64,000 nt of DNA, taken from the NCBI GenBank assembly GCA_944324405.1, contig CALUWF010000002.1:1-64000 (forward strand). The letters run 5' to 3'. Below the pieces are notes generated by a model. The model made no database searches and was not told where the DNA came from. It saw only the letters and a list, made by a program, of their open reading frames with translations. Of the stretch, positions 1 to 64,000 are shown piece by piece. The DNA comes from Candidatus Gastranaerophilales bacterium (GTDB lineage Bacteria > Cyanobacteriota > Vampirovibrionia > Gastranaerophilales > Gastranaerophilaceae). The position numbers and the translations under genes are program-made. The number at the start of each line of letters is the position of its first letter. The stretch's first letter is position 1.

Positions 1-186
1 GGGCGAAGGGGAAGGCGGGAGCCTTGCACAAGCCCGAAACCGTTCTTGGCGAAGTTCAAACGACAGTGCGACTGCACGTTGTTTGAACGAGCGAGTCTGT
101 AGTGTGTGAGGGCGAAGGGGAAGGCGGGAGCCTTGCACAAGCCCGAAACCGTTCTTGGCGAAGTTCAAACGACAGTGCGACTGCAC
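1..186. repeat. GC-rich 77-bp direct repeat with 109-bp period, window edge
   Basis: Positions 1-77 recur almost exactly at 110-186, so the period is 109 bases. The spacer at 78-109 follows only the first copy, and the array probably continues left of the window. The block is far richer in G and C than its surroundings. A long imperfect hairpin spans 54-88: outer arms GTTCAAAC (54-61) and GTTTGAAC (81-88), inner arms GTGC and GCAC around the loop GACT. The second copy loses the right arm, so it is a truncated unit. No open reading frame here looks like a real protein. It could be an intergenic repeat family or the end of a small mobile element; nothing in it identifies a transposase. Confidence 0.85.
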
Positions 187-189
187 ACC

Positions 190-528
190 CTAAACAACTC
201 TAAACCTTCTTCGCACAAGCATTCTTTTGTTATTAAAAAAATCTTCCTCACAAATATAAAATTTCGGAAAATTTTCCCTGCACAGAAGGCTTGCCTGCTG
301 CATCAGCCAATAGGCAGCGTTACACAAAACAATATTATTTTTTAGAATTAAATCAAGCGTTTGAAAATCGCTAAAATCTTTAATATCTTTACAGTCAACA
401 ACACAATTTTTACCGTTTGCGATTTTTAATATTTGTTTTGTTAATTTAAAATCAAGCGTGTTTTTCTTTATCTTAAATATCTTATATTTTCCGTATTTTT
501 TAAAAACAAAATCCATTTTGTACGTCAT
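190..528 (-). CDS. Small unrecognised protein, possibly STAS-like
   Basis: A 112-residue protein rich in Lys, Phe and Ile with no signal peptide. A beta-strand run with VVDCKDIKDF near residues 43-52, followed by a helix and another strand, vaguely resembles a STAS (anti-anti-sigma-like) fold, but no diagnostic residue is visible and I would not assign that function. No clear Shine-Dalgarno sequence precedes either possible start (528 or 516). It ends four bases from the GC-rich repeat and is divergent from the PAS/pseudokinase gene at 662. Its base composition matches the neighbouring genes rather than the repeat. The function is unknown. Confidence 0.6.
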   Translation of the reverse strand: MTYKMDFVFKKYGKYKIFKIKKNTLDFKLTKQILKIANGKNCVVDCKDIKDFSDFQTLDLILKNNIVLCNAAYWLMQQASLLCRENFPKFYICEEDFFNNKRMLVRRRFRVV

Positions 529-610
529 CCGAATATATATTATTTGAATTATAATTTATTTTTCTCTTCCGGTTAAGTGTATTATTGTATAAGCTTTTTT
601 ATACTTTAGT

Positions 611-639
611 TTGACTTCACATTTGTTTTTTTAAATTAT
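611..639 (+). promoter_or_regulatory. Candidate sigma-70 promoter for the PAS/pseudokinase gene
   Basis: TTGACT at 611-616 and AATTAT at 634-639 are separated by exactly 17 bases. The start codon at 662 follows after a short leader of about 15 bases with no recognisable ribosome-binding site. Confidence 0.5.
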
Positions 640-661
640 TTTGTGTTAAGATTAGTCCATA

Positions 662-1795
662 ATGGATTTACTAGGATTATTTAAAAGACCTGCAAAGGAA
701 GATTTATTTAATAAGTACCCGGATGGTGTGTTAATTGTTTCGCTGGAGGGAAAAATTCTTGATGCAAATACAAAAGCTCTTGAAATGCTAAAAGTATCAC
801 GTATAGAGCTTTGCGGGCAATTTTTCTCCGCGTTTATAGAAGGCGGCTCAACTCTTTTAAATAAAATTGTTTCACAAAGACGCCCGATGGTTTCAAAAGT
901 CAGTATTAAAAATTCACAGGAAGATTACTACTTTGAAATCTCCGCTTCCAGAGATTCTCATGCCCAGAAAGTTTATGTCACTCTGAGAGATGTTACACAT
1001 AATTATAAAATGCAAAATATGGTAAACGGGCAATATGAAATTGCAAAAAATATTATTGATGAAAAAAACAATTATCTTGTAAATATTTCCGGCGAAATTC
1101 TATCTTCCATTGCAACAATTGAAGGTTTTTCAAAAGCACTATCCGACGGAGTGGGCGGAGTACTTGTCGATAAGCAGATGAAATATGTGAATATAATAAA
1201 CAAAAACGCAAAAGAACTCACATACGATCTTGAAAAGCTGTTTACAATATTTCGGCTTGAATCCAACATGTATCAATACGATTTTAGAAATTTTGACCTT
1301 GTAAATCTTCTAAATGCTTTGGTTAAGCAGTATATCCCTTTTTTTGCCGCAAGAAAAATGATTTTTGAATACAATTTCTCTGCACTTGCATCCAGGGCGT
1401 GTTTTTTGGATCAGAGCGTACTTGAATATATAATAAAAAGCATTTTGGATGTTTTTATAAAAAATACTCAAATCGGCAGAATTACTTTAAGTGCCGGCAA
1501 CCCCCCTCAGGCTTTTTTAGAACGGCATGATTTTGACGGAAAAACATCTTTGGAAAGTACTTCTTATGCGCTTTTTGAGATGAAAGCAAGCGAATTGTTC
1601 TTTGACGATGAAGAACTTAGAACGATTTTTGAACCTTATTGCGCTTTAAATAAAAACAAACGTCCCTTAAGTACAAAACTTACTTTTGTGCTCGCCAAAA
1701 AATTTATAAAACACTTTAAGGGTGATATCTGGGTATATTCAAAACCGGCCTTTGGCACCATGGTGAGCTTTGTGGTGCCGCTTGAGCGCAAATAA
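662..1795 (+). CDS. PAS-domain protein with degenerate histidine-kinase core (pseudokinase)
   Basis: This 377-residue cytosolic protein has a PAS-like sensor domain at about residues 15-115, then a helical DHp-like region at about 125-205 and an ATPase-like tail at 210-377. The H-box is recognisable ([16 protein letters not shown], 141-156), but the position of the phosphoacceptor histidine is Gly144. The N-box asparagine is absent (region 254-270). No DxGxG motif or glycine-rich lid can be found, yet the last strands ([20 protein letters not shown]) still resemble the end of an HATPase_c domain. It therefore looks like a kinase fold that has lost phosphotransfer and nucleotide binding, perhaps a scaffold or ligand sensor. 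It is followed after 19 bases by an ABC ATPase gene, probably in one transcript. The architecture is seen in the sequence; the regulatory role is inferred. Confidence 0.75.
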
Positions 1796-1814
1796 ATACA
1801 AGAAGGGGTTATTA

Positions 1815-2891
1815 ATGGCAAAAGTTATATTAAAAAACATTACCAAGCGTTTTAATAAAAAAACAATCCTCGATAACATCTCTCTTGAAATAAAGGACAA
1901 AGAGTTTGTTGTACTCGTCGGCGCCTCGGGCTGTGGAAAATCCACTCTTTTAAGAACAATAGCAGGGCTTGAAAAGCCGAATTTCGGCGAAGTGTATATA
2001 GGTTCAAGATGCGTAAACAACGTTGCACCAAAAGACCGCGACATTGCCATGGTTTTTCAAAATTATGCACTTTATCCGCATATGAGTGTTTATGACAATA
2101 TGGCTTTCGGGCTGAGTGTAAGAAAAGTTGCAAAGTGCGAAATAAAAAGGCGAGTAAACAATGCGGCGGAAATTTTAGGACTTGGCGAATATCTGAATGC
2201 CAAACCCAGGGAACTCTCCGGAGGCCAGCGTCAGCGCGTTGCACTGGGGCGCGCGATTGTACGCGAGCCGAGCGTATTTTTAATGGATGAACCGTTAAGC
2301 AATCTTGATGCAAAGCTCAGAGTTGCAATGCGATCGGAAATAAAAAGGCTGCATGAAAAACTTGACACCACTTTCATATACGTAACACACGACCAAACGG
2401 AAGCACTCACTATGGGAGAGCGGATAGTTGTGCTCGACAACGGTGTTGTACAGCAGGCAGACAGCGCGGACATTGTTTATAATCATCCCAAAAACACCTT
2501 TGTTGCGACATTTATGGGCGCATATCCCATGAATCTCTTCCCTGCGACAATTGACGACGGACTGCTTAACTTTGGCAACATTTTTGTAAACCTTGCAAGC
2601 ACTCCGGTTGAATACCCTAAAAACGTCAAAAATGTCATTGTGGGCGTGAGAGCGGAAGATATTGTTGACAGGACAAACGTAAACTATCCCTTTAACCTGA
2701 TTAAATTCACAACAAAACCATTTTTTGAAGAATCTTTAGGTTCCAAAAAGACGGTTTACTTTAATATTGGCAATACTCAAGCAATTGCAAATGCGTCAAA
2801 TGATTATCGAAGCGGGGATATGATTGATTTTTCAATAGACCCGATGAACCTTAAATTCTTTGATGCTAACACAAAAGAGGCAATTTGCTAA
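1815..2891 (+). CDS. ABC transporter ATP-binding protein, MalK/UgpC type
   Basis: A 358-residue ATPase of the carbohydrate-import class. Visible motifs are Walker [10 protein letters not shown] near residue 37, Q-loop [11 protein letters not shown], signature [14 protein letters not shown], Walker B VFLMDEP, D-loop SNLDAKLR and H-loop VTHDQ. The C-terminal extension of about 120 residues is typical of the regulatory OB/TOBE domain of MalK and UgpC. The start is ATG 1815, preceded by AAGGGG at 1803-1808; an upstream in-frame start at 1770 would overlap the pseudokinase gene and lacks support. No permease or binding protein lies nearby, so it probably energises importers encoded elsewhere, as shared MsmK-like ATPases do. 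The substrate cannot be told from sequence. Confidence 0.9.
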
Positions 2892-3055
2892 TCATCTTTT
2901 TTAATTTCCTCTTTTTCAACCCAGACATAGGTTTTTTTAAAAGCGCCTCTGAACGGATTTGTTGAATAATCGTAATCTACAAAAGGGTTTTTAGCTTTTT
3001 TATTAATATTATCAACTTTTGAATTTATTTCCTTAAAATACTCAGATATTCTCAT
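2888..3055 (-). CDS. Small unrecognised 55-residue protein
   Basis: An uninterrupted frame of 55 codons runs from ATG 3055 to TAG 2888 and overlaps the stop of the convergent ABC ATPase gene by four bases. The product starts [15 protein letters not shown] and continues with charged and aromatic residues ([26 protein letters not shown]), a composition that looks coding rather than random in this AT-rich DNA. A weak purine run precedes the ATG. No family is recognised. A conserved small cytosolic protein is the best reading; it could still be spurious. Confidence 0.5.
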
Positions 3056-3168
3056 AATTTTCCAACCGTTTTAACATATTCTTACTTACTTATTATCACA
3101 TATTGTAAATTTTTTTTATGCCGCCCGGGTATATAGTCCGCACTAGGACAAAAGTACTATTCTATCGG

Positions 3169-3197
3169 TTGATTCCATATTTTTTTGATGGTAGTAT
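3169..3197 (+). promoter_or_regulatory. Candidate promoter of the RND efflux operon
   Basis: TTGATT at 3169-3174 and TAGTAT at 3192-3197 are separated by 17 bases, about 30 bases before the adaptor start codon. A short dyad, GTCC-N6-GGAC (3136-3149), lies just upstream and could be an operator, although no regulator gene is adjacent. Confidence 0.5.
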
Positions 3198-3228
3198 TTT
3201 TGATAAGGAGAAGCATTTTGAGGATTAT

Positions 3229-4392
3229 ATGAAGAAAAAAATAGGCATTGTATTGCTTGTTATAATTGCGCTTATCGCTCTTCGCTGGGGAAGCGGCAAA
3301 TTTGGCGAATTTATGCGCGCAAAAATGATGGGTGCCATGATGACTCCGAAAGTCAAACTGTCGCAGGCGGAGGAGATTGAATATAAAAATGAAATAGAAG
3401 CTCCGGGCAGAGTCGTTGCAAAATACTCCGTCGACCTTATTGCCCGTGTTGACGGATATCTTCTTGAAAAGAAATTTAATGAAGGTGATTACGTTAAAAA
3501 AGGACAGCTCCTTTTTGTAATAGAGCCGCAGCAGTATTTAATTGCGCTGAATAAAGCACAGGCAGACTTAGCAACGGCGCGTGCCCAGGCAATTAAAGCA
3601 AGCAAAGATTTTGCCCGCTCAAAGGAGCTTGTCGAGAAAGACTATATTGCAAAATCAACCTATGATGACACTCTTGCACAAAGAGATGTCGCAAATGCAA
3701 ACGTAAAAGCTGCAATTGCCGCCGTTAACGATGCCAAGAGAAATTATAACTACACAAGAATAACTTCGCCGATTGACGGCAGAATAGGTATGCTAAACGT
3801 TACTCAGGGCAACTATGTAAGCAATCAAAGCGGCGCGCTTGCCAGAGTCGTAAGTACAAACCCGATTTATGTAACTTATAATGTTGACTCTAAGCAGTTT
3901 GCAAGTTTAAGGGATAATGAAATTATCCCCGAAAATAAAGACAAACAGCCAATAAGTGTTGAAGTAACCCTTCCCGACGGCACAAAATATGAACATAAGG
4001 GGGTTAGTGACTTTTGGGATAACCAGATTTCCCAGACAACAGGCACAATCACGCTTCGCGCGACATTTCAAAACCCCGACAACAGACTTATTCCGGGGGA
4101 TTTTGTAAAAGTTAAAGTTTATTCAAATAAAATCCAAAGAAAAACCGTCGTCCCGCAAGACTATGTTTTACAGGACTCTACGGGCAGATATGTGTATGTG
4201 GTTGATAAAGATTCAATTGCCAGAAAAAAATATATAGAAATTTCAAACGAATACCGGAAATTCTGGGTAGTAACAAAGGGGCTTAACCCCGGAGATGAGT
4301 TTATCGGCGAAGGACTTGTTAAAGTTCTCTCCGACAAGCCGGTAGTTATTTTAAAGGATGATGAACTTATAAAGTTAAAGGATAAAAAATAA
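3229..4392 (+). CDS. RND efflux periplasmic adaptor (membrane fusion protein)
   Basis: This 387-residue protein bridges an inner-membrane RND pump and an outer-membrane channel. It begins with one hydrophobic segment (MKKKIGIVLLVIIALIALRW), acting as an anchor or uncleaved signal. A lipoyl half-motif with VDGYLLEKKFNEGDYVKKGQ follows, then an Ala-rich alpha-hairpin (about 95-165), the second lipoyl half (TRITSPIDGRIG) and beta-barrel and membrane-proximal domains. The start is ATG 3229 with GAGG five bases upstream; a longer in-frame version from 3118 has no signal and lies upstream of the likely promoter. It heads a three-gene operon with the pump and TolC-type genes. The substrate is unknown. 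Family assignment to AcrA/MexA-type adaptors is secure. Confidence 0.93.
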   Translation: MKKKIGIVLLVIIALIALRWGSGKFGEFMRAKMMGAMMTPKVKLSQAEEIEYKNEIEAPGRVVAKYSVDLIARVDGYLLEKKFNEGDYVKKGQLLFVIEPQQYLIALNKAQADLATARAQAIKASKDFARSKELVEKDYIAKSTYDDTLAQRDVANANVKAAIAAVNDAKRNYNYTRITSPIDGRIGMLNVTQGNYVSNQSGALARVVSTNPIYVTYNVDSKQFASLRDNEIIPENKDKQPISVEVTLPDGTKYEHKGVSDFWDNQISQTTGTITLRATFQNPDNRLIPGDFVKVKVYSNKIQRKTVVPQDYVLQDSTGRYVYVVDKDSIARKKYIEISNEYRKFWVVTKGLNPGDEFIGEGLVKVLSDKPVVILKDDELIKLKDKK

Positions 4393-4405
4393 CGGATTTT
4401 AAATA

Positions 4406-7400
4406 ATGTTTTCAAAGTTTTTTATAGACAGACCACGATTTGCAATTGTAATCTCGCTTGTTATAACGCTTGCGGGCTTAATTGCACTTAAAAATCTTCC
4501 CTTTGAACAGTACCCGACAATTACCCCTCCGCAGGTAATTGTATCCGCTACATACCCGGGGGCAAGCTCGGATGTTATTGAATCCACGGTTGCAGCTCCT
4601 ATTGAATCAGCCGTTAACGGTGTAGAGGATATGCTTTATATGACTTCCGACTCAAAAAACGGCAGTTATAAGCTGAGTATTTATTTTAAAGTCGGCACAA
4701 ACCCCGATATGGCGGTTGTAAATGTGCAGAATAAAACATCACTTGCAACGGCAAGGCTGCCCGATGAAGTAAGAAGATACGGGCTTACCATTAAAGAATC
4801 AACAGCAGGTGCAGGACTTGTAATTTATAAAGTTTTTTCGCCCGATAACTCTAAAAGCCTTGTTGAGCTTGCAAATTACGCTTCAATATTTATTAAAGAC
4901 GAGCTTGCCCGTGTGAAGGGGGTTGGTGAAGTTACGGTTTTTGGCGGAAAAGATTACGCCATGCGAATTTGGCTTGACGCGCAAAAGCTTGCGGCGCTGA
5001 ATGTTTCACCTGCGGAAGTAAATGCTGCAATATCGGCGCAAAATGCTCAGGTTCCCGCGGGAAACATAGGTAATGAGCCTCTTTTGAATAAAAAAGATAT
5101 GTCTATTGTCTTAAGGACACCGGGCAGGCTTAAAACCGTGCAGGAGTTTGAGAATATTATAGTAAGGTCAAACCCTGACGGCTCATCGGTTAAAGTGTCA
5201 GATGTGGCTAATGTGGAGCTGGCGGCTGAAACCTATGACTATATGGGACGTGTAGATTTGCAGCCCGTTGCGGTTATACAGGTAATACAGCTCGCTGACG
5301 CAAATGCCGTCGCGCTTGCAAATGACTGTAATAAAAAAATGGAAGAATTATCAAAAAATTTCCCCGACGGCATAGCTTATGAGGTTTTCAGGGACTCTAC
5401 GGATTTTATTAAAGAGTCTTTAAGCGAGGTAATAAAGGCAATAGTTCTTGCAATTTTCCTTGTAATTATGGTTGTATACCTCTTTTTGGGCGATGTTCGG
5501 GCTTCTTTTATACCGTTTGTGGCCATCCCCGTGTCACTTATAGGTACAATAATCGTTTTTGCAATGCTCGGTTTTTCAATAAATACCCTTACCCTCTTTG
5601 GCTTTGTGCTTGCGGTCGGTACTGTTGTGGATGATGCCATTGTAGTTATTGAAAACGTGCAAAGGCACATTGAGGCGGGCTTATCGCCGCGCGAGGCTTC
5701 TATTATATCGATGGATGAAGTATCGGGCGCGGTTCTTGCGACTTCGCTTGTACTTATGGCGGTATTTGTTCCCGTTGCCTTTATCCCCGGGATTACGGGC
5801 AAAATGTATCAGCAGTTTGCGGTTACAATTGCCGTTTCTATCGGTTTTTCAACCCTTGTGGCGCTTACTCTTGCCCCTGCGCTTTGCGCTACGATTTTAA
5901 GGTCGAAGGATGAAATGCCAAAACGCACGTTTTTTAACCGTTACAGAGAATTATACCGTGATTACTGGTCGCATAATCAGAATTTAAGCGGTTTTGCACT
6001 CCTTAGGGCGTGGGGCGAATTTTTTGCAACCGCATGGGAAATTACAATTAAAAAATTTAACAGAATGTTTGATAACATAAGAGATACTTATATCGAAGGC
6101 TCGAAATACTACATAGAAAAGCCTTCTCGTACAAAAATAACTTATGTTGCACTTGTTTTGGCGCTATTATTCCTCTTTAAAATAATTCCCACGGGCTTTT
6201 TGCCAAACGAGGACTCGGGAGCACTCTTTACAAGCGTACAGCTGAAAGACGGCTCATCGCTGTCTAAAACTATGTCCATAACGGACGAATTTGAGCGCGA
6301 CATTAAAAAAATCCCGGGTGTACACAACGTGCTTGGTCTTGAAGGTATTAACGGGCAGAATACCTCGATGATTATTACTCATTTTAAACCCTGGGAGGAG
6401 AGAAGAAATGTGCCCTGGTACAGGCAGATTTTTATGAGCAAAGAACAAAAATACGAGGCAAAACGCTCTTTGGATGATATTCGCTCTAATGTAAACGCGC
6501 TGAGTGCAAAATATCCTGATGCAAAAATATTCTCTTTCATCCCGCCCGCGATTACAGGTCTTAGTATGTACGGCGGTTTTGAATACCAGCTTCTTGATAA
6601 AGCAAACAGAACGCCGCAGGAGTTGAATGAAGAAGCAAATAAATTAATTTATGAGGCAAACAGAAGCTCTGTCGTTACTGGGGTATTTACCCAGTACAAC
6701 GCAAATATACCTCAGTTTTTGATAAATATAGACTACAAAAAAGCGCTTGCACAGGGTATTCCCGTCGATGAAATCTACAGCGCGCTCTCCTCTCAGTTCG
6801 GGCAAACCTATGTAAATGACTTTAACCTTTACGGGCGTGTCTTTAGGGTTGTTTTGCAGGCACAGGAAATGTTTCGCTCCACACCTTCCGATATGGATAA
6901 AGTATTTATAAAATCCTCGGACGGCAAATCTTCACCCTTAAGTTCCGTTGTAAGGATTGAGCCTGTGACGGGGCCTTATGATATTACAAGGTTTAATATG
7001 TATAAATCCGTACAAATAAGCGGAAACCCTGCAAAAGGCAAAAGTTCGGGTGAAGCCATCAAAGAAATGGAGCGTATTTCAAATGAAATATTACCGGAGG
7101 ATATGACTTTTGCCTGGTCGGGAACAAGTTTGCAGGAGATTGAATCAAGCGGTCAAACGACAGTTGTACTTGCAATGTCATTGATTTTCGTTTATTTGTT
7201 CCTTGTAGCTCTTTATGAGAGCTGGATGCTTCCCGTGGGTGTAATGCTGATTGCGCCGATTGCAATGCTTGGCGCCTTGATATTTCAATACATCGCAGGC
7301 TACGCGCTTGACCTTTACGCGCAAATCGGGCTTATCATGCTAATCGGGCTTGCGGCAAAACAGGCAATTTTGATTATCGAATTTGCTAAAGTTGCGCGCG

Positions 7401-7705
7401 AAGAACAGGGGATGAGCATATTTGATGCGGCAATTGAAGCTGCAAAAATAAGGTTTAGAGCCGTTATGATGACGGTGATTGCTTTTATTCTAGGTATGGT
7501 GCCGCTTGTGCTTGCGGTAGGCCCCGGGGCTGAAAGCCGCCGTTCGCTCGGTACGACGGTTTTTGGCGGCATGATAGCGGCGGCGATTGTGGGTACAATT
7601 TTGGTGCCTGCATTTTACGTTGTTATTCAGGAAGCAAGAGAAGATTTTGCTAAAAAAAGGAAAAAGAAAAATTCGCAAAACGAAGGAAACAACAAAAATG
7701 AATAG
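4406..7705 (+). CDS. RND multidrug efflux transporter, AcrB/MexB (HAE1) type
   Basis: A 1099-residue proton-driven pump of the inner membrane. The first helix starts [19 protein letters not shown], the usual HAE1 beginning. The proton-relay aspartates lie in the helix with [14 protein letters not shown], and the partner lysine in [17 protein letters not shown]. Two periplasmic porter regions follow the first helix of each half. It is about 50 residues longer than AcrB; the extra length lies mainly in the cytoplasmic loop between the two halves (about residues 500-575) and in a periplasmic loop near [16 protein letters not shown]. It follows the adaptor by 13 bases and overlaps the outer-membrane channel gene by eight. 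The substrate cannot be inferred, but the hydrophobic and amphiphilic efflux class fits. Confidence 0.96.
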
Positions 7706-9464
7706 ACTTATAAGTACTTTTATAATCTTTTGCATATTTTTCCTAAATTCTGGCTTGTTTGCGTTATCCCATGAGCAGCTTAAAAACGAGTCTGTCGATA
7801 CCAAGGATAATGTTAAATCCGTACAAGGAAATGACAAAACACTGCCGGAAGATAAAAATGTCTCTCAAAAAGAAAAGAAAGTTGCATTTAAGTTTTTCAA
7901 AAGGGACAAAAACGAAAAAACGGAGGAGGAAAAACGAGAGGCAAAAACCTTTGCTCTTTTTAAAAAAAGAGAAAGAAAAAACCGGATTCCAAAAGACACT
8001 CTAAAAAAAGATAAAACAGCGGAACAAAAAGATAATAAAGAAAAAAAAGAAAAACAAGCCGCTGCGCAGAAACAAGAAAAGCAAAATAAAATCGCAAAGA
8101 AAAATAAAAACAAAAGCAAATATGAAGAGTACTCAATTCCGATAGATGGCTACATGCCGGTTGGAAACAGTTCGGATAAAACCGTCACAATATCAGGCTC
8201 GGTTCAAAAAACCCTTGAATTAAATCTTGCCGATTGCCTTGAACTTTCTTTGATTAACAATCCTAAAATTAAAGCCGCCTATGCCAATGCGGAAGCTATG
8301 AAATTTAAAAAAGGACAAACCCTTTCAAACTATTCGCCCGTTGTAAATCTGCAAGGCGGTATTTCAAGAATTAAGCCGGATATGAGCAATTTTAGGAGCA
8401 GAGGTTTTGTGATTGACCCATTTACTAAATACGTCATGGGTACAATCGGAATTTCTCAGCTTGTTTACGATTTTGGCTATACTCAAAATCAATATACGAT
8501 TGACAAATTAAACTGGGAATCGTCAAAATCAAACATAGATTCCGTCGTAAACGAAATTGTCTGCCAGGTAAAAGACGGGTATTATAATTTAATCTATGCA
8601 ATTGAATCAAAAAGAGTTGCACAGGAAACATTGGAACAGTTTGAGCAGATGTACAATCAGGCGCTTGCATTTTATGAGGTCGGAACTCGCCCGAAAGTCG
8701 ATGTTACAATAGCGCAGGTTAATATGGAAGATGCAAGAGCAAAGCTTATAAGCGCGAGCAATAATGTAGACATAGCAATATCAAATTTAAACAATCTTAT
8801 GGGCTTGCCTTTTATTCCGCCCTATATAATTGATACCAGCGCACCCTTTCAGGATGTTGAAATCGATATGAGAAAAGCGGTAGAAATTGCAAACGAGTCA
8901 CGCCCGGAGTTAAAGATTGCAAAAATAAACGTTGAAACTGCGGATCAGGCAGTAAAATTGGCTAAAAAAACATTTTTTCCCTCACTTGAATTTAATGCCA
9001 ATTTCTCAATAGGCGGCGTTAATAATACAATTGCAGACACAAACTGGTGGGATTTGGGCGGATATTTGACTTTTCCCACAATAAACCCTTTTTTAATCAG
9101 AAATCAAATCAAAGAAGCGCGTGCACTTTTAGAAAAGCAGAAATTTGACTCAAAAGCAACGGTAAATGATGTTTATTACGACATTCAAAGTACTTTTGTA
9201 AAGTTAATTGACGCCAAGCAGCGCGTGCCTGTTGCAAAACTTGCGGTTAAGAAAGCGAAAGAAAACTATGAACTCTCGCAAGGGCGATACAGCGTAGGCG
9301 TAAGCGACGCCATTGAGTACAAAGAAGCGCAAATTCAATACTATGATGCAAGATTATCTTACCTAAACACGATTTATCAATTCAATTCGGCAAAGGCTAA
9401 TCTGGAGCGTGCAATAGGACAAACACTTCCGGGTGTAGATGCAAAAGATGAGGAAGGCATTTAG
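7698..9464 (+). CDS. TolC-family outer-membrane efflux channel with long charged N-terminal linker
   Basis: A 588-residue protein with signal peptide ([22 protein letters not shown]), then an unusual segment of roughly 110 residues made almost entirely of Lys, Glu, Asn and Gln (about 30-140). Two outer-membrane-efflux repeats follow, beginning [27 protein letters not shown] and ending with [12 protein letters not shown]. The start is ATG 7698 with AAGGA ten bases upstream, overlapping the pump gene by eight bases. Together the three genes form a complete tripartite exporter, which requires an outer membrane. The charged linker is not part of ordinary TolC; it may be a periplasmic spacer or bind peptidoglycan, which is inference. 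Confidence 0.92.
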
Positions 9465-9733
9465 TCTATAAAGAAATTTGTATAGATATAAAAATAGCAA
9501 AATGCGATAAATATTGCACTGAGCTGCTTTTTAAATGTGTTTTTACTTATAAAGTAAAAAATAAATGCGATGGCAAAAAGCACTGCGGCAGTATTTCTGT
9601 AACCGTTTAAATTAATATAGATAAACGGGAGATATTCACTTATTAAGACGGGAACTACCGTCAATACAAGCATTGCGATATAGAGAAAAAAGGTTCCCGT
9701 CCAAAAAAGAGTTTCAGTACAACTTTTATTCAT
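9461..9733 (-). CDS. Small membrane protein, three predicted helices
   Basis: A 90-residue protein with three hydrophobic stretches: about 8-30 (WTGTFFLYIAMLVLTVVPVL), 45-62 (AAVLFAIAFIFYFIS) and 68-88. It has few charged residues and no catalytic motif. It is convergent with the TolC-type gene and overlaps its end by four bases. No family is recognised. The start at 9733 lies in a region without a strong Shine-Dalgarno sequence. It is probably an inner-membrane protein of unknown role. Confidence 0.6.
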   Translation of the reverse strand: MNKSCTETLFWTGTFFLYIAMLVLTVVPVLISEYLPFIYINLNGYRNTAAVLFAIAFIFYFISKNTFKKQLSAIFIAFCYFYIYTNFFID

Positions 9734-9854
9734 AGCTTGAATTGTAACACAAAATTAACAATTTTGTTTAAAATTTTAAATTATCAAATACGCAAAAAAT
9801 ATTTTATGACAAAGAGGCCGCTATTATTTTAATGTAAGAAAAAAGGAGACATTT

Positions 9855-10097
9855 ATGACAAAAAGCGGACTTATTAAAGATGTTTTTTCACGTTTATGTA
9901 ATCTTGCGGGAATTTTAGGCGAATATTCCGCAACGAAAAACAAGAAAACTTTTATTTACAATTTTCTCTTAGAGTTAATTGACATTAAAGGCGCGGACAA
10001 AGAAGAGGAAAAGGAACTTGTAGAGAGTTTAATAGCTTTTATTGAAACTTTTATAAAATTATTTAATGCTGCAAGACAGTGCTTTTCTCAAAAATAG
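9855..10097 (+). CDS. Small helical protein of unknown function
   Basis: An 80-residue, mostly helical protein with AAGGAG seven bases before ATG 9855 and a strong terminator directly after it, so it is a complete monocistronic unit. Leu, Ile, Lys and Glu dominate and the C-terminal half is amphipathic (EEKELVESLIAFIETFIKLFNAA). No signal peptide or motif is visible. The leader carries the TATTAT-N4-ATGTAAGA element (9822-9839) discussed in the findings. The tight packaging with its own signals argues that the gene is real even though no family is recognised. Confidence 0.7.
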   Translation: MTKSGLIKDVFSRLCNLAGILGEYSATKNKKTFIYNFLLELIDIKGADKEEEKELVESLIAFIETFIKLFNAARQCFSQK

Positions 10098-10102
10098 CCC
10101 GC

Positions 10103-10133
10103 AAATGCCCCCGTAATTACGGGGGCATTTTTT
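10103..10133 (+). terminator. Rho-independent terminator
   Basis: A perfect 28-base palindrome (14-bp stem, AAATGCCCCCGTAA and its complement) at 10103-10130 is followed by a T run. It closes the 80-residue gene; on the opposite strand the T run is too short to matter much. Confidence 0.92.
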
Positions 10134-10138
10134 AAATT

Positions 10139-11890
10139 CTAAAATTGTGAAAGTTTAATCAGTTTTTTAAATTCGGGAAATTTATCTTCCAATTCTTTAA
10201 AAGTGCCCACTCCCAATATTTTTCCGCTATCCATATAAATAAGTCTGTCGCAATTTTTAAGAGTTTTAAGCCTGTGAGCTATTGCTATGATCGTTTTTTT
10301 ACCTTTAATTGCCTCAATTGTTTTGTTTATTTCATCTTCCGTTTGCACATCAAGAGCAGAGGTGGCCTCATCGAGCATTATTACATTTCTTTTAAAATAA
10401 AACACTCGCGCAAGTGCTATTCTGTGTCTTTGCCCGCATGACAGTTCATTTACATTTTTTTCAATATCGCCCTGTATTTCATCGTAAATATTGGCAAATT
10501 TCAGCGCCTCAATTATATCTTTTTTATCTTTATTTATGTCAAAATTCGGCTCCAGGGTTACGTTTTGCCCGATTGTTTTAAATGGCAGTGCGTAATCCTG
10601 CGAAAGGATACTTATATTATTTTGCCACATTTTTACCATGTTTGGATTAAGGATGACACCGTCAATTTTTACCTTTCCGCTGTTTGGCTCAAAAAGGGCA
10701 CAGAGCAAATTAAAAAGAGTTGTCTTTCCGCTGCCCGAAGGGCCAGTTATACCTATAAATTCATTTTTATTTATTTTTAAATCAATATTTTTAAGTACAG
10801 GCTTATTTTTTTCATAGCAAAAAGTAACATTTTCAAGCTCTACTAAATTTTTAAAAGGAAATTTTTCATCAGTATCTCTAAAAGTTGCTGTTTTGACATA
10901 AAATTTTGAAGTCACTTCATTAAACCATTTTAGCTCTGCTTTTGTTGCATTTATCAGTTGAAAACAATTTTGGATTTTATTAATATTTGGGGTAATTCTC
11001 AAAATTATTGCGGCAAGCGCGGCAAGTCCCGCGCCTAATTCGGCATTTGTGCGGTTGTTTAGAAGCATAAGAACCACAAAAAGAACAAAGGCCGCCATGA
11101 CTCCTATTTCCGTGACAAATGTCGGAATTTGTAAATTTGTTCTTATTTTTCTTCTCTGTTTGGAGAATATCTTTTGCAATTTTTGCGCTTCATCGCTGAA
11201 AATTTTTCTTTTATTGTAAATTATAATATCCTTTTGAGCATTCAGAGTAGACAGAGTAAAGTCGGCCTTATTTCTCTCTGCTGCCTGCATGGCATCACCA
11301 AGCACTTTGGAGCGGCTCTTGAAGTATCTGTTTTCAAAAAACCAGACGGTAAATATAAAAGCCGCAATTATTATTGCGGTTGAATTGAATTTTATAAACA
11401 GATAAGAAATTATACCCAGTGCCACTATTGAATTTGCAAACAGCATTAAAACCCCGCCTACAAAGTCATTTACAACGTAATTCAATGAAGTGTCGAGTAT
11501 TTTTAATTTATCTGACGGGGGGATATTTCTTATTGTGAGATAGTTTTGAGATATAAAACCGCTGTATATTTTTTTAAAAATATTATTTATAATATCTTCA
11601 AGCAATCTGTTTTGAAAATTTATATGAATAATCATAAAAATATCTTTTAAAATATAAATCCCCGCCACCAGTATTCCAAGGAAAAGCGCTGTTTGAGTCT
11701 GATTTGTATTATGGAAAAATGCAATATTTGAAGAATTTTTTGTCAAGAGCAAAACAAATGCCCAAATTAAAGACAATCCCGCAAATTCAAAACAACCGGC
11801 AATGGTAGTGGAAAGCACTAGAAATACAAGTTTTGGCCTGTATTTTTTTGCATATGTATTAATAAAATCCGCAAAATCCGCAATAAACAT
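10139..11890 (-). CDS. ABC exporter, fused permease and ATPase (MsbA-like)
   Basis: A 583-residue half-transporter: about six membrane helices in residues 15-320, then an ATPase domain at about 345-583. Walker A is GPSGSGKTT, the signature is LSCGQRHRIALAR (Cys replaces the second Gly of LSGGQ), Walker B is NVIMLDEATSALD, and the switch histidine lies in AIAHRLKTL. Such homo- or heterodimers flip lipids, peptides or drugs across the inner membrane. It is divergent from the gene at 11944 and is not in an operon, so the substrate is open; lipid-linked glycan export is possible given the glycan island 8 kb away. The LSCGQ change is conservative and need not abolish function. Confidence 0.9.
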   Translation of the reverse strand: MFIADFADFINTYAKKYRPKLVFLVLSTTIAGCFEFAGLSLIWAFVLLLTKNSSNIAFFHNTNQTQTALFLGILVAGIYILKDIFMIIHINFQNRLLEDIINNIFKKIYSGFISQNYLTIRNIPPSDKLKILDTSLNYVVNDFVGGVLMLFANSIVALGIISYLFIKFNSTAIIIAAFIFTVWFFENRYFKSRSKVLGDAMQAAERNKADFTLSTLNAQKDIIIYNKRKIFSDEAQKLQKIFSKQRRKIRTNLQIPTFVTEIGVMAAFVLFVVLMLLNNRTNAELGAGLAALAAIILRITPNINKIQNCFQLINATKAELKWFNEVTSKFYVKTATFRDTDEKFPFKNLVELENVTFCYEKNKPVLKNIDLKINKNEFIGITGPSGSGKTTLFNLLCALFEPNSGKVKIDGVILNPNMVKMWQNNISILSQDYALPFKTIGQNVTLEPNFDINKDKKDIIEALKFANIYDEIQGDIEKNVNELSCGQRHRIALARVFYFKRNVIMLDEATSALDVQTEDEINKTIEAIKGKKTIIAIAHRLKTLKNCDRLIYMDSGKILGVGTFKELEDKFPEFKKLIKLSQF

Positions 11891-11907
11891 AGAAGGACAA
11901 ATTTTCC

Positions 11908-11936
11908 TTGAAAAATTATTTATAGTTAATTATACT
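11908..11936 (+). promoter_or_regulatory. Promoter placing transcription start at the ATG (leaderless)
   Basis: TTGAAA (11908-11913), a 17-base spacer and TATACT (11931-11936) precede ATG 11944 by only seven bases. Transcription would begin at or next to the start codon, and no ribosome-binding site exists. Confidence 0.7.
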
Positions 11937-11943
11937 CTTAAAT

Positions 11944-12564
11944 ATGGTTGAAAAGTCAAGCAATGAAAATTTTTATATAGGTCTGTCTCTTTCCAATTCC
12001 TCAAATTACGACAGCTCGATCTGCGTTTTGGATAGAGAGTCAAAAATAATGCTGCTTGATAAGTTTTACTTTACACAGGATATGGAGTTGTTTTTTAAAA
12101 CTTCACCTTATATCTATAATTCAATTCTTTGTGCCTCCATCCCTTACGACAATTCGCTTTTGGAAGGAAAATGGCGCATACATTCAAAAAATTACAAAAT
12201 GCTGGGCGATTATTTCAAAATAAACAGAAATAAATGGACAAAAAGACTGTCAACAAGGCTTTGCGATGCCCTTTTAAACCTCAATGAAGAAGGGACAAAA
12301 GTTTTTCGCTGCGATATTAACAGATTAAGACAATCTTACGGATTAAATGCACACTACCTTGCAAGGACTTCTCTTGACTGCAAAAACCTTCAAAGCTCAC
12401 TTAAAATAAAATACGGCTTTGATGAACTGCCCGAAAATATGCTTGCGGCATCATCGCTTGAGGCGATAATTTGTGCAATGTTTTCAAAATACGTTGCTTT
12501 TGGCGGCGAAACACACGAACTTTACGAGTTTGAAGGGCTTAAAACGCTTGATAAAGCTTTTTAA
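11944..12564 (+). CDS. Unrecognised protein, RNase H-like fold possible (DUF429-like)
   Basis: A 206-residue soluble protein. The N-terminus (FYIGLSLSNSSNYDSSICVLD) has the alternating strand pattern with an early acidic and Ser/Asn-rich turn seen in RNase H-fold proteins such as DUF429. Downstream pieces such as CDALLNLNEEGTKVFRCD and LEAIICAMFSKYVAF would fit the later strand and helix of that fold, but the full acidic triad is not evident, so this is only a suggestion. The gene appears to be transcribed without a leader. It ends one base before the stop of the convergent GH57 gene. Confidence 0.65.
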   Translation: MVEKSSNENFYIGLSLSNSSNYDSSICVLDRESKIMLLDKFYFTQDMELFFKTSPYIYNSILCASIPYDNSLLEGKWRIHSKNYKMLGDYFKINRNKWTKRLSTRLCDALLNLNEEGTKVFRCDINRLRQSYGLNAHYLARTSLDCKNLQSSLKIKYGFDELPENMLAASSLEAIICAMFSKYVAFGGETHELYEFEGLKTLDKAF

Positions 12565-12565
12565 T

Positions 12566-15097
12566 TTAGCGTTTTTTCCTGGGCAGGCTCGCCCTGTCAA
12601 CATGTGCCCTGAAAAATTCCGTGTTAATATTTAACATTTGCCCTATTTCTAAAATTTTAAGCGCAAGTGTCCTGTCGCGATTTTTATTTTTTGATGCTTC
12701 AAGATGTTCTATTAAAATATTTATTCTTGAATAAATTGATTCAAAGAAAATATTTTGCGCTTCATTAATATTGGCCTGCACATCAAGTTTTTCAAGAATA
12801 TTTAAAAGTCCCAAAATATTATCAGCGGTTTTAATTTCCATATCCGAAGCGAGTTTTTCAATAAGCGCTTCCAGTTTTTTTGAAATAATTTGCCCGGCTC
12901 TGCATTTATTTAGGTTGATACAAAATTTATCCGCATTTTGTTTTATTAAAACTATCTTTGCAAGGGCTTTTTCGCTGCAAAAATCTTCAAGTTTTATAAG
13001 TTCGTTCTCCAGTCTCCTTAAAAGAGTGAATTTTGCACTTACACGAAATACGTCCGGTATGTCCATACCAAGGTCAATGTAGTATGAAACCGGTGCCTTA
13101 AGCTCATCGTAGAGGTCTTGATATGTTTTTTCGGTTTTTAAAAGCTTTGAAATAAGTATTTTTTCAAGAATAACCTTTCTTTTATCAATCAAAATATCTT
13201 TTAAGGTATAGTATTGCAGACTTACGAGCCCCTGAATTACCTTAAGCGTTTCAATTAAATCCGAGGACATAAACACTTTTGTTATTTCGCTTTTATCCTG
13301 TGCGTATTCTTCCGGAGATTTTAATTTTTTAACGCTGCAATAAAAATCCCCGCTTGCAGTGTTTAAAATCACATAGGACATATCGAATTTTTCAAAAGTT
13401 ATTTTTGAAGTAAGTTCAATGTGTCCGAAATTAACCGATGCCTGATTTTTCTTTACTGTTTTTGTATTTATCTTTTTAACTTTATAACAGTAAATTTCAT
13501 CCAAATCTTCGGGGTTTAGAAATTTGCTTGAAAAGGCCCATTGAGCCGCTATTTTTTCTACCGTTACAACTGAAGGCTTTACAAATCTTTCATACACGTT
13601 TTTACCGGTGCCGTAACCTTCGATATTACTTTTTGCTTTATTTAAAATCGATAAAAATTTCTTTTCCAAATCAATTTTTGTAAATTCCGCGGCAAGCTCC
13701 ATTGCGCGAAGCGCATATTTCATAATCTGCGTTGTTTCAATGCCGGAAATTTCTGCAAAAAACCAGCCGCAGCTTGTATACATAAGCTGACAAAAACGCT
13801 GCATTTCCATAAGCTTAATCGCTTTTGTTTTTTCTTTGTTTGTTAAATTTTTCTTCGCGTTTTCCTTAAAAAATTTGTCATAACTCTCTTCGCTTCGATC
13901 TAAAATTACGTCAATGTATTTGTTTCTCGCGTCCCAAAAATCCTTATAATATTTAGCCCCTTCCGAAGAGCATACTTTTATAAGTTCATCCCTTATATAG
14001 TCAAGCGCATCACGAAGCGGGCGGCGCCATTTTTGATTCCAGCCGCATTGAGCACCTGTTGAACAGCCGCAGTCCTCTTCCCATCTGCCGACACCATGAC
14101 AGCAGCTCCAGGATGACTGCGGTTTTATATCCACTTGAAATTCCGGCGGGAAATGCTCTAAAAACCAGCCGTAATTTGTAATTTTAAAACCGAGTTCTTC
14201 CGCTTTTACTTCAAGAACATACGACAGTGCCATATCGCCGAATTTTGTGTGGTGCCCGTAGCTTTCCCCGTCTGTTGCAATATTTACAAGCTGCGGATGG
14301 CATCTGTCCTCAACATAGCCGTCTTGCAATCTGTATGCAAATTTATTACCGTCACAGAGCAAGTTGTCAAAAGCAACGGATTTTGAAATTGCACCGTCAT
14401 AGAAAAATAAATCTATATATTTTTTCTCATCATTTTCATCAGGAAAATACCTGTACGGCATAGAAGGGTCTATACTGCCCCAGCTTACATCATGCCATTT
14501 GTCCTCTCCGTCCATTTTTCTGACACATTGTGCTTGATGAGGGGATAAAATCGTAAATTTTATCCCGCAGTCGATGAGTACCTCAAGAGTTTCGCTGTCT
14601 ACTGCGGTTTCAGCAAGCCATATACCCTCGGGCTTTCTGTTGAAACGTTTTTCAAAATCCCTGATACCCCAGATAACCTGAGTATATTTATCATTCAAAT
14701 TTGCAAGGGGCAATATCATATGATTGTATACCTGAGCAATTGCACAGCCATGGCCTTCATGGATTAAAAGAGAATTTTTATCCGCCTCTATAATTCTTTG
14801 ATATGCGCTTTTTGCATGAGTTTCCATCCAGCTTAAAAGCGTAGGGCCGAAATTAAAACTCATAAGCTCATAATTATTTACGATGTTTAAAATCCTGTTT
14901 TGGTTATCAACAATTCTTGAAACAGAATTTGGCTCATAGCACTGCCAGCATATTTTATCATTCCAATCATGCCTGGGCGCGGCACTTTCTTGCAGCTCTA
15001 TTTCTTCTATCCAAGGGTTTTCCCTTGGCGGCTGATAAAAATGACCGTGAATAGTCAAATATTTCACATGTTTATTTTCTTTTTTTACTTCACCCAT
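12566..15097 (-). CDS. Glycoside hydrolase family 57 protein with DUF3536-type tail
   Basis: An 843-residue cytosolic enzyme. The N-terminal half is a GH57 barrel: first strand YLTIHGHFYQPPRENPW (13-29), then MSFNFGPTLLSWME, nucleophile region GIWLAETAVD with Glu163, and the acid/base region NIATDGESYGHH with Asp276. The helical C-terminal half (about 330-843) matches the DUF3536 extension known in cyanobacterial and related GH57 proteins. GH57 members act on alpha-glucans (amylase, branching or transferase activity) or related alpha-linked sugars, so a role in glycogen metabolism is likely. A Cys/His-rich patch (SWSCCHGVGRWEEDCGCSTGAQCGW) at about 328-352 may bind metal. The exact reaction cannot be fixed from sequence. 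Confidence 0.9.
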   Translation of the reverse strand: MGEVKKENKHVKYLTIHGHFYQPPRENPWIEEIELQESAAPRHDWNDKICWQCYEPNSVSRIVDNQNRILNIVNNYELMSFNFGPTLLSWMETHAKSAYQRIIEADKNSLLIHEGHGCAIAQVYNHMILPLANLNDKYTQVIWGIRDFEKRFNRKPEGIWLAETAVDSETLEVLIDCGIKFTILSPHQAQCVRKMDGEDKWHDVSWGSIDPSMPYRYFPDENDEKKYIDLFFYDGAISKSVAFDNLLCDGNKFAYRLQDGYVEDRCHPQLVNIATDGESYGHHTKFGDMALSYVLEVKAEELGFKITNYGWFLEHFPPEFQVDIKPQSSWSCCHGVGRWEEDCGCSTGAQCGWNQKWRRPLRDALDYIRDELIKVCSSEGAKYYKDFWDARNKYIDVILDRSEESYDKFFKENAKKNLTNKEKTKAIKLMEMQRFCQLMYTSCGWFFAEISGIETTQIMKYALRAMELAAEFTKIDLEKKFLSILNKAKSNIEGYGTGKNVYERFVKPSVVTVEKIAAQWAFSSKFLNPEDLDEIYCYKVKKINTKTVKKNQASVNFGHIELTSKITFEKFDMSYVILNTASGDFYCSVKKLKSPEEYAQDKSEITKVFMSSDLIETLKVIQGLVSLQYYTLKDILIDKRKVILEKILISKLLKTEKTYQDLYDELKAPVSYYIDLGMDIPDVFRVSAKFTLLRRLENELIKLEDFCSEKALAKIVLIKQNADKFCINLNKCRAGQIISKKLEALIEKLASDMEIKTADNILGLLNILEKLDVQANINEAQNIFFESIYSRINILIEHLEASKNKNRDRTLALKILEIGQMLNINTEFFRAHVDRASLPRKKR

Positions 15098-15129
15098 ACT
15101 TTTCTTAATATCCGATTTTACTACAGCAG

Positions 15130-15597
15130 TTATTTATTTTTGTCTTTATTGGGATTTGGTTTCTTTTGCAGGATTGTAATCTTGCTTACATCAACCCAAG
15201 GGTCACCAAGAGCATTTGAGAAAACTACCCCCGTAATTTGGATTTTGTCGCCCGTATCAAGCTCTATGAATTTTTCGGCATAATTTCTTTTTATAAACAA
15301 TTTCATCTCAGAGAGCGGAACGTTATGGTCAACAACATCATCTCTCTGGATTAAAAAGCCGATATAGTCGGCAGATGAGCGCATTGCTTTTTTATAATCA
15401 AGCCCAAGGGTTGAAAATTTATCAAAAGTAGCCTTCATTGTTATATTTTTATTTAAATATTTCTGCGGAGCAGCTACAACGCTAAGAGGTGTAACGCTTA
15501 TTGACGCATTGGCCGCAGGCGCACAAAATGCGGGCGAGAAAGTCAAAATTGCCGCAAAAAAGGCAATGAACGCAATATTTTTTATTTTTGTAAACAT
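15130..15597 (-). CDS. Exported OB-fold-like protein
   Basis: A 155-residue protein with AAGGAG six bases before the ATG and a clear signal peptide (IAFIAFFAAILTFSPAFCA). The mature part has the strand pattern of an OB-fold: NKNITMKATFDKF, YIGFLIQRDD, MKLFIKRNYAEKF and a final GDKIQITGVVFS...PWVDVSKITIL. It ends in a Lys/Asn-rich tail. It probably lies in the periplasm or is surface exposed. It follows the GH57 gene in the transcription sense of neither strand partner closely enough to prove an operon. No enzymatic motif is visible, and the function is unknown. Confidence 0.75.
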   Translation of the reverse strand: MFTKIKNIAFIAFFAAILTFSPAFCAPAANASISVTPLSVVAAPQKYLNKNITMKATFDKFSTLGLDYKKAMRSSADYIGFLIQRDDVVDHNVPLSEMKLFIKRNYAEKFIELDTGDKIQITGVVFSNALGDPWVDVSKITILQKKPNPNKDKNK

Positions 15598-15667
15598 TTT
15601 AAACTCCTTATATATACAAATATTCTATCATATTTTAGCAACCGTACAATAGCCGCGCTATGCTAAA

Positions 15668-16537
15668 TTAAATATCATTTTCACTAATTCCCAAGTGGTG
15701 AAGTATATTATAAAAAACATATTTTTCAGCGCTGTATTTTGTTATAATTCCCTTATCCGTCACATTGTTTACAATTTCATCCAAAAACATAACGGAACCG
15801 GCCAATACGCCGTTGTCATCCTTTCCGTATTTATTTATTTTTTTGCCGCAGAAAATAACCTCATTACTACAATGTGCGGCGGGAAGCGCATCACTTACCA
15901 TAATAATTTTATCAGGACTTTTAAGGGCAAAAAAGAGCTTTAGCATATTACTTTCCACATGTTTTAAATCCGCTATTATCTCGCAGTACAAATTATCGTC
16001 AAAAAGCCCGTCCAGTGCTAAATTTTCGCCCCTGTGCGCCATATTTGGCATAGCGTTAAAATGATGTGTTGTAGCGCTCGCACATCCTTTATTTGTAGCT
16101 AAAGTATGGCCTGCGTGCGCTTTTATATTGTTTTCTTCCAGATATTTGGCAAATGCATTATTCTTATCAAGCTCGGGTGCATATGTAACAATTTTAATAA
16201 TATCGCAATATCCCTGCGCTAATTTTTTAAAATTTTCAACATCAGGCGCCATAAAAACACTGCAATCTTGAATTCCGGGCTTTTTAGGGTTTAAAAACGT
16301 TCCTTCAAGGTGCAGTCCCAAAATTTTACTCTCACCTTGTTTTTGTGAACTTCTTAGCTCACGAAACAATTTAAAGCGCTCTTGCAGATTTTTAAAATCA
16401 TCTCCGACAAGAGTGGGGCATATTGCGACAATATTCCTTAAATAAAGTTCTCTTAAAAGTTCTCTTATTTCTTTTTGGCCGGAAGTATTAAAATTTACTC
16501 CATAGCCGCCATGTATGTGAATATCAATATATTTCAT
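15668..16537 (-). CDS. N-acetylglucosamine-6-phosphate deacetylase-like amidohydrolase
   Basis: A 289-residue amidohydrolase. Metal-site motifs are in order: HIHGG (His7, His9), HLEGTF (Glu78), HAGHT (His144), HHFNAM (about 158-163) and MVSDAL (Asp216). These match NagA, which removes acetate from GlcNAc-6-phosphate in amino-sugar recycling. It is shorter than typical NagA (about 380) and lacks most of the N-terminal beta-sandwich. The start ATG 16537 is chosen because an ideal TATAAT ends seven bases upstream; a longer frame from 16579 would include that box. No nagB neighbour is present; the ROK kinase at 33924 is the only other amino-sugar or hexose candidate in the window. Confidence 0.82.
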   Translation of the reverse strand: MKYIDIHIHGGYGVNFNTSGQKEIRELLRELYLRNIVAICPTLVGDDFKNLQERFKLFRELRSSQKQGESKILGLHLEGTFLNPKKPGIQDCSVFMAPDVENFKKLAQGYCDIIKIVTYAPELDKNNAFAKYLEENNIKAHAGHTLATNKGCASATTHHFNAMPNMAHRGENLALDGLFDDNLYCEIIADLKHVESNMLKLFFALKSPDKIIMVSDALPAAHCSNEVIFCGKKINKYGKDDNGVLAGSVMFLDEIVNNVTDKGIITKYSAEKYVFYNILHHLGISENDI

Positions 16538-16544
16538 AAGTTTA

Positions 16545-16550
16545 ATTATA
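16545..16550 (-). promoter_or_regulatory. -10 box seven bases before nagA-like start (leaderless)
   Basis: On the minus strand TATAAT is followed by TAAACTT and then ATG at 16537. No ribosome-binding site fits in between. A clear -35 box is not visible. Confidence 0.5.
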
Positions 16551-16659
16551 ACTCTTTTTGACTTTTTTTGAAAAAACATTAATAAAAAAGTGTTGTGTTA
16601 ATTTTAAAAGTATATTCCAGATGTTAAAGAATTGTAACAAAATTGTAAAAAAACTAAAG

Positions 16660-16689
16660 TTGCAATCCCAAGGTGCCGATATTTATTAT
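16660..16689 (+). promoter_or_regulatory. Candidate promoter of the 16717 cluster
   Basis: TTGCAA (16660-16665), an 18-base spacer and TATTAT (16684-16689) are followed by GTAAGA, a GGAGG ribosome-binding site at 16701-16705 and ATG 16717. Confidence 0.55.
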
Positions 16690-16716
16690 GTAAGAACAAT
16701 GGAGGCATAGAAAACA

Positions 16717-17742
16717 ATGGGAATGGCAGCAAGCCAAGCAAGATTTTTAGGTCTTACGGCTAGAAAAACTAACGTTGAATATGAAGGTCAACAAGTCAAC
16801 CAACAAAGGACGGTTCTCTCCAACGAAAGTGCCGGTTTGTTCAACCAGATGTTGGAACTTCAAGTGCCTACACCGCCAAGTGCAACTGATTATTACAACA
16901 CCCGCTATGTATTTGACTCGCTGGGTGAAGATTACTCCATTACGAAATTTGAAACGGCATCAGGCAGCACAACGGGCGGCTATAGCATTGTTCTTGAATA
17001 TTCGGAACTTGAAAGAAGGGCATATTCTTCCGTTCCGATAACCCAAGGAACACCTATGCAGTTCAATGATCAAACACCTACGTCAATATACCTCAACGGC
17101 CAACAATACGAAATAACCCCTGCCGATGCAACAGGTATTGATAAAGGTAATATTGAAATAATTAACGCGGCTATTATTGCAAACGATGCAACAAGACGCC
17201 CCGAGGAAGATACTTATTACAAATACACGGTAAATCAAGGTGAAACAGAAGAAAGAACATACTACATTTCTTCATACGATATCGCAAATGCAACTTTACC
17301 CGGAGATCCTTCCGAAATGTATACGGGCGGCTTAACTCAATACTTTGCGCAAGATGCAACGGTTAAAAAGAAAACAAACGCAACAGCTTCATTTGAAGCA
17401 ACTTCAGACGGCAGATTTGAATCCGTTAAAATTACATCTGTTGATAATGAAGACTTGAATGAAAAACTTGCCGGAAAAACTTTCGAACTTGACCTTACGC
17501 AAGTAGATGATACCGAAGGCTATGAAGCAGCCATGAAGGATTACGAATATCAAAAAATGGTTTACGAAAGAGCTATTCAAGACATAAACGCAAGAACGGA
17601 AATTATCCAACAACAAGACAGAACTCTTGAATTACGTCTAAAACAGCTTGATACCGAACAAGAAGCTCTTAAAACGGAAATGGACGCAGTTCAGGAAGTT
17701 ATCCAAAAGAACGTTGAATCAACATTTAAAACGTTCGCATAG
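16717..17742 (+). CDS. Unrecognised family protein with conserved N-terminal module and coiled-coil tail
   Basis: A 341-residue protein. The first 35 residues (MGMAASQARFLGLTARK, then NVEYEGQQVNQQRTVLS) look like a helical hook without a classical signal peptide. The middle (about 50-275) is Thr/Tyr/Asp-rich and probably beta-structured. The last 60 residues form a coiled coil (RTLELRLKQLDTEQEALKTE). The N-module and the coil reappear without the middle in the 107-residue product of 19112. I believe similar proteins occur as paralogs in Gastranaerophilales genomes, but this is from memory. The size plan (helical N-terminus, variable centre, helical C-terminus) recalls filament subunits and secreted components of flagellar or type III systems; that is only analogy. 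First gene of a four-gene cluster. Confidence 0.8.
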   Translation: MGMAASQARFLGLTARKTNVEYEGQQVNQQRTVLSNESAGLFNQMLELQVPTPPSATDYYNTRYVFDSLGEDYSITKFETASGSTTGGYSIVLEYSELERRAYSSVPITQGTPMQFNDQTPTSIYLNGQQYEITPADATGIDKGNIEIINAAIIANDATRRPEEDTYYKYTVNQGETEERTYYISSYDIANATLPGDPSEMYTGGLTQYFAQDATVKKKTNATASFEATSDGRFESVKITSVDNEDLNEKLAGKTFELDLTQVDDTEGYEAAMKDYEYQKMVYERAIQDINARTEIIQQQDRTLELRLKQLDTEQEALKTEMDAVQEVIQKNVESTFKTFA

Positions 17743-17754
17743 TAAAATCAACGA

Positions 17755-17788
17755 TTTGCACCATGTCAAATATCAGACATGGTGCAAA
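17755..17788 (+). promoter_or_regulatory. Strong intergenic hairpin without T run
   Basis: A perfect 13-bp stem (TTTGCACCATGTC and its complement) encloses an 8-base loop between the first two genes of the cluster. It is followed by A-rich sequence, so it is not a terminator on the plus strand. It may protect the upstream mRNA from decay or be a processing site, which would give the first gene more transcript than the rest. Confidence 0.7.
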
Positions 17789-17818
17789 AATAAAAAAGTA
17801 CACGAGGGTTAGTATCAT

Positions 17819-18640
17819 ATGGTTTCTTACAAAAACATGCACTCGCTGACAATAGCAAATAAATACAGTTCGGCAAGCTCCATTGCAAAGGCCGAGTTGT
17901 ATGAAACTTACGACAGATTGCGCGATTTGACCGTATCAAGCTCTGCATCCTCCGGCAGCGGCTTTGGCACCGCAGGCGGTTTTTTATGGCAGCTTGCAAG
18001 TATGTTTTCACCAAGTATCTTCATGCCTGTTATGGGCGGTACAAATATGATGAACATCCCCGGTACCTCTTATTGGTCGCCGATTACAGGCTCAACAGCT
18101 TCTTATGATGGTGCCACATCTGCTTTCGGTATAGGTGATTTAGGCTCTTACCCCGGATTTCCCTCGGGTGCTGCGGGGATTACCCTTGGTTTTGGCTCTG
18201 ACGGCGTTGCAACAGGCGGCGCATCGGGAGTGGCAACAGGTTATGCCGTAAGTTCGGCGGGAATTGCCGCAATGAATACTGCTTCTGCCGCTTTGGGCAC
18301 TGCATCCGGCGGTTTTAGCTTTGGCCAAAATATAGTCTTGCCGCTTGCAGGTATGATTTCAGGCTGGGGCGGCTTATTGCAGGCAATGTCGCCATATATG
18401 GGCGAATGGGGCTTAGGCGCAATTGTTGCCGGAAACCTGATGCAAGGCACAGGTAACGCAGCCGTAAGCGCATATCAAAATGTCACGGGAAGAATTACAT
18501 CAAACGCGGATGTAATTTTATCAGACAGGGTTAAAAACATAGAAACAGTATGCAAAATGTTGGATACCCAGGCGGATATCGTAAGAACAACTCTTAAAAA
18601 CGATATTGAATCCGACCAAAAACTCGTTCAGGATTTATAA
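17819..18640 (+). CDS. Gly/Ser/Ala-rich unrecognised protein
   Basis: A 273-residue protein with a helical N-terminus (about 1-40, SLTIANKYSSASSIAKAELYETYDRL), a long Gly/Ser/Ala-rich centre with small hydrophobic patches (about 42-210, for example MFSPSIFMPVMGG and ILPLAGMISGWGG-like runs), and a helical C-terminus (about 225-273). There is no signal peptide. The composition suggests an exported or envelope-associated structural protein or an amphipathic pore-former. It lies 76 bases after the 16717 gene, beyond the intergenic hairpin, in the same orientation. GAGG precedes the start by about 12 bases. No family is recognised. Confidence 0.72.
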   Translation: MVSYKNMHSLTIANKYSSASSIAKAELYETYDRLRDLTVSSSASSGSGFGTAGGFLWQLASMFSPSIFMPVMGGTNMMNIPGTSYWSPITGSTASYDGATSAFGIGDLGSYPGFPSGAAGITLGFGSDGVATGGASGVATGYAVSSAGIAAMNTASAALGTASGGFSFGQNIVLPLAGMISGWGGLLQAMSPYMGEWGLGAIVAGNLMQGTGNAAVSAYQNVTGRITSNADVILSDRVKNIETVCKMLDTQADIVRTTLKNDIESDQKLVQDL

Positions 18641-18760
18641 TATTTTTGTAAACTTTTGTAAAAGTTTTAAAATTAAAATAAAGTTTTGCATATTGCTTGT
18701 CGATATAAAATACTGTCATAGACAGGTTTTTAAGGATATTAATTTTAAGGAATAAAAACT

Positions 18761-18833
18761 CCCTAAACCTTTCGATGGCAATTTTATCTCAAATTATGTT
18801 TTTATTAGTTTAGGGTTACCCCTAAAAAAGGAG
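18761..18833 (+). promoter_or_regulatory. Leader with two mutually exclusive hairpins before a ribosome-binding site
   Basis: GTTTAGGG (18808-18815) can pair with CCCTAAAC upstream (18761-18768), or its TTTAGGG part can pair with CCCTAAA downstream (18820-18826) across a 4-base loop. The second hairpin sits right against AGGAG (18829-18833), which serves the GTG start at 18841. This is the layout of a translational switch. Confidence 0.5.
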
Positions 18834-18840
18834 TAAGCTC

Positions 18841-19110
18841 GTGCAACAAAGTATCCAAACAAATCTAAGAAGAATGAAAAATTTTCTGGGATTTTCAAAA
18901 AGCTTTCTAATCAGAAAAAATCCCTTTAAACTTTTCTCGAAAGAATTTGTAACGATGCTTAAAAATTTCTTTTCAATGAACAAGAAAAGGAAAATGGTGA
19001 AGTACAGATTGAATTATCAGCTCTACAAGCTAAATCAAATGGAAAAACTAATCGCACAAAACAACGAGCATGTATTCCTCAGGGGAAATAAATTCAACGA
19101 AATGAGATAA
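18841..19110 (+). CDS. Small basic protein of unknown function
   Basis: An 89-residue, strongly basic protein with many Lys, Arg, Asn and Phe and no hydrophobic segment long enough for a membrane helix. The start is GTG 18841 because AGGAG lies seven bases upstream; an internal ATG (residue 12) has no such support. It ends one base before the next ATG, so the two are translationally coupled. The charge suggests binding to nucleic acid, phospholipid headgroups or an acidic partner. No family is recognised. Confidence 0.65.
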   Translation: MQQSIQTNLRRMKNFLGFSKSFLIRKNPFKLFSKEFVTMLKNFFSMNKKRKMVKYRLNYQLYKLNQMEKLIAQNNEHVFLRGNKFNEMR

Positions 19111-19111
19111 A

Positions 19112-19435
19112 ATGGGCTTAATCTTATCAACAATCAGATTAATACAACTAAACAGCATGAGGCTTAACCTTGAATACAAACTTATGCTGATTAACACTTC
19201 GCGCCTGCAATTATCAACTTCAACGGGTGACCTTGAAACTCTGGGCAGCGATTTAGACCCGGATTCACCCGAATCAAAGGCACTGCAAAAGCGGATGGAA
19301 CGCTTAAGGGTTGTTGAGCAAAGACTTGAAGAACAGGCACAAAGATATCAAATTCAACTCAAAATGATTGAAAGTGAAATTCAAAGCGTTAACTCTTCGA
19401 TTGATTCAAATATTCAGATGGCATACGGCAGATAA
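19112..19435 (+). CDS. Short coiled-coil protein sharing its N-module with the 16717 product
   Basis: A 107-residue protein. Its first 35 residues align without gaps to the 16717 product: shared Met1, Gly2, Ser6, Arg9, Leu13, Asn19, Glu21, Tyr22, Asn28, Arg31, Leu34 and Ser35, with many conservative matches between. A short Asp/Pro linker (LGSDLDPDSPES) leads into a C-terminal coiled coil (RVVEQRLEEQAQRYQIQL, then MIESEIQSVNSSIDSN) that resembles the coil at the end of the 341-residue protein. It is thus a minimal version of the same family. Last gene of the cluster, closed by a strong terminator. The function is unknown. Confidence 0.75.
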   Translation: MGLILSTIRLIQLNSMRLNLEYKLMLINTSRLQLSTSTGDLETLGSDLDPDSPESKALQKRMERLRVVEQRLEEQAQRYQIQLKMIESEIQSVNSSIDSNIQMAYGR

Positions 19436-19466
19436 AAAGCGGGTTACCAACCCGCTTTTTTATTTT
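19434..19466 (+). terminator. Rho-independent terminator of the 16717-19435 cluster
   Basis: A 12-bp stem (AAAAAGCGGGTT with its complement), a 3-base loop and a T-rich tail start immediately at the stop of the last gene. Confidence 0.92.
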
Positions 19467-19516
19467 AATTTCAAACCTTGTAGCCCGGCTTTTAACTGCC
19501 TTTGCAGCTAATCTCA

Positions 19517-20617
19517 TTATTTAATCAGGAGTTCTTTTGGTATTGCATACATAACCGTTTCGGCAGGTCTTCTTGAATAATTACCCAAATGGAATTCGTA
19601 ATCTTTGCATATTTGTTTTAAATACAAAGGAATGCTTATATATTCCATAAGCGTATGGTAAATTGATATTGCAAGCTGAGGTCTGTCATTGATTATTGTT
19701 TCATATCCGCCCTTAAGCGCATTTAGCTCGGCGCTTTCTATATCCATTTTTATAAAGTCTATTTTGTCAATACCTTTTTCGCGTTTAAATTTATCTATGG
19801 TTGTTGTTTGAATTTTGTGTTTTATATATATGTCTTCATTTGTTTTTGGAATAACCGTTGAGCCGCCCGGGGATTTTGTATTTTCGTAAAAAGTCAGGGT
19901 TGTTTCTTCACTCCAAACGCCTTTTTCTATTATCTCGATTTTATTTGATCTTTGCACTATATCTTTATACAAATTTGAAGGCCCTTTTATGCCGGGTACA
20001 AATGTTGCAAATTTTTCATAGTATGGCTCAAAACAGTATATTTTTTGCGCACAAGGTATTTCATGTTCAAAAACTATGCTTGTATATCCGTTTTGGCCGC
20101 CGCAGTCAAGAATTGTCTTTATTGCATCTTTATTAATAAATTCAATATACTGATTTGCATTTGCATAGCCCTGGGAATTTATTTCGAGGCGTTCTTTATT
20201 ATACAAGGTAAAAAGAAGCTCATTTCGAAGGCGTCTTGAAGTGTATACAGCCCTAAAAAGCTCTCTTTCTTCCTCTGAATTAAGCATTTGCTCAATGTAT
20301 TTGCACTCAAAATTATCCTCCAATATGATAAAGTTTTCTATGTTATTGCCAAGGAGTATATGCTTAATATCTTGGCTTCTGTTAAACGGTGCAATTATTA
20401 TAATATCAACTTCTTTTGCCCTTGGGAAAAAATCTTCCGGTTTAAGCGTTGGAATATCGCAAAAATCCCCTATTTGTTCGGCAGCGGCATCTATAAAGTA
20501 TTTAATATTTACATTGGGGTAGTATTCATCAATATAATTCTTGAGCGCAAAACCTGTTGTATTTGCGCCGTAAATAGCCACTGTTTTAATGTTTTTGTCA
20601 AGTTTAAATTCCATCAT
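19517..20617 (-). CDS. FkbM-family methyltransferase with N-terminal Rossmann-like domain
   Basis: A 366-residue protein with two domains. Residues about 10-110 form a nucleotide-binding-like fold starting KTVAIYGANTTGFALKNYI and related to the modules at 20639 and 22303. Residues about 160-355 are an FkbM-type SAM methyltransferase: ILDCGGQNGYTS is the SAM loop and IDFIKMDIESAELNALKGG the characteristic later motif. FkbM enzymes O-methylate sugars or polyketides. GAGGAAG precedes two adjacent ATG codons (20617, 20614). It is the last gene of the leftward set 22218-19517 and probably decorates the surface glycan of this island. Confidence 0.87.
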   Translation of the reverse strand: MMEFKLDKNIKTVAIYGANTTGFALKNYIDEYYPNVNIKYFIDAAAEQIGDFCDIPTLKPEDFFPRAKEVDIIIIAPFNRSQDIKHILLGNNIENFIILEDNFECKYIEQMLNSEEERELFRAVYTSRRLRNELLFTLYNKERLEINSQGYANANQYIEFINKDAIKTILDCGGQNGYTSIVFEHEIPCAQKIYCFEPYYEKFATFVPGIKGPSNLYKDIVQRSNKIEIIEKGVWSEETTLTFYENTKSPGGSTVIPKTNEDIYIKHKIQTTTIDKFKREKGIDKIDFIKMDIESAELNALKGGYETIINDRPQLAISIYHTLMEYISIPLYLKQICKDYEFHLGNYSRRPAETVMYAIPKELLIK

Positions 20618-20638
20618 AACTTCCTCTGTATTTTATTT

Positions 20639-21064
20639 TTAATTTGAAAAAATTTCTTCCGCATAAAGCAAAAAAGGCTTATTGAGCAAAAAATAGGCTT
20701 TTGGCATTTTGGCGTGCACATATATTTCTTTTCTCAGGTATCTTAGCATAGAATAAGGATATTGTGTAGTTATTAATATGATATCAGCTTTCATACCCGC
20801 TAAAAATTCGGGCGCTGTAGCTTTATAGCCAAAATACACGCTTTCTTCTTTTAATTTAAATTTTTTATCTGACACTGCAACAATATTAAATCCGCCAAGG
20901 TCATAGTTTTTTACTATATAGTCCATCATTATCCCTGCGCCATAGAGGATGATTTTTTTATCTTTAAATTTCTTTTGCAGTTTTAACAAATGCTTTTCAA
21001 AATTTAATTCCGAAAAAATATCCGCCCAGGTTTTACCGTTAAAAAATTCTTTATTTCTTTTCAT
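20639..21064 (-). CDS. Single Rossmann-like module of the glycan island
   Basis: A 141-residue protein. After a short helical lead it has a strand-loop-helix KKIILYGAGIMMDYIVKNY, then NIVAVSDKKF, GYKATAPEFL and ADIILITTQYPYSMLRYLR. The same order of motifs appears twice in the 22303 product and more weakly at the N-terminus of the FkbM protein. GAG with a following acidic SD resembles nucleotide or nucleotide-sugar binding folds such as PglD-like N-domains. The start is ATG 21064, which overlaps the stop of the upstream gene as ATGA. It may bind a nucleotide sugar or act as a partner subunit for a transferase; no catalytic residue is evident. Confidence 0.75.
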   Translation of the reverse strand: MKRNKEFFNGKTWADIFSELNFEKHLLKLQKKFKDKKIILYGAGIMMDYIVKNYDLGGFNIVAVSDKKFKLKEESVYFGYKATAPEFLAGMKADIILITTQYPYSMLRYLRKEIYVHAKMPKAYFLLNKPFLLYAEEIFSN

Positions 21065-22218
21065 AAACACCCAAGCTCTCTTAAAATTTTTTCTCTTATA
21101 TTTTCTTTTGTATAAAAGAATTTATCTTGTATTGCACAAAATTCTTCTTCAAGTTCAAAATTTCTTTTAATATATTTTTCAATCATATTTATAAGTTCTG
21201 CCTTGTTTTCCGTTATATTAAAAAGAAGGCTGTCGCTTTGTTTTGCAAAGTTCATATCTTCAATATCTCTTTGTATAAGGTTTTTATCGTATATATCAGG
21301 CCTATAGAAAATTACGGGCTTATTTAAAAAGAAAAAATCCGACCAGATACTTGAATAATCAGTTATCAGCATGTCAGAAGTTTTTATGAGCCTGCTTATA
21401 TCAAGACTGCTGTGCAGTTTTATATTTTCGCAAAAACTAAAACCGCTGTTGCGCTCAAGCAGCGCATGGTGCAGCGCGGCATTGATTTCAACATTATTTT
21501 CTTTAAGCATTGAAATAAGCGCCTCGTCATTAAAAAGTTCATTAATCGCTTTATAATACAGGCTGTTTTTGTAATCAACCGTATTAAAAGAAAGCCTCCA
21601 GGTAAAAAAGAAAAATATGTTTTTTCTGTGCGGATGATTTTGTTTTTTTAAATTGTCAAACCTTGGCAGAGCCGCCCTTATAAGATTTTTATCTTCAAAA
21701 CCTCCGTATTTTTTAACAATTTGTGCCTCATAATCATTGGATACAAGAATTTTGTTGTATTCGCTCCGGTTGTACAGGTTGAAAATATTATTTTTTAAAA
21801 GAATAACCCCATGGTCAAGAAAAATATAATCTATAAATTTATTTTTGTAAAAAAAACGATGGAGGCTGCTTTGTAAACCAAATGAGGTAAAAAATTTTGA
21901 GAGTCTTAAGAATTTAAAAAAATGTTTTATATGCAGGTTTTTATCATAAGCAAGTATTGCACTTTTATATTTATTTTTTATTTTTTTGTAAGAAGGGTGG
22001 GTTTTTAAGATAATATAATAAGCCCTAAGTCCATCTTGGAATGCCTTTTCAAATAATGAAAAAGAATCAATAAGTTCTGTGTTTTTTTCATCTTTATCAA
22101 TAAAAAACAAAATATCTTTTTTAAAAAACGGCTGCAAAAAAATTATAAAATTTAAAACAAAATCAGAAAAAAAATCTAAGACTTCTTTTATTTTTATAAG
22201 CACATTAATCGCAAACAT
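21061..22218 (-). CDS. CDP-glycerol:glycerophosphotransferase-like protein (TagB/TagF family)
   Basis: A 385-residue GT-B-type enzyme. The signature region is LDISRLIKTSDMLITDYSS, followed by FFFLNKPVIFYRPD, which is diagnostic of the CDP-glycerol glycerophosphotransferase family. IDYIFLDHGVILLK near the centre corresponds to the conserved HG motif. Such enzymes add glycerol phosphate or related polyol phosphates to wall teichoic acids or to capsules and LPS in Gram-negative bacteria; the latter fits this diderm. A TATAAT lies eight bases before the ATG with no Shine-Dalgarno sequence. It heads the leftward operon 22218-19517. Confidence 0.87.
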   Translation of the reverse strand: MFAINVLIKIKEVLDFFSDFVLNFIIFLQPFFKKDILFFIDKDEKNTELIDSFSLFEKAFQDGLRAYYIILKTHPSYKKIKNKYKSAILAYDKNLHIKHFFKFLRLSKFFTSFGLQSSLHRFFYKNKFIDYIFLDHGVILLKNNIFNLYNRSEYNKILVSNDYEAQIVKKYGGFEDKNLIRAALPRFDNLKKQNHPHRKNIFFFFTWRLSFNTVDYKNSLYYKAINELFNDEALISMLKENNVEINAALHHALLERNSGFSFCENIKLHSSLDISRLIKTSDMLITDYSSIWSDFFFLNKPVIFYRPDIYDKNLIQRDIEDMNFAKQSDSLLFNITENKAELINMIEKYIKRNFELEEEFCAIQDKFFYTKENIREKILRELGCL

Positions 22219-22226
22219 AATATTAA

Positions 22227-22232
22227 ATTATA
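22227..22232 (-). promoter_or_regulatory. -10 box eight bases before the glycerophosphotransferase start
   Basis: On the minus strand TATAAT is followed by TTAATATT and ATG 22218. No ribosome-binding site is present, which suggests a leaderless or nearly leaderless transcript. The -35 region is weak. Confidence 0.45.
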
Positions 22233-22302
22233 TAACAAAAAATGACTTTGGAGATTTTTTATATATAATAGCTTTGGATAGTTAACGGGAGCGGACTTTA
22301 AA

Positions 22303-23070
22303 ATGTTAAGCGGATATTTTAAGCTAAAAACAAGTACGGAAGCTTTTAGAAATCGCTTGGAAAATATTTTTTGCGAACTTAAAGATAAAAAAGTTATTAT
22401 CTATGGCGCAGGTGATGGTTTTTGCGCTCTGAATGAAGAATTTGATTTTGCAAAAAAGATTAATGTGGTAGCAATTTCTGATTTAAAGTTTAATAAATCC
22501 CAAGACTATAAGGGTTTTTGTGCAATAGCGCCCGATGAGATTAAAAACAAGGATTATGACACAATCCTTGTTACACAAGAAATGTATAAACCGGTTATGC
22601 ATTATCTGAGGAATAATTTGTGTATAGAAGACAAACAAATTTTTACTGTATTTGAAGAAGAAATCCCGGATGAGGCAAGAAACTTCAATATGCTTTATGA
22701 ATACAAATTTAGGGAAAATCTTGAAAAATTAGTTAAAAAATTAAAAAACAAAAAAGTTGTAATATACGGTGCGGGAGCTTTATTCAGGCTAATACACAAA
22801 TATTTCGATTTACGCGGATTAAATGTAGCCGCAATATCTGATATGAAATTTGACGGACATGAAAATGGCGAAGAATTTTTGGGGTATAAAGTCTGCGCTC
22901 CTGTGGAGATTGAAGATTTTAAACCCGATTATGTACTTATTTGCGCACTTAAATATCTCGATATAGCCGAAGATCTATACTGCTATACCCTTAAGGGTAC
23001 CGGCATAAAAATCCGTCCGCTTGTTAAAAAGCCTTTTAAAAAAATGCTTTGCGAAATTTGGAACGGTTAG
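22303..23070 (+). CDS. Tandem Rossmann-like module protein of the glycan island
   Basis: A 255-residue protein made of two copies of the same module. Copy one has KKVIIYGAGDGFCALNEEF and NVVAISDLKF; copy two has KKVVIYGAGALFRLIHKYF and NVAAISDMKF. Each is followed by a short strand ending in D-hydrophobic-Leu (YDTILVTQ, PDYVLICA). Both copies are closest to the single-module protein at 20639. The fold resembles nucleotide or nucleotide-sugar binding Rossmann domains, but no known enzyme motif is present. It is divergent from the leftward operon and starts the rightward glycan operon; the GT2 gene begins two bases after its stop. Confidence 0.77.
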   Translation: MLSGYFKLKTSTEAFRNRLENIFCELKDKKVIIYGAGDGFCALNEEFDFAKKINVVAISDLKFNKSQDYKGFCAIAPDEIKNKDYDTILVTQEMYKPVMHYLRNNLCIEDKQIFTVFEEEIPDEARNFNMLYEYKFRENLEKLVKKLKNKKVVIYGAGALFRLIHKYFDLRGLNVAAISDMKFDGHENGEEFLGYKVCAPVEIEDFKPDYVLICALKYLDIAEDLYCYTLKGTGIKIRPLVKKPFKKMLCEIWNG

Positions 23071-23071
23071 T

Positions 23072-24130
23072 ATGCAGCACGATTTAATATCAATTATTTT
23101 ACCTGTATACAATTGCGAAAAATACATTTCACAAACACTTGAGTCTTTAATTAATCAAACGTACGGCAATCTGGAGGTAATTTGTATAAATGACGGCTCA
23201 ACGGATTCTTCGCCTGATATTATTCGCGAATTTTCAAAACGCGATGCCCGAATAAAACTTTTTTCGCAAGAAAATAAAGGCCCCGCCGCATCCAGAAATT
23301 TAGGGCTTGAAAAATCCTGCGGCGAATACATTATGTTTTGCGATTCCGACGATTGGTACGAGATTAATATGTGCGAAAAAATGCACAGCACAATAACCCG
23401 GCAAAATGTTAATCTTGTAATGTGTGCCGCAACTTTTCATTACGAAAAAAATATTTACAGGGAATACGGCGGAAATTACGAAGAAAATATTGCACCCTTG
23501 GGCACATTCAAAGCCTCGGATATTCTCTTAAAGCCTTCTTCTGCCCTTCTGTGGCATAAAATTTTTAAAAAGTCGATAATTGATAAATACAATATCATTT
23601 TTCCAAACGGGCTTGAATCTGACGATACTCTTTTTTGCTATGAATATTTATGTGTCTGCCAAACATGCTGCGGCATAAAGGACAAACTCTACAACTACCG
23701 TTTAAGGCAAAACTCCATAATGGATAAATATGTTAAAAGACAAAATATTGAAGTTTTATATGACAGAATAAGATTTTTTGAATATTTTAATCAATTTTTA
23801 AAAATAAACAACCTTGAAAACAAATTAAAAAATTGCTACAACTATTTTTTTGCAAAACAATTTCTAATATGCTACAAAACGCTTGAAGGAGATGAAGAAA
23901 AAGAAAAGCTGCTTGAACTGACAAAAAAATATGCAAAAAATGCAGGTTTTGCACCTTCAAAAAATAATATAATAAGCATTGTACTCTCCGGCGCAAGTCT
24001 TAAAAAAGTGGAAAAATATATCAAAAACGCATCAGAGCGTAAAAAAATATTCGGCGATAACTCTCTTGTTGAAACAATAAAAAGAATTTTTATTTCAGCT
24101 AAAAAATATTACACATATTATAAAATTTAA
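23072..24130 (+). CDS. Family 2 glycosyltransferase
   Basis: A 352-residue GT-A enzyme. It begins LISIILPVYNCEKYISQTL, has ICINDGSTDSS with the first nucleotide-binding Asp, GPAASRNLGL, and the metal-binding FCDSDDWY. Family 2 enzymes transfer sugars from nucleotide donors to build surface polysaccharides. The start is ATG 23072, two bases after the previous stop; a longer in-frame start at 23021 lies inside the upstream gene and would add an unlikely lead. The donor and acceptor are unknown. Confidence 0.92.
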   Translation: MQHDLISIILPVYNCEKYISQTLESLINQTYGNLEVICINDGSTDSSPDIIREFSKRDARIKLFSQENKGPAASRNLGLEKSCGEYIMFCDSDDWYEINMCEKMHSTITRQNVNLVMCAATFHYEKNIYREYGGNYEENIAPLGTFKASDILLKPSSALLWHKIFKKSIIDKYNIIFPNGLESDDTLFCYEYLCVCQTCCGIKDKLYNYRLRQNSIMDKYVKRQNIEVLYDRIRFFEYFNQFLKINNLENKLKNCYNYFFAKQFLICYKTLEGDEEKEKLLELTKKYAKNAGFAPSKNNIISIVLSGASLKKVEKYIKNASERKKIFGDNSLVETIKRIFISAKKYYTYYKI

Positions 24131-24139
24131 AAGGAATTT

Positions 24140-25354
24140 ATGACACAGAGCATTAAAAAAATTATAATAACCGGTCAAATGCTAAGGGGCGACAGCTTTT
24201 CTTCGCGCTGGATATATAATCTTTTTGCTTATTATATAAAACGCACAACAGGGCTTGATGTATATTTAACCGTTTTGCCGACGTCGAATTACTCTGCCGA
24301 CAATTTCATTCCCATGCACATAGAAAAAATTTACGGCGCTTACGGTATCGATTTTGAATACGGAAACAGGTTTGAGTCCCCCTGGACTGACAGATGGGCG
24401 CAAATTTATTACAAAAAAGACTACAATAAAGAAGCCTATGACTATATTTATTCAATTTTTAAAGATTCGCTCGTAATAAGTTATGAACTTGAAGAGTGCA
24501 TGCTTGCGGCACTTGAGTATTTTAATATTCCATATATTGAAATAAATCTTGACCCCATAAGATTTTTGGAAGATATAATGCTTTGCTTTAAAACCAATAA
24601 CAAAGAAGCCTACGCGCGCCTTTTGGATTACAGAGTTGATGAAGAATTTTTGTACCTGAGCGCAAATTATATCAAGGCGTTTTATGCAACAATGGAAAAT
24701 AAAACAACAAATGAAAGAAATGTCTTGTTTTTAGGGCAGACAGAATGCGATAAAACCCTTGTTGACGAGAAAAGCGGAGAAATATATTCAATTTTAAACC
24801 GCAAAGAAGAATTCAAAAAGGCAATAAGCGGTTTTGATAACATTTTTTATAAAAGGCACCCGCTTGTAAAAAATGACAAGGAGATTATAGAATATATAAA
24901 TTCGCTCGGGAATGTAAAAATAATCGATGAAAATTTCTACAGCCTGATTTCAAGAAACGATATAAAGAAAGTTGTTTCCATATCTTCTGGCACCTGCTGT
25001 GAGGCGAGATATTTCCAAAAAGAGACAGAATTCCTTTTAAAAGAAGGAGTGCTGCGCCAAACTTGCAATAAAGTTGAACTTGATAAATACGTTTCAATAT
25101 ATCAAGACTTCTTTTCTCTTAATTTCTGGTCGCACATTTTAGGACCCTTTGTAAAAACCGAAAAATTTGACAGAAAAATTACAATAGGAGGAGCTTCAAA
25201 CAAATTAAGAAACTCGCGCATTAAAACTCCTGTTTATTATGCTTATGAAGACACTAATCACCTGATGGCAAAACGGCTTGTCGAAAAAGATTTTGCTTCA
25301 AAAATGCATAAATCGTTTTTAGCTTATACTATAGAAAAGGACGCAGAGTTATGA
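24140..25354 (+). CDS. Unrecognised protein, probable capsule-type glycosyltransferase
   Basis: A 404-residue protein with AAGGA before ATG 24140. The C-terminal half has a GT-B look: FDNIFYKRHPLVKNDKEI followed by VVSISSGTCCEAR resembles the donor-binding end of capsular and polysialyltransferase-like enzymes, where a Lys-Arg-His-Pro motif and a Ser/Gly turn are conserved. The N-terminus (KKIIITGQMLRGDSFSSRWIYNLFAYY) suggests a first Rossmann half. Its place between GT2 and radical SAM genes supports a role in glycan assembly. I cannot name a family, so the transferase call is inference. Confidence 0.6.
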   Translation: MTQSIKKIIITGQMLRGDSFSSRWIYNLFAYYIKRTTGLDVYLTVLPTSNYSADNFIPMHIEKIYGAYGIDFEYGNRFESPWTDRWAQIYYKKDYNKEAYDYIYSIFKDSLVISYELEECMLAALEYFNIPYIEINLDPIRFLEDIMLCFKTNNKEAYARLLDYRVDEEFLYLSANYIKAFYATMENKTTNERNVLFLGQTECDKTLVDEKSGEIYSILNRKEEFKKAISGFDNIFYKRHPLVKNDKEIIEYINSLGNVKIIDENFYSLISRNDIKKVVSISSGTCCEARYFQKETEFLLKEGVLRQTCNKVELDKYVSIYQDFFSLNFWSHILGPFVKTEKFDRKITIGGASNKLRNSRIKTPVYYAYEDTNHLMAKRLVEKDFASKMHKSFLAYTIEKDAEL

Positions 25355-26292
25355 TTATGGAATTTTTAATTACTTTAAAAAGACTTTTTACTCAAAAAAG
25401 CCTTGCGTATAATCCGACAATGCTTGCAATTGAAACAAGCTGTCTTTGTAATAATTCCTGCTTTTTCTGCTGGAGAAGCCAAAAACCGCAAGAGTTAAAA
25501 GCTTTAATTAAAAAATACGCCTCATCGCCAAAGCTGTCTTTTGATGTATATAAAAAAATAATAGACGATGCAATACAGTATAAATCCCTCACTTGGCTTG
25601 CCCTTTGCGCATGTATGGGAGAGCCGATGATGCATGAAAAACTTGAAGATATGTGTGAATACGCATATAAGAAAAACCATTTTAAAAAAATATCAATAAA
25701 TACAAACGGACTTGCAATTGATAAACACGACATATCAAGACTTTTAAATTCAATCCAAGACTTTAGTATCTCGGTTGACAGCATTGACCCTGAAACATAC
25801 GGGAAAATCCACGGTAACAGCGAATTTTTACCAAAAGTTATAGAAAATATCAAAAAATGTGTCGAGTATAAAAAGCAACACGGCGCAGTTTCAACAATCA
25901 CCGTAAGATTTACCGAAAATGAACATAATATCGGACAATATCCCGAATTTAAAAAATTTTTTACCGAACTTGGAGTAGATAATATTAATTATACAAAAGT
26001 CCATTCTTTTGCGGGAGTAAAGGCGGAACTTGTCGACAAAAAGAAAGCTGCGTTTTGCTGGCACCCTTATAGAGCAATAAACTTTACTTTTAGCGGAGAT
26101 TTAACAACTTGTTGTTTAAATTATATGATGTCGCCGGTTTTTGGAAATATAAAAAATTCAACAATCAAAGAACTTTGGATGAACGACGGCATGAAAAAAT
26201 GGCTTAAAGACAGACTCAAAAACCCGCCTTGTAATAATTGCGACGGTCTGAGCAAACAATCACAACAAGAAGGTTTGGTATATGAAAAATAA
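25351..26292 (+). CDS. Radical SAM/SPASM-domain protein of the glycan island
   Basis: A 313-residue iron-sulfur enzyme. The radical SAM cluster motif CNNSCFFC (CxxxCxxC) lies at about residues 33-40, and GEP and SVDS motifs of the barrel follow. The C-terminal SPASM-like part has FCWHPYRAINFTFSGDLTTC, a second Cys in that run, and a final CNNCDG. Radical SAM/SPASM proteins modify peptides or sugars by radical chemistry, for example dehydrogenation or epimerisation; next to glycosyltransferases it may tailor a sugar, which is inference. ATG 25351 overlaps the upstream stop (ATGA), and the end overlaps the next gene by 11 bases. Confidence 0.87.
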   Translation: MIMEFLITLKRLFTQKSLAYNPTMLAIETSCLCNNSCFFCWRSQKPQELKALIKKYASSPKLSFDVYKKIIDDAIQYKSLTWLALCACMGEPMMHEKLEDMCEYAYKKNHFKKISINTNGLAIDKHDISRLLNSIQDFSISVDSIDPETYGKIHGNSEFLPKVIENIKKCVEYKKQHGAVSTITVRFTENEHNIGQYPEFKKFFTELGVDNINYTKVHSFAGVKAELVDKKKAAFCWHPYRAINFTFSGDLTTCCLNYMMSPVFGNIKNSTIKELWMNDGMKKWLKDRLKNPPCNNCDGLSKQSQQEGLVYEK

Positions 26293-27178
26293 TAAATGCA
26301 AATTTTGCGGAGCTGATTGCGAATATTGGTATAATATAAACGAATTTGAAATTTACGGCTGCAAAAATTGCAAAACCTCATACACCAGTAATATGCCAAG
26401 CGAAGAAGAACTTAAACACTATTATGACGGATTTAATTTTTGCATAAACCCTAAAAGTAAGATAAGAATAATTTCAAATGCATATAAATATTTTTATAAA
26501 TCACTCAATTTGCCAAATAATGCAAAAATGCTTGATATAGGAGGGGGCGGCGGATTTTTTTCCTGTGCTTTTGAAAAGTTTGGTTTTGGCAAGGCGGTGT
26601 ATATAGACATCGATAACCAATCCTGTGAATATGCAAAGTCTTTAAATATTTCAAAAGTAATAAATGCAGATGTGCGGGATTTAAAAAATATTTCAAACGA
26701 GAAATATGACTTTATTTATTGCAGACATGTTGTAGAACATCTTACAGACCCAATTCCGATTATTGATGCGGCAATTGAATTATTAAACAAAAACGGTTTG
26801 TTTATTTTGCAATATCCAAATTCGCTGAGTCTTGAGCGCCTGGCTTCAAAATGTTTTTATAAAGAAAGAATGGAGACCCTTTTAAAATCAAATAAAGATT
26901 ACTCTTATATAAAAGCTTTAAAAACTATTTTTTCATACAAAACAGGTAACGATGTCTACCCGCCAAGACATCTGTGGGGATTAACCGCTTGCGGCATGAA
27001 GGAGTATCTTTCCAAAAAAGAGGGGATTTCTTATAATTTTAAATTAAAATCAATAACGGATAAAATATACTCTCCGTATTATACGGGCGTAAAAGACAGC
27101 CCGCGGCTTGCCATGTTTTTAGCGCGCTCAATCCGAGGAGGCTGCCATGTAGTGTGCAGCATAAGAAAAAATTCGTAA
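26282..27178 (+). CDS. Class I SAM methyltransferase with N-terminal zinc ribbon
   Basis: A 298-residue protein. An N-terminal ribbon uses CKFCGADC and later CKNCKTSY as two Cys pairs (residues about 5-35). The methyltransferase core follows: MLDIGGGGGFFSCAF for SAM, a YIDID acidic end of strand two and YDFIYCRHVVEHL for strand four. This zinc-ribbon plus methyltransferase layout is common in capsule and lipopolysaccharide clusters, where such proteins methylate sugars or act as C-methyltransferase relatives. It is the last gene of the rightward glycan operon. Confidence 0.87.
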   Translation: MKNNKCKFCGADCEYWYNINEFEIYGCKNCKTSYTSNMPSEEELKHYYDGFNFCINPKSKIRIISNAYKYFYKSLNLPNNAKMLDIGGGGGFFSCAFEKFGFGKAVYIDIDNQSCEYAKSLNISKVINADVRDLKNISNEKYDFIYCRHVVEHLTDPIPIIDAAIELLNKNGLFILQYPNSLSLERLASKCFYKERMETLLKSNKDYSYIKALKTIFSYKTGNDVYPPRHLWGLTACGMKEYLSKKEGISYNFKLKSITDKIYSPYYTGVKDSPRLAMFLARSIRGGCHVVCSIRKNS

Positions 27179-27272
27179 AATGCAATAATTTAATGCTTAT
27201 ACTTTGGAGCGTGCAAAAAATATTTTTCAGCATTTTTATATAAAAGTCAGCATACAAGAGAGTATATAACAA

Positions 27273-28691
27273 GTGAGAATAAACAGTATTTCATATCCGC
27301 TAAACTTTGGATACAGCAAAAAGAGCCAAAGCTATTTGGATAATAACATTGCACAAATTGAGGAACCGGAATTCAGAGAAGCACTTCAAGGGTGCAGCAC
27401 GGTGTGCAACCATATGGAAGACGTTATAAAGAAAAAAGAAAAAACCTGTCCGGATTTTTCAAAATCAGAATACGCAGATTTATTTATTTCTCTAAAAGAT
27501 GTACTTACGGCTTCCGTTATTACCCAGTTTACGGATAGCGAACAGTATTTGCAATCAGAATATGACTACTATTTAAATTCTCTTAAAAAATGTAAAGACA
27601 AAGAAAATAACTGGCGCCAACTGCTCCTTGACAGGTTAAAATTTTGGGACAGTGACCTTGGCAAAACACAAGACGAGCTCAAGGCCGAACTTAATGAAGC
27701 AAGAAGAGCGGTACGAAAAAACCAAGCGCGGCTTGATAATATATCACAAACCAATACCACATCAAAAGCAAACGAGTCCAAAACAAAATCGACCGACAGC
27801 TCTCCTCTTGTTGAAAAACTTAAAAGAAATCAATATTCCCCGAGGGGTTTTGTTGATATTATGGGAATGGACGAACTCAAAGAAGAATTTGAAGAAAATA
27901 TAGTAAAACCTGTTAATAACCCCGAACAAGCACTTATTGATTTTGTTGAATACGGGAAAAAATCACCCGCCGGCATTTTATTATACGGGCCGCCCGGCTG
28001 CGGGAAAACTTATATAATAGAAGCTCTTGCAGCGGAAATCAACTCGGAAGTATATGTAATGAACAGCTCAAACACCGGCTCAAAATATGTAAACCAAACG
28101 GCAAATAATATCAAAGAGGCTTTTGAATATATTTACGAAAAAGGCGACAATTCACATAAACCGATTTTATTGTTTATGGATGAAATTGACGCCATGACTT
28201 CAAACAGGGATTCATTTTCAAACAACGAAGACATCAAAAGCATTGCAGCTCTTTTAAAATATATAGAAGAGGCAAAAGTACACAATGTCATTGTAATCGG
28301 CGCCACAAATAAATACGACATGATGGATCCTGCGATAAGAAGAAGGTTTGACCTTAAACGCTACGTTGGTTTACCGGATAAAAAACAAAGGGTAGAACTT
28401 ATTGAAAACAACCTTCAAAAGAAAGCAAAAGGCAAAAAACTGCTGAATGACAACTCAGCCGTTTTAAATATTGCAAACGCGCTGGAGGGATATTCCTGCC
28501 ACAGCATTAACATAATCTGCGACATTGCTTCACTTAACGCCCTAAAAAGACAAAGGGCGGATATTTCCGTTGAAGATTTTGAATATGCAATTGAGCACAC
28601 GGACGAAGAAAAAATTGACGAAACCTCATATAAACCGCTTGCAAGAAAAAGAAAGCTCGGATTTGATACATTTTTGCAGCCTAAAAAATAA
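27273..28691 (+). CDS. AAA+ ATPase with N-terminal NFG tag and coiled coil
   Basis: A 472-residue ATPase starting with GTG. Residues 1-20 contain LNFGYSKKS, a tag discussed in the findings. Residues about 25-160 are helical and charged with coiled-coil potential, then a disordered Thr/Ser/Lys linker. The AAA core has Walker A GPPGCGKT (239-246), Walker B ILLFMDEIDAM, sensor 1 IGATN, and the arginine fingers in AIRRRFDL, close to FtsH, katanin and p97-like classical AAA modules. There is no protease domain and no membrane helix, so it is a remodelling or unfolding ATPase of unknown substrate. It stands alone, with its own terminator. Confidence 0.85.
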   Translation: MRINSISYPLNFGYSKKSQSYLDNNIAQIEEPEFREALQGCSTVCNHMEDVIKKKEKTCPDFSKSEYADLFISLKDVLTASVITQFTDSEQYLQSEYDYYLNSLKKCKDKENNWRQLLLDRLKFWDSDLGKTQDELKAELNEARRAVRKNQARLDNISQTNTTSKANESKTKSTDSSPLVEKLKRNQYSPRGFVDIMGMDELKEEFEENIVKPVNNPEQALIDFVEYGKKSPAGILLYGPPGCGKTYIIEALAAEINSEVYVMNSSNTGSKYVNQTANNIKEAFEYIYEKGDNSHKPILLFMDEIDAMTSNRDSFSNNEDIKSIAALLKYIEEAKVHNVIVIGATNKYDMMDPAIRRRFDLKRYVGLPDKKQRVELIENNLQKKAKGKKLLNDNSAVLNIANALEGYSCHSINIICDIASLNALKRQRADISVEDFEYAIEHTDEEKIDETSYKPLARKRKLGFDTFLQPKK

Positions 28692-28716
28692 GTCATGGAT
28701 GTAAATTTTATAATAA

Positions 28717-28744
28717 AAAATGCGGCAACTTTATGCCGCATTTT
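28717..28744. terminator. Bidirectional terminator between the AAA+ gene and leuS
   Basis: An 11-bp stem (AAAATGCGGCA and its complement) with a 6-base loop lies between the convergent genes. It has A and T runs on both sides, so it can serve both strands. Confidence 0.88.
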
Positions 28745-28756
28745 AATAATTTATTC

Positions 28757-31219
28757 TTATTTTACAACAAGATTGGCAAGTTTATTCGGTACGATTATTG
28801 TTTTTACAAGTGTTTTACCCTCAAGAGCCTGTTTTATTTTTTCATTATTCAATGCGATTTTCTCAAGCTCTTCATTCGGTGTGTCCACCGCAATTTCAAC
28901 CTTGTCGCGGATTTTTCCGTTAATTTGTAAAATAAATGTAATGTCGGATTGTTTGGCTAAATTTTCATCATATTCAAGCCATGGTTCATCATGGATTGAT
29001 TTTTTCGCGCCAAGACCCTCATAAATTGCCTCGCTCATAAAGACCGCAACGGGCGAAATGAGTCTTAAAAGCGCAAGAAGTGCAAAACTCAGTACATTTT
29101 TTTCAATCTTAGACTCATCGCGAATGTATTCGTAAATACAGTTTGTAAGCTCTCTGTAGCGCGAAGTTACAGTATTGAATTGAAATTCGTTTTCAATGTC
29201 GTTTGTAATTTTTTTAATTGAAATATGAACTTCACGAAGTAATTTTTCGCTCTCTTTGTCGAGATTTTCAGGTATTTTATAATTCAAATCAATTATATTT
29301 TGGAATTTTGAATAGAGCCTGTAAACCCTGCACAAAAATTTGTAACAGCCTTCAACGCCGGCGTCTGACCAGTCAAAATCCCTTGCCGGAGGCGAGTCTG
29401 AGATTATAAACAACCTTGCGGTATCAGCCCCGTAGTTTGCAAAAATTTCATCGGGGTCAACAGTGTTGCCTTTGGATTTAGACATTTTAGAGCCGTCTTT
29501 TAAAACCATACCCTGTGTTAAAAGGTTTTTAAAAGGCTCGTCAAAATCCAATAAACCTATATCGCGCAGCGCTTTTGTAAAAAATCTCGAGTAAAGCAGG
29601 TGCAAAATGGCATGCTCAATGCCGCCGACATACTGGTCAACAGGCAGCCACTTATTCACCAGGTCTTTATCAAAAGCTTTTTTGTCGTTTTTTGCATCCG
29701 CATAGCGCATGTAATACCAGCTGGAGCACATAAAGGTGTCCATAGTATCCGTTTCGCGCTTTGCAGGCGCCCCGCATATCGGACAAACAGTATCCACAAA
29801 AGTTTTTGATGTTAATATGGGGGATTTGCCCTTTACGCTAAAGTCCACATCCTCAGGCAATTTTACGGGCAGCTGTTCATCAGGTACGGGAACCGTGCCG
29901 CATTTGTCGCAGTAAATAATCGGAATGGGCGCACCCCAGTATCTCTGACGGGAAATAAGCCAGTCACGCAGTCTGTACTGCGTTTTTGCGCAGCCAAAAC
30001 CCTTTTCCTGTGCAATTTGTGTAATTTTTTTCTTGGCTTCTTCACTTGTAAGCCCGTTGCATTCACCGGAATTTATAAGTGTTCCGTAGTTTGTGTAACA
30101 TTTTTGTTCATCGTCGCCTTCGCCTGTTATTACGCGTATAACGGGAAGATTATATTTTTTTGCAAAATCCCAGTCGCGCTCATCATGCGCGGGAACCGCC
30201 ATAACCGCACCCGTACCATAGTCAACAAGTGCGTAGTCCGCCGTATATATCGGGCAAACCCTTCCTGTCAGCGGGTTTATAATGTGTGTACCAAGCGCCA
30301 CGCCCGTTTTTATACGCTCGGTCGAAAGTCTTTCAATTTCCGACATTTTACGCGCATTTTCGCGGTATTTTTCAACTTCTTCTTTCTGTTCATCCGTTGT
30401 AAGCTTTTCAATGTCCGGGTACTCTGGCGCCACAACAAGATAAGTTATACCGTACGCCGTGTCTGGGCGTGTTGTATAAACGGGGATTTCAAGCCCTTCT
30501 ATCTCTTTTACTTTGAATTTTAAAATTGTTCCGGTTGATTTGCCTATCCAGTTTGCCTGCATGGTTTTAACGTTATCGCCCCAGCCTGTAAGCTTATCCA
30601 GGTCATCAAGCAAAACTTCTGCGTAGTCGGTAATTTTTAAGAACCATTGCCAGAGATTTTTTTTGGTGACTTCATGGTCGCATCTCCAGCATTTGCCGTC
30701 TATTACCTGCTCGTTTGCAAGAACAGTCGCACAGTGTTCGCACCAGTTAACGGCGGCTTGCTTTTTGTAGGCAAGACCTTTTTTGAAAAGTTGTATAAAG
30801 AGCCACTGTGTCCATTTGTAATAGTCCTCTTTACAGGTTGTTACTTCCCTGTCCCAATCCACACTAAGACCTAATTTTTTCAATTGCATTTTCATATATG
30901 CGATGTTTTCATCCGTCCACTTGGCAGGGTTTGCGCCGTGCTGAATGGCGGCATTTTCGGCAGGAAGCCCGAAACTGTCCCATCCCATGGGATGGAGCAC
31001 ATTAAATCCCTGAGATTTTTTAAACCTTGCGATAACATCTGTTATTGTATAGTTTCTAACGTGTCCCATATGCAGTTTGCCGCTCGGATAAGGAAACATT
31101 GAAAGCGCGTAGTATTTCGGTTTGTCCGAGTCATCGGGAGTCTTGTGCGGGTTTGTCTTTTCCCAAATTTCAAGACGCTCTTTTTCAATCTGCTGCGGGA
31201 AGTATTCTTTTTCTAACAC
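28757..31219 (-). CDS. leuS: Leucyl-tRNA synthetase
   Basis: An 820-residue class I synthetase that charges tRNA-Leu in the cytosol. PYPSGKLHMGHVRNY contains the HIGH-type motif and MSKSKG near residue 575 is the KMSKS loop. The CP1 editing domain, with TRPDTAYGITYLVVAPEYP, lies between them; it hydrolyses mischarged tRNA. The C-terminal anticodon-binding and small tail domains are complete. The start codon is GTG 31219 with GAGG upstream. No T-box leader is seen, and the gene appears to be a single transcription unit. Confidence 0.97.
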   Translation of the reverse strand: MLEKEYFPQQIEKERLEIWEKTNPHKTPDDSDKPKYYALSMFPYPSGKLHMGHVRNYTITDVIARFKKSQGFNVLHPMGWDSFGLPAENAAIQHGANPAKWTDENIAYMKMQLKKLGLSVDWDREVTTCKEDYYKWTQWLFIQLFKKGLAYKKQAAVNWCEHCATVLANEQVIDGKCWRCDHEVTKKNLWQWFLKITDYAEVLLDDLDKLTGWGDNVKTMQANWIGKSTGTILKFKVKEIEGLEIPVYTTRPDTAYGITYLVVAPEYPDIEKLTTDEQKEEVEKYRENARKMSEIERLSTERIKTGVALGTHIINPLTGRVCPIYTADYALVDYGTGAVMAVPAHDERDWDFAKKYNLPVIRVITGEGDDEQKCYTNYGTLINSGECNGLTSEEAKKKITQIAQEKGFGCAKTQYRLRDWLISRQRYWGAPIPIIYCDKCGTVPVPDEQLPVKLPEDVDFSVKGKSPILTSKTFVDTVCPICGAPAKRETDTMDTFMCSSWYYMRYADAKNDKKAFDKDLVNKWLPVDQYVGGIEHAILHLLYSRFFTKALRDIGLLDFDEPFKNLLTQGMVLKDGSKMSKSKGNTVDPDEIFANYGADTARLFIISDSPPARDFDWSDAGVEGCYKFLCRVYRLYSKFQNIIDLNYKIPENLDKESEKLLREVHISIKKITNDIENEFQFNTVTSRYRELTNCIYEYIRDESKIEKNVLSFALLALLRLISPVAVFMSEAIYEGLGAKKSIHDEPWLEYDENLAKQSDITFILQINGKIRDKVEIAVDTPNEELEKIALNNEKIKQALEGKTLVKTIIVPNKLANLVVK

Positions 31220-31408
31220 GTTATAATCCTCTTTAATATTTTTGTACCTAAAGTATTATAACTTAAAAAATAAAAAGAACATAATGTCAGCTAAAGTGTT
31301 TATAACAATTTTATTTTGTCAATATAAATCTTGTTATATTAATTTTATTTTTATTACAAACATTTTTAAATAGAGCGAAAAATTCAGGATGACAAGGACG
31401 GGGCAAAG

Positions 31409-31597
31409 TTAAATCTTTTTATTGTCCTCTAAATATTTTATAATCCAAGCTTCGATTAGCTGTGTAACTTTGATATTATTTTCAGCGGCGGCTTCTCTAA
31501 ACAAATTTACAGGACTATCATTAAGCATAAGCGTTAATTTTCTGGTCTTGTCTTTTGTAAGATATTTCTTTTTTAACTCTTTATCAATATTTTCCAT
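31409..31597 (-). CDS. Small ribbon-helix-helix-like protein
   Basis: A 62-residue protein if it starts at ATG 31597 (MENIDKELKKKYLTKDK). The segment RKLTLMLNDSPVNLFREAAA followed by VTQLIEAWIIKYLED has the strand-helix-helix spacing of MetJ/Arc or CopG-type DNA-binding proteins. A longer in-frame start at 31639 is possible but gives an odd lead. No toxin gene sits next to it, so an antitoxin role is not supported. It is probably a small transcription factor. It lies between thrS and leuS on the same strand. Confidence 0.6.
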   Translation of the reverse strand: MENIDKELKKKYLTKDKTRKLTLMLNDSPVNLFREAAAENNIKVTQLIEAWIIKYLEDNKKI

Positions 31598-31653
31598 CTT
31601 AATGTAAAATATGTCATAAATACGTGTTAAAACCATCAATATTAAGAATAGCT

Positions 31654-31685
31654 AAAAAATCGGGGAATGGTTTTATTCCCCGAAA
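31654..31685 (-). terminator. Terminator of thrS
   Basis: A 9-bp stem TCGGGGAAT with its complement (31660-31683) and a 6-base loop. On the minus strand it is followed by six T residues. It lies just after the thrS stop. Confidence 0.9.
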
Positions 31686-31688
31686 ATT

Positions 31689-33461
31689 TTATTCAACGAT
31701 TTTTTTGCCTTTTGTTTTTATTTCTTCCTCAAGCATTGAAATAAACTCATCGAGCGGCTTTGTGCCTATTTGCCCCCTGCCGCGCGCGCGAATGGCGACT
31801 GTTTTATCTTCAATCTCCTTATCACCCACAACAAGGACATAAGGAATTTTTTTATGCTGCAGATTTTCTCTTATTTTGTAGTTCATGCTCTCCGATCTGT
31901 CATCAAGCAGTGCCCTTATGCCGTGTTCTTTAATTTTATTCACGATTTTTGCCGCTTCATCGGCATGTCTGTCCGCGATAGGTACGACCGCTACCTGATA
32001 AGGTGCAAGCCATGCCGGGAAAGCACCTGCATAGTGCTCTATCAGTATTCCGTGAAATCTTTCCATTGAGCCGAAAATTACCCTGTGTAGCATAACGGGA
32101 GTTTTTAAAAGTCCGTCTTTGTCCTGGTATTTTATATCAAATCTTTCGGGAAGGTTAAAATCAAGCTGTATTGTTGCGCACTGCCATGTTCTTCCGATAG
32201 CGTCTTTTACTTTAAAATCGATTTTCGGGCCGTAAAAAGCGCCGTCGCCTTCATTTATTTCATAGCTCATGGAGCGCCTGTCCATTGCCTCCCTGAGTCC
32301 CGCTTCCGCAAGCTCCCAGTTTTTAAGGTCGCCGACATAGCTTTCAGGACGGGTGGAGAGTTCCACTTCAAATTTCATATTGAAAATATCCATAGTGTCC
32401 GCCACAAAGTCAATTATGGCGTTAATTTCATCTACAAGCTGCTCGGGCGTGCAGAAAATGTGTGCATCATCCTGCGTAAAGCCCTGTACACGGGTAAGAC
32501 CCGAGAGTGCTCCGGATTTTTCTTTTCTGTAAACCGTGCCCAACTCAGCCATTCTAAGAGGCAGCGAGCGGTAAGAGTGCCTGTTTGCCTGATAAATCAG
32601 GATATGAAAAGGACAGTTCATCGGTTTTACGATATACTGGTCATCTTCTTCATTTTCCTTTTGAATGAAGAACATATTTTCCCTGTAATGGTCGATATGA
32701 CCCGATAATTCCCAGAGTTTTGACTTTGCAATCTGGGGCGTGTGCACAATAACATAACCTCTTTTTCTATGTTCTTCTCTCCAGTAGTTTTCAATTTCCT
32801 CCCTTACTATTGAAAGATTGGGATGCCACAAAACAAGCCCTGCGCCGATTTCTTCCCTTACCGAGAATAAATCAAGCTCTGCACCGAGTTTTCTGTGGTC
32901 GCGTTTTTTTGCTTCTTCAAGCATTGTTAAATACTGATTGAGTTCCTCTTTTGTTTCAAACGCCGTGGCGTAAATTCGCTGGAGCATTTTATTTTTAACA
33001 TCCCCGCGCCAGTATGCGCCCGCTACGGATAAAAGCTTAAATGCTTTTATGGGTTTTGTATTTTCAAGGTGAGGACCTGCGCAAAGGTCGTTAAAAAGTA
33101 CATTTCCGTCCTTATCTTTTGTAAGGTAAAGCGTAGGGTTGTCGTTTCTGTGCTCTTCCAGAAGTTCTGCTTTATATATTTCGCCCTGCGCCTTAAATTC
33201 TTCGATTTGCTTATCAACATCCGGAATTACATATTTTTCAAAAGTCAAATTCTGCTCAACAAGTTTTTTCATTTCTTTTTCGATATCTTTTAAATTTTCC
33301 TCGTTAAGGGTTGTGCCTTCAATATCAAAATCATAGTAAAAGCCGTTTTCAATAGCGGGGCCTATTGCAAGTTTTGCATTAGGAAAAAGGTTTTGTACTG
33401 CCTGAGCCATAATGTGCGAAGCAGAGTGTCTTAATGTCTGCAAATGTTCATTTTTTTCCAT
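31689..33461 (-). CDS. thrS: Threonyl-tRNA synthetase without TGS domain
   Basis: A 590-residue class II synthetase. The editing domain comes first, with HSASHIMAQAV and DLCAGPHLENT as its zinc-like and catalytic histidines and cysteine. The catalytic domain follows, with zinc ligands in VKPMNCPFH, DDAHIFC and VMLHRVIFGSMERF, and motif 2 YRKEKSGALSGLTRVQGF. The anticodon-binding domain is at the end. The N-terminal TGS domain of typical ThrRS (about 640 residues) is absent; the frame starts right at the editing domain with GAGGAAG upstream of the ATG, so this is real and not truncation. Confidence 0.96.
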   Translation of the reverse strand: MEKNEHLQTLRHSASHIMAQAVQNLFPNAKLAIGPAIENGFYYDFDIEGTTLNEENLKDIEKEMKKLVEQNLTFEKYVIPDVDKQIEEFKAQGEIYKAELLEEHRNDNPTLYLTKDKDGNVLFNDLCAGPHLENTKPIKAFKLLSVAGAYWRGDVKNKMLQRIYATAFETKEELNQYLTMLEEAKKRDHRKLGAELDLFSVREEIGAGLVLWHPNLSIVREEIENYWREEHRKRGYVIVHTPQIAKSKLWELSGHIDHYRENMFFIQKENEEDDQYIVKPMNCPFHILIYQANRHSYRSLPLRMAELGTVYRKEKSGALSGLTRVQGFTQDDAHIFCTPEQLVDEINAIIDFVADTMDIFNMKFEVELSTRPESYVGDLKNWELAEAGLREAMDRRSMSYEINEGDGAFYGPKIDFKVKDAIGRTWQCATIQLDFNLPERFDIKYQDKDGLLKTPVMLHRVIFGSMERFHGILIEHYAGAFPAWLAPYQVAVVPIADRHADEAAKIVNKIKEHGIRALLDDRSESMNYKIRENLQHKKIPYVLVVGDKEIEDKTVAIRARGRGQIGTKPLDEFISMLEEEIKTKGKKIVE

Positions 33462-33525
33462 AACTTCCTCATAATCAATAATATTTTCTAATATTTTACC
33501 ACCAACCCCTTATATTATAAAGAAA

Positions 33526-33560
33526 ATTTTAAAACCCCGATGTCTTTTGACACCGGGGTT
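33526..33560 (-). terminator. Terminator of the 58-residue gene
   Basis: A stem of AACCCCG (33533-33539) with CGGGGTT (33554-33560), extended by TGTC and GACA around a TTTT loop with one mismatch. On the minus strand a T/A-rich tail follows. Confidence 0.82.
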
Positions 33561-33589
33561 ACACTCCTTTATCCGCTCATGCGCTTTTA

Positions 33590-33766
33590 TTATGCGCTTC
33601 TTTTCATTGAAAAATTCATAACTGCTTTATTGTTTATTGCTATAAGTTCCATTGAGTTCCAGAAATCCGCTGGTGAAAGGCTTGATTTTGCTTCAAGGTT
33701 TACTGTTATTTTTTCAGAGTAGAGTTGGGCTAATTTTTCATCTAAATCATTTACTGCTGACATCAT
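33590..33766 (-). CDS. Small unrecognised 58-residue protein
   Basis: An open frame from ATG 33766 (a second ATG directly follows at 33763) to TAA 33590. The product begins MMSAVNDLDEKLAQLYSEK and ends NFSMKRSA; it is helical, Asn/Ala/Leu/Lys-rich and soluble, with no Cys. It has its own terminator downstream and a promoter-like AT-rich region upstream containing a 21-base word (33796-33816) that is repeated in front of the candidate small RNA at 46481. Those flanking signals make it a convincing independent unit. No family is recognised. Confidence 0.7.
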   Translation of the reverse strand: MMSAVNDLDEKLAQLYSEKITVNLEAKSSLSPADFWNSMELIAINNKAVMNFSMKRSA

Positions 33767-33923
33767 AACTTTTATCTTCTTTCTGTTTATATCCTGCTTA
33801 CATATATATAAAGTATATAAAAAGTGTAGAATTTCAAATTGTTTAAATATCGTTACAATACTTTACAAATATTTTTTGTTTGTGCTAAAATCCTTGTACG
33901 ACAATATTTTAATGGGAGAGGAT

Positions 33924-34874
33924 ATGAAAAAATACAGAATAGGCGTCGATATCGGCGGTACAAATATAAAAATAGCCCTTGTTGACATGCAAGGAAAAAT
34001 TGTTTATTCAAATACAACACCCACGCGTGCGGATATGGGTTTTGAATATACCATTGCAAACATAAAACAGGCTATTTCAGACCTTATGAAAGAAACAAAC
34101 TCGGACAGCTCAACCATTGAGTCAATCGGTTTCGGCTTCCCTGGTCAAATTGACTATCAGGCAGGAATTGTAAGGCTTTTGCCCAATATGCCCGGCTGGG
34201 TCGAAATTCCCGTTGCAAAAATTATGGAAGATGAATTTAAAATCCCGACACGCCTTGACAACGACGTTCGTGTGGCAACGCTCGGCGAACTTAAATACGG
34301 CGCGGGTAAAGGCTGTCAAAACCTTGTATGCATTACTGTCGGTACAGGTATAGGCTCGGGTCTTGTCCTTAACGGCAAATTGGTTCGCGGCGCAAAAAAT
34401 GCCGCAGGCGAAATAGGGCACATTAAAATGACTATGGGCGAAGGCCCCCTCTGCGGCTGCGGCGACTACGGCTGTTTTGAGGCTTACGCTTCGGGGCCTT
34501 CAATCGTTGCTATGGCGCGTGATTATATAAAAGGCGGCAAATCATCCAAATTTAAAGAACTGGCAACAGAAGAGCTAAGCCCCTATATTGTTGCTCAGGC
34601 TGCTCTTCAGGGCGATGTTGTTGCAAAAAGAATATACTCAAAAATCGGCGAAATAATAGGCATAGGCTTAACTTCGGTTATTAACCTTCTAAACCCCGAA
34701 AAAGTAATTATCGGCGGCGGAGTGGCTGATGCCGGAGATATTTTGCTCAATCCCATAAGGGAAACGGTTGCAAAAAGGGCAATGCCCATACAGGCGTCAA
34801 GTGTGGAAATTGTACCTGCGCAGCTGGGTAACACGGCGGGTGTCATCGGCGCGAGCCTGCTTATAGAAAGCTAG
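33924..34874 (+). CDS. ROK-family sugar kinase (glucokinase-like)
   Basis: A 316-residue kinase of the ROK family. IGVDIGGTNIKIALVD (residues 5-20) is the phosphate-binding loop, LDNDVRVATLGE carries the catalytic Asp region, GTGIGSGLV is the second phosphate loop, and GEIGH followed by CGCGDYGCFEAYASG is the zinc-binding ROK signature. Such enzymes phosphorylate glucose or N-acetylated hexosamines with ATP. The start is ATG 33924 with GGGAGAGG before it. holA follows 15 bases later; the pair may be co-transcribed without a functional link. Confidence 0.93.
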   Translation: MKKYRIGVDIGGTNIKIALVDMQGKIVYSNTTPTRADMGFEYTIANIKQAISDLMKETNSDSSTIESIGFGFPGQIDYQAGIVRLLPNMPGWVEIPVAKIMEDEFKIPTRLDNDVRVATLGELKYGAGKGCQNLVCITVGTGIGSGLVLNGKLVRGAKNAAGEIGHIKMTMGEGPLCGCGDYGCFEAYASGPSIVAMARDYIKGGKSSKFKELATEELSPYIVAQAALQGDVVAKRIYSKIGEIIGIGLTSVINLLNPEKVIIGGGVADAGDILLNPIRETVAKRAMPIQASSVEIVPAQLGNTAGVIGASLLIES

Positions 34875-34889
34875 AATAAAGGAAATCTT

Positions 34890-35873
34890 ATGCCCTTATA
34901 TTTTTTCTGGGGTGAAGAAGATTATTTAATTGAAAGAGAAGTAAAAGCACTCAGACAAAAGGTTTTGGGCGAAAGTTTTGACGCCCTAAACTACAGAGTA
35001 CTTGATAACCCTGATTTTACGGCGTTTGACGAGGCGCTTCGCACGTCACCGATGTTTTTCGGGAATATTTTATATGTAATAAAGTGTGATAAATATTTTC
35101 TTGAAACAAAAAACAAAATAAAGCTCGACGACAAACAGACCGCAATGCTGTGCGACTCGCTTGAAAGCGTTGCGGACGGGGTGCATATACTGCTTTTGTG
35201 TCAGGTGGCGCGCGGGGACAAGAAAAAGCCCGACAGCAGGAAAAAAATATATAAAGCCGTTGCAAAAACAGCTCAAATAAAGGAGTTTCCGGCTTATCGC
35301 GCCTATGAGGACTATAAAATCGCGCCGATTTTAAAAAATCTGGCAAAAGAAAAAGACATAACACTGAATAATGAATGCATTATGCTGCTTATTGAATACT
35401 GCGGGGCGCAGATTAGAAATATTGATATGCAGCTTGAAAAGTTAAAGGTATTCGCTTATCCAAAAAAACAAATAAGTGCCGATATGGTCAGGGAGCTTTG
35501 TTTTGCGGGCGAGGACATTTTTTTGCTGCCAGATTTAATTATAAAAAAAGACTACACAAAAGCGCTTGAACAGATTACAAAAATACTGCAAAAATCACAC
35601 TATCTTGAGGTTTTAGGGTTTTTGCAAACGAGTTTTTTAAACCTTTTAAAGACAAAAGTCTTTGCGACAAATATGACGCCTGCTGAAATTTCAAGGAAAA
35701 CGGGTCAACACGAATTTGTCGTAAAGAAAAATCTGGAAAAGCTTAAAAACGTTGATACCAAAGAACTCCTGAGGCTGAAATTAAACTTAAGTGAGGCGGA
35801 ATATCTTCTAAAAAGCGGACAGGTTGACCCTTTGTGCGCATTTAGCACAATGTTGTACAGGGAGGCTCAATGA
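34890..35873 (+). CDS. holA: DNA polymerase III delta subunit
   Basis: A 327-residue clamp-loader subunit. It begins LYFFWGEEDYLIEREV, the usual start of HolA-type proteins, continues through a AAA-like fold without a functional P-loop, and ends with the helical collar (SRKTGQHEFVVKKNLEKLKN and the LLRLKLNLSEAEYLLKSG region). Delta opens the sliding clamp for loading. The ATG of holB overlaps its stop, which fits the two subunits working together in the clamp loader; this adjacency is unusual in E. coli but seen elsewhere. Confidence 0.92.
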   Translation: MPLYFFWGEEDYLIEREVKALRQKVLGESFDALNYRVLDNPDFTAFDEALRTSPMFFGNILYVIKCDKYFLETKNKIKLDDKQTAMLCDSLESVADGVHILLLCQVARGDKKKPDSRKKIYKAVAKTAQIKEFPAYRAYEDYKIAPILKNLAKEKDITLNNECIMLLIEYCGAQIRNIDMQLEKLKVFAYPKKQISADMVRELCFAGEDIFLLPDLIIKKDYTKALEQITKILQKSHYLEVLGFLQTSFLNLLKTKVFATNMTPAEISRKTGQHEFVVKKNLEKLKNVDTKELLRLKLNLSEAEYLLKSGQVDPLCAFSTMLYREAQ

Positions 35874-36820
35874 TAGCAAATAATTTAAAAACAGATTTTC
35901 CTTTTGTTTCAAATTACTTTGAACAGTTGTTTAAAGTAAATGTAAAAAAATTCCCGCAATCAATTGTCTTTGAAGGGCTTGATGCCTATGCACAGTGCTT
36001 TTTCGCGCTTGAGCTTGCCCGTATTTTAAATTGTCTTGAGGACGGGGAGGAAAATTGTCAGTGCTTAAATTGCCGCTGGATTAGGGAAAATAAACACCCC
36101 GCCATAAATTTTGTTTCACAAATTCATTTTAAACCGCAGGGGGATGACTCAAAAACCGTAATATCGGCGGCTCAGGCAAAAGAAATTGAAAAGTCGCTTC
36201 GAGAAACGTCCGACTACCACAGATTTTTTATATTCTTTGATGCAAAACAGGCACCGCCTGATTTAGAGCATAAAAATTCCCATAAAAACTATTCGCCCGC
36301 AGGTTACAATATCTGTCCCGATGAGGACTGGTATTTAGACCATATAAATCAAAAAACTTTTAATCCCTCTACGCCGAACGTACTTTTAAAATGTGTGGAG
36401 GAGCCGCCCGAGCGCACGACTTTTGTCTTTTTGACCAAAAATCGGGCAGATTTAATAAATACGATTGTTTCGCGCTCGCAATGTTTTAAGCTGCCAACGA
36501 GCGTAAAAAGACAGGATTTTGGCTTTATTTTGCCTTATTTTGAAAAGTATCCCTTAATGCCGCTTTCCTGTGCGCTGAATTCAAGCGAAGAATTGCAAAA
36601 TTACATTAAAGAAAACGAAATGCCTGTAGATTTGCTCCTTGATACAATTCTTTCTTATTTAAGTTTTGAGCTTAAAAATGCAGACAACGCGGGTTATGTT
36701 TTAAAACTGAAACAGGATATAAAAGCGCTTGCCGCGGCAAAAAGGCACCATAGCGCACAGATGTCCGATAAAGTCGTGCTTGATACCCTGTTTTTAAAGA
36801 TGGCGGGTGATATAAAATGA
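35870..36820 (+). CDS. holB: DNA polymerase III delta' subunit with insert
   Basis: A 316-residue AAA+-fold clamp-loader subunit. The zinc module is ENCQCLNCRWIRE, and VLLKCVEEPPERTTFVFLT with TIVSRSQCFKL are the typical delta' sensor and SRC motifs. The P-loop position (IVFEGLDAYAQ) lacks Gly-Lys-Thr, as expected for a subunit that does not hydrolyse ATP. Between about residues 123 and 162 an insert of some 35 residues (KQAPPDLEHKNSHKN region, Asp/His/Asn-rich) interrupts the normal spacing. It overlaps holA upstream and the DUF3326 gene downstream by four bases each. Confidence 0.9.
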   Translation: MIANNLKTDFPFVSNYFEQLFKVNVKKFPQSIVFEGLDAYAQCFFALELARILNCLEDGEENCQCLNCRWIRENKHPAINFVSQIHFKPQGDDSKTVISAAQAKEIEKSLRETSDYHRFFIFFDAKQAPPDLEHKNSHKNYSPAGYNICPDEDWYLDHINQKTFNPSTPNVLLKCVEEPPERTTFVFLTKNRADLINTIVSRSQCFKLPTSVKRQDFGFILPYFEKYPLMPLSCALNSSEELQNYIKENEMPVDLLLDTILSYLSFELKNADNAGYVLKLKQDIKALAAAKRHHSAQMSDKVVLDTLFLKMAGDIK

Positions 36821-37773
36821 AATACATTGCTTTTTCGCTTCCGACGGGAATTGGTGCTCAAATCGGCGGATATGCGGGTGACATCGGGTATATTGTAAGA
36901 GAGTATTCAAAATATTTTAAGGTTGTTGTAAATCCAAACGCCGTAAACGGCGGGATTTTAAGCGCAATTAATCAAAACATGCTCTATGTTGAAGGGTATA
37001 ATTTTGATGAGTTTTTATGCGGCAGGGTAAAATTAAAAGAGGTTGAAAGCCAAAATAAGACAGGTGTTTTATTTGACCGTGAAATACCCGAAAACGTGCT
37101 AAACGTGCATATAAATACAATTAACGCCCTGAGGGTGGTTCAGGGGCTTGATATTATGGAGCCAAAGTATACAAAAGAGCCTGTCGGAGTGAGTTTTTCA
37201 ATAAATAATAACATATCATCGGGTACGATTTTAAACCCCGACACTCTGCTTGAGGGCGCAAAAGAGCTTTTAAACTCGGGAGCGCAGGCGATTGCCCTTG
37301 TGTGTTATTTCGGATGTGACGCGGATAGCGAGGATTATTCAAACGGCACGGGAATTGACCCCATCGGCGGCGTTGAGGCTGTTATTTCGCACCTTGTATC
37401 AAAAGAGTTAAAAGTTCCCTGTGCTCACGCTCCTGCGTTTTGTGATATTGAAATATCAAATAAAACGGAAAACCCGAAAGTAGCTTCAGAGTGCATATCT
37501 TCCACATATTTACCTTGCGTTATACAGGGGCTGCAACACGCGCCTTTAATTTCAAAAAACGAAGGCATAGATGTGCGCGATATAGAATGTCTTGTTGTCC
37601 CAAACGGCGCACTCGGCTCAAAAGCCGTACTCGGGGCGCTTGAAAATAACATAAAGGTGTGTGCGGTTAATAATCCTTCTAAATTAAATATAGGATGTAG
37701 CAAGCTTAAAAGTAGTGATATACTTTGCTTTGATACATATCAAAGCTGTCTTGAATACTTGAAAGAAGGTTAA
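36817..37773 (+). CDS. DUF3326-family protein
   Basis: A 318-residue protein of a family I associate with cyanobacteria and plastid-bearing plants. It starts IAFSLPTGIGAQIGGYAGD, and has SFSINNNISSGTI, ALVCYFGCDADSEDYSNGTG, DPIGGVEAVISHL and CAHAPAF as its conserved blocks. No reaction is established for the family. Its presence is one of the better arguments for a cyanobacterial relative as host. It overlaps holB by four bases and is followed five bases later by the pilin-like gene, though these functions are unrelated. Confidence 0.85.
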   Translation: MKYIAFSLPTGIGAQIGGYAGDIGYIVREYSKYFKVVVNPNAVNGGILSAINQNMLYVEGYNFDEFLCGRVKLKEVESQNKTGVLFDREIPENVLNVHINTINALRVVQGLDIMEPKYTKEPVGVSFSINNNISSGTILNPDTLLEGAKELLNSGAQAIALVCYFGCDADSEDYSNGTGIDPIGGVEAVISHLVSKELKVPCAHAPAFCDIEISNKTENPKVASECISSTYLPCVIQGLQHAPLISKNEGIDVRDIECLVVPNGALGSKAVLGALENNIKVCAVNNPSKLNIGCSKLKSSDILCFDTYQSCLEYLKEG

Positions 37774-37778
37774 AATTT

Positions 37779-38753
37779 ATGAAAAAACGTTATAATGCCT
37801 GGACAATGGCGGAACTTGTAGTTGCAATGCTTGTACTTGCAATTCTTATGACTTTATCAATTCAGGCAATTAAACCCAAAAAAATAAAAACTCTTCCCTT
37901 CGCCTATGCAGCGGTTAAAAACTTAAATGACGCCGCAAAATACGTGCTTGGGGATAAAAACGTAAAAAATCTGCCCGACGGCCCGATTAGTACACCTGCC
38001 GCAAATTCAAACGAAACATGCGTCGGCATGGCCGAGGCAATGAGCCTTCTTGATGATTACAACTGTGTCAAAACATACAACTCGGCACCCGCAAACGGCA
38101 GAGGAAAGAAAGGCAGCCCGAATTTTCAAACCGCAAATCTAATATCGTATTCCGGCCTGCAAAAAGATTTTACATCAACCTACCGCGGTACGGCATCCAA
38201 CGCAGGCAAATGTGCAACCGTTGCAGTTGGCATGAAAGACATTATGATAGATATAGACGGCGATGACGGCGAAAACAAAGTGGGAAAAGACCAATTCCCC
38301 ATTAAACTTTTGCAGACGGGCGAAGTTGTACCCGGAACCTGCACAAATATATCCCCGGGCACAACTCCCTCTGAATGCGGCGGCGCATCATTCAGCAATC
38401 CGACTTTTACAAAGCATCCAAGCTGCGGAAGCGTTACAACAATGTTTATAAATGAAAAAGAACCCTTTGCATACTCGGTATACAGATCACGCCCGGTAAC
38501 CGAAGAGGAAATAGCTTCGGGTAAATATAGATCTGATGACAGGATTACCGAGGTATTGAGAATTGATGATGAAAGCAAAGTTGAAATAAGTTTTGCGGAA
38601 GCAGACTGCATTGCAAGAAACAACGTATTAACAAGAACCCAGTGTGCAAAACTCGGCTACAAACCCGAACCTGAATGCACAGATGACGGCGCCTTTTGCC
38701 TCGTAAGACAATCAAGGCCGCTTTCAATGAACATTTTTGCACTGCCTTATTAA
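37779..38753 (+). CDS. Type IV pilin-like protein
   Basis: A 324-residue protein with a class III (prepilin) N-terminus: short basic leader MKKRYNA, then WTMAELVVAMLVLAILMTLS as the hydrophobic helix. Glu sits at +5 if cleavage is after Ala7, so the usual Gly at -1 is replaced by Ala. The rest is a long secreted globular part with six or more cysteines (for example CVGMAEAMS, NCVKTYN, ECGGASF and ARNNVLTRTQC). It probably is a minor pilin or pseudopilin exposed at the surface. It is much longer than major pilins. A bidirectional terminator follows. Confidence 0.82.
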   Translation: MKKRYNAWTMAELVVAMLVLAILMTLSIQAIKPKKIKTLPFAYAAVKNLNDAAKYVLGDKNVKNLPDGPISTPAANSNETCVGMAEAMSLLDDYNCVKTYNSAPANGRGKKGSPNFQTANLISYSGLQKDFTSTYRGTASNAGKCATVAVGMKDIMIDIDGDDGENKVGKDQFPIKLLQTGEVVPGTCTNISPGTTPSECGGASFSNPTFTKHPSCGSVTTMFINEKEPFAYSVYRSRPVTEEEIASGKYRSDDRITEVLRIDDESKVEISFAEADCIARNNVLTRTQCAKLGYKPEPECTDDGAFCLVRQSRPLSMNIFALPY

Positions 38754-38763
38754 AAAAACACAA

Positions 38764-38795
38764 AAACAGACCCCTTGAATTCAAGGGGTCTGTTT
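38764..38795. terminator. Bidirectional terminator between pilin-like gene and hsp20
   Basis: A perfect 32-base palindrome (16-bp stem with AACAGACCCCTTGAA) sits between convergent genes, with A-rich and T-rich flanks. Confidence 0.9.
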
Positions 38796-38810
38796 AATTT
38801 GACATAAAAA

Positions 38811-39269
38811 TTATTCAACCGTAAGTTTTTTGCCGTTTGATTTTTCGGCAACAAGCTTTGGTGCTTCAATTGCCAAAATACCATGTTCGAGTTTTGCTTT
38901 TGTTTTTTCAACATCAATTTCTTGCGGAAAGTAGACAGTTCTTGAAAATTCGCCGTATTTAAATTCGGATTTTCTAAAACCTTTTGTGTCTTCTTTGTGT
39001 TCTTCTTTTCTTTTTGCATTAATTGTAAGATAGTTCTTGTCTATATCAATATCAAGATCTTCTTTTTTAATGCCGGGAAGTTCCGCCTTTATGTCATATT
39101 GTTTGTCTTTTTCATGGATTTCAACAGGCATTGCATATTTATCTTCCATATCTTCATTTAAAATATATTCGGGGAAAAAGCTGTCAAAGTTCCTGTTTAA
39201 AATGGAGCTTATTTCGTCGTTTACCGATTTAATGAAATTGTCGGGTGATTTTTTAATTAAAAATTTCAT
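38811..39269 (-). CDS. Small heat-shock protein, Hsp20/alpha-crystallin family
   Basis: A 152-residue chaperone. The alpha-crystallin domain (about 48-145) includes YDIKAELPGIKKEDLDIDID and a late LEHGILAIEAPK, the family's G-x-L motif here as GILAI. AAAGGAG stands seven bases before the ATG. Hsp20 proteins hold unfolding proteins as large oligomers under heat or other stress. No CIRCE or other heat-shock operator is visible in the upstream 150 bases. Confidence 0.95.
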   Translation of the reverse strand: MKFLIKKSPDNFIKSVNDEISSILNRNFDSFFPEYILNEDMEDKYAMPVEIHEKDKQYDIKAELPGIKKEDLDIDIDKNYLTINAKRKEEHKEDTKGFRKSEFKYGEFSRTVYFPQEIDVEKTKAKLEHGILAIEAPKLVAEKSNGKKLTVE

Positions 39270-39696
39270 AATTAACTCCTTTCAACTTTTAATCTAATCT
39301 CCTAACAATGTTATTATCACCCTATTTTTTAAAAAACATTGGAAATTTAATTAAAAATTAAGAATTACATGGGATAGGCATGGGTTTTTGTTTACAAAAC
39401 TAAAGAGTATTTATTTTTTGTAAGTATGGTAATATTGGCTTAAAATCTTTTGTTCAAGGGTATTTTAAGAATAATGAAGAATTATTTATGTTAATTTTAA
39501 TGTATTTTCTAAAATCCACTATTAAATGGAGGCATGGTTACTTCTACAAGTGTAAAATGTATACAAAAGGGAAAAATTAAATTTATTCATTGCCTAAAGC
39601 GGGTATTTTGGTTTACTATATAAGTGTAGTTGAAACACAAATACAGTTTATAGACGAGATGCATAAGGTCGCAAAAAAGACCTTGCGGAGGCACAA
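39270..39696. other. 427-base gap between divergent hsp20 and cobO, no gene
   Basis: AT-rich DNA with no convincing frame. The only short frame with a nearby GGAGG is 39534-39623 (29 codons), but the GGAGG is directly against its ATG. A small hairpin AAGGTC-N8-GACCTT lies at 39665-39684 just before the cobO ribosome-binding site, with an alternative CGCAA/TTGCG pairing that could mask it. No cobalamin riboswitch box was found. Confidence 0.6.
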
Positions 39697-40230
39697 TTGT
39701 TAGAGAACGGTTACATTCAAATCTATACCGGAGACGGAAAAGGAAAGACTACGGCTTCACTGGGGCTTGCCATGAGAGCTTTGGGACATGGATGGAAAGT
39801 TATGATTATCCAGTTTGCAAAAGGCGACCAAGGCACAACCTACGGCGAAATTGCTTCATCTCACCGTTTTAGCGACAATCTTGAAGTACGCCAATTCGGC
39901 CTGGATAGAGTATGTTATTCGCACAATATGAATATCGATGATTACAAAGAGGCAAAAAAAGGCTGGGAATGCGCTAAAGAAGCTATTATGAGCGGAAAAT
40001 ACGGTCTTATAATTCTCGATGAAATCAACATCTGTATTGATATGGGCATGTTAAAAGTTCAAGACATAAAAAATACACTTTTAAACAAGCCTAAAAATCT
40101 TGAAATTGTTTTAACGGGCAGAAACGCACATCAGGAGCTTATCGCAATGGCACATCTGGTAACCGAAATGCAGCCTGTTAAGCACTACTTTGACATCGGA
40201 GTTATGGCTCGAAGAGGCATAGAATATTAA
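39697..40230 (+). CDS. cobO: Corrinoid adenosyltransferase (CobO/BtuR type)
   Basis: A 177-residue enzyme that transfers adenosyl from ATP to cob(I)alamin in B12 coenzyme synthesis or salvage. The P-loop GDGKGKTT lies at residues 12-19, and IILDEIN (about 108-114) is the Walker B-like segment; QFAKGDQGTTYGE and LTGRNAHQELI are family blocks. The start is TTG 39697 with GGAGG six bases upstream; no ATG in frame fits. No other corrinoid gene is near, so salvage is more likely than full synthesis, but the rest of the genome would decide. Confidence 0.94.
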   Translation: MLENGYIQIYTGDGKGKTTASLGLAMRALGHGWKVMIIQFAKGDQGTTYGEIASSHRFSDNLEVRQFGLDRVCYSHNMNIDDYKEAKKGWECAKEAIMSGKYGLIILDEINICIDMGMLKVQDIKNTLLNKPKNLEIVLTGRNAHQELIAMAHLVTEMQPVKHYFDIGVMARRGIEY

Positions 40231-40303
40231 GAATAGTAAAAAGTTTGTTGTATTATTTATTTATGATACAATATTAATTGGAAAAGATTTTTAATGGGGA
40301 AAT

Positions 40304-40332
40304 GGGGGTTTTGTAAAAACTCCCTTTTTTTT
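40304..40332 (+). terminator. Terminator of cobO
   Basis: A 9-bp stem GGGGGTTTT with AAAACTCCC (one G-T pair) and a 3-base loop, followed by eight T residues. Confidence 0.85.
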
Positions 40333-40336
40333 ATTT

Positions 40337-40594
40337 TTACCCCTCTCTGTTTGCAGCCTCTATTAGTTCAAGCTTTTGAGAGCGTTTGAGTTTCTTTATT
40401 CTGCACTCTTCTTTTAGTGCATCACTTTTATTGTCATATTCTTTTGTATAAACGATTTTAAGCGGTTTGTGCGAACGGGTGTATTTTGCACCTTTTCCGT
40501 TTAGGTGCTCTAAAAAACGTTTTTGGACATCGCGCGCAATACCGCAATAAAGTGTATCATCCTTTGTTTGCAAGATGTAGAGATAATATTTCAT
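40337..40594 (-). CDS. GIY-YIG domain protein (UPF0213 type)
   Basis: An 85-residue single-domain protein. The GIY-YIG core begins YYLYILQTKDDTLYCGIARDV, where YIL and YCG are the two halves of the signature, followed by Arg in VQKRFLEH and Glu in ALKEECRIKKL. Stand-alone GIY-YIG proteins of this size are putative nucleases of unclear role. ATG 40594 with GAGG seven bases upstream is used; it lies inside the end of the dus gene (38-base overlap), so translation of the two is linked. Confidence 0.9.
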   Translation of the reverse strand: MKYYLYILQTKDDTLYCGIARDVQKRFLEHLNGKGAKYTRSHKPLKIVYTKEYDNKSDALKEECRIKKLKRSQKLELIEAANREG

Positions 40595-41516
40595 CAAGCA
40601 CCCTCATTATTTCTTTTTCACTCTCGAGTCTTACAAGGTATTGGCGGTATTTTGAGGCGTCTTTTACCGATGAGATGTAGTAATTATAAAATTTTCTCAT
40701 AAATTTAACACCGTTTCTCTCGCCGCGAAGCTCAATCTCGCCCTTTATATGTTTTTTTAAAACCTGTATTTTATCTTCCAGAGAGGGTGCCGAAAGTTTT
40801 TCACCGGTTTTAAAAAAGTGTTCTATTCTGTGCGCCAGATGAAAATCACCCATAAGCCCTCTGCCTATTGCAATTCCGTTTGCGCCCGTAATATCAAGGC
40901 ATTTTATTGCATCGTCAACGCTTTTTATATCACCGTTTGCAAAATAAGGGATATTAATTTCGCCTTTCAGCTCTTTTAATTTCTGCCAATCGGCACATCC
41001 GCCGTACATCTGTGAGCGTGTGCGCGCATGTATTGTTATAAAATCAACCCCTGCTTCTTCAAGCGCTTTAGCAAATTCAACAAAATTCATCTCATCCAAG
41101 CTCCAGCCCAGCCTGAATTTTGCGCTTAGCGGCACATTTATAACATCTCTCACAGCCTTTACAATATCAACCGCAAGAGCAGTGTTTCTCATCATGGCGG
41201 CACCGTCAGTGCCCTTTACAACTTTATTTACCGGACAGCCAAAGTTTAAATCAATTACGCTTGCGCGCTCGTTTAAAAATTTAGCCGCACGTGCCATTAT
41301 ATGAGGCTTATGCCCGCTAAGTTGAAAAGATAAGGGATATTGACACTTGTCATATTCAATTATTAAAGTCTTTTGATTATTTACGAGCGCTTCTGAGGAT
41401 ATCATCTCGGTTGTGAGAAGAATTTCTTTTGAACATTGCCTTGCAAGTTTTCTGAAAACAACATCTGAAATACCCGCGAGCGGCGCCTGGATTATTTTTA
41501 TATCTTTTATATTCAT
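40557..41516 (-). CDS. dusB: tRNA-dihydrouridine synthase, DusB-like
   Basis: A 319-residue flavin enzyme that reduces uridine to dihydrouridine in tRNA. QAPLAGISDVVFRKL is the barrel start, DLNFGCPVNKVVKG holds the catalytic Cys, and SAKFRLGW, FITIHARTRSQMY and GIAIGRGLMGD are FMN- and substrate-binding blocks. DusB is the likeliest subtype, but separating DusB from DusA or DusC by eye is not certain. Its ATG overlaps the stop of the upstream TPR gene as TAATG. Confidence 0.93.
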   Translation of the reverse strand: MNIKDIKIIQAPLAGISDVVFRKLARQCSKEILLTTEMISSEALVNNQKTLIIEYDKCQYPLSFQLSGHKPHIMARAAKFLNERASVIDLNFGCPVNKVVKGTDGAAMMRNTALAVDIVKAVRDVINVPLSAKFRLGWSLDEMNFVEFAKALEEAGVDFITIHARTRSQMYGGCADWQKLKELKGEINIPYFANGDIKSVDDAIKCLDITGANGIAIGRGLMGDFHLAHRIEHFFKTGEKLSAPSLEDKIQVLKKHIKGEIELRGERNGVKFMRKFYNYYISSVKDASKYRQYLVRLESEKEIMRVLDEILSLHLANKG

Positions 41517-43672
41517 TATTTAGTATTTAAAAATTCTCTAAGTTGTTTTACTCTGTCCTGCGCAAATTTTGTGTATTCGTCATTTACGCCTTCTTTTGCC
41601 TTTAATTCCAAAAATTTATCGTAATTATTTATTGCATCCTGGTACTTCTCAAGATTATCAAGTCCAAGAGCGTATGAATAATATGCAAGTGCGAAATTAT
41701 TATCGGAATCTATTGCAAGTTTAAATTGTACATTTGCCTCTTTTTGGTTTTTCTGTTCTTCAAAAATCAGACCCTTGTAATAAAGCGCGTATGTATTTTT
41801 TTGGTTTTGCGAAAGCACCTTATTTAAAAGCGAAAGCGCACTTTCAAAATCTTTTTGTTCATATTTTGCAATTGCATTTTCCAAATCTTGTGCGGTATTT
41901 GCTTCCTTAATTGCCTTTATTGCCTCGTTTGCAGTAGCATCCGAAGGATTAATTGCAATAATTCTATTTAAAAGTTCCAGCGCCTTTGCGGAATTTTTAA
42001 GTTCATTATAAGACATTGCGCACACATATAGCACATCTTTGTTTTTCGGCTCTTTTTGAAGCACCTTTTCATAATATAAAACAGCGTTTGTATAATCTTT
42101 CATTTCATAATAACAGTTTGCAATTGCAAGCTGCACCTCGGGCGTTTGCGGATTAATTTTCAAATAATTTTCAAGTGCACCTTTATAATTCTGTGTTTCA
42201 TACATTTTTGAGGCCGTTTCATAAGTTTTTCCCGCCTGCGATTTCAAAAGCGTATCTTTTAGCGTCAAAAGCTCTGCACCATAAGGAATTTGTTCAATAC
42301 CTTTATTTAAAATATCAAGTGCTGCGTCATAATTATTTTGCAGGGTATAAATTTGTGCAATGTTAATATAATTTTCCTGTTTTTTAGGGTTAAGTGCCAT
42401 TGCGCGCTTATAGAAAGTAACCGCGTCTTCATATTTTTTCTGCTTGTGCATTTCATAAGCATAAGCATATTGTAAATCGTAATTTTGCGGATTTGAATTT
42501 GCCTCAAGCAGCATATAGGCATACTTTTGCTCCGGTGTAAATTTATTTGCGACAATATCGGCTATCGCATTTTTTGCACTGTTATCATCGGGTTTTATTG
42601 CCAGAATAGCCTTGTATTGCGCAAGAGCGTTTTTATAATCCTTTTGTGCTTCGTATGCTGCCGCTTTATATTTTATAATTTCAGTAGCATTTGGGTTTTG
42701 GGCAAGCAATTTATCATATTGGCCCACTGCCATTGTATGCATACCCTGGGCAATATAAAGTGAAGCAAGGTTTAATATTGCCGTCCTGTCATTAGGTGCA
42801 AGGTTTAACGCCTTTAAATATTGATTTTTCGCCGATGCATAATCACCTTTCATTTGATAAACCGTGCCTAAATTAATATATGCTTGTGCATCATTGGGAT
42901 TGTTAAGCGCTCTTGAGCGCCATAGATTATCCAATACATCAAGCAATTCCGGATTGTTCTCGCCGTATTTAAGTGCAAGATTATTCTCTTGCGCTGCGGC
43001 ATCTTCATTATTCACTTCATCTAAAATAACTGCATATTTAAAGTGTAATTTTGCGCTTTTTTCATCGTATTTAAGTGCATTTCTGTAGCACTCAATCGCA
43101 CCGCCCTTGTTATTTAAGGCCTTAAATATGTCACCCGCTTGTTCAAGGGCGTCTTTTTCAATATTTTTATCTTTAATTGTCATAAAGTCGTAGGCTGCGG
43201 CAGGCAGCTCACCCTGAGCTCTTAGATTTTTTGCATTTTGAAATTTTTGCTGCGCGTTTAAATTACCCTCGTATTTTTTTTGCAAAGCAGCAAGGCTGTT
43301 TTGAGTAGAATTTACCATTGAAGCAAGCTGAGGCGGGTTTTGTTCGTTTTCCCAATACTTCATGTAAAAAAGTGCGCTTTTAAGATCGTTAAGCGCTTTT
43401 TTACCGTTTTTTTCCTCGTTTAAATAATAATCGGCTCTTGCAAGATATGCACTGCAAAGTGATTGTCTGACCGTTGAATCGTAGGGTTGGAAACGAAGGA
43501 CTTTTTTGAATTCTATTATTGCGGAAGAATATTTTTTATTTTTAAGATATGAAACCCCGTTGTTAAAGTATAAATTATACTTTTGAATTTCTTCCTGTGT
43601 GGGCTGTGCAGCATAGGCAATATTTGCAAAAAATAACATACACGCAACCGCCGCAACGGGTAATTTTTTCAT
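41516..43672 (-). CDS. Exported tetratricopeptide-repeat protein
   Basis: A 718-residue protein with GGAG before ATG 43672 and a signal peptide (MKKLPVAAVACMLFFANIAYAA). Almost the whole mature protein consists of TPR units of 34 residues, for example AYINLGTVYQMKGDYASAKN and NYINIAQIYTLQNNYDAALD, at least fifteen by eye. It is likely a periplasmic scaffold for protein assembly such as outer-membrane, pilus or cell-wall complexes. A frame extended to 43816 lacks a ribosome-binding site and hides the signal peptide. Its stop overlaps the dus start. Confidence 0.9.
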   Translation of the reverse strand: MKKLPVAAVACMLFFANIAYAAQPTQEEIQKYNLYFNNGVSYLKNKKYSSAIIEFKKVLRFQPYDSTVRQSLCSAYLARADYYLNEEKNGKKALNDLKSALFYMKYWENEQNPPQLASMVNSTQNSLAALQKKYEGNLNAQQKFQNAKNLRAQGELPAAAYDFMTIKDKNIEKDALEQAGDIFKALNNKGGAIECYRNALKYDEKSAKLHFKYAVILDEVNNEDAAAQENNLALKYGENNPELLDVLDNLWRSRALNNPNDAQAYINLGTVYQMKGDYASAKNQYLKALNLAPNDRTAILNLASLYIAQGMHTMAVGQYDKLLAQNPNATEIIKYKAAAYEAQKDYKNALAQYKAILAIKPDDNSAKNAIADIVANKFTPEQKYAYMLLEANSNPQNYDLQYAYAYEMHKQKKYEDAVTFYKRAMALNPKKQENYINIAQIYTLQNNYDAALDILNKGIEQIPYGAELLTLKDTLLKSQAGKTYETASKMYETQNYKGALENYLKINPQTPEVQLAIANCYYEMKDYTNAVLYYEKVLQKEPKNKDVLYVCAMSYNELKNSAKALELLNRIIAINPSDATANEAIKAIKEANTAQDLENAIAKYEQKDFESALSLLNKVLSQNQKNTYALYYKGLIFEEQKNQKEANVQFKLAIDSDNNFALAYYSYALGLDNLEKYQDAINNYDKFLELKAKEGVNDEYTKFAQDRVKQLREFLNTK

Positions 43673-43792
43673 AATCTCCGACCTTTCGATAAACTTCTCC
43701 TGCATAAAAATTATAATACAACACATATTTTTTTCATACCCTAAAACATTATTTTTGGTATTATTTATTATGTAGGCAATTTTGAGGAAATT

Positions 43793-44455
43793 TTGAAAAC
43801 AGAATTTATCAATCACGGCAAAACTTCACTTATTGTTTTTTTCTGCGGCTTTTATACCGATGCAAATTGTTTTATTGAATTTGATAACGGAAAAAACAAT
43901 ATTCTTTTTGTTTACGATTACTCCGATATGCAAAATAATCCGCTTGAATATTTTGATTTTCTGAATTATACGCAAGTGAGTGTTATCGCTTATTCTTACG
44001 GCGTGTGGGCACTTAATTATGTATACAATCAGGATTTGCTTCCCGAAATCAGCTCAAGCTGTGCAATAAGCGGCACTTTCTGTCCGGTTGATAACGATTA
44101 CGGAGTAAATGAAAAAGTTTATGAACTTATGGCGCGTTCACTAAACTCCGATACAATAGAAAAATTTGAACAGAGAATGGCGCTGGGGGCATCTTCACCA
44201 TTAAACATCAAACGTGCAAACAGAAAAATAGAAAATCTTGCCGATGAACTTTTAAACATAAGAATGGTTTCAAAACACACATGGTTTAAGAAAAATTTTG
44301 AATTTGACAAAGTTGTGCTTACAAAAAAAGACCGCATTTTCCCTTATTCTTCTCAAGCCAACTTCTGGGCCGCGCACAGAAATAAAGTAGAGCTTGAATG
44401 CGGACATTTTCCTTTTTTTGAATTTAAAGATTTTGATGAAATTCTTGAAAGTTGA
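43793..44455 (+). CDS. bioG: Pimeloyl-ACP methyl ester esterase, BioG type
   Basis: A 220-residue alpha/beta hydrolase. The nucleophile Ser lies in VIAYSYGVWAL, and an Asp (KKDRIF) and His (ECGHFPFF) complete the triad. BioG removes the methyl group from pimeloyl-ACP ester so that biotin synthesis can proceed. The start is TTG 43793 with GAGG five bases before it, preceded by the TATTAT-N5-ATGTAGG element (43759-43777). bioC follows directly, which supports the assignment. The other bio genes are not in this window. Confidence 0.9.
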   Translation: MKTEFINHGKTSLIVFFCGFYTDANCFIEFDNGKNNILFVYDYSDMQNNPLEYFDFLNYTQVSVIAYSYGVWALNYVYNQDLLPEISSSCAISGTFCPVDNDYGVNEKVYELMARSLNSDTIEKFEQRMALGASSPLNIKRANRKIENLADELLNIRMVSKHTWFKKNFEFDKVVLTKKDRIFPYSSQANFWAAHRNKVELECGHFPFFEFKDFDEILES

Positions 44456-44457
44456 AT

Positions 44458-45168
44458 ATGACAAGTGTTCCCGATTTTTCAAAAGCAAAAGAAACATATA
44501 AAGAAAATGCATTTGCTCAAAAACAAATGGCAAATACACTCAGCGCACTTTGCCTAAAACATTTTGGCGCAAATTGGGGAAAAATTTTAGAAATAGGTTC
44601 GGGCACGGGGCTTTTAACAAAAAATATCGCGGATAATTTTAAATTCAACGAAATTATTTTAAATGACTTGACGGATAATTTTACCGGCTTTAATTTCCCC
44701 TTTTTAAGAGGAGATGCCGCAAAAATTACACTGCCGGGCGAATGCGATTTAATAATTTCCAACGCTTGTTTTCAATGGATTTTGGATGTTAAAAATTTTT
44801 TTATCAAATTAAAAAATATCCTAAAATCAGACGGTGTGCTTGCCTTTTCAAGTTTTGCACAAGATAACTGCCGCGAGTTTAAATTAATTACAGGCCTGGG
44901 GCTTGAATATGTTAATTATCCGAAAATTCTTAAAGAATGCGGATATGAAATTGTCGAGTATCAAAGAGAGCTTAAAACCATTTATTTCAAAACGCCAAGG
45001 GATGTATTGAGACATATAAAATCAACGGGCGCAATTGTTTCAGAAGGTTATATCCGTTCAAAAAGCATACTTATGGCATTTGAGGAAGAATACTACAGGC
45101 GTTTTTCCGATGATATGGGAGTAAGCCTCACTTATAATCCGCTGTACATTCTTGCAAGGCCTAAATAA
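44458..45168 (+). CDS. bioC: Malonyl-ACP O-methyltransferase
   Basis: A 236-residue SAM methyltransferase that caps malonyl-ACP to start pimelate synthesis for biotin. ILEIGSGTGLLTKNIA is the SAM loop, SNACFQWILD the strand-four motif typical of BioC (xNxxxQW), and the later region FKTPRDVLRHIKSTGA matches the family tail. The start is ATG 44458, three bases after the bioG stop, so the two are coupled. It ends by overlapping the convergent sigma gene by eight bases. Confidence 0.92.
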   Translation: MTSVPDFSKAKETYKENAFAQKQMANTLSALCLKHFGANWGKILEIGSGTGLLTKNIADNFKFNEIILNDLTDNFTGFNFPFLRGDAAKITLPGECDLIISNACFQWILDVKNFFIKLKNILKSDGVLAFSSFAQDNCREFKLITGLGLEYVNYPKILKECGYEIVEYQRELKTIYFKTPRDVLRHIKSTGAIVSEGYIRSKSILMAFEEEYYRRFSDDMGVSLTYNPLYILARPK

Positions 45169-46072
45169 TATAACTCATTAAAAGTTCGCGGCAATGTTTT
45201 TCGCAATATATTTTTCTGATTGCACGTTTCTCAATCTGTCTTATGCACTCTTTTGTAACACCATAGATATTGCCGATTTCTTCCAGCGTTTTTCTTGCGC
45301 CCTCATTAAGTCCGAAACGAAGCGTTATAACTTCTTTTTCTCTTTCTTTCAGACATTCAAGCGCCTTGTTTATATCGTTTTTAAGTTCTTTGTCGACAAT
45401 AGTCCTTTCAACGTTTTGTTTTTCATCTTCTATAATTTCACCAAGGCTCATCTCGCGCGACCCGCTCAAATCTTTTTGGCTTTCAAATCCTGTTTCAAGC
45501 GAAAGAGCTTTATTGTAAACATTTAAAAACAAGTCGATTTTTTCTTCGCTGTAGCCGATTTTTTCGGCAGCGCGGGCGGAATTTTCACTGTTTGAGACCC
45601 CGCAGCCGTATTCCTTTTCAAGGCTGTTTTTTGCCTTTTTGTATCTGGATAGAGTTTCTTGTATGTAAACGGGAATTTTCATACAGTATGACTGTTCCGA
45701 AATTGCCTTAAACATGGCTTGTTTTATCCACCAAGTTGCATAAGTTGAAAATTTATAACCAAGCTTTGGATTAAACTTGTCAACCGCTGCCATAAGACCC
45801 ATATTACCCTCCTGAATAAGGTCTGACATACTCAAGGTGGTTGCGTGAATTGATTTTTTTGCAACGTTAAAAACAAGTTTTAAATTTGCCTGCACCAGTT
45901 TCTTCTTTGCTTCCATATCCCCTTGCTGAGTTAATATTGCAAGCTCTTTTTCTTCTTGTGCAGTTAGGAGCGGATATTTTGAGATTTTTTTAATGTAATC
46001 ACCAAGGTTTTCATCAAAATTTACAAGCTTTGCACAGCTAAAGTAACTTTTTTTGTTTTGAGCATTTTTCAT
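45161..46072 (-). CDS. Sigma-70 family factor, group 2
   Basis: A 303-residue sigma factor with regions 1.2 (YIKKISKYPLLTAQEEKELA), 2 (DLIQEGNMGLMAAVDKFNP, YKFSTYATWWIKQAM), 3 (IPVYIQETLSRYKKAKNS) and 4 (EREKEVITLRFGLNEG, TLEEIGNIYGVTKECIRQIE). It lacks region 1.1 and the long spacer of a primary factor, so it is a non-essential RpoD-like factor, as are the multiple group-2 factors of cyanobacteria. AAGGAG lies nine bases before ATG 46072; an ATG at 46081 is too close to it. It may control stress or stationary-phase genes; targets are unknown. Confidence 0.92.
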   Translation of the reverse strand: MKNAQNKKSYFSCAKLVNFDENLGDYIKKISKYPLLTAQEEKELAILTQQGDMEAKKKLVQANLKLVFNVAKKSIHATTLSMSDLIQEGNMGLMAAVDKFNPKLGYKFSTYATWWIKQAMFKAISEQSYCMKIPVYIQETLSRYKKAKNSLEKEYGCGVSNSENSARAAEKIGYSEEKIDLFLNVYNKALSLETGFESQKDLSGSREMSLGEIIEDEKQNVERTIVDKELKNDINKALECLKEREKEVITLRFGLNEGARKTLEEIGNIYGVTKECIRQIEKRAIRKIYCEKHCRELLMSYII

Positions 46073-46480
46073 AAAAGACATCTCCTTAAATATATTTCTA
46101 ACCGTATTTTTTTCTTTTTTGCAAGCCTCGCGCCGCCTCGGGGGCGTTAAATTTAGCGAATAAAATTAAAAGATATAACAAAAGACTTTTTTAAGGCATT
46201 TTAATGCCGGGGTTCAAAACGAGTGTGAAAAGAGAATAACAACAACTGATATAAATCGTATATATTTAATATATCACTTGGTTAAAAAAATAACAACCCT
46301 TATTTTAAGAAATATTAAGATAAATTTTAAAATTAATCTCATAGTTAACATTTCTTAATATATAAACAATAGCTTTAAATGCGTTACCGAGCGGAGTTTT
46401 ATAATTTTATTAAGAATTGTAACGAAAATAGATTAACCGCGCAATTTTATAAAATTGAAATACTTTATATATATGTAAGC
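46073..46480. other. Long non-coding gap upstream of sigma gene and small-RNA candidate
   Basis: About 400 bases of AT-rich DNA with no usable frame and no recognised motif, apart from a GC cluster at 46124-46146 on the sigma-gene side, AAGAATTGTAAC at 46412-46423 (also at 16627-16638) and the promoter-like word at 46460-46480. It holds the promoters of both flanking units. Confidence 0.6.
46460..46480 (+). promoter_or_regulatory. Promoter-like word repeated upstream of a small gene
   Basis: The 21 bases at 46460-46480 recur exactly on the minus strand at 33796-33816, in front of the 58-residue gene. They end in ATGTAAGC and are preceded in both places by TTGAAA, at different distances. Confidence 0.5.
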
Positions 46481-46613
46481 GATAACCAAGATATAACAAA
46501 CACACACTATAAGATATACTTTCTAACCAACACACACTAACCTTCACTTCACACACGAGGAATTACTAAAAAAAGTATTCCGAGGGGCTTTTGATTATCA
46601 AAAGCCTTTTTCT
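46481..46613 (+). ncRNA. Candidate small regulatory RNA
   Basis: About 130 bases between a promoter-like element and a strong terminator, with no ATG on the plus strand in the interval. Two near-identical single-stranded A/C-rich words, AACAAACACACACTA (46495-46509) and AACCAACACACACTA (46525-46539), are spaced 30 bases apart. Two consecutive hairpins close the 3' end: GGAAT(T)ACT with AGTATTCC (46560-46581), and the terminator stem. This architecture (unpaired seed repeats plus terminator) is that of a trans-acting sRNA. The 5' end is inferred. Confidence 0.6.
46586..46613 (+). terminator. Terminator of the small-RNA candidate
   Basis: A 9-bp stem GGCTTTTGA with TCAAAAGCC around a TTA loop, then five T residues. 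There is no coding gene upstream of it on this strand. Confidence 0.9.
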
Positions 46614-46671
46614 TTATGTAAAAATATTTTTATGATATTATCCCCAATGTAAGACTTTAAGGGGATTTTTT

Positions 46672-47142
46672 ATGCCAAATGTTATTGAAGGTAATCTTTA
46701 TGCAAATCCGTCGGATAAATTTTGCATTGTAGTTTCCAGGTTTAATGAATTTATAAGCTCAAAGCTGCTCTCCGGTGCACTTGACTCTTTTATACGCCTC
46801 GGGGTTGAAGAAAGCAATATTGATATCATCTGGGTGCCCGGTTCGTTTGAAATTCCTCTTATGGCAAAAAAAGCGGCACAGAGCAAGAAATACGCGGCAA
46901 TTATAACACTTGGCGCCGTAATAAAAGGGTCAACATCGCATTATGATTATGTCTGCGCCGAAGTATCAAAGGGCGTGGCTGCCGTTTCGCTTTCCGAGGG
47001 TATCCCTGTTATCTTTGGAATTTTAACAACCGATAATATAGAGCAGGCAATTGAAAGAGCAGGTACAAAAGCCGGCAACAAAGGGGCGGATGCCGCTAAA
47101 AGCGCTATTGAAACAGCAAATTTAATCTCAAATTTAAAATAA
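46672..47142 (+). CDS. ribH: 6,7-dimethyl-8-ribityllumazine synthase
   Basis: A 156-residue subunit of the riboflavin pathway's capsid-forming enzyme that joins the ribityl-pyrimidine with 3,4-dihydroxybutanone phosphate. [31 protein letters not shown] and [18 protein letters not shown] are substrate-binding blocks; His in GSTSHYDYV is the catalytic one. [16 protein letters not shown] is the family's last motif. It stands alone here. AAGGGG precedes the ATG and the TATTAT-N5-ATGTAAGA element lies at 46636-46654, overlapping the end of the sRNA terminator region. Confidence 0.96.
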
Positions 47143-47258
47143 AAATCAATCTTTAGATTGAGAGGCATTTTAAGTCTATGGGTTGATGATACACTTCCTA
47201 AAACAGGTTAGAGTTTAAGTATAAACTACACAATTGATTAGGGAGAGTATTTGAGTTT

Positions 47259-48365
47259 ATGCTTGGAATTTGCATGTTTAAAACTAAAAAAGTGCTTGCG
47301 CTTTTTACGGTATTTTTTTCATTGTGCGCCGCCGCCTGCGCAAGTGAAAGCATAATTTCATCGGTTACGATATCACAGCCTGCTGATTTAAACGGCGCAT
47401 ATCAGCTTACCGTAAAGTCTGACAAACCCGTTGAATTTAAAGAAAAAGCACAATCAGATAGAAGTATTTATTTTGATTTAAAAAATGCAACAAGTGTTGA
47501 TAATCTGGATACTATATATGACAATGTTTCCGGTGTTGATGCCGTCATTGTTCAACAGCTTGAAAATAATAAGGTGAGAATTTATGTTAACGGTGAAAAC
47601 ACCAATAATACAAAGCTTGTTTTTCAAACAACACAAAAAACCACATCAGACGTTAAAAATCAAATAGTAATCAACAGGCCCATAAGGGAATACCGCCCGA
47701 CAAACGATATAAACGAATTTAATGCGGAAAATATGGATTGGGATGAAAATTCCTTTAACCCCGGACACCTCTTAAGTTCATTTTTCGGTCTGTTTGGCGA
47801 AAAATCCGACATGACACTTGTAATATGTCTTGTTTTACTTGTAGGAAGTGTAGTTATATCTAAGAAAATATTTGCAAAAGTAAAACTTCAAGAGGAGCCT
47901 CTTATCGGCCTATCCGGTGCATATAAGGGAGATAACAATATTTTAGATATTAATATCCCTCAAAAAAGAGAGCTTCCGCCGCTTAAGAGCATGGCCGATA
48001 CATCAAAATTTGTTACAAATACATACAAAAAAACGACACCTGTGCAAAAAAATGCAATTCAGCAAAATTATGCACTCGGAGCATATAAAAATGCACAGAA
48101 AAACCCATACACCACAAATGATACAGTAAAAAAACAGCAACCGCAGCCATCTGTTAATTTGTATCAAAGAAGAATTCAAAAACCTGCTTCAAAATATGTT
48201 TCACAGCCTCAGGGAAAAGTGGCACCCTCTGCAAAAAAACAGGGAACAAGTGTTGAGAATATAAAATTTCTTGAATCTGTAACAAAAATTTACGAACAAA
48301 GCGGCAGAAAAGACTTGGCTCAAGGCCTAAAGGCCGGAATAAACAAAAGAAAGTCTGCCGTGTAA
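47259..48365 (+). CDS. Membrane protein with AMIN-like periplasmic domain
   Basis: A 368-residue protein with signal peptide (KVLALFTVFFSLCAAACA), a beta-rich domain at about 30-130 resembling AMIN (VTISQPADLNGAYQLTVKSD, DRSIYFDLKNA, KVRIYVNGEN), a membrane helix at about 186-205 (MTLVICLVLLVGSVVIS), and a long Lys/Gln/Pro-rich cytosolic tail. AMIN domains bind peptidoglycan in PilQ and amidases. The start may be 47259 or the inner ATG 47274. It could link the cell wall to a cytosolic partner such as the Gln/Pro-rich product of the next gene; that link is inference from adjacency. Confidence 0.77.
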   Translation: MLGICMFKTKKVLALFTVFFSLCAAACASESIISSVTISQPADLNGAYQLTVKSDKPVEFKEKAQSDRSIYFDLKNATSVDNLDTIYDNVSGVDAVIVQQLENNKVRIYVNGENTNNTKLVFQTTQKTTSDVKNQIVINRPIREYRPTNDINEFNAENMDWDENSFNPGHLLSSFFGLFGEKSDMTLVICLVLLVGSVVISKKIFAKVKLQEEPLIGLSGAYKGDNNILDINIPQKRELPPLKSMADTSKFVTNTYKKTTPVQKNAIQQNYALGAYKNAQKNPYTTNDTVKKQQPQPSVNLYQRRIQKPASKYVSQPQGKVAPSAKKQGTSVENIKFLESVTKIYEQSGRKDLAQGLKAGINKRKSAV

Positions 48366-48395
48366 TCAAACAGACAAAATAATACTCAACCAATA

Positions 48396-48421
48396 GCCTC
48401 AAAATTTGAGGCGTTTTTTTA
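48396..48421 (+). terminator. Terminator after the AMIN-like gene
   Basis: A GCCTCA...TGAGGC stem with a small AT loop, followed by a G and then a run of T residues. Confidence 0.88.
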
Positions 48422-48492
48422 CAAAAAACCCGCATGTTGTCCTGGTATCGGGTTTAATATATAATTAAAAAGTTAGCATTACGGTAATCTAA

Positions 48493-50028
48493 ATGGAATC
48501 GAAAGTCTACAGTAAAAATGATATACTGCAAAAGCTCGCACAAGACGGCTTTTTTGTGGACTATTTGACTCTCGGCTCCTTTCTTGAAAAATATAAAATT
48601 GAAGCAATTTTTGAGGATGAAAACGGAAGCGAATTTTATGATAAGAGCGCGTACGACATTCTTGTCAGAAATGTTTTAAAAAGAACCCCGCCATCAGAAC
48701 AAACCCCACCCGTAATGCAGCAAAATGAACAAACCCCGCCGCCTTATCAACAAATAAACCAAACGCCTCCGCAGGCTCAAAGCACACAAGCACAGCCTCT
48801 AAACACCCAAGCTCCGCCGCAAAGCGTACAAACAGTAGAGCCTCATCAACTCCGGGAGCAGCCACCCGCACCACAGGTACAGCAGCAAATACCTCAAACG
48901 CCTCCGCAGGCTCAGCAGGACTACATTCAACAGCCGGCAATAAATGACATGTCTTATCATACGCCACAGCAAGAGTATCGGCAGCCCGATGCAATCCCTG
49001 CACAAAATTTGCACCATAGTGAAAGTCAAGACACTATTATTGACGTTCAGCCGCTGCAACAGGAAGTTCATGGTGTTCAAACGGACACTCAAAATACGCA
49101 GGAAGAACCACCATCAAATACAATTGAAGCGCACAGGGAATATCAGCCTGAAAATAATGAAAGTGAGAAAAAGAAAAATCTCTTTGAAAATATAAAATGG
49201 TACAGATGGGATGATGTTTCGGCCGACCTTGCAAGCAATGTAAAAAACGACGATTCCATAATCATAGATGCTGATAATGCTAACAATACAACAGATGCTC
49301 AAATCCAAAATACGCAAAGTGAACCGCTTACTTTTACAACAGAAGCACAGCCCCAAATTTACAAAGACAATACGCAAGGGCAAGAGCTGCACAACGAAGA
49401 ACACCCGCAAACCGAAGCTCAGCAGGCACAAGAAGTAAAATACGACAACGAGCCGGTTGCGGAACAACAAGTACAGACCCAGCAAGACTACTGGGGTGTA
49501 CAAAATCAAGGCGAACATCCGCAGGATTTATCTTCACAGCCTCAAGGCAGCACAATAAGCGAAGATTCAAGGATGGAAATAAATAGAATTATGACATCAA
49601 ACGATGATGAAGAAGACTTTGATGACATAGGATTGTTATCCGACTCCATTCAGGCGCAGGAAAAATTCCAAAAGTATATTGTGAACGAGCTTGCAAAGAA
49701 AAACATTGACGTTACCCCGCCCAATCCGCAAAATGCTTTTAAATTTGATATTTCGGAAAAAACTCTCAACATGATTGCAAGGGCAATTGCCAAAAAGATT
49801 GCGCGACAAGTATCTTCGCTTTTATCAGGCGACCAAAAAAACAATACAAGACTCCTTCTGGCGGAGAAAAAATCTGAAGAATTAGAAAAAAAGGTTTCCC
49901 TTCTTGAAGAACAAAATAAAAAGCTCAAATTGCTGCTTGTTGAGTCAAATAAAAATTTAAATTCATACAAGCCGACATTTTTCGGTTTATACAGATTTGT
50001 ACGCAGAAAAACAAAGAAAAGAAAATAA
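48493..50028 (+). CDS. Gln/Pro-rich protein with folded ends
   Basis: A 511-residue protein. A folded N-terminus (1-62, ILQKLAQDGFFVDYLTLGSF) comes first. Residues about 63-400 are disordered and made of Gln, Pro, Thr, Asn and Glu, with QTPP recurring (for example TPPSEQTPP, NEQTPPPYQQ, NQTPPQAQ). The C-terminus is a helical domain (about 420-455) and a coiled coil (SEELEKKVSLLEEQNKKLKLL), closing with a basic tail. Low-complexity regions like this drive assembly or condensation, or act as tethers. There is no signal peptide. It is followed by rseP after two bases. Function unknown. Confidence 0.8.
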   Translation: MESKVYSKNDILQKLAQDGFFVDYLTLGSFLEKYKIEAIFEDENGSEFYDKSAYDILVRNVLKRTPPSEQTPPVMQQNEQTPPPYQQINQTPPQAQSTQAQPLNTQAPPQSVQTVEPHQLREQPPAPQVQQQIPQTPPQAQQDYIQQPAINDMSYHTPQQEYRQPDAIPAQNLHHSESQDTIIDVQPLQQEVHGVQTDTQNTQEEPPSNTIEAHREYQPENNESEKKKNLFENIKWYRWDDVSADLASNVKNDDSIIIDADNANNTTDAQIQNTQSEPLTFTTEAQPQIYKDNTQGQELHNEEHPQTEAQQAQEVKYDNEPVAEQQVQTQQDYWGVQNQGEHPQDLSSQPQGSTISEDSRMEINRIMTSNDDEEDFDDIGLLSDSIQAQEKFQKYIVNELAKKNIDVTPPNPQNAFKFDISEKTLNMIARAIAKKIARQVSSLLSGDQKNNTRLLLAEKKSEELEKKVSLLEEQNKKLKLLLVESNKNLNSYKPTFFGLYRFVRRKTKKRK

Positions 50029-50030
50029 AA

Positions 50031-51410
50031 ATGAATATTATCATAATGCTAATCTTAATAAGCCTTTTAGTATTGGTGCACGAGCTCGGGCACTACTTGG
50101 CGGCACGTGCTTTCGGCATTCAAGTTTCACATTTTGGCCTCGGGCTGCCTATAGGGCCTCTTTTATATGAAACAAAATGCGGTGATACAAAAATTACCGT
50201 ACATGCCTTTTTACTCGGCGGCTATGTATCCTTCCCCGACGATGATGAAGACAACGAAATTACAAAAGATCTTCCGCTTGATTCGCCAAAACGTTTTAAA
50301 AACAAAAAACCCTGGCAAAAAGCGGTCGTCGTTTCGGCAGGTGTTTTTGCAAACGTAATTTTTGCGCTTTTTCTTGTAATGTTTTGCGCAGCTTATTATC
50401 ACAAACTGCCGAGCAGCAAGTATGACGTTTATATAAAAGACTTTGCGCCCGAAGTTAAATCAAACGTTATGACATCAGGGCTAAAAGCCGGAGATAAAAT
50501 AATAAGCGTAAACGGTTCAAATATTATAAACTCTTATCAATTTATTTTTCTTGTACAAAAGAGCAAATTTTTTGACGGCTTTGTGTCCAAAGACACAGTT
50601 AGCAAAAAAATCGACGAGATTAAAAAGCTCAATCCAAAGCTGGATGATGCAAATACGTTAAAAGCCGGTCAAAAAATACTGCTTCCGCCGCTTGAGGGTG
50701 AAAAACAGGTGAAGGTTTCAGACAATGTTTTACTTGGCATTGAAAAATACAAAACAGATGAAATCGAACTTACAAAAGAACAAAAAGCTCTTAGTGCCGC
50801 TCTTGAAGGCAAAAAAGAGTTTATCGCGGACAAAGATTACTCTCTTGAAGATTTGGCGTATGCATTATCTGACAGCTACAAACCGCTTAGTATATCTGTT
50901 TTGAGAGATAACAAAAAACTTACCTTTAACAATTTAAAAACTTCAAAAGACGGGCTTTTAGGGGTTAAACTTGAAGTGAGCGAAATTTTTGTTCCGATAA
51001 ATTCTCCGCTTGAAATTATTACAAAATCCTGGGATTACCTTGTTGTGAATACAAAACTTATGCTCCTTGGACTTTGGCAGCTTGTAAGCGGCAAAATTCC
51101 GCTCAGCGATATGCATGGAATTGTTGCAATTACAAAGGTCGGAGGGGATATTATTGAAAATTCCGGAATGCTAAAAGGACTTTTGCTGAGCGCCATTATA
51201 AGTATTGACCTTGCAATAATCAACCTTTTGCCAATTCCCGCGCTCGACGGGGGACATTTGATGTTTCTTGCGCTTGAAAAAGTTGCAGGCAGAGAACTTG
51301 ATGAAAAAATTGTAGAAGGCGTTTCAAGAGTATTTTTTGCGCTCCTTATCCTTCTTATGATTTATGTTGTCTTTAATGATATTTTTGCCCTCGTAACAAA
51401 ACAGCTCTAG
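50031..51410 (+). CDS. rseP: Site-2-type intramembrane metalloprotease (RseP family) with LysM-like insert
   Basis: A 459-residue M50 protease. VHELGHYLAARAFGI carries the zinc site (His17, Glu18, His21) and NLLPIPALDGGHLMFLALE the third ligand Asp. A PDZ domain follows the second helix: SGLKAGDKIISVNGSNIINS. Just after it, about 180-220, IDEIKKLNPKLDDANTLKAG and QKILLPP match the second half of a LysM repeat, which is not normal for RseP. The enzyme cleaves anti-sigma factors or other membrane proteins in the bilayer. The upstream Gln/Pro-rich gene is two bases away. Confidence 0.9.
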   Translation: MNIIIMLILISLLVLVHELGHYLAARAFGIQVSHFGLGLPIGPLLYETKCGDTKITVHAFLLGGYVSFPDDDEDNEITKDLPLDSPKRFKNKKPWQKAVVVSAGVFANVIFALFLVMFCAAYYHKLPSSKYDVYIKDFAPEVKSNVMTSGLKAGDKIISVNGSNIINSYQFIFLVQKSKFFDGFVSKDTVSKKIDEIKKLNPKLDDANTLKAGQKILLPPLEGEKQVKVSDNVLLGIEKYKTDEIELTKEQKALSAALEGKKEFIADKDYSLEDLAYALSDSYKPLSISVLRDNKKLTFNNLKTSKDGLLGVKLEVSEIFVPINSPLEIITKSWDYLVVNTKLMLLGLWQLVSGKIPLSDMHGIVAITKVGGDIIENSGMLKGLLLSAIISIDLAIINLLPIPALDGGHLMFLALEKVAGRELDEKIVEGVSRVFFALLILLMIYVVFNDIFALVTKQL

Positions 51411-51425
51411 AGCGCGCATTCGGGC

Positions 51426-51454
51426 TTGACGCAAAAACATGCGCGTGCTATATT
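51426..51454 (+). promoter_or_regulatory. Strong promoter of rpsU with overlapping dyad
   Basis: TTGACG (51426-51431), 17 bases and TATATT (51449-51454) with a TGC extended -10. The inverted repeat CGCGCAT (51413-51419) and ATGCGCG (51439-51445) brackets the -35 box and could be an operator or a stem ending the rseP message. Confidence 0.8.
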
Positions 51455-51494
51455 GAAGCCATAAGTTACAAAAGACCGTAAAGGAGGTGAAAAT

Positions 51495-51668
51495 ATGCCT
51501 GAGGTAAGAGTTCGCGAAAACGAAAGTATCGAAAGCGCACTTAAAAGATTTAAGAAAAAAATCCAGAAAGCCGGAATTTTATCTGAAATCAAACGCAGAG
51601 AAAGGTATGAAAAACCTTCTGTTAAGAAAAAACGTAAGTCTGAAGCTGCACGCAAAAGACGTGTTTAG
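51495..51668 (+). CDS. rpsU: 30S ribosomal protein bS21
   Basis: A 57-residue protein: [57 protein letters not shown]. This is the complete bS21 family pattern, a basic helical protein of the small ribosomal subunit near the anti-Shine-Dalgarno region. AAGGAGGTGA at 51481-51490 is a perfect ribosome-binding site. A strong promoter precedes it and a terminator follows, so it is monocistronic and probably highly expressed. Confidence 0.97.
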
Positions 51669-51684
51669 ATAAGTATAAGAACGT

Positions 51685-51712
51685 AAAAAGGGGATTAATT
51701 ATCCCCTTTTTA
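51685..51712 (+). terminator. Terminator of rpsU
   Basis: An 11-bp stem AAAAAGGGGAT with its complement and a 5-base loop; the T residues of the 3' arm serve as the tail. Confidence 0.9.
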
Positions 51713-51729
51713 AAAATTACGAGGTGAAA

Positions 51730-52230
51730 ATGGCAAAAGATTGCAGTTTTGATGTTGTTTCGGAGTTTGATAAGCAAGAGCTTGTAAATGCCGTCGATCA
51801 GGTAAAGCGCGAGCTTAATTCAAGATTTGACCTTAAGGGTTCAAATTCTGATATTGCGCTTGATGCCGATAAAACAATCACAATCACAACAAGTGACGAT
51901 ATGAAATTAAGAAACATTTTGGATATTTTGCAAACCAAAATGATAAAAAGAAATTTAAGTATTAAAATCCTGGACGCTCAGGCGCCCGAGGCAGCTTTAG
52001 GCGGAAATGTAAGACAAGTTTTCAACCTTAAAAAAGGCTTATCGCAAGAACTTGCCAAAAAAATTACCGCGGCGATCAAAGATTCAAAACTCAAAGTACA
52101 AGCCTCAATTCAAGGTGAACAGGTACGCGTGAGCGGCAAAAGCAAGGATGATTTGCAGGAAGTAATAAAGCTTTTAAAAGAAAAAGAGGACAGTTTTAAC
52201 ATACCTCTGCAATTTACAAACTACAGATAA
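51730..52230 (+). CDS. yajQ: YajQ-family nucleotide-binding protein
   Basis: A 166-residue protein with two ferredoxin-like halves. CSFDVVSEFDKQELVNAVDQ begins the first, LNSRFDLKGS follows, and KKGLSQELAKKITAAIKDSK and the end LLKEKEDSFNIPLQFTNYR close the second. The family binds cyclic di-GMP or other nucleotides in some bacteria. The start is ATG 51730 with GAGGTG just upstream; a GTG six bases earlier is less likely. nadK starts one base after its stop. Confidence 0.94.
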   Translation: MAKDCSFDVVSEFDKQELVNAVDQVKRELNSRFDLKGSNSDIALDADKTITITTSDDMKLRNILDILQTKMIKRNLSIKILDAQAPEAALGGNVRQVFNLKKGLSQELAKKITAAIKDSKLKVQASIQGEQVRVSGKSKDDLQEVIKLLKEKEDSFNIPLQFTNYR

Positions 52231-52231
52231 T

Positions 52232-53035
52232 ATGGAATTAAATTTAAACAACACTGCAATAATTTATAACCCCGAAATAGAGGGTGCATTTGAATTTTCA
52301 AACAGACTTAATAAAAAATTTGAAAATTCAAAAACATATACGCTCGACAATATGCCTCAAAATCCTGACTTCGTAATAGTTGTGGGCGGGGATGGCACAT
52401 TGTTGAAATGTGCAAGAAAATATTGCGAAAACGATACACCGATTTTTGGTTTTAATATGGGGCGGCTTGGCTTTCTGGCGCAGGCGCTTCCGGATGAAAC
52501 AGATAACGTTGTCCAAAAAATCAAAACCGGCGATTTTAGAATAGAAAAGCGAATTATGCTAAACTGCCCGACAACGGGCGCTGTTGCACTAAATGACATG
52601 GTTATAAGAGGGGCAACTTTTTCGCGAACCTCAACGCTTAATCTTTATATAAACGGAATTAAACTCTGTTCTTATCTTGCAGACGGACTGATAATCTCAA
52701 CCCCTACAGGCTCCACAGCCTATGCCCTTTCTGCCGGAGGCCCGATTATATCACCGGATATAGAATGCTTTGTTATAGTGCCCATATGTCCTCATACTCT
52801 CAATGCAAGGCCTATAGTAATACCTGCATATGAGTATATTAAAATAACGACAAACGAAGCGCCGAAGGATTTTCAAATTACGGCGGACGGACAGGACGCA
52901 AAAATTATAAAAAATGAAATTTGCGTTGAAAAACACAAAAAATATGCTAAACTTTTGCTGTTAAAAGACAATACAAATCATTTTTATGATATTTTAAGAG
53001 AAAAACTTCACTGGGGAATTGCGCCGAATAAGTAA
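52232..53035 (+). CDS. nadK: NAD kinase
   Basis: A 267-residue kinase that makes NADP from NAD. VIVVGGDGTLLKCARKY has the GGDGT motif, FNMGRLGFLAQ the conserved LGFL element and YLADGLIISTPTGSTAYALSAGGPI the second substrate loop. ALNDMVIRG corresponds to the NE/D motif. It is slightly short for the family (about 290). Its stop overlaps the recN start as TAATG, and yajQ is one base upstream, so the three genes are one translationally coupled set. Confidence 0.95.
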   Translation: MELNLNNTAIIYNPEIEGAFEFSNRLNKKFENSKTYTLDNMPQNPDFVIVVGGDGTLLKCARKYCENDTPIFGFNMGRLGFLAQALPDETDNVVQKIKTGDFRIEKRIMLNCPTTGAVALNDMVIRGATFSRTSTLNLYINGIKLCSYLADGLIISTPTGSTAYALSAGGPIISPDIECFVIVPICPHTLNARPIVIPAYEYIKITTNEAPKDFQITADGQDAKIIKNEICVEKHKKYAKLLLLKDNTNHFYDILREKLHWGIAPNK

Positions 53036-54672
53036 TGATTAAGTCAATTTTAATTAAAAATTTTATACTTATTGACGAGCTGTTTTTAGAATTTGAAAAC
53101 GGTTTTAATGTTTTAACCGGCGAAACAGGTGCCGGTAAAAGTATTATTTTAAAAGCGATTGACACAGCCTTAGGCGCAAAAGTCCAAAAGGATACAATTT
53201 TTTTAAACAAAGAAAAACCTGTACTTATTGAGTTGACTTTTTTGCATTCAAAAAAAGATTTAAAAAACCTTAAAGACTTTGAATTAGAAGAAGAAACAGT
53301 AATTTCAAGAGAGATAAGCCAGACTTCACAAAAATGCAGAATAAACGGGGCGCTTGTAAATCTTGATACCGTAAAAGAATTAAGGGAACACCTTGTTGAT
53401 ATCCATTCACAAAATCAAAGCTATACTTATGTTTTACCAAAATATCACATCGAACTGCTTGATGAGTATTGCAAATATCGTGATAAAGAATTTTTAGACA
53501 ACCTTGCAAAATACGAAAATTCTTTCAAGGAATTCAGTTCCGTTTCAAAAAAACTTACACAGCTAAAAGACAATAATGCCAATAATTTACGCGAAATCGA
53601 TTTTCTTGAATTTCAACTCAATGAAATCGATACGGCAGCAATTGGTGAAGATGAAGAAGAAAGCCTAAATTCCGAACTTGAAATTTTGTCAAATATTCAA
53701 GAATTAAAAGAGCAGACTTACGGAATTTATTACTCTCTGGGCGCAGACGGCGGAATGAATGACGCTTTATCCAAGATGAATGCAATTTTGTCAAACTGTG
53801 CAGCTTGCGATAAAAAGCTGGAAGAGGTACACAACGCCTTCATTGAAGCACATGAGAATTTAAAATTTTGCAGCGATTTTTTAAGAGAATATTCGCAAAA
53901 TCTTGAAGCTAATCCTCAAAGGCTTAATGAAATTAATGAACGACTTTCTTTAATTTTAAAATTAAAAAGAAAATACGGAGATATTTTTGAAGCAAGAGAA
54001 AATTTTGCACGGCAATTAAATGAGATTAAGGGTGATTTTTCTTCTCTGGAAGAACTTGAAGCAAGAAAAAATGAACTTGAAGGCGAATTAAACGAACTTT
54101 CGCAAAAAATTTCAAATGTCAGAAAAACAAGGGCGGACGAGCTTTCCGATATGATAATCAAGGAATTAAAAAAGCTTGAAATGCCTAAAGCTGAATTTAA
54201 AATAGATATAAAAGAAAAAGAGGCGGATATAAAAGGGAAAGATGGTGTTGAATTTTTAATTACGACAAATATTTCTTCACCACTGGCACCTCTTTCGCGC
54301 GTTGCCTCGGGCGGGGAAATTTCACGTGTTATGCTTGCGATAAAAACCGTCTTTGCTCAAGTTGATATGGTTTCAACAATAATTTTTGATGAAATTGATA
54401 CGGGAATTTCCGGCAAGGCTTCAAATGCAGTAGCGGAAGAAATTTCAAAACTCTCTAATGATATACAGGTTTTTACAATTACACACCAACCAACAATCGC
54501 CGCACGTGCAAATGCACACTTTGTGGTTACAAAAAGCCAGGACGACATTACAAAAGTTAGTGTCAAAAAACTTTTGAATAAAGAAGAAAGGCTTGAAGCC
54601 ATTGCATCTCTTGCTTCCGGCGAAGTAAACAGTATTTCCGTTTCTTTTGCAAAAGAACTTTTAAAATCTTAA
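53035..54672 (+). CDS. recN: DNA repair protein RecN
   Basis: A 545-residue SMC-like protein for double-strand break repair. Walker A is GETGAGKSIILKAID near residue 30. Long coiled-coil arms fill about 155-350. The C-terminal lobe has PLSRVASGGEISRVMLAIK as signature and TIIFDEIDTGISGKAS as Walker B, then the QVFTITHQPTIAA switch histidine region. The RecN hinge is short, as usual. The nadK-recN pairing is common in bacteria. Confidence 0.95.
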   Translation: MIKSILIKNFILIDELFLEFENGFNVLTGETGAGKSIILKAIDTALGAKVQKDTIFLNKEKPVLIELTFLHSKKDLKNLKDFELEEETVISREISQTSQKCRINGALVNLDTVKELREHLVDIHSQNQSYTYVLPKYHIELLDEYCKYRDKEFLDNLAKYENSFKEFSSVSKKLTQLKDNNANNLREIDFLEFQLNEIDTAAIGEDEEESLNSELEILSNIQELKEQTYGIYYSLGADGGMNDALSKMNAILSNCAACDKKLEEVHNAFIEAHENLKFCSDFLREYSQNLEANPQRLNEINERLSLILKLKRKYGDIFEARENFARQLNEIKGDFSSLEELEARKNELEGELNELSQKISNVRKTRADELSDMIIKELKKLEMPKAEFKIDIKEKEADIKGKDGVEFLITTNISSPLAPLSRVASGGEISRVMLAIKTVFAQVDMVSTIIFDEIDTGISGKASNAVAEEISKLSNDIQVFTITHQPTIAARANAHFVVTKSQDDITKVSVKKLLNKEERLEAIASLASGEVNSISVSFAKELLKS

Positions 54673-54769
54673 ATGAAGTTTTGTTACATGCCAAAGTGGA
54701 GCAATTGTATAATTTTTAAATTCCTGCTAAAATTTATTCAGTTATTGCCAAAAGTTGAAGGATTTAAAG

Positions 54770-55702
54770 ATGAAAGTTGATTTTATCCGCACAGGCATCC
54801 CCGTTAAAAATGCCTCTGTACAACAAAATTTTGTATCAAACATTCAAAGGGAAAATGTTAATCTAAAAAGCCAACCCGACGTTTTTGTTAAATCGCAGCC
54901 TGTTTTTAAGGGCACACTGCCTGAAATTCGCCGCGATGTAATACGGGAAGGAGCAGACGGTATTACATCCTGTCTTGCAATCTATGCAAATGTGTACGGC
55001 TATGCCGCAGGACATATTATGCCTACACAGCAAGATTTTGACAACTGTATGTCCAGTTTTTTCCCGCTGTGCTGCTGCGCTTCTTCAAGCTACGCCTTTC
55101 CTGACGGCACGGTCAGATACCCTAACAGCGACGAATTTGTAGAGATATTACAAAAACTTTGGAATGAAAGCAAGGGGGAAAATGGCGCGGATGAGAGCAA
55201 ATATCGCACCCCAAAAAATGCAATGATGGATGAAAATCATCGCCTGCGCCAGATAAAACGTTTTGTAATTGACGATATGGCACGTGCAATGAATGCTTAT
55301 TCCAAACACGTATACGATTATCCGCTTGAAAATTTGGAAGATGTCAAAAATCTTGCCTTAACCATTTACGATGATGAAACAGTTAGAACGATAAACAAAA
55401 AAGTTTCAGCCAAAACAAATAAAAAACTTTTAAAAGGAAAAGAAAGTAAATATGTAAGAGAGCTTTCAAGACAACCTGATTCAGCTTCTATGCTTGATTA
55501 TTTATTTAAACATGAAGATAAATTTTTCTCTCCTCCGCAAAGCTTAAGAAGCCGCTACGAACATGGTTATCAGCCTTGGTCTGCCGTTGCGGAAGCAATG
55601 GAGAGTATTTTTGCCTTTAGTAGCGACAGATATCGCGACGATGAACTAACACCGCTTGAAATCGGTATGGATATTGATAACGGCTGGTACGGTTGGTTTT
55701 AG
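54770..55702 (+). CDS. Unrecognised protein with N-terminal FKG tag and Cys cluster
   Basis: A 310-residue protein. AAGGA seven bases before ATG 54770 fixes the start. Residues 43-48 (QPVFKG) match a short tag also seen as NFG at the start of the AAA+ protein (27273). The body is mostly helical and soluble, with a Cys-rich patch FFPLCCCASSS near residue 95 and conserved-looking charged runs such as DENHRLRQIKRFVIDDM. No signal peptide and no catalytic motif are seen. It ends by overlapping the convergent ftsY by four bases. Function unknown. Confidence 0.75.
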   Translation: MKVDFIRTGIPVKNASVQQNFVSNIQRENVNLKSQPDVFVKSQPVFKGTLPEIRRDVIREGADGITSCLAIYANVYGYAAGHIMPTQQDFDNCMSSFFPLCCCASSSYAFPDGTVRYPNSDEFVEILQKLWNESKGENGADESKYRTPKNAMMDENHRLRQIKRFVIDDMARAMNAYSKHVYDYPLENLEDVKNLALTIYDDETVRTINKKVSAKTNKKLLKGKESKYVRELSRQPDSASMLDYLFKHEDKFFSPPQSLRSRYEHGYQPWSAVAEAMESIFAFSSDRYRDDELTPLEIGMDIDNGWYGWF

Positions 55703-56640
55703 TTAAATATTGCTTCAATAAATTCTTTTTTATCAAAATTTTTAAGATCTTCGCTCTTTTCGCCAATGCCTATAAGCTTCGCGGGAAGGGCGAATTCTTT
55801 TGCAATTGCAAAAATTATTCCGCCTTTAGCTGATCCGTCAAGCTTTGTGATTGCAACGGAAGTTAAGTTTAGGGCTTCTTTAAAGACTTTTGCCTGAGAT
55901 AGTCCGTTTTGGCCCAAATTTGCATCAAGTACCAAAATGCACTCCGAAAGTGCACCCGGCGCATTTTTATCTATAACATTTTTGATTTTTTTCAACTCTT
56001 CAATAAGGTTAAACTTGTTTTGCAATCTGCCCGCAGTATCTATTATTATAATATCAAAATCTTCTTTTTTGGCCCGCTCGATAGCCTCGTATACAACACT
56101 TGCGCTATCCGCTTTATCGCGCCGTACGATATCTGCATTAGCGCGCTTTGCCCAGATTTCAAGCTGTTCTTCCGCCGCTGCGCGGAAAGTATCACCTGCG
56201 GCGAGCAATACTTTTTTGCCGGAGTCTTTAAATCTTTTTGCAAGTTTGCCGATTAGGGTAGTTTTGCCGGCTCCGTTTACTCCCGCCACAAAATAGATAT
56301 TAAGCGAGCCGTCATTGTATACAAGCTCGTTTGAGCCCGCAATATTAAGGATATTTTCAAACTCTTCCTTTAAAAACCCCTTAAGTTCGTTTGATTTGAG
56401 CTTTTTTTCTTTAATTTTCTCAACTAACTCAACACTTAAATCTACGCCTAAATCTGCCTTTATGAGCATTGTTTCTATGTCATCAAGCGCAAACTCGTCA
56501 ATTTCTTCATTTCCGGAGGCAATATCCACAACGTTATCAATTAGCGCTTTGGAGGTTTTTGAAAGAGCACTCTTAAGCGCCTCAAAACCGCTTGAAATAA
56601 TATTTTTGTCTTCGTCTTTTTTTTTGAAAAAATTAAACAT
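55699..56640 (-). CDS. ftsY: Signal recognition particle receptor FtsY
   Basis: A 313-residue GTPase that receives SRP-ribosome complexes at the inner membrane. The short acidic N-terminus (FNFFKKKDEDKN) is followed by the helical N domain and the G domain: GVNGAGKTTLIGKLA (G1), DTFRAAA, IIDTAGR and TKLDGSAKGG. The long A domain of E. coli is missing, as in many bacteria. The start used is ATG 56640, eight bases inside the end of nusB; a longer start at 56661 is less likely. Confidence 0.94.
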   Translation of the reverse strand: MFNFFKKKDEDKNIISSGFEALKSALSKTSKALIDNVVDIASGNEEIDEFALDDIETMLIKADLGVDLSVELVEKIKEKKLKSNELKGFLKEEFENILNIAGSNELVYNDGSLNIYFVAGVNGAGKTTLIGKLAKRFKDSGKKVLLAAGDTFRAAAEEQLEIWAKRANADIVRRDKADSASVVYEAIERAKKEDFDIIIIDTAGRLQNKFNLIEELKKIKNVIDKNAPGALSECILVLDANLGQNGLSQAKVFKEALNLTSVAITKLDGSAKGGIIFAIAKEFALPAKLIGIGEKSEDLKNFDKKEFIEAIFN

Positions 56641-57286
56641 ATCTTTCAACCACTTTTGCAAGAATACCGTTTATAAAAGAAGGTGAGTCATCAGTTGAGT
56701 ATTTTTTTGCAAGTTCAAGTGCTTCATCAATTACAACTTTATGCGGAGCGTCTTTCATAAATACAAGCTCAATAATTGCAATTCTTAAAATATCTTTGTC
56801 AATTTTAAAGAGCCTGTCTATATCCCAGCCAAAAGCAAGCTCTTTTATAATTTTATCCACGTCTTGTTTCTTTTCTTTAAAAGTTAGTGCAATTCTATTT
56901 ATATAATCTCTGACATCATCTTTTTGCGCAAGAGTGCAAAGTTCTGCAGTTTCAAGTGCGTTAAGCGCTTTATCGCAAACGCTTAGTATTGTTTTTATCC
57001 TGCCTGCCATGTCACTTGTAAGCGGAATTTGAACAGGCACATTATGTGCATCAATCGGTCGTTTTAAATTATCAGGGTGGTTATTTTCATATTCTTCAAT
57101 AAACTGTGCCGTGTCGCTGAGTCCGCTTGTGGCGATGTTCAACTCTTCCTGTGATGAGCTGATAAGCGTCCTAACCGATTTTAAAACTATTTTTTCAAAA
57201 TCATCACTGTTGTATTTTTCAAGATTTTTTTCTAATTGTGAAAATAATATTAGTGCCAGCTCTCTTGAAGCTCGTCTTGCCTGCAT
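56633..57286 (-). CDS. nusB: Transcription antitermination factor NusB, long form
   Basis: A 217-residue protein. The first helices (ARRASRELALILFSQLE) and the C-terminal bundle with DILRIAIIELVFM, KVVIDEALELAKKYSTDDSP and FINGILAKVVERYV are NusB. An extra segment of about 70 residues (45-115) between them makes it much longer than E. coli NusB (139), a form I associate with cyanobacteria. NusB binds boxA RNA in ribosomal antitermination. It is the upstream partner of ftsY, overlapping it by eight bases. Confidence 0.93.
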   Translation of the reverse strand: MQARRASRELALILFSQLEKNLEKYNSDDFEKIVLKSVRTLISSSQEELNIATSGLSDTAQFIEEYENNHPDNLKRPIDAHNVPVQIPLTSDMAGRIKTILSVCDKALNALETAELCTLAQKDDVRDYINRIALTFKEKKQDVDKIIKELAFGWDIDRLFKIDKDILRIAIIELVFMKDAPHKVVIDEALELAKKYSTDDSPSFINGILAKVVERYV

Positions 57287-57341
57287 AGTTGTTTCCCTTT
57301 TATTAATATCGTTTTAAGTTAATTATAGTTGAAAAATTATT

Positions 57342-58433
57342 TTATTTACATAAATTTTTAATATTATCAAGATATTTTTTTGCACATTTGTAATATTCAA
57401 GCTCCGAAGCGAGCTTTAGCGCATTTTTTGAAATTTCCTTAAGTTCATTTGAATTTTTTGCGGCAATTTTTTTTATTATATTTTTTATACCATCTTTTGT
57501 GGGTGCGATTATAAAACCGTTTTTATTGTCCGTTATATATCCTGACATGCCGCTGTTATTGCTGCATATTGTTATACATCCTTTTGCCAGCGCTTCAAGA
57601 TAACTCAAACCAAAAGTTTCCCTTAATGAGGGTAAAATAAAAATGTGCGCCTCGCTAAGTGCGTCAAAAATTTCGCTCTGCGACCTATGTCCCAAAAATT
57701 TTATTTTTTCATTTTTTGCTTTTTTCTTAAGCTTTTTTTCAAGCGGCCCGCACCCGAAAATTTTAAGACTGATATTGCACTCTTGAAGCTCATTTATGGC
57801 CTCAATAAGCGGCATAAGATTTTTTCTTTTAATAAGAGAGGCAATGCACACTATTTTTATTTCATTAATATTGTCAAATTTCACAAGAGCACGGTCTTCA
57901 TTTAGAACCTCGCTCTTTTTAATGCCCGAGGGCACAAGCGCGATTTCTTTATCAATATAATTTTTAAGTTCTTTTTTTATCCAAAAAGAACGCGCGGCGA
58001 CAATGTCTGCACAATTTAGCGCATGTTTAAGCGCAGATGAAAAATAAATTTTATATTTTTTTAAAACTTCAATATCGCTTGAATGTGCAACCGCCATAAA
58101 AGGCCTGTTGAATTTCTTTTTTACTTTTTGCGCACAGAGCGTGCCGGAAGGCATATGAGAGATAATCACATCAAAATCATCAGGGATTTTTGGCCTAAAG
58201 TAAAAAGGCAGAATGAAATTTTGATTATAGATTTCTATGCCGGATGATGTGTAATGCCCCTGTTTATAAGGCATTCGCCCCCTTAAAAGGGAATTTGGAA
58301 CCAAATCGGCTCTTAAAACGTAAATTTTATGCCCCAAGTCCCTGAGTGCCAGCGCGAAATTTTCAATTGTGCGCGCAATGCCCTTATGATGTTCATTTAG
58401 CGGATATAAATCTGTTACAATAAGTACTTTCAT
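57342..58433 (-). CDS. Family 4 glycosyltransferase
   Basis: A 363-residue GT-B enzyme. The N-terminal half starts MKVLIVTDLYPLNEHHKGIA, and the C-terminal half has IVCIASLIKRKNLMPLIEA, FLGHRSQSEIFDALSEAHIF and the E-x7-E end LPSLRETFGLSYLEALAKG. Such retaining enzymes add sugars from nucleotide donors to lipids or polysaccharides. The ATG follows the stop of glyS directly, so they share a transcript by position. The sugar is unknown. Confidence 0.92.
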   Translation of the reverse strand: MKVLIVTDLYPLNEHHKGIARTIENFALALRDLGHKIYVLRADLVPNSLLRGRMPYKQGHYTSSGIEIYNQNFILPFYFRPKIPDDFDVIISHMPSGTLCAQKVKKKFNRPFMAVAHSSDIEVLKKYKIYFSSALKHALNCADIVAARSFWIKKELKNYIDKEIALVPSGIKKSEVLNEDRALVKFDNINEIKIVCIASLIKRKNLMPLIEAINELQECNISLKIFGCGPLEKKLKKKAKNEKIKFLGHRSQSEIFDALSEAHIFILPSLRETFGLSYLEALAKGCITICSNNSGMSGYITDNKNGFIIAPTKDGIKNIIKKIAAKNSNELKEISKNALKLASELEYYKCAKKYLDNIKNLCK

Positions 58434-60500
58434 TTATAAATATTGAAAATCGCAAACCCTGAGGAGCTTTTCTTTTAAAAGAGTTAAAAGTGCAATCCTG
58501 TTATTTTTAATTTTTTCGTCCTTATCCATAACAAGAACTTTGTCAAAGAAATTATTTATCGGCCCAACAAGACCCTCAAGCTTATTAACACAGTCCTTAA
58601 TTGCAAGGCCTTCAAGATTTCCCATAGCACAAATTGCACTATAAAGCGCTTTTTCTTCTTCAAGTACAAACAGCTTTTCATCCGGCAAATTTGACATTTC
58701 TTTGTCTTTTGTTATTCTTAAAACCCTGTTTGCAGCCTCACAAAGTTTTTTAAAACTTTCTTTGTCCGCTTCTTTATTTAAAAACCTCGCTTTTTGCAGG
58801 AAACCTTCAATGTCACTGAGCGGATTGCCTGCAAGGCTCGCCTTCAGGATGTTTTGTGTGAATTCTTTTTCATACATTATTGCAAGCCTGTTTAAAATAA
58901 AATCGCAAACATCCGTCATTGTATCGTTTTCAAGTTCTGTTTCAAATTCTTTTGAGAGCATATCAAGAGAACTTTTAATAATGTTTTTGAGATTTAATTT
59001 TAAATTATTACTCAATACAATTCTTAAAATACCTATGGCGGCACGTCTTGCGCCGAGCGGATCGTTTGAACCCGTGGGGCGTTTTTTCTTCATTTTACCT
59101 TGTGTTGAGATAAAAAGAGCACAAATTGTATCGATTTTATCCGATATTGATATAATTTGCCCCTCAACCGCGCTTGGCAGTTCGCCATAAGCGTTGAGCG
59201 GAAAATAATGTTCTTTTATTGCAAGGGCAACCGCTTTATTCTCTCCGGATTTAAGTGCATAATTTTCGCCGATGAAACCTTGAAGCTCGGTGAATTCAAA
59301 AACGAGTTTTGTGCCCAAATCCGCCTTGCAAAGAAGCGCAGCACGCTTTATATTGTCATTTTTAACGTTAAGCTGCTTTGAAATTTCATCGCTTAGGGTT
59401 ACAATTCTCTGTGTTTTATCAAAAAGCGTGCCCAGTCCTTTTTGGAAAGTCATGCCCTTTAAATCTTCAATTTTATTCTCGAGCGGCTCTTTTGTATCCT
59501 CTTTGTAAAAAAATATGCCATCTTCAAGCCTTGCGCTTACCACTCTTTGGTTTCCGGCTTTGATATTTTCCATGGATTCTTTATCATCCCCGACAAAATT
59601 TGCCATGGTTATAAAATGGTTCGATAATTTCCCGTCTTTTTGATGAAGCGGAAAATATCTCTGATGTTTTGACATGACTGTTGTTGTGACAATATCGGGA
59701 ATTTCAAGATATCTTTTATCAAATTCGCACAACACCGGCACGGGATATTCCGTGATATAAGTAACTTCTTCAAGCAAATCTTCGTAATTTCTAAAATCAA
59801 TTGTCGTATCAATTGAAGCAGCACATTTTGTTGCACTTTCGACGATTTTATTTCTTCTTTCATCAACATTTACTATAACATGTGCTTTTTTTAAATCGTC
59901 GACATAACTTCCCGCATTTTTTACGCAAACCTCTCTGTTTGGCGAAAACCTGTGCCCAAGGGTCTTATTTGATGAAGTTTTATCCAACACTTTAAGCGGC
60001 AGAATATCGTCATTATAAAGGGCAAGAATATTTTCAATCGGGCGGGAAAATTTTTGCTCATGGTTTCCCCAGCGCATAAAATGTGCACCTTGCATTTTAA
60101 AAATTATGTTTTCGATATTTTCGCTTAAAATCTCTTTTGTACTTTTGCCCTTAATTTCAACTTTTGCCCAGATATAATTATCTTTTTTATATAAATCTTT
60201 TTCATTTGCACCGTTTTTCTTTGCAAAACCAAGCGCTGCCGGGGTATAATTTCCCTTATCATCAAGCGCAATGCTCAAAATGGGGCCTCTTGATTCTTTT
60301 AAAATATCTTTTTGCTTATCGTCAAGTCCAAAAATCATAACGGCAAGACGCCTTGGCGTTGCTTGAACATCAAGGGTTTTATATTCAATACCGTATTGTT
60401 CAAAAAGCCTTTCAAAAGCTTCTTTCAGCTGCTTTTGTGCATCGGGAATAAATTTATAAGGAAGTTCCTGTACTAATATTTCTAATAAAAAATCACTCAT
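58434..60500 (-). CDS. glyS: Glycyl-tRNA synthetase beta subunit
   Basis: A 688-residue subunit of the bacterial alpha2-beta2 GlyRS, needed for tRNA binding. The family start LLEILVQELPYKFIPDAQ is visible, and RWGNHEQKFSRPI, MSKHQRYFPLHQKDGKL, KADLGTKLVFEFTELQG and RRAAIGILRIVLSNN are conserved blocks. The alpha-subunit gene glyQ is not in this window, so the two are not adjacent on this side. A TAAAAT box six bases before the ATG, with TTGCTT 18 bases further up, suggests a leaderless transcript. Confidence 0.95.
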   Translation of the reverse strand: MSDFLLEILVQELPYKFIPDAQKQLKEAFERLFEQYGIEYKTLDVQATPRRLAVMIFGLDDKQKDILKESRGPILSIALDDKGNYTPAALGFAKKNGANEKDLYKKDNYIWAKVEIKGKSTKEILSENIENIIFKMQGAHFMRWGNHEQKFSRPIENILALYNDDILPLKVLDKTSSNKTLGHRFSPNREVCVKNAGSYVDDLKKAHVIVNVDERRNKIVESATKCAASIDTTIDFRNYEDLLEEVTYITEYPVPVLCEFDKRYLEIPDIVTTTVMSKHQRYFPLHQKDGKLSNHFITMANFVGDDKESMENIKAGNQRVVSARLEDGIFFYKEDTKEPLENKIEDLKGMTFQKGLGTLFDKTQRIVTLSDEISKQLNVKNDNIKRAALLCKADLGTKLVFEFTELQGFIGENYALKSGENKAVALAIKEHYFPLNAYGELPSAVEGQIISISDKIDTICALFISTQGKMKKKRPTGSNDPLGARRAAIGILRIVLSNNLKLNLKNIIKSSLDMLSKEFETELENDTMTDVCDFILNRLAIMYEKEFTQNILKASLAGNPLSDIEGFLQKARFLNKEADKESFKKLCEAANRVLRITKDKEMSNLPDEKLFVLEEEKALYSAICAMGNLEGLAIKDCVNKLEGLVGPINNFFDKVLVMDKDEKIKNNRIALLTLLKEKLLRVCDFQYL

Positions 60501-60506
60501 AGCTTA

Positions 60507-60536
60507 ATTTTATTACAAAAGAAACTTTAAAAGCAA
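60507..60536 (-). promoter_or_regulatory. Promoter of glyS, leaderless type
   Basis: On the minus strand TTGCTT (60536-60531), an 18-base spacer and TAAAAT (60512-60507) precede ATG 60500 by six bases with no ribosome-binding site. Confidence 0.55.
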
Positions 60537-60633
60537 GGTTTAAGAAATATTAAGAATTGTGTACGAAGCTTATAAATCTTGAAATTATTATGTTTATGTG
60601 TCATTTTAATAGTGGACGAGGATGAGAGTTTTA

Positions 60634-62142
60634 ATGTCGCAGACAAATGATGCAGTAGTAAAAATAAATGATGAGCAGGCAAATTACGCAAAAAAAATAA
60701 GCGCAAGAATGTCACAGCCTTTGCTCAGAAGAAAGGGGCTTATTGAGCTTCTTGGTATTTTGTGTGCGGTTGATTATTTTAAAAAATACGGTTTTCGCGT
60801 AAACACTTCAAGAAGCCTGCATGGTATAGCCGAAGTTTTTGAAGTATTTAAAATAAGCGATATTTACATTAATAACCACAGAATAGATATTATTACCCAG
60901 TTTCGCGACGAGCGGATAAGAATTCCCTACATCCATAAAGAATTCGGCTGCCTGCCTGACTATTATGTTGTGGTAAAACTTGATGAACGCCTTAAAGATG
61001 CAAGAATTACAGGCTATTTCAAGCCCTCGGAAATAAGTTTTGTAAAAAGCTCAACGGAATATGTTGATGTTGATGAAATTTATTTGAAAAGCACCAGGGC
61101 GCTTTGCCTTGAGCTTAAAAAACCGGCATGCCCAAAACAGATTTTCGGAAAACATCTCGATTGCGTTTCCCTTTTTCTAAGGTTTATTGACGGCGAACTT
61201 CCGGCAAGCAGCAAAAAACTTTTTATACAACACCTTGCCACATGTCCCGGCTGCACAAAAAAACTTGCCGATGTTCTTGATTTTAACAGAACGGTTAATT
61301 CCATACAAAATATAGAAGATTTGATTGAGGCATACAGCATTGACAATACCGGCGAAGATGAGATTATGGCGTCTTTTAAAAAGACGTCAATGCTGGCACA
61401 GAAAAACAATACTCCCGCAGCGCCTTTGCAGACCCAGGAACCGCAGCAGAATTCAAATGAACAAAAATATCAAAAAATCATCGACGGCATTTTTGATAAT
61501 GCATCAAAAATTGAATCGTCCAAAATTGGGGCCATAATAGGCGGCAGAAAGAAAAAATTTATTATCACGGCAGCATGCATTCTTTTGTTTTTGTTTGTAT
61601 CCGTTTTTATAGCTTTCAAAAATTCAAATTCGGAAATATCATCTATATCCGATGTTGATGACGTTTATTCTCAGGATAACAATTACGACTCCCGCCTGCA
61701 AAGTGAATTTGCCTCATCGCATACACTGCCGCAGGAAGTCTATGGCGTTCCGAACGTCACCGATTATTCAATCGCAAGCAAAACAACAGGCGAACCGCTT
61801 GTTGCGACGATAAATAAAATATCCTGGGAAGTGCCCGAAAATATTGCAAATAAGGCAAACTATACGAGATTTTTACAGCTTGTCGGCAAGAACGTAAAAC
61901 TTAATTTACAAAATGATTTACTCTTGTCGAACGATTTTGCAAAAAACAACATTATCAAACTGAGCATTAGAATTGCGAGCAACGGTGATGTTATCGGTAT
62001 GAAAATGCTTCAAAGTTCAGGCTCGGTGCCCATAGACAATATTATTAAAAAGAGCGTCTCTGAAACCCTTTTGTATATGAAACCGCCTTCCCATGGGCTT
62101 ATCTCGCGTCCTGTCGACGTTACACTTGTAATTACCCTCTGA
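60634..62142 (+). CDS. DUF1822-like, zinc-finger, transmembrane and TonB-C protein
   Basis: A 502-residue inner-membrane protein in four parts. Residues about 5-165 look like the cyanobacterial DUF1822 domain (LRRKGLIELLGILCAVDYFK, VVVKLDERLKDARITGYF). About 178-212 is an anti-sigma-type zinc finger with His200, Cys204 and Cys207 (FIQHLATCPGC). One membrane helix lies near 305-325. The C-terminus (about 440-502) resembles TonB-C: KLSIRIASNGDVIGMKMLQS and PVDVTLVITL. It may sense or sequester a regulator in the cytosol and contact a periplasmic partner. GAGAG precedes ATG 60634; ATG 60622 is next to GAGG and less likely. Confidence 0.78.
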   Translation: MSQTNDAVVKINDEQANYAKKISARMSQPLLRRKGLIELLGILCAVDYFKKYGFRVNTSRSLHGIAEVFEVFKISDIYINNHRIDIITQFRDERIRIPYIHKEFGCLPDYYVVVKLDERLKDARITGYFKPSEISFVKSSTEYVDVDEIYLKSTRALCLELKKPACPKQIFGKHLDCVSLFLRFIDGELPASSKKLFIQHLATCPGCTKKLADVLDFNRTVNSIQNIEDLIEAYSIDNTGEDEIMASFKKTSMLAQKNNTPAAPLQTQEPQQNSNEQKYQKIIDGIFDNASKIESSKIGAIIGGRKKKFIITAACILLFLFVSVFIAFKNSNSEISSISDVDDVYSQDNNYDSRLQSEFASSHTLPQEVYGVPNVTDYSIASKTTGEPLVATINKISWEVPENIANKANYTRFLQLVGKNVKLNLQNDLLLSNDFAKNNIIKLSIRIASNGDVIGMKMLQSSGSVPIDNIIKKSVSETLLYMKPPSHGLISRPVDVTLVITL

Positions 62143-64000
62143 AAAGATTGTGCTTGAGTACTTCCTCTCTTAAACCTCTGTAGTCGTTTATGTCATGATT
62201 TTTTACAAATTCAAGAGCGCACTCACGGGCTTTTTCAAGTATCTCAACATCATTTACAACATCAGCAAGTCCAAAATCGGGTATTCCGCTTTGTCTTGTA
62301 CCCAAGAATTCGCCCGGGCCGCGCAGCTCAAGGTCTTTTTGCGCAACAATAAAACCGTTATTTGTCTGCGTCATTATTTTTAGTCTGTTTTTAACCTGTT
62401 TTGAAGCGGAAGTGCTGACCAAAATACAGTAAGACTGTTTATCGGAACGCCCGACACGCCCTCTGAGCTGATGAAGCTGAGAAAGCCCAAACCTTTCCGC
62501 ATTCTCAATTATCATAACGGTAGCATTAGGCACATCAACACCAACTTCCACAACCGTTGTTGATACCAAAATATCGTATTTTTTCTCTTTAAAATCAAGC
62601 ATTACCTGCTCTTTTTCAAACGGCTTTAATTTTCCATGCAGCAAACCTATTTTGTAGTCTTTAAATTCGCCGTTTTGAAGCCTGTGTGCTTCTTGTGTCG
62701 CATTTTTAGCGCTTATTGTTTCGCTTTCGTCAATTAACGGGTAAACAATATAGGCCTGGTGTCCCTGCGCGATTTGTTCCTTTATTAATTTATAAGCATC
62801 TTTTCGCCCGTTTGCCCCGACAAGAGTAGTAATAACAGGCAATCTGCCCTTAGGGAGTTCATCAATCGTTGTTATATCAAGATCGCCATGCATGGTAAGC
62901 GCAAGCGTCCTTGGTATAGGAGTTGCTGTCATGGTAAGCATTTGCGGATATTCTCCCTTGGTTAAAAGTTTTGAGCGCTGCTTTACCCCAAAACGGTGCT
63001 GCTCGTCTATTACAACCGCACCAAGATTGCAAAACTCAACTCCTTCCTGAATTAGAGCGTGTGTACCAACGGCAATATGCATTTGTCCGTTTTTTAGAGA
63101 AGTAAGCATTTCTTTTCTGATTTTTGAACCGTGTTTCCCCAAAAACAAGCCGACGCTTATATTTAAAGGAGTAAGCCATTGGGTAAAATTTTTATAATGT
63201 TGGCTTGCAAGGATTTCCGTCGGTGCCATAATCGCACCCTGATAGCCGTTTTCAATTGCACAAAGCAGCATAATGCAAGCTACAACGGTTTTTCCGCTTC
63301 CGACATCTCCTTGCAACAATCGCTGCATCGGCTCTTTTGAGTTTAAATCGTTTATGATTTCATCAACGGCATTTTTTTGCGCGCCGGTAAGCTCAAAAGG
63401 CAAACTCTCGATAAATTTTCTAACCAATCCGTCACGCTTTATTTTGAGCTGTATTGACGTATTTTTTCGATTTGCTTCCCGAATAAGTGCCAAATTGAGC
63501 TGAAGGGTAAAAAGCTCTTCAAAAACAATTCTAAACCTTGCCCTGTCGACATCTTCGCGTGTTTTTGGCAAATGAATTTTTCTAACCGCTTCGTTTTTGT
63601 TTATCAGATCGTATTTTTCTTTTATATATTGCGGAATGGGGTCTTCTATTTTATCGCAATACTTTTCAACCGCACTTCTGATTGCACCGCTCAAGGTTTT
63701 TGAATTTAAATTTTCCGTAAGCGGATATATGGGAACTATCCTGCCGGAATTTATAAGTTCGTCATCCTCATAACAAAAATCACATGTCATAACCTGGATA
63801 TCCGGCTTATCTATGGTTATTTCATTTGTGTATGAGTCTTTTTTAACAGTGCCTATTACTATAACGCTTGAGCCTTGCGGATATTGGGCTTTATACCTTT
63901 CAAGCATACGCCTGTTTTTGAGCTTGTAAAAAAAGTTCAAGGTTATATCGCCTGAACCGTCCCCTATTAGAATATTTAAAACCGTAAGCCTTTTAAGGGT
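62132..64000 (-). CDS. recG: ATP-dependent DNA helicase RecG (5' end beyond the window)
   Basis: At least 622 residues, continuing past position 64000. The frame stays open from the TTG at 63940 to the window end and encodes ILIGDGSGDITLNFFYKLK there, the RecG wedge OB-fold, so the start lies outside. Helicase motifs follow: LTGAQKNAVDEI, LLQGDVGSGKTVVA (Walker A), VVIDEQHRFGVKQR (DEQH), TMTATPIPRTLA, VEVGVDVPNATVM and QLHQLRGRVGRSDKQSYC. RecG reverses stalled replication forks and processes branched DNA. It converges with the gene at 60634, overlapping by 11 bases. Confidence 0.96.
   Translation of the reverse strand, partial: TLKRLTVLNILIGDGSGDITLNFFYKLKNRRMLERYKAQYPQGSSVIVIGTVKKDSYTNEITIDKPDIQVMTCDFCYEDDELINSGRIVPIYPLTENLNSKTLSGAIRSAVEKYCDKIEDPIPQYIKEKYDLINKNEAVRKIHLPKTREDVDRARFRIVFEELFTLQLNLALIREANRKNTSIQLKIKRDGLVRKFIESLPFELTGAQKNAVDEIINDLNSKEPMQRLLQGDVGSGKTVVACIMLLCAIENGYQGAIMAPTEILASQHYKNFTQWLTPLNISVGLFLGKHGSKIRKEMLTSLKNGQMHIAVGTHALIQEGVEFCNLGAVVIDEQHRFGVKQRSKLLTKGEYPQMLTMTATPIPRTLALTMHGDLDITTIDELPKGRLPVITTLVGANGRKDAYKLIKEQIAQGHQAYIVYPLIDESETISAKNATQEAHRLQNGEFKDYKIGLLHGKLKPFEKEQVMLDFKEKKYDILVSTTVVEVGVDVPNATVMIIENAERFGLSQLHQLRGRVGRSDKQSYCILVSTSASKQVKNRLKIMTQTNNGFIVAQKDLELRGPGEFLGTRQSGIPDFGLADVVNDVEILEKARECALEFVKNHDINDYRGLREEVLKHNLFRG

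Follow-up and report, generated by a model that had tools for sequence, protein, structure and literature searches.

A new family of proteins with a predicted flagellin-like build and a second flagellum-type export apparatus in the Gastranaerophilales

The locus described here lies in the window, that is, the whole stretch of 64,000 nucleotides that was analysed, which belongs to a 1.8-Mb genome that is 99.6% complete. The organism is a gut bacterium related to the cyanobacteria but without photosynthesis. Positions 16717-19435 hold four consecutive genes on the + strand, which we call P1, P2, P3 and P4 (Table 1). All four open reading frames, including those of the Gly/Ser-rich P2 and the small basic P3, are located where a first-pass annotation of the DNA had placed them. 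Elsewhere in the window, positions 37779-38753 encode a prepilin-like protein with an N-terminal pilin signal, a kind of protein that is abundant in this genome.

Table 1. Positions of the genes, protein modules and RNA elements of the cluster in the window
Feature	Positions	Strand	Description
P1, 341 aa	16717..17742	+	N-helix aa 2-47, beta domain aa 60-264, C-helix aa 266-340
P1 N-terminal helical module	16717..16857	+	alignment motif MGxxASQARxLxLTARK...EY.GQQ.NQ.R
P1 variable insert	16894..17508	+	beta-rich domain in the model; missing from the 109-aa Vampirovibrio forms
P1 C-terminal helical module	17512..17736	+	motif D..LE..LKQLDTE...TE.D.V.KVI.KN...FKTF
Stem-loop in the P1-P2 gap	17755..17788	+	conserved in the genus, compensatory changes
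P2, 273 aa	17819..18640	+	Gly/Ser-rich hydrophobic middle flanked by predicted N- and C-helices (low-confidence model)
P2-P3 leader	18641..18840	+	conserved end GTTTAGGGTTACCCCTAA...AGGAG
P3, 89 aa, GTG start	18841..19110	+	small, basic and helical; conserved throughout the order
P4, 107 aa	19112..19435	+	insert-free member of the P1 family; a D-P-[DE]-S-P turn joins the two helical modules
Intrinsic terminator of the cluster	19434..19460	+	conserved

The RNA elements that the first-pass annotation had proposed fared differently. In the genus of the window, the hairpin between P1 and P2 is kept and shows compensatory substitutions, and the terminator that follows P4 is kept as well. The leader between P2 and P3, which had been called switch-like, does have a conserved 3' end, but no support for a riboswitch was found in it, and an Rfam search that included the leader returned no match. 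The promoter assigned to the cluster is no better than chance, since 10 sites were found vs 8.3 expected from shuffling.

P1 and P4 had been aligned without gaps over their first 35 residues, with twelve identical positions. All twelve were confirmed as stated, and the highest number reached in 200,000 shuffles was 11. The similarity extends well beyond this region: when the P4 family was compared with the short forms of P1 using hhalign, the two aligned over 106 columns (probability 99.5, E 5e-23), and iterated profiles started from P4 recover all P1 proteins along both helices. Judged by these profile comparisons, P1 and P4 are homologous from end to end, with a conserved and collinear N-module and C-module in each. 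What varies is the insert between the constant ends, which is absent from the minimal members and whose length otherwise varies within the order between a few residues and about 900 aa; Vampirovibrio chlorellavorus and its relatives have bare helix-turn-helix members of 109 aa. Besides P1 itself, the genome of the window encodes two clear paralogs of it and a 160-aa protein that is more distantly related. One species has an in-frame duplication of the beginning of P1 (MGMAASQARFLTMGMAASQARFLGL...; L203:9140-10201 and L017).

Searches of Pfam, NCBIfam and PDB sequences with P1-P4, and also with their alignments, returned only unrelated coiled coils, and by this measure the P1/P4 family is new, without a Pfam or NCBIfam entry. 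The inserts of ten family members contain no strong Pfam domain; some inserts match calcium-binding repeats of the TSP3 type, which are usually extracellular. P2 was considered as a further member of the family and rejected: hhalign detects no homology between P2 and P1/P4 (probability 5% or less), and the cross-hits in iterated searches were treated as coiled-coil drift.

The first-pass annotation had regarded the shared module as the mark of a protein family, and copies do occur elsewhere. All 39 related genomes contain P1-like sequences, mostly as paired matches to both ends of the protein, and P4 was found in 37 of them. In a sample of the phylum, 134 of 292 genomes have a P1-family match, 131 of them within the Gastranaerophilales, so that the family is essentially confined to this order. 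None of five genomes from a sister family of the class has a match, and the rest of the Cyanobacteria gave three weak matches only, which are not convincing. These are single matches to the P1 profile (E 1e-6 to 1e-7) in three 2.5-Mb single-contig genomes of one family outside the class (G123, G211 and G278; family f33), and they could be due to coiled-coil chance.

Several families of the order share the arrangement P1-P2-P3-P4, with the genes in this sequence and on the same strand. P2 is a single-copy gene present in 130 of the 136 genomes of the family and was used as the marker of the cluster; in one Vampirovibrionales MAG, two 109-aa members adjoin P2. Outside the genus of the window, a gene of 72-78 aa often lies between P2 and P3; its basic product (RLYIRS..., for example L091:10393-10623) is missing in the window. 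Also missing there is a protein of about 200 aa (MSxGVGKKIVEALK...; L079:11233-11868 and equivalents) that directly follows P4 on the opposite strand in several genera, in which it is conserved but belongs to no Pfam family.

An AlphaFold2 model of P1 (51 sequences; mean pLDDT 84.7, pTM 0.55) consists of an N-helix of 46 residues and a C-helix of 75 residues with a beta-rich domain between them, an arrangement that matches the flagellin topology of a variable beta domain between two helices. In a blind Foldseek search of this model against 350,542 PDB chains, the top match was an Azotobacter flagellar filament (E 3.8e-4), and ranks 1, 2, 3, 5, 7, 8, 9 and 10 were chains of flagellar filament, cap or junction proteins. 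Note that the TM-scores were low (0.1-0.2, with poor overlap), so that the matches denote likeness of topology only and not a confident superposition, and that viral fusion proteins with a helix-beta-helix build score as well. The P1 profile does not match the order's own flagellin profiles, and neither a Flagellin_N (PF00669) or Flagellin_C match nor profile homology to them was found in the P1 family. Homology to flagellin or FliE was rejected at the sequence level. Taken together, the flagellin-like topology and the unmatched profiles suggest a protein built like a flagellar axial protein, and the model places P1 close in design to a filament subunit while its sequence lies outside the flagellin family. 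The resemblance to secreted filament components suggested in the first pass thus holds for the predicted shape of P1 but not as sequence homology to flagellin. The structure model of P2 is unusable (pLDDT 39).

With flagellin and the hook-filament junction proteins (PF00669, PF00700), the P1 family shares constant end helices that could pair and that enclose a hypervariable beta insert, the occurrence of several paralogs, the lack of a Sec signal and the presence of a flagellum-type exporter in the genome. It differs from them in its sequence profiles, which show no homology, in the low TM-scores, in being kept where flagellin is gone (see below) and in the small size of its minimal members (109 aa). 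In the needle subunits of type III secretion systems (SctF), a turn that contains Pro joins the helices of a short hairpin, and P4, which has no insert, and the Vampirovibrio forms resemble them in general build. However, these forms are longer (107-110 aa), no needle family was found among the Pfam matches of P1, P4, the A1 members and the 160-aa paralog, and the associated exporter has flagellar rod genes.

P1 and P4 could instead form a cytoplasmic coiled-coil scaffold or cytoskeleton, with helices that pair inside the cell, in a family that grew by duplication and has no link to export. Neither protein has a signal peptide, and cytoplasmic coiled-coil proteins likewise lack one; the long helices, the weak Pfam matches, all to unrelated coiled coils, and the absence of flagellin homology would also agree with such a role. 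On the other hand, large and fast-varying beta-rich inserts between constant helices typify exposed filament subunits, and the TSP3-like repeats in some inserts, the flagellin-like topology and the linkage to a flagellum-type operon described below argue against a scaffold, which we consider somewhat unlikely.

Proteins of the FHIPEP family (FlhA/SctV) are encoded in all 39 related genomes and fall into up to three classes: a canonical FlhA1 encoded beside FliPQR-FlhB, a divergent full-length FlhA2, and a soluble protein that comprises only the cytoplasmic domain of FlhA. FlhA2 was found in 129 of the 136 genomes of the family. The remaining genes of this second set were assigned via Pfam or NCBIfam, with FliF, FliE, FliH, the rod proteins and the ATPase included where they could be traced. 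In G034, a genome of another family, the second system consists of one operon plus a gate locus (L210, L246). The operon encodes FlgF/G-like and FlgG-like proteins, FlgB, FlgC, a lytic transglycosylase, FliE, FliF, proteins in the position of FliG that have no Pfam match, FliH, FlhA2 and FliI, and the separate gate locus encodes a FliN-like protein, FliO, FliP2, FliQ2 and FliR2. In the genome of the window, the second system is split over three contigs (L207, L227 and L243; C3, C4 and C20). No FlhB was found beside the second FliPQR in the three genomes inspected at that locus.

FlhA2 scores 690 against the NCBIfam FlhA cut-off of 772, which FlhA1 passes with 860, and 597 against the SctV cut-off of 692. 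The flagellar proteins FlgB/C, FliE, FliF, FliH, FliI and FliPQR are all found in the second system; the definition of a non-flagellar type III secretion system (NF-T3SS) by Abby and Rocha (PMC3459982), which combines core genes and a secretin with the absence of flgB, flgC and fliE, does not apply, since FlgB, FlgC and FliE are present. As far as gene content and profile scores can tell, nearly all Gastranaerophilales possess a flagellum-type export apparatus that is separate from the motile flagellum and has a FlhA and a FliP of its own. The soluble protein of about 485 aa (L208:9706-11157, on contig C1 of the window's genome), which joins the cytoplasmic domain of FlhA to an N-terminal part of its own, has equivalents in 37 of 39 relatives and lies 7-10 kb from the second FliP in all 13 cases in which the two share a contig; it is probably part of the second export system.

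Flagellin was found above the cut-off in 32 of the 39 genomes. The seven others (G015, G016, G017, G020, G021, G023 and G036) encode a single FliP, in each case the second type, and no full-length canonical FlhA; they retain FlhA2, the rod proteins and, in every case, the P1 family. Flagellated genomes hold both sets together, with two FlhA and two FliP proteins. These observations bear on the idea that the ordinary motile flagellum uses P1 and P4 as accessory components; the flagellin-like topology and the fact that most of the order is flagellated could be cited in its favour. Because the genomes that lack flagellin, FlhA1 and FliP1 keep the P1 family, several of them with more matches than their flagellated relatives, this idea is largely refuted, and we give it hardly any credence.

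Earlier papers reported that gut Melainabacteria have incomplete sets of flagellar genes, which were described as cut back by genome reduction or as insufficient to make a flagellum (PMC3787301, PMC4040986) and were read as flagella that had been lost. If this inference of loss also covered the second set, the set would be the remnant of a decaying flagellum and would say nothing about P1-P4. This is very unlikely, as flagellated genomes hold the two sets side by side, and FlhA2 shows 78-100% identity within the family and 81% identity to the FlhA2 of another family, which indicates strong constraint. We found no description of a second flagellum-type system in gut Melainabacteria in the literature searched.

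The cluster and the second system are also linked on the chromosome. In 22 genomes from seven genera, P2 and FlhA2 are located on one contig, and in all 22 they are 7-18 kb apart, on contigs of up to 1 Mb. The usual order is P1-P2-P3-P4, a few unrelated housekeeping genes, such as those for dCMP deaminase and a purH-like protein, and then FliE2-FliF2-FliG2-FliH2-FlhA2. The cluster is also found 22 kb away from FliP2, another component of this system, in G029 and G034, which both belong to another family. Linkage at 7-18 kb is limited to the seven genera, which are probably related and may form one clade; in the genome of the window, cluster and second system are found on separate contigs. A few genomes lack both P2 and FlhA2; this was left out of the evidence because one missing contig would account for both. 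In a separate case (L008:9438-11048), a P1 paralog lies beside a dCMP deaminase gene, which in seven other genera sits between P4 and FliE2; this is possibly the trace of an older gene order.

A sister-order genome (G140), of which 1.34 of 2.2 Mb was sampled, contains flagellar-type FlhB, FliF, FliH, FliI and C-ring homologs with 23-36% identity, and no P1, P2, P4, FlhA2, FliP2 or FlgC2 was found in the sampled part. This result is consistent with the co-absence of the P1 family and the second system, within an incomplete sample.

The housekeeping genes in between and the restriction of the linkage to one group of genera might mean that proximity to the second system is an inherited accident and that the P1 family reaches the surface by another route, such as type I secretion or a type IV pilus; type IV pilus and TolC-type genes are indeed present in the genome. 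However, the same-contig distances are uniformly short for contigs of this length, the cluster in the other family is near another part of the same system, and no C-terminal signal of the type I kind is evident. In addition, gut types have been described as lacking a type I system (PMC3787301). Export by another route is therefore improbable in our judgement.

The explanation that we propose, and to which we assign about an even chance, is that P1 and P4 are secreted, self-assembling subunits of a surface filament or needle that is exported by the second, non-motile flagellum-type machine. The machine comprises FlhA2, FliO/P/Q/R2, the FliN-like C-ring protein, FliF2, FliE2, FliH2, FliI2, the FlgB/C/F/G-like rod and the lytic transglycosylase, and it would export subunits of the P1/P4 type through the rod without a Sec signal. 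As in flagellin and hook proteins, the paired terminal helices would then polymerise on the rod to form a filament, needle or cap, and the variable inserts, some with TSP3-like repeats, would face outwards to the gut. P2 may act as a partner or minor subunit or as an adaptor, and P3 may assist in the cytoplasm. An undescribed surface or secretion system had been suggested from the cluster itself; the near-universal and distinct export apparatus agrees with this suggestion, and we infer, at the strength just given, that the products of the cluster belong to such a structure.

Comparable systems are known. The filament-less basal bodies of Buchnera (PMC8109811) also retain the flagellar rod and export gate without flagellin, but the set described here is found alongside a complete flagellum in most relatives, includes divergent versions of FlhA, FliP and FliF that are specific to it, and is accompanied by a candidate substrate family. 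The NF-T3SS of Myxococcales (PMC3459982) is likewise a non-motility relative of the flagellar export system for which no secretin is reported; it lacks FlgBC and FliE, all of which are present here, and the same study defined NF-T3SS as being without flagellar rod genes. More tentatively, the second machine could represent a third kind of flagellum-type surface organelle, with a rod-bearing basal body and an external filament made of the new P1/P4 family, with its helical ends and its diverse inserts turned to the gut, spread across an entire order of animal-gut bacteria. It is possible, with similar reserve, that this organelle is neither a motile flagellum nor an injectisome and has been overlooked as 'degenerate flagella'.

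According to the data, gut Melainabacteria have two separate flagellum-type systems, one of which is conserved regardless of motility and is accompanied by candidate surface subunits. If the proposed explanation is true, widespread gut commensals would carry a new kind of surface appendage or secretion machine, and an independent non-motile branch, in which the rod is kept and no secretin is reported, would be added to the evolution of flagella.
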